From: Cyanobacteriota bacterium | GTDB taxonomy: Bacteria; Cyanobacteriota; Cyanobacteriia; PCC-6307; Cyanobiaceae | DNA length: 10,148 bases | Assembly: GCA_026389255.1 (NCBI GenBank) | Contig: JAPLIF010000079.1 | Location: 1-10,148 of the forward strand | Direction of reading: 5' to 3' | In this document: in pieces, positions 1-10,148 of the stretch | Layout: each line of letters starts with the position of its first letter | Position numbering within the stretch: the first letter of the stretch is position 1 | The notes under the pieces: model-generated | Databases searched by the model: none | What the model was told of the DNA's origin: nothing | Seen by the model: only the letters and a program-made list of their open reading frames with translations | Program-made: the position numbers and the translations under genes

Positions 1-1
1 C

Positions 2-316
2 GGTCAGATCCGTAGGGTGGTGCTGAGTCGATTTCCCTATGCCGTCTATTTCCGCGAGCAGGACACTGAAATCCTCGTGATCGCTCTGCACGGTCGCCAG
101 GATCCCCGGCGCTGGAAACAGTGCACCCGAATGGGCATCGGCGATGCAGAGTGCCTGCAGGTTGCTGAGGTCGCCTGTGCCGCCCCGGTTCATCGGCACG
201 ATGGGGTCTATCTCCAGGGCCCCCTGTTGCGGGATTTGCCGAGCAACAGCCCGCCCCGCAGCATTCGCAGCGGCCCTTGGCGCATCGGTGAACCCTGTAC
301 TTCACCGAGCCGCTGA
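2..316 (+). pseudogene. RelE/ParE-family toxin, C-terminal part, running into unrelated sequence
   Basis: The reading frame is open from the left edge. Its first about 40 codons read like the C-terminal half of a RelE/ParE-type toxin of a type II toxin-antitoxin pair: an RRVVLSRFPYAVYFRE core strand, then a strand ending ALHGRQDPRRWK, the usual end of this family. Family members normally stop within a few residues of that point. Here the frame runs on for about 65 more codons to a TGA at 314-316, through DNA that on the other strand is HNH-gene relic, so the natural stop seems to have been lost at a junction near position 122. Known members cleave mRNA or poison gyrase; which applies cannot be told from this end. 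The N-terminal half and the antitoxin lie outside the window, so the GTG/GTG codons at 17-22 are internal and not a real start. Confidence 0.7.
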
Positions 317-693
317 TCAGGGTGCCGTGGCGGCTCCTGTGCCCGAAGCCGCAGGCTTCTGCGTGAGCAAACAGCCCACCTCCTCGCCGCGCTGCTCTCG
401 GAAGGCGTCAAGGCGTTGGCGGCACAGCTGCAGCAGCTCGTCGCGCTCGTTGTCGCTCAGCTCTTCTCCGCCCACTAGGGCGTAGGAGCCTTTCTCTCAG
501 CGGGTGATGCCGTTGAAGGTGAACCTTGCCCACCATGCGTTTTCCAGGATCCTCCGGGCCAGGTCCTGCGCCGGGGCGGGGCTGGCTGTTGCCTGGCCAA
601 TCCGTGGCCCATGCGTCTGCGTTCGGCGATGGACTCGCGCAGGCGCTGGTAGGTGGCACTGACTTGCGACAGTGCTGGCACAATGGGGAAATG
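131..693 (-). pseudogene. Decayed HNH-HIT nuclease-like gene, copy A
   Basis: No single frame is open, but pieces read in order on the minus strand. Around 693-545: SQVSATYQRLRESIAERR and QDLARRIL. Around 530-370: WWARFTFNGIT, a stop, then YALVGGEELSDNERDELL and LCRQRLDAFREQRGEEV. Around 330-250: ISGSVKYRVHRCAKGRCECC. After a frameshift, around 220-150: ALEIDPIVPMNRGG and DLSNLQALC. The last two are a Cys-pair plus HNH core (usual form ALEVDHIVP..HGG..DLSNLQALC), with the key His of the first motif changed to Pro. The relic ends CIADAH, which is the start of a HIT domain rather than the expected HNH zinc-ligand region. In cyanobacterial relatives I recall HNH and HIT joined in one protein, so this looks like an internal deletion joining the two. 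At least two frameshifts, one stop and the His loss make it dead. The N-terminal family is not recognised. Confidence 0.6.
468..571. repeat. Diverged direct repeat, copy A
   Basis: This stretch matches 1594-1737 in the same orientation. It includes a 35-base identical block (502-536 against 1628-1662) and a second near-identical block (544-571 against 1710-1737). Copy A lacks about 40 bases present between the two blocks in copy B. Both copies fall inside the decayed HNH-HIT-like gene, so the repeat is a gene-fragment duplication and not a transposon end. Confidence 0.8.
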
Positions 694-844
694 CGCGCTT
701 CTACGATGGCCAGTTCCGACCGGGAGCTTGAACACGTTCGGAAGATCGCGAATGCGCTACCGATGAATGCGCGCATCATCCGTGCCGTGGCCAGTTCCAC
801 GGCCATCGAAACGGGCCAGTCCGTCGCTGAACTGGAGCGTGCCC

Positions 845-1504
845 TCACCGATCGGCAGACCAGCCAGGTAGCGCCTGCCTGATTTTTTCCTCCATCGGGT
901 CGGGGTTCATCACAGCTCCTGCGCGGATTGCCCCGAAGTATGTCTCACGGTCCTGGTCCCAGGCTGAATAGTCCAGAGGGCCGATGCCTGCTTGGTAAGC
1001 CATCACATCCAGCAACAGCCGCGCAATGCGGCCATTGCCTTCACGGAAGGGGTGAATCAGCACAAATTCCAGATGCACCTCAGCAAGCCCGGTGACCAGT
1101 GCAGGCATCGTTTCAGGCTGGAACGGTGTCAGCCTGGTCAGCTGCTCGCTTTCGAAGGCTGCGAGGAGTTCAGGCAACAGATGGGCGCTGGCAAAGGCAA
1201 AGCCTTGTTTGCTGAGGTTGAATGTTCGAATCTTACCTGCCCAGTCGTAGATCTTGCTCAGCCAGTCGCTGTGCCAGCCGAGCAGGTCTGAGATTCGCAG
1301 AGGCTTGATTGAAATCTCTTTCCCAATTGTTGCCTGATAGAGATCAAGGAGTTGGTTCCGCTCCCATTCATCCATCACCACCGGATCGCTGATACCCAGC
1401 CGGTTGCGTAGGACCAGGCCATTCGAGCCAGGTTCACACTCAGCCGCAGATCCAAGCACTCTGTACCGACTCAACCGCCTACTCCACCGGCCACCAGGCC
1501 TCAT
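845..1504 (-). CDS. Fic-domain protein (probable AMP transferase or related toxin)
   Basis: Fic proteins transfer AMP, or sometimes another phosphate-containing group, to a hydroxyl of a target protein; many are toxins. The full signature HPFREGNGRIAR is present near residue 155, with the catalytic His, acidic Mg-binding residue, GNGR anion hole and second Arg. Upstream are the family's EPGSNGLVLRNRLGI lead-in and an IYDWAGKIRTFNLSKQGFAF segment that forms the beta-hairpin target flap. The frame is open from 1810, but everything above about 1504 is relic DNA. The ATG at 1504 gives 219 residues, a usual size, though no clear ribosome site marks it. I see no small antitoxin gene next to it and no certain inhibitory (S/T)xxxE(G/N) helix. 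It ends GWSADR at 845, perhaps shortened. It looks intact, flanked by two relic copies of another gene. Confidence 0.85.
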   Translation of the reverse strand: MRPGGRWSRRLSRYRVLGSAAECEPGSNGLVLRNRLGISDPVVMDEWERNQLLDLYQATIGKEISIKPLRISDLLGWHSDWLSKIYDWAGKIRTFNLSKQGFAFASAHLLPELLAAFESEQLTRLTPFQPETMPALVTGLAEVHLEFVLIHPFREGNGRIARLLLDVMAYQAGIGPLDYSAWDQDRETYFGAIRAGAVMNPDPMEEKIRQALPGWSADR

Positions 1505-1593
1505 TTTGACGAATTCACCACTCGCCCGGAACCATGCGCAGTGGAATCTGGTGCATCGCTGAGCCCGGTCTTTGACCGAACCGTTGAGCGTCG

Positions 1594-1737
1594 CCGCCCA
1601 CCAGAGCGTAGGGGCCGCGCTCGCAGTGGGTGATGCCGTTGAAGGTGAACCTTGCCCACCATCGGCTTGATGCGTTCGGTGTAGTTGTCGATCTGGGTCA
1701 CGTCCTCCCCCAGGATCCGGCGGGCCAGGTCCTGCGC
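1594..1737. repeat. Diverged direct repeat, copy B
   Basis: This is the partner of 468-571, in the same orientation, with 35 identical bases at 1628-1662 and a further near-identical block at 1710-1737. It contains about 40 extra bases between the blocks. The two copies flank the Fic gene and could have served as substrate for homologous gain or loss of the DNA between them. Confidence 0.8.
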
Positions 1738-1752
1738 GGGGGCTGGGGGGCA
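1594..1752 (-). pseudogene. Fragment of the HNH-HIT-like gene, copy B
   Basis: On the minus strand this reads AQDLARRILGEDVTQIDNYT then ERIKPMVGKV in one frame, and in the next frame FTFNGITHCERGPYALVGG. It is the same protein segment as in copy A, kept longer in the middle and without copy A's stop. Both copies need a frame change at the same place (before FTFNGIT), so either the ancestor was already shifted or my joining of the frames is wrong. It is not a gene on its own: sequence similarity to copy A ends after YALVGG, and the Fic gene follows. The function of this segment is not recognised. Confidence 0.5.
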
Positions 1753-1799
1753 GGGGGCTGGGGGGGCAGGTGGGCACTGGGGGGGGGTGACAGGGGTGG
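1738..1799 (+). other. G-rich tract with G-quadruplex potential
   Basis: At least six runs of three or more G occur in about 60 bases, including one run of nine or so near 1780-1788, separated by short CT, CA or CAGGT-like spacers. This satisfies the simple G-quadruplex pattern on the plus strand. It lies between the relic of copy B and the start region of the DUF433 gene. Confidence 0.6.
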
Positions 1800-1899
1800 C
1801 AGTTGCTCATTGAGGAACCATCTCCTTTTGGCGATGGCCCCCCACCCCGTCCAACGGGGTCACCAACCTCAGCTCCCTTACTATGCTTCAGCCTGAAAC

Positions 1900-2544
1900 A
1901 TGGTTCCTGCGATGCCCCCAGCCCTCACCGCCGCCGCAGGGGCCGCCCTGCTCGGAGCCGATGCCCGTCTGCTCAGTCAGGAATACCGCCGTGTGCTGGC
2001 CCCAACCGTCTCGCATTCCTCCGCAGCGCCGCTGCGCCTGGGCTTTCGTGAGCTGCTCTACTTCCAGGTGGTCAGCGCTCTGAGTGCCGAGGGGCTGCAG
2101 CTTTCGCCTGTTCAGAAGCGTCAGGTGTTCCGTGTCCTCACCGAGAAGACTCAGCGGTTGCCTGTGGACTCACCCCCGGGTCAGGTCGCTCTGAGTGAAT
2201 GGTCCCGTGGCAACGGTCAACTGCGCAAAACCGGTGCGGTGACCTTCAGCTTCGATCTCAGCAGCGTGAGCCAGGAGCTCCGCTATCGCTATCGGCTCCT
2301 CAGGCGGCCCCATGCCCTGGTGGAGAGCAATCCGGCCATCTGCTCGGGGCAGCCTGTGTTTCGGGGCACCCGAATTCCAGTTGCCGTGGTTGTGGAGCAG
2401 CTGCGCTCCGGCGTCAGCCGCACCGACCTGGAGGCCGACTTTCCCCAGCTCAGCACGCAGGCCCTCGACTACGCCCAGATCCAGGCCCGTCTGCCGAAGC
2501 CTCCAGGCCGTCCCCGCCAACCTCTCACCCTGCAGCGCGGCTGA
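1900..2544 (+). CDS. DUF433 antitoxin with N-terminal helix-turn-helix domain
   Basis: The 214-residue protein has two parts. Residues about 15-90 contain a MerR-like stretch (RLGFRELLYFQVVSALSAEG followed by a helix-rich segment), probably DNA-binding. Residues about 140-200 are a DUF433 domain, recognised by SNPAICSGQPVFRGTRIPV, VEQLRSGVSRTDLEADFPQL and a final helix. This HTH-DUF433 arrangement matches VapB45-type antitoxins, partners of DUF5615 PIN-like toxins, and a DUF5615 gene follows at once. Such proteins usually repress their own operon and neutralise the toxin. The start could be ATG 1900 or ATG 1912; no clear ribosome site separates them. The stop overlaps the open toxin frame. 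The gene appears intact, although its toxin partner does not. Confidence 0.8.
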   Translation: MVPAMPPALTAAAGAALLGADARLLSQEYRRVLAPTVSHSSAAPLRLGFRELLYFQVVSALSAEGLQLSPVQKRQVFRVLTEKTQRLPVDSPPGQVALSEWSRGNGQLRKTGAVTFSFDLSSVSQELRYRYRLLRRPHALVESNPAICSGQPVFRGTRIPVAVVVEQLRSGVSRTDLEADFPQLSTQALDYAQIQARLPKPPGRPRQPLTLQRG

Positions 2545-2555
2545 AGACCGATCCC

Positions 2556-2861
2556 TTGAGGCTGTTGATCGACGAAAACCTCAGCCCTCGTCTCGCCCGT
2601 TGGGCCTGTGACATGGGAATTCCAGCAGAGGCTGCCGTGCATGTCGGTCTTGCTGGCGCTGCGGATGAGGATGTCTTCGCCCATGCAGAAGCTGGTTTGA
2701 ATGCGGAAGAACAATGGCTCAGGGTCCAGTCAGCCATCCAGCTGATCAACCAGAGTTGTGGCCCTGACATGGTTAATCGGGTGCTTGAGGTTCAATCCGA
2801 CGTTGTTGTCCGATGGCATCAGATTCCCGCCAGATCATCTCAACAACCCTATATCGAATGA
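2556..2861 (+). pseudogene. DUF5615 PIN-like toxin with apparent internal deletion
   Basis: The N-terminus LRLLIDENLSPRLARWACD is the DUF5615 (Mut7-C/PIN-like) signature, with the first acidic active-site residues, followed by HVGLAGAADEDVFAHA. The C-terminus EAGLNAEEQWLRVQ and DMVNRVLEVQSDVVVRWHQI resembles the end of longer family members. Between HA and EAG (near 2686) the family normally has about 30-35 residues holding a second strand and another acidic residue (V-V-T-x-N/K-x-D-F type). They are absent here, and the frame is kept. The product would be 101 residues and probably inactive as a nuclease. No ATG fits; TTG 2556 or CTG 2541 are possible starts, 11 bases after or overlapping the antitoxin stop. 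The pair would be one operon. The deletion is inferred from memory of the family, not from an alignment. Confidence 0.6.
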
Positions 2862-3018
2862 ACCAGCTCCACCACCGCGTTCCATTCCGGCTGGTGCAAC
2901 GCCAACCCATCGGCCCCATGCCGCCGCGGGATCACCAGGCTGGGCCCAGGCGTCACCGGATCGGCATCGGCGATGCACACAGCTTCGAAAGCGCTCTCCA
3001 GCAGCACCCAGCCGCTGG
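2849..3018 (-). pseudogene. HIT-domain fragment (probable third piece of the HNH-HIT gene)
   Basis: On the minus strand the frame reads WVLLESAFEAVCIADADP, then VTPGPSLVIPRRHGADGLAL and HQPEWNAVVEL, ending in a stop at 2849-2851. This is the first half of a HIT domain (usual form LLEN..A..I.DA.PVTPGH.LVIPRRHV). The catalytic HxHxH half is absent. The normal N-terminal CxxC/FC start is also missing: transposase-like sequence takes over near 3018. The frame remains open to 3088 only by chance. HIT proteins are nucleotide hydrolases or transferases. Its CIADA coding stretch shares 15 identical bases (2963-2977) with the end of copy A (134-148), which ties the two pieces to one ancestral gene. 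Confidence 0.65.
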
Positions 3019-3020
3019 AT

Positions 3021-3859
3021 GGGGCCCGCAGTGGCTGCAACGCCTGGCGGCAATGGCAGGAGGCGCCGGGGGAGCGGGCGGCGAACAACGCTGTGATCTC
3101 CGCTGAGATCGAGGCGGTGTTTGAGGAGCACCGGGGCTTCTACGGCTCCCCCCGTATCCATCAGGAACTGCGTGCAGCCGGCTGCCATGTCGGGCTGCAT
3201 CGCGTCGCTCGGTTGATGCGCCTCAACGCCCTGAGGGCCAAGACCCGCAGGGCGTTCCGGCCCTGCACCAAAGCCACCAGCAGGACCTGCGGGGTGGTGG
3301 AGAATCTGCTGCAACAGGACTTCCAGCCCCCAGCTCCGAACCTCTATTGGGCGGGTGACATCACCTACATCCGCACCAGCGCTGGTTGGCGGTATCTAGC
3401 GGTCTGGATTGATCTGTACAGCCGCCGTGTTGTTGGCTGGAAGCTGGCTCACCGCATGGATACAGACCTGGTAATGGAAGCCCTCAACAGAGCTCTGGGC
3501 CACCGCCGGGTGGAACCGGAGCAACTGATCATCCACACGGATCAGGGCAGTCAGTATCGGGCCTCCGACTACCGCAAGCTGCTCAAGAAGCATGAGATCA
3601 GCTGCAGCATGTCTGCCAAGGGCTGCTGCTGGGACAACGCAGTTGTGGAGAGCTTTTTTCCACCCTCAAATTTGAACTGGACCTCGATGACGATGCTGAA
3701 ACCCTGTTCAATCCGGCTCAGATCCAGAGGTCATTGGCCTTCTGGATCGAGGGCTACTACAACCGCGAACGCCGCCATTCAACGATCGGTTTCCTCAGTC
3801 CAATCAATTACGAGCAATGCCTCGCGGCGACCCCTACAATCGATTTTGTGAAGCCCTGA
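3021..3859 (+). pseudogene. IS3-family transposase orfB, truncated and frameshifted
   Basis: This is the integrase-like DDE transposase. It opens with the end of the N-terminal region (GCNAWRQWQEAPGERAA), then the YGSPRIHQELR helix region, then the rve core: first Asp in WAGDITYIRT (codon 3357), second in HTDQGSQY (3540) and Glu in WDNAVVESFF (3648). The spacing, 60 and 35 residues, is classic DD35E. A T6 run at 3654-3659 then puts the frame off by one. The proper C-terminus continues in the -1 frame as STLKFELD, then GYYNRERRHSTIGFLSPINY, and ends at TGA 3857-3859. One missing T would explain this; a sequencing error or transcriptional slippage on the T run are alternatives. The N-terminal about 20-30 residues and orfA are lost. 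Confidence 0.85.
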
Positions 3860-4240
3860 GACCTGTTCACGAAATCGGGGGAACTCCACTGCTGCTCCGG
3901 AAATGCCAAGGGTGGCTTCATAGGCAAGGGCCAATTCATTCATCACTCCGTAGTCGGTCAGGTTGAGGCAGTTACCCGGGTAGGCAAAAGCGCCGATCAC
4001 CGATGGGGAGGATCTGCGGAGATTGGCCCAAGACAAAGCCCGCTCTGGGCTGTCGACCCAGAAATAGATGCCGTTGCCGAGCCAGTCGTAATCATTTTCG
4101 CTGGGCTGAAGTGTTGCCTCTCCACTCAAAACGGATTCAGCAACATCCTTGTCGCAGCCATGAAACAGCACCAAGGGGCCCAGGCTGTTCTTAGGCCGAC
4201 CGGGCATCCTGGCTGCGGTACGGAGGGGTGAGCTGGCCAT
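3779..4240 (-). pseudogene. ADP-ribosyltransferase-like protein, C-terminus cut by the IS element
   Basis: About 117 native residues are followed by about 36 residues read from the IS end. The native part has LVLFHGCDKDVAESVL near residue 23, then ENDYDWLGNGIYFWVDSPERALSWA, and later SVIGAFAYPGNCLNLTDYG. An FHG strand followed by G-x-GIYF is the arrangement seen in PARP/ART-like folds (His of the first motif, Tyr of the second). A catalytic Glu would lie further on, in the part lost. I recognise the family as a widespread uncharacterised one of about 200 residues; the enzymatic link is inference. From about 3888 downwards the frame is transposon DNA, so this is a fusion frame and not a natural end. 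Starts at 4240 or 4207 (MPGRPKN) are both possible. The cellular target is unknown; a toxin or phage-defence role would fit the neighbourhood. Confidence 0.6.
3862..3888. repeat. Putative right terminal repeat of the IS3-like element
   Basis: These bases lie just after the transposase stop and end with CCA where the neighbouring gene's coding similarity begins. The boundary is inferred from the protein on the minus strand changing character after GISGAAV. No left copy exists in the window for comparison. Confidence 0.4.
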
Positions 4241-4307
4241 CAGCGTCGATCAGGCCAGCATCCATCAGGAATCATCACTGCGCGGGCGCTGGCCCGTTGC
4301 CTGCGAA

Positions 4308-4505
4308 TCAGTCCTCGGGGTCCGGGCTGAGGGGTGGCAGCCGCCGCTCCACCTGCAGGAACACCAACCAGGCCAGACCGGCGCTGATGCCGCCGGTCCA
4401 GTCGTTGCGCAGCAGCTCCACGATCGACACCGTGCTGGCGCCGATGCGCAGGCCGCGCAGCAGGAAGCGGCCCAGCTTCTCCAGCTTCTCGCGGTTCACC
4501 GTCAT
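4308..4505 (-). CDS. Small hypothetical protein with one hydrophobic segment
   Basis: This is a 65-residue protein. It starts basic and helical (MTVNREKLEKLGRFLLRGLR), continues IGASTVSIVELLRNDWTGG and then a hydrophobic stretch (ISAGLAWLVFLQV) that could be one membrane helix, and ends in a proline/acid tail. The amino-acid pattern looks like a real conserved small protein of picocyanobacteria, but I cannot name a family. Its ATG overlaps the stop of the ORF above by one base (TGATG), which permits translational coupling. It lies upstream of and divergent from pntA. Function unknown. Confidence 0.55.
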   Translation of the reverse strand: MTVNREKLEKLGRFLLRGLRIGASTVSIVELLRNDWTGGISAGLAWLVFLQVERRLPPLSPDPED

Positions 4506-4708
4506 CAGCTGGGGCCATTGCAGAGGGGCTTCAGGTTGGCGGAAGGGCGGCGGGGGGTGATGGGCTCAGGGGTGGCCCCGTCGTCGATGAAGCCTTGGGC
4601 CTCAGGATCAGCCGCGTTGGCGGCGGCGAATGGAGAAGGGAGCTTCCGGCACCTGAATGGCTTGATCAGCTGCCCCCCCAAGCCTCCCCCCGGTGCGCGA
4701 CTCCGCAC
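4505..4708 (-). CDS. Small uncharacterised ORF upstream of the previous one
   Basis: The frame has 67 codons, rich in Pro, Ala and Arg, with the readable middle FAAANAADPEAQGFIDDGAT and no recognised domain or membrane segment. The main argument for it is the TGATG overlap with the next minus-strand gene and its position just upstream. GC-rich DNA produces such frames by chance, so it may not be expressed; it could instead be the leader region of the 4505 gene. Confidence 0.25.
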   Translation of the reverse strand: MRSRAPGGGLGGQLIKPFRCRKLPSPFAAANAADPEAQGFIDDGATPEPITPRRPSANLKPLCNGPS

Positions 4709-4725
4709 ATAGGTCGCGGTTTTGC

Positions 4726-4754
4726 TTGTTAGGGGTGCCCTCTTCCCTACTAAT
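4726..4754 (+). promoter_or_regulatory. Possible promoter of the pnt operon
   Basis: TTGTTA (4726-4731) and ACTAAT (4749-4754) are separated by 17 bases, each matching four of six sigma-70 consensus positions. They sit about 30 bases before the chosen pntA start. The pair stands out because this short stretch is A/T-richer than its GC-rich surroundings. It is a weak match by eye only. Confidence 0.3.
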
Positions 4755-4783
4755 GGACTCGGCCTGTGTCAGGTGGATCCTTG

Positions 4784-5932
4784 GTGAGATTTCTGGTGCC
4801 GCGGGAGCACTCCCCCGGCGAAAAGCGGGTGGCCGCCACGCCCGAGACCGTGCGGCGGCTGCTGGGCAAGGGGGTGACCGTGAAGGTGCAGCAGGGGGCC
4901 GGCGCCGCTGCAGGATTCCGGGATGATGATTTTTTGGCCGTCGGCGCCGAATTGGGCCCGGAGGAGGGCCTGCCCTGGGAGGAGGCCGACGGGGTGCTGT
5001 GCGTGCAGGCGCCACCGGCCGCAAGCCTGCAGCGCCTGCGGCCGGGCGCCCTGCTGGTGGGCCTGCTTTCGCCCTATGGCGCCACCGACCTGGCCGAGAC
5101 CCTCAACGGCCGCGAGGCCTCGGCCATCGCCCTGGAGCTGCTGCCCCGCATCAGCCGCGCCCAGAGCATGGATGTGCTCTCCTCCCAGGCCAACATCGCC
5201 GGCTATAAGGCGGTGGTGCTGGCCGCCGCCGCCCTCGATCGCTATGTGCCGATGCTGATGACGGCCGCCGGCACCATCCAGCCCTCGCGGGTGCTGGTGC
5301 TGGGGGCCGGTGTGGCCGGCCTGCAGGCCATCGCCACCGCCAAGCGCCTCGGCGGTGTGGTCTACGTGTCCGATGTGCGTGCCGCCGCCAAAGAACAGGT
5401 GGAATCCCTGGGGGGTCGCTTCATCGATCCGCCCGAACTGGAGGACAAGCCCGCCGAGGAGGGCGGCTATGCCAAGGCCGCCAGCGAGGCCTTCCTGGCG
5501 GCCCAACGCCAGCAGCTGGCCGACCAGCTCGCCCTCGCCGACATGGTGATCTGCACCGCCCTGGTGCCGGGCCGGACGGCGCCCCGACTGATCAGCGAAG
5601 AGATGCTCGATGGCATGCGGCCCGGCGCCGTGGTCGTCGATCTGGCCGTCGCCCAGGGCGGCAACTGCTTTGGCACCGTCGCCGGCCAGACGGTCGAGCG
5701 CCGCGGCGTGCAACTGATTGGTGCTGATGCCCTGCCCTCCAGCGTCCCCAACCACGCCAGCGCCCTCTACGCCCGCAACGTCGCCGCCCTGATCGAGCAC
5801 CTACTGGTCGAGGAGGGCCTGCGGCTCGATCCCGAGGATCCGATCCTGGCGGGCTGCCTGCTCACCCACGGCGGCACCTGCCGTCGTGAGGATGTCGTCT
5901 ATCCCAACGGTTCCCCCAACGGAGGTTCGTGA
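4784..5932 (+). CDS. pntA: NAD(P) transhydrogenase subunit alpha, part 1 (NAD-binding domain)
   Basis: This is the peripheral NAD(H)-binding domain I of proton-translocating transhydrogenase, the enzyme that uses the proton gradient to pass hydride from NADH to NADP+. The N-terminal AlaDH/PNT domain starts RFLVPREHSPGEKRVAATPE. The family signature RISRAQSMDVLSSQANIAGY lies near residue 120. The Rossmann motif VLVLGAGVAGLQAIATAKRLG near residue 172 is followed by YVSDVR, whose Asp binds NAD ribose. The product has 382 residues and lacks the membrane part, as expected for the split alpha subunit of cyanobacteria. I chose GTG 4784 because AGGTGG (4771-4776) lies seven bases before it; TTG 4781 or GTG 4766 are alternatives. 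The stop overlaps the next start by one base. Codon use is GC-rich and regular. It appears intact. Confidence 0.95.
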   Translation: MRFLVPREHSPGEKRVAATPETVRRLLGKGVTVKVQQGAGAAAGFRDDDFLAVGAELGPEEGLPWEEADGVLCVQAPPAASLQRLRPGALLVGLLSPYGATDLAETLNGREASAIALELLPRISRAQSMDVLSSQANIAGYKAVVLAAAALDRYVPMLMTAAGTIQPSRVLVLGAGVAGLQAIATAKRLGGVVYVSDVRAAAKEQVESLGGRFIDPPELEDKPAEEGGYAKAASEAFLAAQRQQLADQLALADMVICTALVPGRTAPRLISEEMLDGMRPGAVVVDLAVAQGGNCFGTVAGQTVERRGVQLIGADALPSSVPNHASALYARNVAALIEHLLVEEGLRLDPEDPILAGCLLTHGGTCRREDVVYPNGSPNGGS

Positions 5933-6222
5933 TGAGTGCCCTTTCCCAGGCCCTGTGGGTGCTGCTGCTCGGCAGCCTTTTGGGTCTTGAGCTGATCGGC
6001 AAGGTGCCCCCCACCCTGCACACGCCGCTGATGTCCGGCGCCAACGCCATCAGTGGCATCACCGTGCTCGCTTCGCTCACCCTCATCCAGAAGGCCGGTG
6101 ACAACCAGGCCCTGCTGTTGATCGGGGCCCTGTCCCTGGGCTTTGCCCTTTACAACGTGGTCGGTGGCTTCTTGATCACCGACCGCATGCTCGCCATGTT
6201 CCGCCGCAAGGGAGACAACTGA
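5932..6222 (+). CDS. pntAB: NAD(P) transhydrogenase subunit alpha, part 2 (membrane domain)
   Basis: This 96-residue membrane protein is the alpha2 share of domain II, which forms the proton channel together with the beta subunit. It has an N-terminal hydrophobic helix (LWVLLLGSLLGLELIGKVPP), the conserved HTPLMSGANAISGITVL segment that is a hallmark of the family, then two more helices and a basic cytoplasmic end (DRMLAMFRRKGDN). The start is ATG 5932, with GGAGG at 5921-5925 six bases before it; it overlaps the pntA stop as TGATG. A GTG at 5929 would add one residue but fits the ribosome site less well. Length and order match other cyanobacteria. Confidence 0.95.
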   Translation: MSALSQALWVLLLGSLLGLELIGKVPPTLHTPLMSGANAISGITVLASLTLIQKAGDNQALLLIGALSLGFALYNVVGGFLITDRMLAMFRRKGDN

Positions 6223-7649
6223 TGTCCACTGAATTCCTGACCGATGGCATCGACCTGGTGGCGGTGCTGCTGCTGGGCCTCGGCATCAAGGGCCTCTCCA
6301 AGGTGCGCTCCGCCCGCGGCGCCAACCAGCTGGCGGCCGTGGCCATGGGCCTGGCCGTGCTGGGCCTGTTGATCCAGATCCGTCCGGGGCCGATGGCCTG
6401 GCTGTGGATCGCCGCCGGCACCGCCGCCGGTGGCCTGGCCGGCGTCATCACCGCCCTGAAGGTGCCGATGACGGCCATGCCCGAAGTGGTGGCCCTGTTC
6501 AATGGCTGCGGCGGTCTGGCCTCCTTGCTGGTGGCCGTCGGCGTCGCCCTGTTTGATTCCGAAGGCGCCGACATGGTGGCGTTGGTGTCGATCGCCATCT
6601 CGGTGTTTGTCGGCGCCATCACCTTCAGCGGCTCGATCGTGGCCATGGCCAAGCTGCAGGGCTGGCTCAGCACCCCCGCCTGGACCCAGAGTTCGTTGCG
6701 CCACGTCGTCAACATCTCCCTGGCGGTGGCGGCCCTTGTCGGTGCCGTGCTGCTGCCCGGCGATCCTTCCGGATTGCCCCTGTGGTTGTTGGTGATCAGC
6801 TCCAGCCTGCTGGGGGTCGGCGTCACCCTGCCGATCGGCGGCGCCGACATGCCGGTGGTGATCTCGTTGCTTAATTCCTATTCGGGGGTGGCCGCCGCCG
6901 CCGCCGGCTTTGTGGTGGGCAGTCAGCTGCTGATCGTGGCGGGCGCCATGGTGGGTGCGGCCGGCCTGATCCTCACCCAGGTGATGTGCACGGCCATGAA
7001 CCGCTCGCTGCTGTCGGTGCTGTTTGGCGGCGCCCTCGGTGCCAGTGCCCTCGCCGGTGGCGGCGGATCTGGCGGCGAGACGGGCTACAGCCGCATCACC
7101 AGCTGCAGCCCCGAGGAATGCGCCATGGCCCTAGAGCAGGCCGAGCGCGTCGTGTTTGTGCCCGGCTACGGCCTGGCGGTGGCCCAGGCCCAGCACGCCC
7201 TGCGCGAGCTCGCCAAGCTGCTCGAAAACCATGGGGTTGAGGTCAGCTATGCCATCCATCCGGTGGCGGGACGCATGCCCGGCCACATGAATGTGCTGCT
7301 GGCCGAGGCCGATGTGCCCTACGAGCAGTTGCTGGAGATGGACACCATCAACCCCGAGTTCCCCCGCACCGACGTGGTGATCGTGCTCGGCGCCAATGAC
7401 GTCGTCAATCCCGACGCCAAGAGCGACCCCACCAGCCCCCTCTACGGCATGCCCGTACTGGAGGTGGATCAGGCCCGCCAGGTGTTCGTGGTCAAGCGCA
7501 GCCTCGGCGCCGGCTACTCCGGCATCTCCAATGCCCTCTTCGAACGCCCCCAAACCGCCATGGTCTTCGGCGACGCCAAGGCGGTGCTCACCGGCCTGCT
7601 CTCGGAACTGCGCAGCATGGGCGTCGGCAAGGTGAAGGTGGGGGTCTGA
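6222..7649 (+). CDS. pntB: NAD(P) transhydrogenase subunit beta
   Basis: This 475-residue subunit carries the rest of membrane domain II and the NADP(H)-binding domain III. Residues 1 to about 280 hold a series of hydrophobic helices, with conserved sequence such as KVPMTAMPEVVALFNGCGG and GADMPVVISLLNSYSGVAAA. Domain III follows: the NADP fingerprint VPGYGLAVAQAQHALREL near residue 312, HPVAGRMPGHMNVLLAEA, VIVLGANDVVNP, GMPVLEV and KRSLGAGYSGISNALF. All key motifs are present. The start is ATG 6222, overlapping the previous stop (TGATG), with GGAGA at 6211-6215. It is the last gene of the operon; a convergent toxin gene ends 28 bases further on. A worn second copy of its 3' end lies at about 8494-8582. 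Confidence 0.97.
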   Translation: MSTEFLTDGIDLVAVLLLGLGIKGLSKVRSARGANQLAAVAMGLAVLGLLIQIRPGPMAWLWIAAGTAAGGLAGVITALKVPMTAMPEVVALFNGCGGLASLLVAVGVALFDSEGADMVALVSIAISVFVGAITFSGSIVAMAKLQGWLSTPAWTQSSLRHVVNISLAVAALVGAVLLPGDPSGLPLWLLVISSSLLGVGVTLPIGGADMPVVISLLNSYSGVAAAAAGFVVGSQLLIVAGAMVGAAGLILTQVMCTAMNRSLLSVLFGGALGASALAGGGGSGGETGYSRITSCSPEECAMALEQAERVVFVPGYGLAVAQAQHALRELAKLLENHGVEVSYAIHPVAGRMPGHMNVLLAEADVPYEQLLEMDTINPEFPRTDVVIVLGANDVVNPDAKSDPTSPLYGMPVLEVDQARQVFVVKRSLGAGYSGISNALFERPQTAMVFGDAKAVLTGLLSELRSMGVGKVKVGV

Positions 7650-7669
7650 GGGGGGGCAGCGCCCCAGAC
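7644..7669 (+). terminator. Possible hairpin between pntB and the convergent toxin gene
   Basis: GTCT (7644-7647) and GGGGC (7653-7657) can pair with GCCCC (7661-7665) and AGAC (7666-7669), leaving a five-base bulge and a three-base loop. It overlaps the pntB stop codon. There is no T run after it, so it is at best a weak or bidirectional terminator. Confidence 0.25.
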
Positions 7670-7677
7670 GCCAGCTC

Positions 7678-8103
7678 TTATGGTGTCAATCCAGTGGCGA
7701 ACCGCTGCAAGCGCTGGCCTTCGGCTTGGGCCTCGGCCAGCAACTGGTTCCAGTCGTCCGCAGGGTGGCCGCCCTCCAGTATTTTGCGGAACACCCGATA
7801 GGCATCGTCGCTGTTGCCGTAGGCGCGCTTGCAGTCCTCGATATTGACCCAGGCGAACACGATCAGCTGGCTCGGCGCGTGGTAGCGGAAGAAGAGTCGG
7901 TACTGCTGGAAGAACTTCGCCCGCAACCAGTGCTTGTGATCGTCGCCCAACGTGGCGCCTTGGCGGTACTCCGGACGGGTCGGGTCTTTCTGCCTGAAGG
8001 CCTCGACTTGTTGCGCCAACGCCTCAATCTGGGCGAGGAAGAGCGGTTGGGCGAAAACCGACCAGCCGTGAACGACCAGGGATGGGGCCCGGGCCGCACT
8101 CAT
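7678..8103 (-). CDS. yhaV: YhaV-family toxin of a type II toxin-antitoxin pair
   Basis: YhaV is a ribosome-dependent or free mRNA-cleaving RNase with a RelE-like fold. This 141-residue protein carries the family features in order: VHGWSVFAQPLFLAQIEAL at the start, a middle segment with RQGATLGDDHKHWLRAKF, then FQQYRLFFRYHAPSQLIVFA WVN as two consecutive strands, followed by AYGNSDDAYRVFRKILEGGHP and a DW motif, close to E. coli YhaV throughout. The segment before HKHWLRAKF is somewhat shorter than in E. coli. The ATG at 8103 overlaps the antitoxin stop as ATGA, so the two are translated together. It converges on pntB. It looks intact. The antitoxin-toxin complex normally represses its own promoter. 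Confidence 0.92.
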   Translation of the reverse strand: MSAARAPSLVVHGWSVFAQPLFLAQIEALAQQVEAFRQKDPTRPEYRQGATLGDDHKHWLRAKFFQQYRLFFRYHAPSQLIVFAWVNIEDCKRAYGNSDDAYRVFRKILEGGHPADDWNQLLAEAQAEGQRLQRFATGLTP

Positions 8104-8438
8104 GCATCGTCCGCCGATAGGGCCGCATCAAGATCGACCTCGATGCCACCGACCAGCGATTGCAGCCGGTCGACCAAGCCCGCATCCACCGCCTGCAGAC
8201 GCTCGGGATGGCTGGCCATGTCACGAGCCAGGAAGCCCAGGAACTGGCCGAGCACTGGGTCGTCAGCTTCGAGGCCTTCGGCGCTTGTGGAGCGCGTCAG
8301 CACGACTTCGCCACTGGGGCGGATGCTGTAGCGGATCTTGTCGCGCTTGCCGAGCCGCAGGGCGCGCCGCACGGTTTCCGGCACGGTCGTCTGGTAGCGG
8401 TCGGTCAAGGTGGATTCGACGTCGAGGCTGGCAGGCAT
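8100..8438 (-). CDS. prlF: PrlF-family antitoxin (AbrB/MazE-like)
   Basis: PrlF (SohA) neutralises YhaV and represses the operon through a swapped-hairpin AbrB/MazE-like DNA-binding domain. That domain is clear at the N-terminus: DVESTLTDRYQTTVPETVRR then LRLGKRDKIRYSIRPSGEVVL. A helical C-terminal part follows (DPVLGQFLGFLARDMASHPE, LVDRLQSLVGG), which should bind the toxin. I chose ATG 8438 (112 residues); an upstream ATG at 8489 would add 17 residues of His/Pro-rich sequence read from a homopolymer tract and is unlikely. GAAG at 8445-8448 on the minus strand is a weak ribosome site. The stop overlaps the yhaV start. Confidence 0.9.
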   Translation of the reverse strand: MPASLDVESTLTDRYQTTVPETVRRALRLGKRDKIRYSIRPSGEVVLTRSTSAEGLEADDPVLGQFLGFLARDMASHPERLQAVDAGLVDRLQSLVGGIEVDLDAALSADDA

Positions 8439-8452
8439 GGGACGCTTCGGCC

Positions 8453-8468
8453 AAAAAAAAGGGGGGGG
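8453..8468. repeat. A8-G8 homopolymer junction ahead of prlF
   Basis: Eight A are followed directly by eight G (C8-T8 on the coding strand of prlF), 15-30 bases before the antitoxin start. Such runs slip easily in replication and in sequencing. Confidence 0.85.
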
Positions 8469-8493
8469 TGGATGGTAATGCAGGTGCATTGCC

Positions 8494-8582
8494 GGGCTCC
8501 TCGGCGCCGGCTACGGCGGCATCGCCAAGGCCTTGTTCGAATTGCCCCTAATAGCCATGGTCTTAGGAGATGCCAAGGGGCG
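8494..8582 (+). pseudogene. Relic of a second pntB 3' end
   Basis: The plus strand reads LLGAGYGGIAKALFELPLIA then MVLGDAK, which aligns with the pntB end SLGAGYSGISNALFERPQTA, MVFGDAK. DNA identity to 7501-7580 is obvious, with scattered changes both silent and non-silent, and similarity stops just after GDAK. There is no start, and the true pntB C-terminus is not reached. It sits on the far side of prlF-yhaV, in the same orientation as pntB. Confidence 0.8.
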
Positions 8583-8703
8583 CTCAAGGGCTCAGGAGAC
8601 AATCAGGGATAGGTCTTGGGAGAGGTTTTGCTTATATTGACTTAGCCTCAAAAAGACGATCCGCAGCGCCCCACGCTCTAGAGTTAAGAAATTAGAAGTG
8701 CGT

Positions 8704-8862
8704 ATGGACTCTGGATTCGTCAGGCGAGACCCTGGAATCATGAGCGGAGCGCTGTGCTTTTCGGGCACGCGAGTCCCTGTGAAGAACTTGTTCGACTATT
8801 TGGAAGGTGTCTCTTCGCTAGAGGTATTCCTTGATGACTTTCCCACTGTTTCACGTGAATGA
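8704..8862 (+). pseudogene. DUF433 antitoxin relic, truncated
   Basis: A 52-codon frame reads FVRRDPGIMSGALCFSGTRV, then PVKNLFDYLEGVSSLEVFL and DDFPTVSRE, stopping at TGA 8860-8862. This is nearly the whole core of the short DUF433 antitoxin family (usual form DP.I..G.P.F.GTRVPVK.L..YLEGG.SLDEFL.DFP.VSREQ). The last helix that normally follows SREQ is missing; the next codons in frame (VSGFVLDAP) may be its worn remains. It could still be made as a short protein. No DUF5615 toxin is readable downstream. It is unrelated at DNA level to the DUF433 gene at 1900. Confidence 0.7.
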
Positions 8863-9165
8863 GTTTCGGGCTTCGTTCTGGACGCACCTGCCGAAATAAC
8901 TTTATGACTTCAATGACATTAGAAATTACGATGATTTACACACGTATTTGCTGAACTGCAGCCCCTGGGCACGACCGACCCTCCTGGCGATTTGTATCAT
9001 TGCGAACCCTTATAGGCGGATCCGCCCATCAAACCCGGAATACTTCCGACTTGTGGGAATGACTTGTCATCGCAAGCGATCTCACGGAGGCCTACCGCTT
9101 GCCATCCGCTTTTAGGCGGCAGAAACGCCGGTGAATGGGATAATATACGGATGCGTCTAAGAACT
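8863..9165. other. Gene-free, A/T-richer stretch with short palindromes
   Basis: I see no convincing gene here. The stretch contains a perfect 12-base palindrome GGCGGATCCGCC (9015-9026), preceded by TTATA, and a related TTTTAGGCGGCAGAAACGCC further on (9112-9131), which can also form a small hairpin. GATAATAT at 9139-9146 resembles a -10 box and could serve the methyltransferase downstream. Short frames in it have no recognisable content. Confidence 0.5.
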
Positions 9166-9172
9166 GTTAGAC
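9155..9172. repeat. Small inverted repeat with GTTAGAC, possible cassette 5' boundary
   Basis: GTCTAA (9155-9160) and TTAGAC (9167-9172) form a perfect six-base inverted repeat around GAACTG. The right half with its preceding G is GTTAGAC (9166-9172), an exact GTTRRRY integron core, 16 bases before the methyltransferase ATG. It is the exact complement of the GTCTAAC box at 9997-10003. Confidence 0.45.
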
Positions 9173-9187
9173 TTAGCAAAAACCGCT

Positions 9188-10002
9188 ATGCGCCATCCAT
9201 CCCCACAAGCCGACTGGCCCGAGTCCTGGAAGAACTCTTACATGTTCGACTTGGAGGAAGTCTTTGATCAAATTGCCAACCGAGGTTATGCTTATGCCTA
9301 TCAAGTGCGCAGAAGCAAAACGCTTGATCTCTTATCTTAACTAGGGGTCTCCCGGCGCCGGCAAGGGTGCTCGACATTGCAGCAGCTCAAGGAAACTTCA
9401 CGTTATCACTAGCTGAAATTGGTTATCAGGTTACCTGGAATGACTTGCGCGATGACCTTGCAGGATACGTAAAGCTAAAGCACACGTTTGGAGACGTAGC
9501 TTACGCCCCCGGCAACGCATTCGACTTAGACTTTCCAGACTTGTTTGATGGAGTCCTCATAACAGAGGTAATTGAGCATGTCGCACACCCAGACAGATTC
9601 CTTGAGGCAACCGCGAGGCTTGTAAAACCAGGAGGATGTATTGTAATGACCACGCCGAATGGAGCGTACTTTCGGAACACCCTGCCTAAATTCTCAGATT
9701 GCCCTGACCCTTCCATTTTCGAATCGGGGCAGTTTAAGCCCGACGCTGATGGGCATATATTCCTTTTATATCCTGAGGAAATTCATCGATTCGCCTTGGC
9801 TTCTGGTCTGGTTGTCGAAGAGATCCAGTTTTTTACTAATCTGCTCACTAACGGCCACTTGAAGACTTCTTACTTACTTCCAATTCTTCCTCGCCGGATA
9901 GTTCACGCGATAGAGTCAGGAAGCCAGCTTTTACCCAGCAAAGTCGCTGAACGAATATTGCTTCAAGTCGGAGTGCGGTTCCGCAGGCCGCTTGATGTCT
10001 AA
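9188..10002 (+). pseudogene. Class I SAM-dependent methyltransferase, broken by a one-base frameshift
   Basis: The first part, ATG 9188 to TAA 9338-9340, reads MRHPSPQADWPESWKNSYMF, DLEEVFDQIANRGYAYAYQV and RRSKTLDLLS. The rest continues in the next frame from about 9343: GLPAPARVLDIAAAQGNFTL (motif I, SAM-binding; usually E/D-x-G-x-G, here D-I-A-A-A-Q-G-N-F), VTWNDLRDDL (acidic end of strand 2), FDGVLITEVIEHVAHPDRFL (post-motif I/II) and LVKPGGCIVMTTPNGAYF (motif III). One missing T near 9337 would restore a protein of about 271 residues (…LLSLTRGLPAPARVLD…). A sequencing error would do the same. The substrate is unknown; family relatives are often linked to surface glycan or lipid modification. 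The DNA is clearly A/T-richer than the pnt region. The stop TAA (10000-10002) lies within the attC-like element. There is no good ribosome site at 9188. Confidence 0.75.
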
Positions 10003-10087
10003 CAACACCATGCACCTGAGCCGCCGCCAAAGACTCCGGTGTATCTCCCAACGCCTCCATGCGGCCAGGTGATGGTGAGCGTTAGCT
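9997..10087 (+). other. attC-like integron recombination site
   Basis: GTCTAAC (9997-10003) fits R'' (RYYYAAC), and GTTAGCT (10081-10087) fits R' (GTTRRRY) with one mismatch. Between them are paired arms: CTAAC/GTTAG (5 bp), an unpaired 2x3 spacer, CACCAT/ATGGTG (10006-10011 with 10072-10077), CACCTG/CAGGTG (10013-10018 with 10066-10071) and GCCGC/GCGGC (10020-10024 with 10061-10065). Bases G10012 and A10019 are left unpaired, both on the left arm and seven apart, as are the extrahelical bases of attC sites. Total length 91 bases and loop 36 bases are in the attC range. The methyltransferase stop codon overlaps R''. No integrase gene is in the window. Confidence 0.6.
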
Positions 10088-10148
10088 GTACCGGAAGCCG
10101 AAGCCGGCTATCCTTAGTTTCAGGGTGTAGATCACGGATGCCGATAGT

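Follow-up and report, generated by a model that had tools for sequence, protein, structure and literature searches.

What is a methyltransferase gene with a structured palindrome at its end doing beside the pnt genes of a freshwater picocyanobacterium, and, if it is an integron cassette, where is its integron? We addressed both questions in the window, that is, the whole stretch of DNA analysed, which is one entire contig (C181; 10,148 bases) of a draft genome of 2.10 Mb in 376 contigs with a completeness of 78.8%. Our reading is that the window almost certainly contains a gene cassette in a decayed integron, namely the attI-proximal part of a chromosomal integron that has lost its own integrase gene, intI. 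The order of the locus is a 3' remnant of intI, the attI, the methyltransferase cassette with its attC site, and a second cassette that is cut by the contig end.

The window also holds other genes. An ORF at 2973-3851 (+ strand) resembles a transposase and has HTH_21 and rve domains, and upstream of pnt are a Fic/DOC-domain ORF (845-1810, - strand), a DUF433 ORF (1900-2544, + strand) and a DUF5615 ORF (2199-2861, + strand). Genes for a YhaV-type toxin and a PrlF-type antitoxin (7678-8489, - strand) adjoin pntB and are followed by a second copy of the pntB end (8499-8591; about 80% identical), so that they sit between the two copies.

The methyltransferase cassette and its attC site

Sites of the attC type were sought with two home-made covariance models. 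R1 was seeded with five attC sites, the window's own included, and matched six sites in the window's genome at E ≤ 3.2e-8; its matches on contigs C44 (E 0.06) and C165 (E 0.97) were put aside, the C44 site being without cassette boxes. In a further search, five of 18 hits, each at or below 19.9 bits, were not used. R2 was trained on 50 matches (49 distinct) from other genomes, all collected with R1. A DNA search of the window's genome found the element three more times, with one pair on contig C302 separated by about 900 bases. An Rfam scan of the window gave a sole match, to a miRNA, which lay below the gathering score at chance level and was discarded.

The earlier note had described an attC site at 9997-10087 with boxes, 22 paired bases, two bulged bases on the same arm and the gene's stop codon inside it, and each of these elements was recovered (+ strand). 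R2, which was built from the sites of other genomes, scored 84.1 bits at 9997-10087 (E 1.5e-20 in 91,864 bases searched), the covariance-model check that had been suggested for this site. Its boxes are R'' = GTCTAAC (9997-10003) and R' = GTTAGCT (10081-10087), and the TAA stop of the methyltransferase gene (10000-10002) lies inside R''. Between the boxes is an imperfect palindrome of conserved structure, for which the centroid fold gave 22 pairs and two single-base bulges, both on one arm, as expected of the bases termed extrahelical in the accessible part of PMC8946536. Folding z-scores were -3.23 for the top strand and -2.54 for the bottom strand; of three other sites of the same genome folded as bottom strands, two were strong (-3.64 and -3.42) and one was not (-1.38).

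The stem is also maintained among attC sites of relatives. In an alignment that was fitted to the attC structure, which biases scores in its favour, 98.2% of stem cells were paired as against 79.2% after shuffling, 137 stem cells were altered on both sides as against 29.1, and the covariation score was 0.429 as against 0.096 (0.016-0.087 in slid controls). The other two of the five measures were barely above the shuffles: 12 pairs showed a double change against 10.4 shuffled, a value reached by 76 of 500 shuffles, and further pair types numbered 28 where shuffling gave 24.8, a count attained in 34 of 500 shuffles.

The boundaries of the cassette fit one another. The R' consensus pattern is GTTRRRY; the R' in place, GTTAGCT, is one base off this pattern, whereas the form that the excised circle would carry, GTTAGAC, conforms. 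GTTAGAC stands at 9166-9172 and the ATG of the gene at 9188-9190, with 15 bases between them; the earlier note had placed the motif correctly and counted 16 bases. It had also pointed out that a cut joining G10081 to T9167 would restore an exact complement of R'', and this reciprocity holds generally. An exact R'' complement within 1,500 bp upstream was found for 27 of 35 attC sites, compared with 44 of 1,030 control pairings (about 4%) made with other sites' boxes. All six sites of the window's genome and 21 of 29 from other genomes had such a box, and the eight without (L073, L076, L083, L088, L089, L091, L095 and L096) include three, L076, L083 and L096, for which less than 1,500 bp of upstream DNA was available. 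Among eight sites in named relatives, four had no exact boundary (L026:11775, L041:12719, L025:9033 and L021:8228).

Homology changes at both predicted cuts as well. To the right, the 67 bases from the cut to the contig end (10082-10148, + strand) share 0.70-0.73 identity with the opening of a DUF4160/DUF2442 cassette present in five other genomes, compared with 0.48-0.60 over the 60 bases to the left of the cut. Among those five genomes themselves the right side is 0.81-0.99 identical and the left side 0.50-0.70, the exception being G002 and CS-1328, which have one common context (0.95). The last six bases of R' therefore lie outside the methyltransferase cassette, as had been predicted, and open a second cassette with a putative ATG at 10138; given this homology, the array of the window runs beyond the contig end. 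Similarly, a PemK/MazF-type cassette of contig C253 begins at the cut in two relatives and has different left flanks there. Cassettes elsewhere thus occur behind other flanks with the junction at G|TT, and the 915 bp at 9167-10081 (+ strand) are, judged by sequence, an integron gene cassette with attC, with the bounds that the earlier note had given it.

The cargo is a class I SAM methyltransferase gene (9188-10002, + strand; Pfam Methyltransf_11, E 5.7e-14). The gene is frameshifted near 9334, because homologues match it in two separate frames, 9188-9334 and 9334-10002; tblastn of intact homologues matched 9188-9334 and 9334-9999 in different frames. The direct repeat TCTTATCTTA lies beside the frameshift at 9330-9339, and the shift may be genuine, making this a pseudogene, or may stem from misassembly. 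The gene starts and stops where its homologues do, and the best five of these (the window's own entry aside) are 267-269 aa long and 80-87% identical. Elsewhere in the genus no match to the methyltransferase was found at E ≤ 1e-40. Since only one of 42 genomes, the window's own, carries it, the hope of finding the same cassette behind other flanks came to nothing within the genus.

A predicted attI beside a dead integrase gene

The earlier note read the 5' boundary as a cassette boundary and overlooked what lies to its left. A 254-nt alignment (75%, E 1.7e-41) joins window 8920-9172 to locus L035, where it spans the end of intI, the spacer and the attI, and shorter alignments of this region were obtained with L027, L028, L023 and L032. 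We assign 8920-8998 (+ strand), possibly from about 8858, to the 3' end of a decayed intI, based on DNA alignment to the intI 3' ends of L035, L027, L028 and L023. The local score of this remnant against the L035 intI end was 36, compared with a maximum of 27 over 1,000 shuffles. At the protein level, no significant match of IntI to the window was obtained by tblastn (8858-8968, E 0.30). The attI core is placed at 9147-9172 (+ strand), where homology to L035 extends to 9172 and the cut falls between G9166 and T9167.

The position of this cut relative to intI is that of an attI. G9166 lies 169 nt past the position equivalent to the intI stop, and among 17 intI-linked loci, with junctions chosen by eye, the corresponding distance is 160-180 nt in 13, 454-457 nt in three loci of the C302 type and 334 nt in C253. 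On this sequence comparison 9166/9167 is a predicted attI about 169 nt 3' of a decayed intI end, and no attC junction. The earlier note had proposed to look for an intI beyond position 10148; an intI does exist, as a remnant that lies with its attI 5' of the cassette (about 8920-9166), and another contig, C302, carries the intact gene.

Between the intI stop and attI, recurrent GGCGGATCC-type motifs are found in the window and in L005, L022, L024-L027 and L035, and these are possibly accessory sites. Regions like the attI were also seen on two further contigs. Within L060 (C182:796-3896), C182:2296-2396 (- strand) is 75% similar to the window's attI region over 101 nt, and R2 found no attC on C182. 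On C67 (L066, about 558-1614, - strand), an attI-like junction is followed by a cassette that carries a RAMA-domain protein and an attC site; no intI was found on C67 by the integron-integrase model TIGR02249 (NCBIfam), nor nearby by tblastn, and this junction may be a second orphan dock.

The intact IntI on C302 is encoded upstream of the attC sites of that contig and scores 448.8 bits with TIGR02249 (cut-off 265). It resembles PDB 2a3v (E 2.1e-87, aligned over residues 4-311), shares 98% and 96% identity with the copies of the Synechococcus sp. UW140 and Lac Pavin cyanobacterium MAGs, respectively, and shares 62-89% with the proteins of the 17 remaining cyanobacterial loci found. The cargo of the C302 cassettes is a gene for an EcsC-like protein and another methyltransferase gene. 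Further intI matches in the same genome are on C192, C253, C143, C281, C309 and C132; the weaker among them are possibly not intI, because all 14 control genomes also give matches at E ≤ 0.001. Sites of the attC type lie 3' of intI on C302, C253 and C192. In locus L016 (C192, 2103-5502), intI is split into two pieces about 2.6 kb apart, and the ORFs between them look like what we take to be an IS21-type pair.

In the genus as a whole, TIGR02249 matched 38 of 42 genomes at E ≤ 1e-20 and 28 above its cut-off. The respective counts in the control genomes were four and none of 14, so that the weaker genus matches may be other tyrosine recombinases. Matches to attC at E ≤ 0.001 occurred in 39 of the 42 genomes, a count in which R1 includes sites from G000 and apparently G018. 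Across a sample of the family, IntI was present at E ≤ 1e-70 in 60 of 300 genomes and 12 of 59 genera.

Different contents at one attI in relatives

The pnt locus was located in relatives through PntB, and of the four examined two, G023 and G038, span the attI. Window 4678-7656 matches both genomes at 94%, and homology at 83% then covers 8534-9170 in G023 and 8534-9168 in G038 and stops at the attI cut. Both relatives carry the intI remnant that is seen in the window, and at the protein level no intI was matched in the relatives' pnt loci at E 0.01. Between G023 and G038, 844 nt up to the GTT align at 97.6% without a gap and the final 200 nt to the left of the cut are identical, while identity right of the cut is 0.49-0.53; random 100-nt pairs have a mean identity of 0.51 (5-95% range 0.46-0.56). 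We thus observe a common dead intI and, at one and the same attI, different contents.

The insert of G038 opens with a 135-bp mini-cassette with reciprocal boxes that is too short for an ordinary gene and ends in an 86-nt attC-like hairpin with boxes GTTGCTC/GAGCAAC. With R2, neither the pnt loci of G023, G038 and G029 nor the G037 contig end gave an attC; as R2 misses the G038 hairpin, the latter, if an attC, is of another type. Intact intI genes are encoded elsewhere in both relatives, three in G023 and one in G038. The same pattern of a shared left side is seen where intI is intact: in the C302-type integron of the three genomes the first cassettes differ, with identities of 0.85-0.98 over the left 100 nt and 0.48-0.58 on the right.

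Because the DNA at this one dock is not the same in the two relatives, the attI was probably still being reloaded after the loss of its integrase. The simplest sequence of events, which we propose, begins with the loss of intI at the pnt locus, prior to the split of the lineages of the window, G023 and G038; the contents at the attI would have altered after this loss, and an intact IntI encoded elsewhere, such as that of C302 in the window's genome, may have acted in trans. By analogy with known integrons, IntI would bind the folded bottom strand of attC, cut between G and TT and insert cassettes at attI, and excision and insertion of the window cassette in this manner is predicted. The balance of the evidence leans toward such reloading of the orphan attI in trans. 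With similar, somewhat better than even confidence, we suggest more broadly that in these freshwater picocyanobacteria one functional IntI serves several scattered chromosomal attI docks and that docks without intI are still reloaded by it.

The alternative to be taken most seriously is that the locus is a frozen relic, whose cassettes predate the loss of intI and whose differences between genomes arose later, when leading cassettes were deleted or strains recombined, with no IntI acting in trans. We consider this a substantial but lesser possibility. It would agree with Xanthomonas, where, in the accessible text of PMC12444791, loss of intI accompanies more stable arrays, and the G023 insert is a candidate cassette, with no attC over the 675 nt from the cut to the contig end. 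Against it, homology breaks off at the attI cut whichever two of the three genomes are compared, G023 and G038 do not differ over the 200 nt preceding that cut, and all three genomes have an intact intI.

Another reading is that IntI put a lone cassette into a genomic site other than attI. Such attG insertions were reportedly described by Loot et al. in 2024. The single contig of G002 has attC matches at several places away from the intI-side array (L098, L099 and L101; e.g. 1516766, 1977279 and 2593750), and for Shewanella the accessible portion of PMC9229058 reports lone attC sites that have no integrase. At the window, however, the left flank shares homology with an attI that is linked to intI, and a second cassette comes after the first, and we regard this reading as very improbable. 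The earlier note had allowed that the palindrome might prove a plain intergenic repeat, here 3' of a gene by chance, and it does recur across the genus at the frequency given above, yet it does so with reciprocal cassette-like boundaries, with shared cassettes that change identity at the cut and stand behind different flanks, and downstream of intI on three contigs, so this last explanation is scarcely credible.

Comparison with known integrons

The best-known hosts of integrons are Vibrio, Xanthomonas and clinical bacteria. Cyanobacteria are among the phyla with integrons or attC sites according to the available portions of PMC2426708, PMC8352920, PMC8618304 and PMC9668308, and a Synechococcus sp. 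appears in an older list of integrons, in the part of PMC3108266 that could be consulted. We found no paper on integrons of Cyanobium, picocyanobacteria or Vulcanococcus in literature whose coverage was thin for subscription journals. Integrons as such are thus already reported in Cyanobacteria, and the part worth pursuing is the orphan attI, which carries different cargo from one relative to another. The results describe integrons as a routine feature of one freshwater picocyanobacterial genus, and if it is true that orphan attI docks outlive their own integrase, counts of dead integrons would underestimate continuing cassette exchange.

Among known systems, the locus resembles a sedentary chromosomal integron (TIGR02249; PDB 2a3v) in having the parts of one: intI, attI and cassettes bounded by attC. 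It differs in that the attI of the window stands beside a 3' remnant of intI only, and one intact intI and fragments are on other contigs. The attC site of the window is like the cyanobacterial sites of PMC8352920, as far as its accessible text describes them, in its phylum and in having a chromosomal, taxon-specific structure. In its cassettes retained without intI, the locus is like CALIN/SALIN elements and the intI-inactivated integrons of Xanthomonas. By default IntegronFinder 2.0 defines a CALIN as at least two attC sites and no integrase (PMC9024848, accessible part), and the window has one attC followed by a second cassette that is cut by the contig end. Mobilisation of CALIN in trans is stated in the accessible text of PMC12444791. 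Unlike these elements, the window locus retains its attI and the DNA of relatives differs there, whereas the Xanthomonas arrays are described in the same portion of that source as more stable.

What the first reader, a model, noticed from the sequence alone, without database searches (positions are those of the whole stretch)
9166..10087. Methyltransferase gene appears to be an integron gene cassette with a structured attC site
The 91-bp element at 9997-10087 has R'' and R' boxes, 22 paired bases and two bulged bases on the same arm, and contains the gene's stop codon, all typical of attC. On the 5' side GTTAGAC (9166-9172) lies 16 bases before the ATG. If the cassette were excised between G10081 and T9167, the circle's R' would be G+TTAGAC = GTTAGAC, an exact complement of the R'' GTCTAAC. 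In place, the R' (GTTAGCT) pairs less well, which is expected because its last six bases belong to the next cassette or the chromosome. This reciprocal fit was not built into the search. Cassettes in a picocyanobacterial background beside pnt would be notable.
Basis: partly seen in the sequence, partly recalled or inferred. Interest (0 to 1): 0.75.

Follow-up and report, generated by a model that had tools for sequence, protein, structure and literature searches.

The report
Integron cassette at integrase-dead attI site
A methyltransferase gene in this small freshwater cyanobacterium is a mobile integron gene cassette, parked at a landing site whose own integrase gene has decayed, and relatives suggest that such orphan landing sites are still being refilled by an integrase encoded elsewhere in the genome.

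Summary
Confirmed and extended. The element at 9997-10087 is an attC site: a profile built only from other genomes finds it (9994-10088, E=1.3e-18). GTTAGAC at 9166 is the true left boundary: in 13 adjacent cassette pairs the in-place R' exactly complements the next cassette's R'' in 8 and its own in 0. An intact IntI resembling V. cholerae IntI4 lies elsewhere in the genome (C302). IntI matches occur in 38 of 41 genomes of the genus. In the five genomes with a single IntI match, 5 of 28 attI-like sites lie beside it. Related platforms carry different content from exactly G|TT onward. Integrons in Cyanobacteria are in print; my searches listed nothing on dispersed intI-less attI platforms there. 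The cassette's gene is frameshifted by a 5-bp tandem duplication (9330-9339).

The parts
8920..8993 (+). Fossil of the 3' end of an integron integrase gene (about the last 25 codons, with indels)
   Evidence: DNA alignment in register with the intI 3' ends of L109 (75%) and L113 (71%); shares a 2-nt insertion and a 1-nt deletion with L105. A translated search does not find it (E up to 10)
9106..9172 (+). attI site: repeat-like motifs at about 9109-9119 and 9147-9155, L box GTCTAAG 9155-9161, R box GTTAGAC 9166-9172, crossover G9166|T9167
   Evidence: Leave-one-out profile from 13 other attI sites, 9106-9169, E=3e-15; 10 of 12 aligned loci show the core G|TT there and diverge after it
9167..10081 (+). 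Integron gene cassette (915 bp)
   Evidence: Left edge exactly complementary to its own R''; right edge at attC R'
9188..9340 (+). Start of the methyltransferase frame (ATG) up to an in-frame TAA (9338-9340)
   Evidence: Reads MRHPSPQADWPESWKNSY..., matching the N-terminus of 269-aa homologues P0002-P0004
9330..9339 (+). 5-bp tandem duplication TCTTA TCTTA that shifts the frame
   Evidence: Direct reading against homologues
9367..10002 (+). Rest of the SAM-dependent methyltransferase ORF (211 aa)
   Evidence: Pfam Methyltransf_11 5.7e-14, Methyltransf_23 1.8e-12; 2110 proteins at E<=0.001
9997..10087 (+). attC site: R'' GTCTAAC 9997-10003, R' GTTAGCT 10081-10087, two extrahelical bases on the R''-L'' arm
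10082..10148 (+). Probable start of a second cassette, cut by the contig end
   Evidence: From G10081 on, 45-46 of 68 bases identical to cassette starts behind other sites in L216, L211 and L220; aligned with L205 too

Best explanation
A methyltransferase gene cassette, ending in a bona fide attC, sits in first position at an attI whose own intI has decayed to a fossil. It entered by IntI-mediated recombination of the folded attC bottom strand of a cassette circle with attI, at G9166|T9167. Because the local intI was already broken in the ancestor shared with G001, whose platform at the same locus holds other content, the platform was most likely loaded in trans by an intact IntI elsewhere in the genome (C302 today). 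Shown by sequence: attC, attI, intI fossil, both boundaries, an intact IntI in the same assembly, different content at related sites. Inferred: the reaction itself, trans supply, timing.
For: attC: same-genome copies; leave-one-out profile E=1.3e-18; over 34 distinct attC rows the structure pairs 93.5% of cells (shuffled mean 68.7%, slid at most 38.3%) and 173 cells change on both sides (shuffled mean 67.5, 0 of 500 reach it). Boundaries: in 13 adjacent pairs R' matches the NEXT cassette's R'' exactly in 8 (44 of 52 variable positions) and its own R'' in 0 (24 of 52); 0 of 20000 shuffles reach 44; the four other arrays I tested and the window each have one matching first-cassette edge, at the leader end. 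attI: leave-one-out E=3e-15. Intact IntI: 341-residue query region, best PDB hit 2a3v IntI4 3.3e-87, followed by its own attI and two cassettes. Trans loading: window and G001 share the pnt locus (pntB 98%, prlF/yhaV beside it) and the same lesions in the fossil but differ after G|TT; G001 and G062 platforms are 97.6% identical over 844 bp up to G|TT and unrelated after it, G062 holding a gene-less cassette whose R'' GAGCAAC complements its edge; C142 and its orthologue G062:C115 (88.8% over 1460 bp), with no IntI match in the 2.3 kb held upstream of C142's site, differ from G|TT on; own-genome C142 and C253 share an identical 141 bp starting at the AG before TT, behind unrelated left flanks.
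Against: No recombination was observed, only compared. The window's own cassette could have entered before intI died. The intI fossil rests on DNA alignment; a translated search does not see it. The genome is a 376-contig draft, and the window ends 61 bases after the R' box. G001's content shows no recognised attC in its 671 bases, so its cassette status is open. G062:C34 has no full pntB in the stretch held, so it is a homologous platform, not a proven orthologue. In one search the number of pairs with two-sided change (16 of 23) is reached by 32 of 500 shuffles, and the outermost helix is paired in only 67% of cells. Five of 13 pairs do not match exactly (three in L191, one each in L136 and L118). 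R1 was trained on the window, so one search is circular for it, and the leave-one-out rows were aligned with R1.
Confidence: 0.87

Rival explanations
1. The platform loaded this cassette in cis while its own IntI still worked; intI died later and nothing has moved since.
For: An intI fossil lies in the expected place, and intI decay is common in print (PMC2426708, abstract: nearly one third pseudogenes). Nothing dates the window's own insertion.
Against: Window and G001 share indels in the fossil at the same locus, so intI was broken before they split, yet content differs from G|TT on; G001 and G062 differ there at 97.6% flank identity.
Confidence: 0.35
2. The cassette was inserted off-target into the chromosome (attG-type site), with no integron platform.
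For: No intact intI in the window; attG insertions are described in print (PMC12901181, passages).
Against: The left flank is an attI by leave-one-out profile and by alignment to intI-linked sites.
Confidence: 0.03
3. The palindrome is an ordinary intergenic repeat or terminator unrelated to integrons.
For: It is GC-rich and recurs in the genome; no Rfam match at gathering score.
Against: Recurrent copies follow intI and attI in ordered arrays with matching boundaries; covariation; extrahelical bases on one arm.
Confidence: 0.02

Closest known systems
Sedentary chromosomal integrons (e.g. Vibrio cholerae, IntI4)
   Same: IntI family (2a3v best PDB hit), attI, attC sites similar to one another within the genome, cassette stop codon at attC
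   Different: No single long array seen here: short arrays at many attI-like sites, 23 of 28 without an IntI match beside them in the five genomes that allow the count
Class 2 integrons with truncated IntI2 (PMC8876359, passages seen)
   Same: attI and cassettes kept beside an inactive integrase gene; supply in trans by another IntI is my recollection, not read here
   Different: There a premature stop in a mobile integron; here intI is mostly erased and the attI is chromosomal, one of many
CALIN / lone attC lacking integrase (IntegronFinder terms, recalled)
   Same: attC-bearing cassette without a nearby functional intI
   Different: Here the attI itself is retained and recognisable

Membership tests
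Integron gene cassette | attC with R'' and R' boxes, folding with extrahelical bases on the R''-L'' arm, central spacer and variable terminal part (as defined in PMC2727003, passages) | tested here: met
Integron gene cassette | Boundaries G|TT at both ends; the circle would restore a perfect R''/R' pair | tested here: met
   GTTAGAC at 9166 and GTCTAAC at 9997; rule checked on 13 pairs
Integron gene cassette | Usually one gene, stop at or in attC (recalled) | tested here: met
   TAA 10000-10002 inside R''; but the gene is frameshifted
Integron gene cassette | Excision or integration demonstrated | not testable with these tools
   Comparative evidence only
Complete integron | attI | tested here: met
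   leave-one-out E=3e-15
Complete integron | Intact intI next to attI | tested here: not met
   Only a fossil at 8920-8993; intact IntI elsewhere at C302
Complete integron | Cassette promoter Pc | not tested
   No promoter analysis was made

The most novel reading that the evidence does not exclude
Freshwater picocyanobacteria of this genus run a distributed ('polycentric') integron: one or a few live integrases and many orphan attI landing pads scattered over the chromosome, each holding one or a few cassettes and refilled in trans, instead of one superarray; the pads even serve as targets for an IS91-like element whose ends imitate cassette boundaries.
Probability: 0.5. Interest if true: 0.75.

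Novelty: new variant of a known kind. Interest (0 to 1): 0.62.

Why it matters
Integrons are usually pictured as one platform with its own integrase. If a single integrase services many attI pads, cassette position and expression are uncoupled from intI, decayed platforms remain useful, and cassettes can be delivered beside many different chromosomal genes. It also offers a phototrophic, non-pathogenic model group (41 genomes of the genus were searched here) for how integrons spread, decay and persist.

Tried and rejected
Rfam on the window at gathering score: no match. An attG (off-target) reading of the left flank was dropped once the leader aligned with intI-linked attI sites. DNA search with 7650-10148 in 60 genomes: no second copy of the methyltransferase cassette, one 67% match to part of the gene in another family (G038:C562), where model R1 found no attC in the fetched stretch L093.

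Results that do not fit or stay open. In one search (20 stretches), no reciprocal edge was found for an attC in L208, L209, L211, L212, L214, L217, L220, L222 and L224 (in some of these another attC of the same stretch has one), and none could be read for L213. Edges lay at an attC-like end (L219), at a site without attI motif (L206, L210), or at the right end of the IS91-like element (L205); L207 gave two candidate edges, one at its attI. So not every isolated cassette is explained by an orphan attI. G019:C36 has an attI like C142's but shares only 227 bp with it, so I do not count it as an orthologue. In G023 one of five copies of the IS91-like element (L227) lies at a site without attI motif.

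Element junctions, classed by eye: of 25 left junctions 11 attI, 1 attC R' side, 5 attC R'' side in reverse, 8 other. They come from the matches listed, which scored at most seven candidates per genome, so they are neither complete nor a random sample.

Rows dropped: L139 and L126 (duplicates of L124 and L122) and the reverse-strand echo L012:14713; that echo row is still among the 34 rows. For the leave-one-out attC profile, the seven own-genome rows and the two duplicates (36 to 27). In one search one R'' of L118 was read as CGCAAAC where read AACTAAC; it enters only the 'own R''' column and scores 1 of 4 either way. The four arrays of the attI-edge test were chosen by me after seeing their leader ends.

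Full report
What was checked. The window is contig C181 (1-10148) of a 2.1 Mb, 376-contig, 78.8%-complete draft genome. Named relatives by integrase match are Cyanobium, Synechococcus (UW140, CS-1329, SynAce01, WH 5701), Vulcanococcus limneticus and others, which fits a picocyanobacterial background.

The attC is real. R'' GTCTAAC (9997-10003) and R' GTTAGCT (10081-10087) bracket a stem with two extrahelical bases on the R''-L'' arm, the arm on which PMC2727003 (passages) defines them. Three other copies at 75-77% lie in the same genome: two follow an integrase gene about 0.9 kb apart on C302, one lies on C253. A profile from 27 attC rows of other genomes gives one match in the window, 9994-10088, E=1.3e-18. 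Over 34 distinct rows, 93.5% of cells pair (shuffled mean 68.7%, slid at most 38.3%), 173 cells change on both sides (shuffled mean 67.5) and the covariation score is 0.551 (slid at most 0.104). The count of pairs with two-sided change, 16 of 23, is less telling: 32 of 500 shuffles reach it, and the outermost helix pairs in only 67% of cells. That alignment was fitted to a model built from four of its rows, which favours the structure.

The boundary logic holds. In 13 adjacent attC pairs (L012 of the own genome; L117, L118, L136, L143, L191), the in-place R' complements the next cassette's R'' exactly in 8 and its own R'' in none: 44 against 24 of 52 variable positions, shuffled mean 25.7, 0 of 20000 shuffles reaching 44. 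At the attI end, the four other arrays tested (L012, L117, L122, L124) and the window each have exactly one matching edge in the stretch searched, at the end of the leader. In the own genome C67 also shows it: attI, then edge GTTAGAT, then an attC with R'' ATCTAAC. The bases after 10081 resemble the start of a cassette found behind other sites in L216, L205, L211 and L220 (45-46 of 68 identical to L216, L211 and L220), so the array probably continues past the contig end.

The left flank is an attI with a dead integrase. Window 8534-9170 matches G001 at 83%, and 8920-9172 matches L109 at 75% and, over a shorter stretch, L113 at 71%; both have intI directly upstream, L113 unbroken, L109 with an internal deletion. 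Window 8920-8993 aligns with the last ~25 codons of intI, with a 2-nt insertion and a 1-nt deletion shared with G001. A translated search does not detect this fossil, so it rests on the DNA alignment. In the 12 aligned loci, 10 show the core G|TT at the window's 9166/9167 and diverge after it; L112 reads GTC and L120 lacks the core. A profile from 13 other attI sites, two of them in the own genome, hits 9106-9169 at E=3e-15; its two further matches are weak and lie on the palindrome at 9010-9029. Aligned attI sites share two repeat-like motifs upstream of the core, in two lineage types (GGCGGATCC-like and GTGGTTCACGGAA-like). Direct repeats bound by IntI1 in attI1 are recalled, not read here.

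The source of recombinase. C302 encodes an intact IntI (341-residue query, 418-aa open frame; best PDB hit V. cholerae IntI4, 2a3v, 3.3e-87), followed by its own attI and two cassettes (an EcsC-family gene and another methyltransferase). The other IntI matches in this genome are split, broken or partial (C192, C253, C143, C281, C309, C132, C176).

How general. Counting G000-G036 in the tables, 27 of 37 genomes of the genus have an IntI match at E<=1e-40 and 34 of 37 an R1 attC match at E<=0.001. With a wider draw, IntI at E<=1e-5 (fragments included) is found in 38 of 41, the type-C attI model R3 in 38 of 41, the type-A/B model R2 in 19 of 41. R3 matches none of the 76 other genomes of the class that were searched. 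R2 and R3 were trained on sites from some of these genomes. Five genomes have exactly one IntI match (G004, G012, G013, G018, G032); they hold 28 R3 matches (4, 5, 10, 7, 2), of which 5, one in each, lie just downstream of the IntI match. Heavily decayed fossils such as the window's escape this search, so 'no intI' means no recognisable one. In single-contig G023, one of the 7 listed R3 matches (8 in all) is beside its single intI; ten of its eleven IntI rows belong to the five copies of the IS91-like element. Of 20 stretches fetched around attC sites, one (L211) held a full intI; seven others (L207, L214, L215, L216, L218, L221, L223) showed a reciprocal edge at an attI motif, with no IntI match at E<=0.01 in the stretch, which reaches 1.7-3.4 kb upstream of that edge. 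The rest are mixed and told under Tried and rejected.

Evidence that dead or orphan pads are refilled. At the pnt locus the window and G001 share pntB (98%), prlF/yhaV and the broken fossil, yet continue differently after G|TT. G001 and G062:C34 are 97.6% identical over 844 bp up to that point and unrelated after it; G062 holds a gene-less cassette with its own attC-like hairpin and matching edge. G062:C34 has no full pntB in the stretch held, so whether it is the same locus is open. C142 of the own genome and G062:C115 are orthologous by flank (88.8% over 1460 bp and 85% over 677 bp), with no IntI match in the C142 stretch, and differ from G|TT on; G062's first cassette edge there matches its R'' AGCTAAC. 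Within the own genome an identical 141 bp, which on C253 begins a cassette with MazE- and PemK/MazF-type genes, follows unrelated left flanks on C142 and C253. I read this as recombination in trans by an intact IntI. It is comparative, not observed, and mixture of strains in a draft genome cannot be wholly excluded.

The cassette's gene. The best full-coverage homologues are 85-87% identical and 267-269 aa long. The window reads the same N-terminus from ATG 9188, but a tandem duplication TCTTA (9330-9339) breaks the frame (TAA 9338-9340), leaving 211 codons from GTG 9367. Whether this is real or a sequencing error is open.

Print. Cyanobacteria are named as integron-bearing in PMC9668308, and a Cyanobacteria attC model is used in PMC8352920 and PMC9176274 (passages). 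PMC3108266 lists a Synechococcus sp. (passage). PMC2426708 reports nearly one third intI pseudogenes and 20% of bacteria with more than one integrase gene (abstract). Searches on cyanobacterial, picocyanobacterial or Cyanobium integrons, on attG or orphan and secondary attI and on insertion sequences with attI listed no paper whose title or abstract start treats dispersed intI-less attI platforms in these organisms. Several lists were capped (20 of 29, 10 of 33, 15 of 70 and 15 of 79 shown), and most subscription papers are not in that library.

Verdict. The finding stands and is an ordinary integron cassette in kind. What lifts it is the setting: an attI whose integrase gene is dead, one of many such pads in the genus.

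Noticed in passing
L118, L205, L225, L226, L227 (G023); L230 (G014): A 2,472-bp element coding a tyrosine recombinase plus an IS91-like transposase (Y2_Tnp, Zn_Tnp_IS91) sits exactly at the G|TT crossover of four attI sites in G023 and one in G014, and at one G023 site without attI motif; its left edge G+TTGAAC complements an R''-like GTTCAAC near its right end, as in a cassette.
   Followed up: partly
window 7503-7590 and 8500-8586: The 3' end of pntB is duplicated (81%) on the far side of a PrlF/YhaV toxin-antitoxin pair (7678-8489, minus strand), as if the module had inserted at the gene end.
   Followed up: no
window 8642-8863: Remnant that looks by eye like a DUF433-type antitoxin gene; 83% match at G019:C66. 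Not family-searched.
   Followed up: no
L012 12667, 12747, 12951, 13081 and window 9015: Leaders between intI and attI hold further palindromic GGCGGATCCGCC-like motifs; role unknown.
   Followed up: no
L014 (C192) 2079-5502: An intI gene split by about 2.6 kb of other sequence in the own genome.
   Followed up: no
L172 and L185 (Shewanella) and the right end of the IS91-like element: Similar short attC-like hairpins (GGATAAG..CTATCC) in Shewanella loci fetched by IntI and at the element's end.
   Followed up: no
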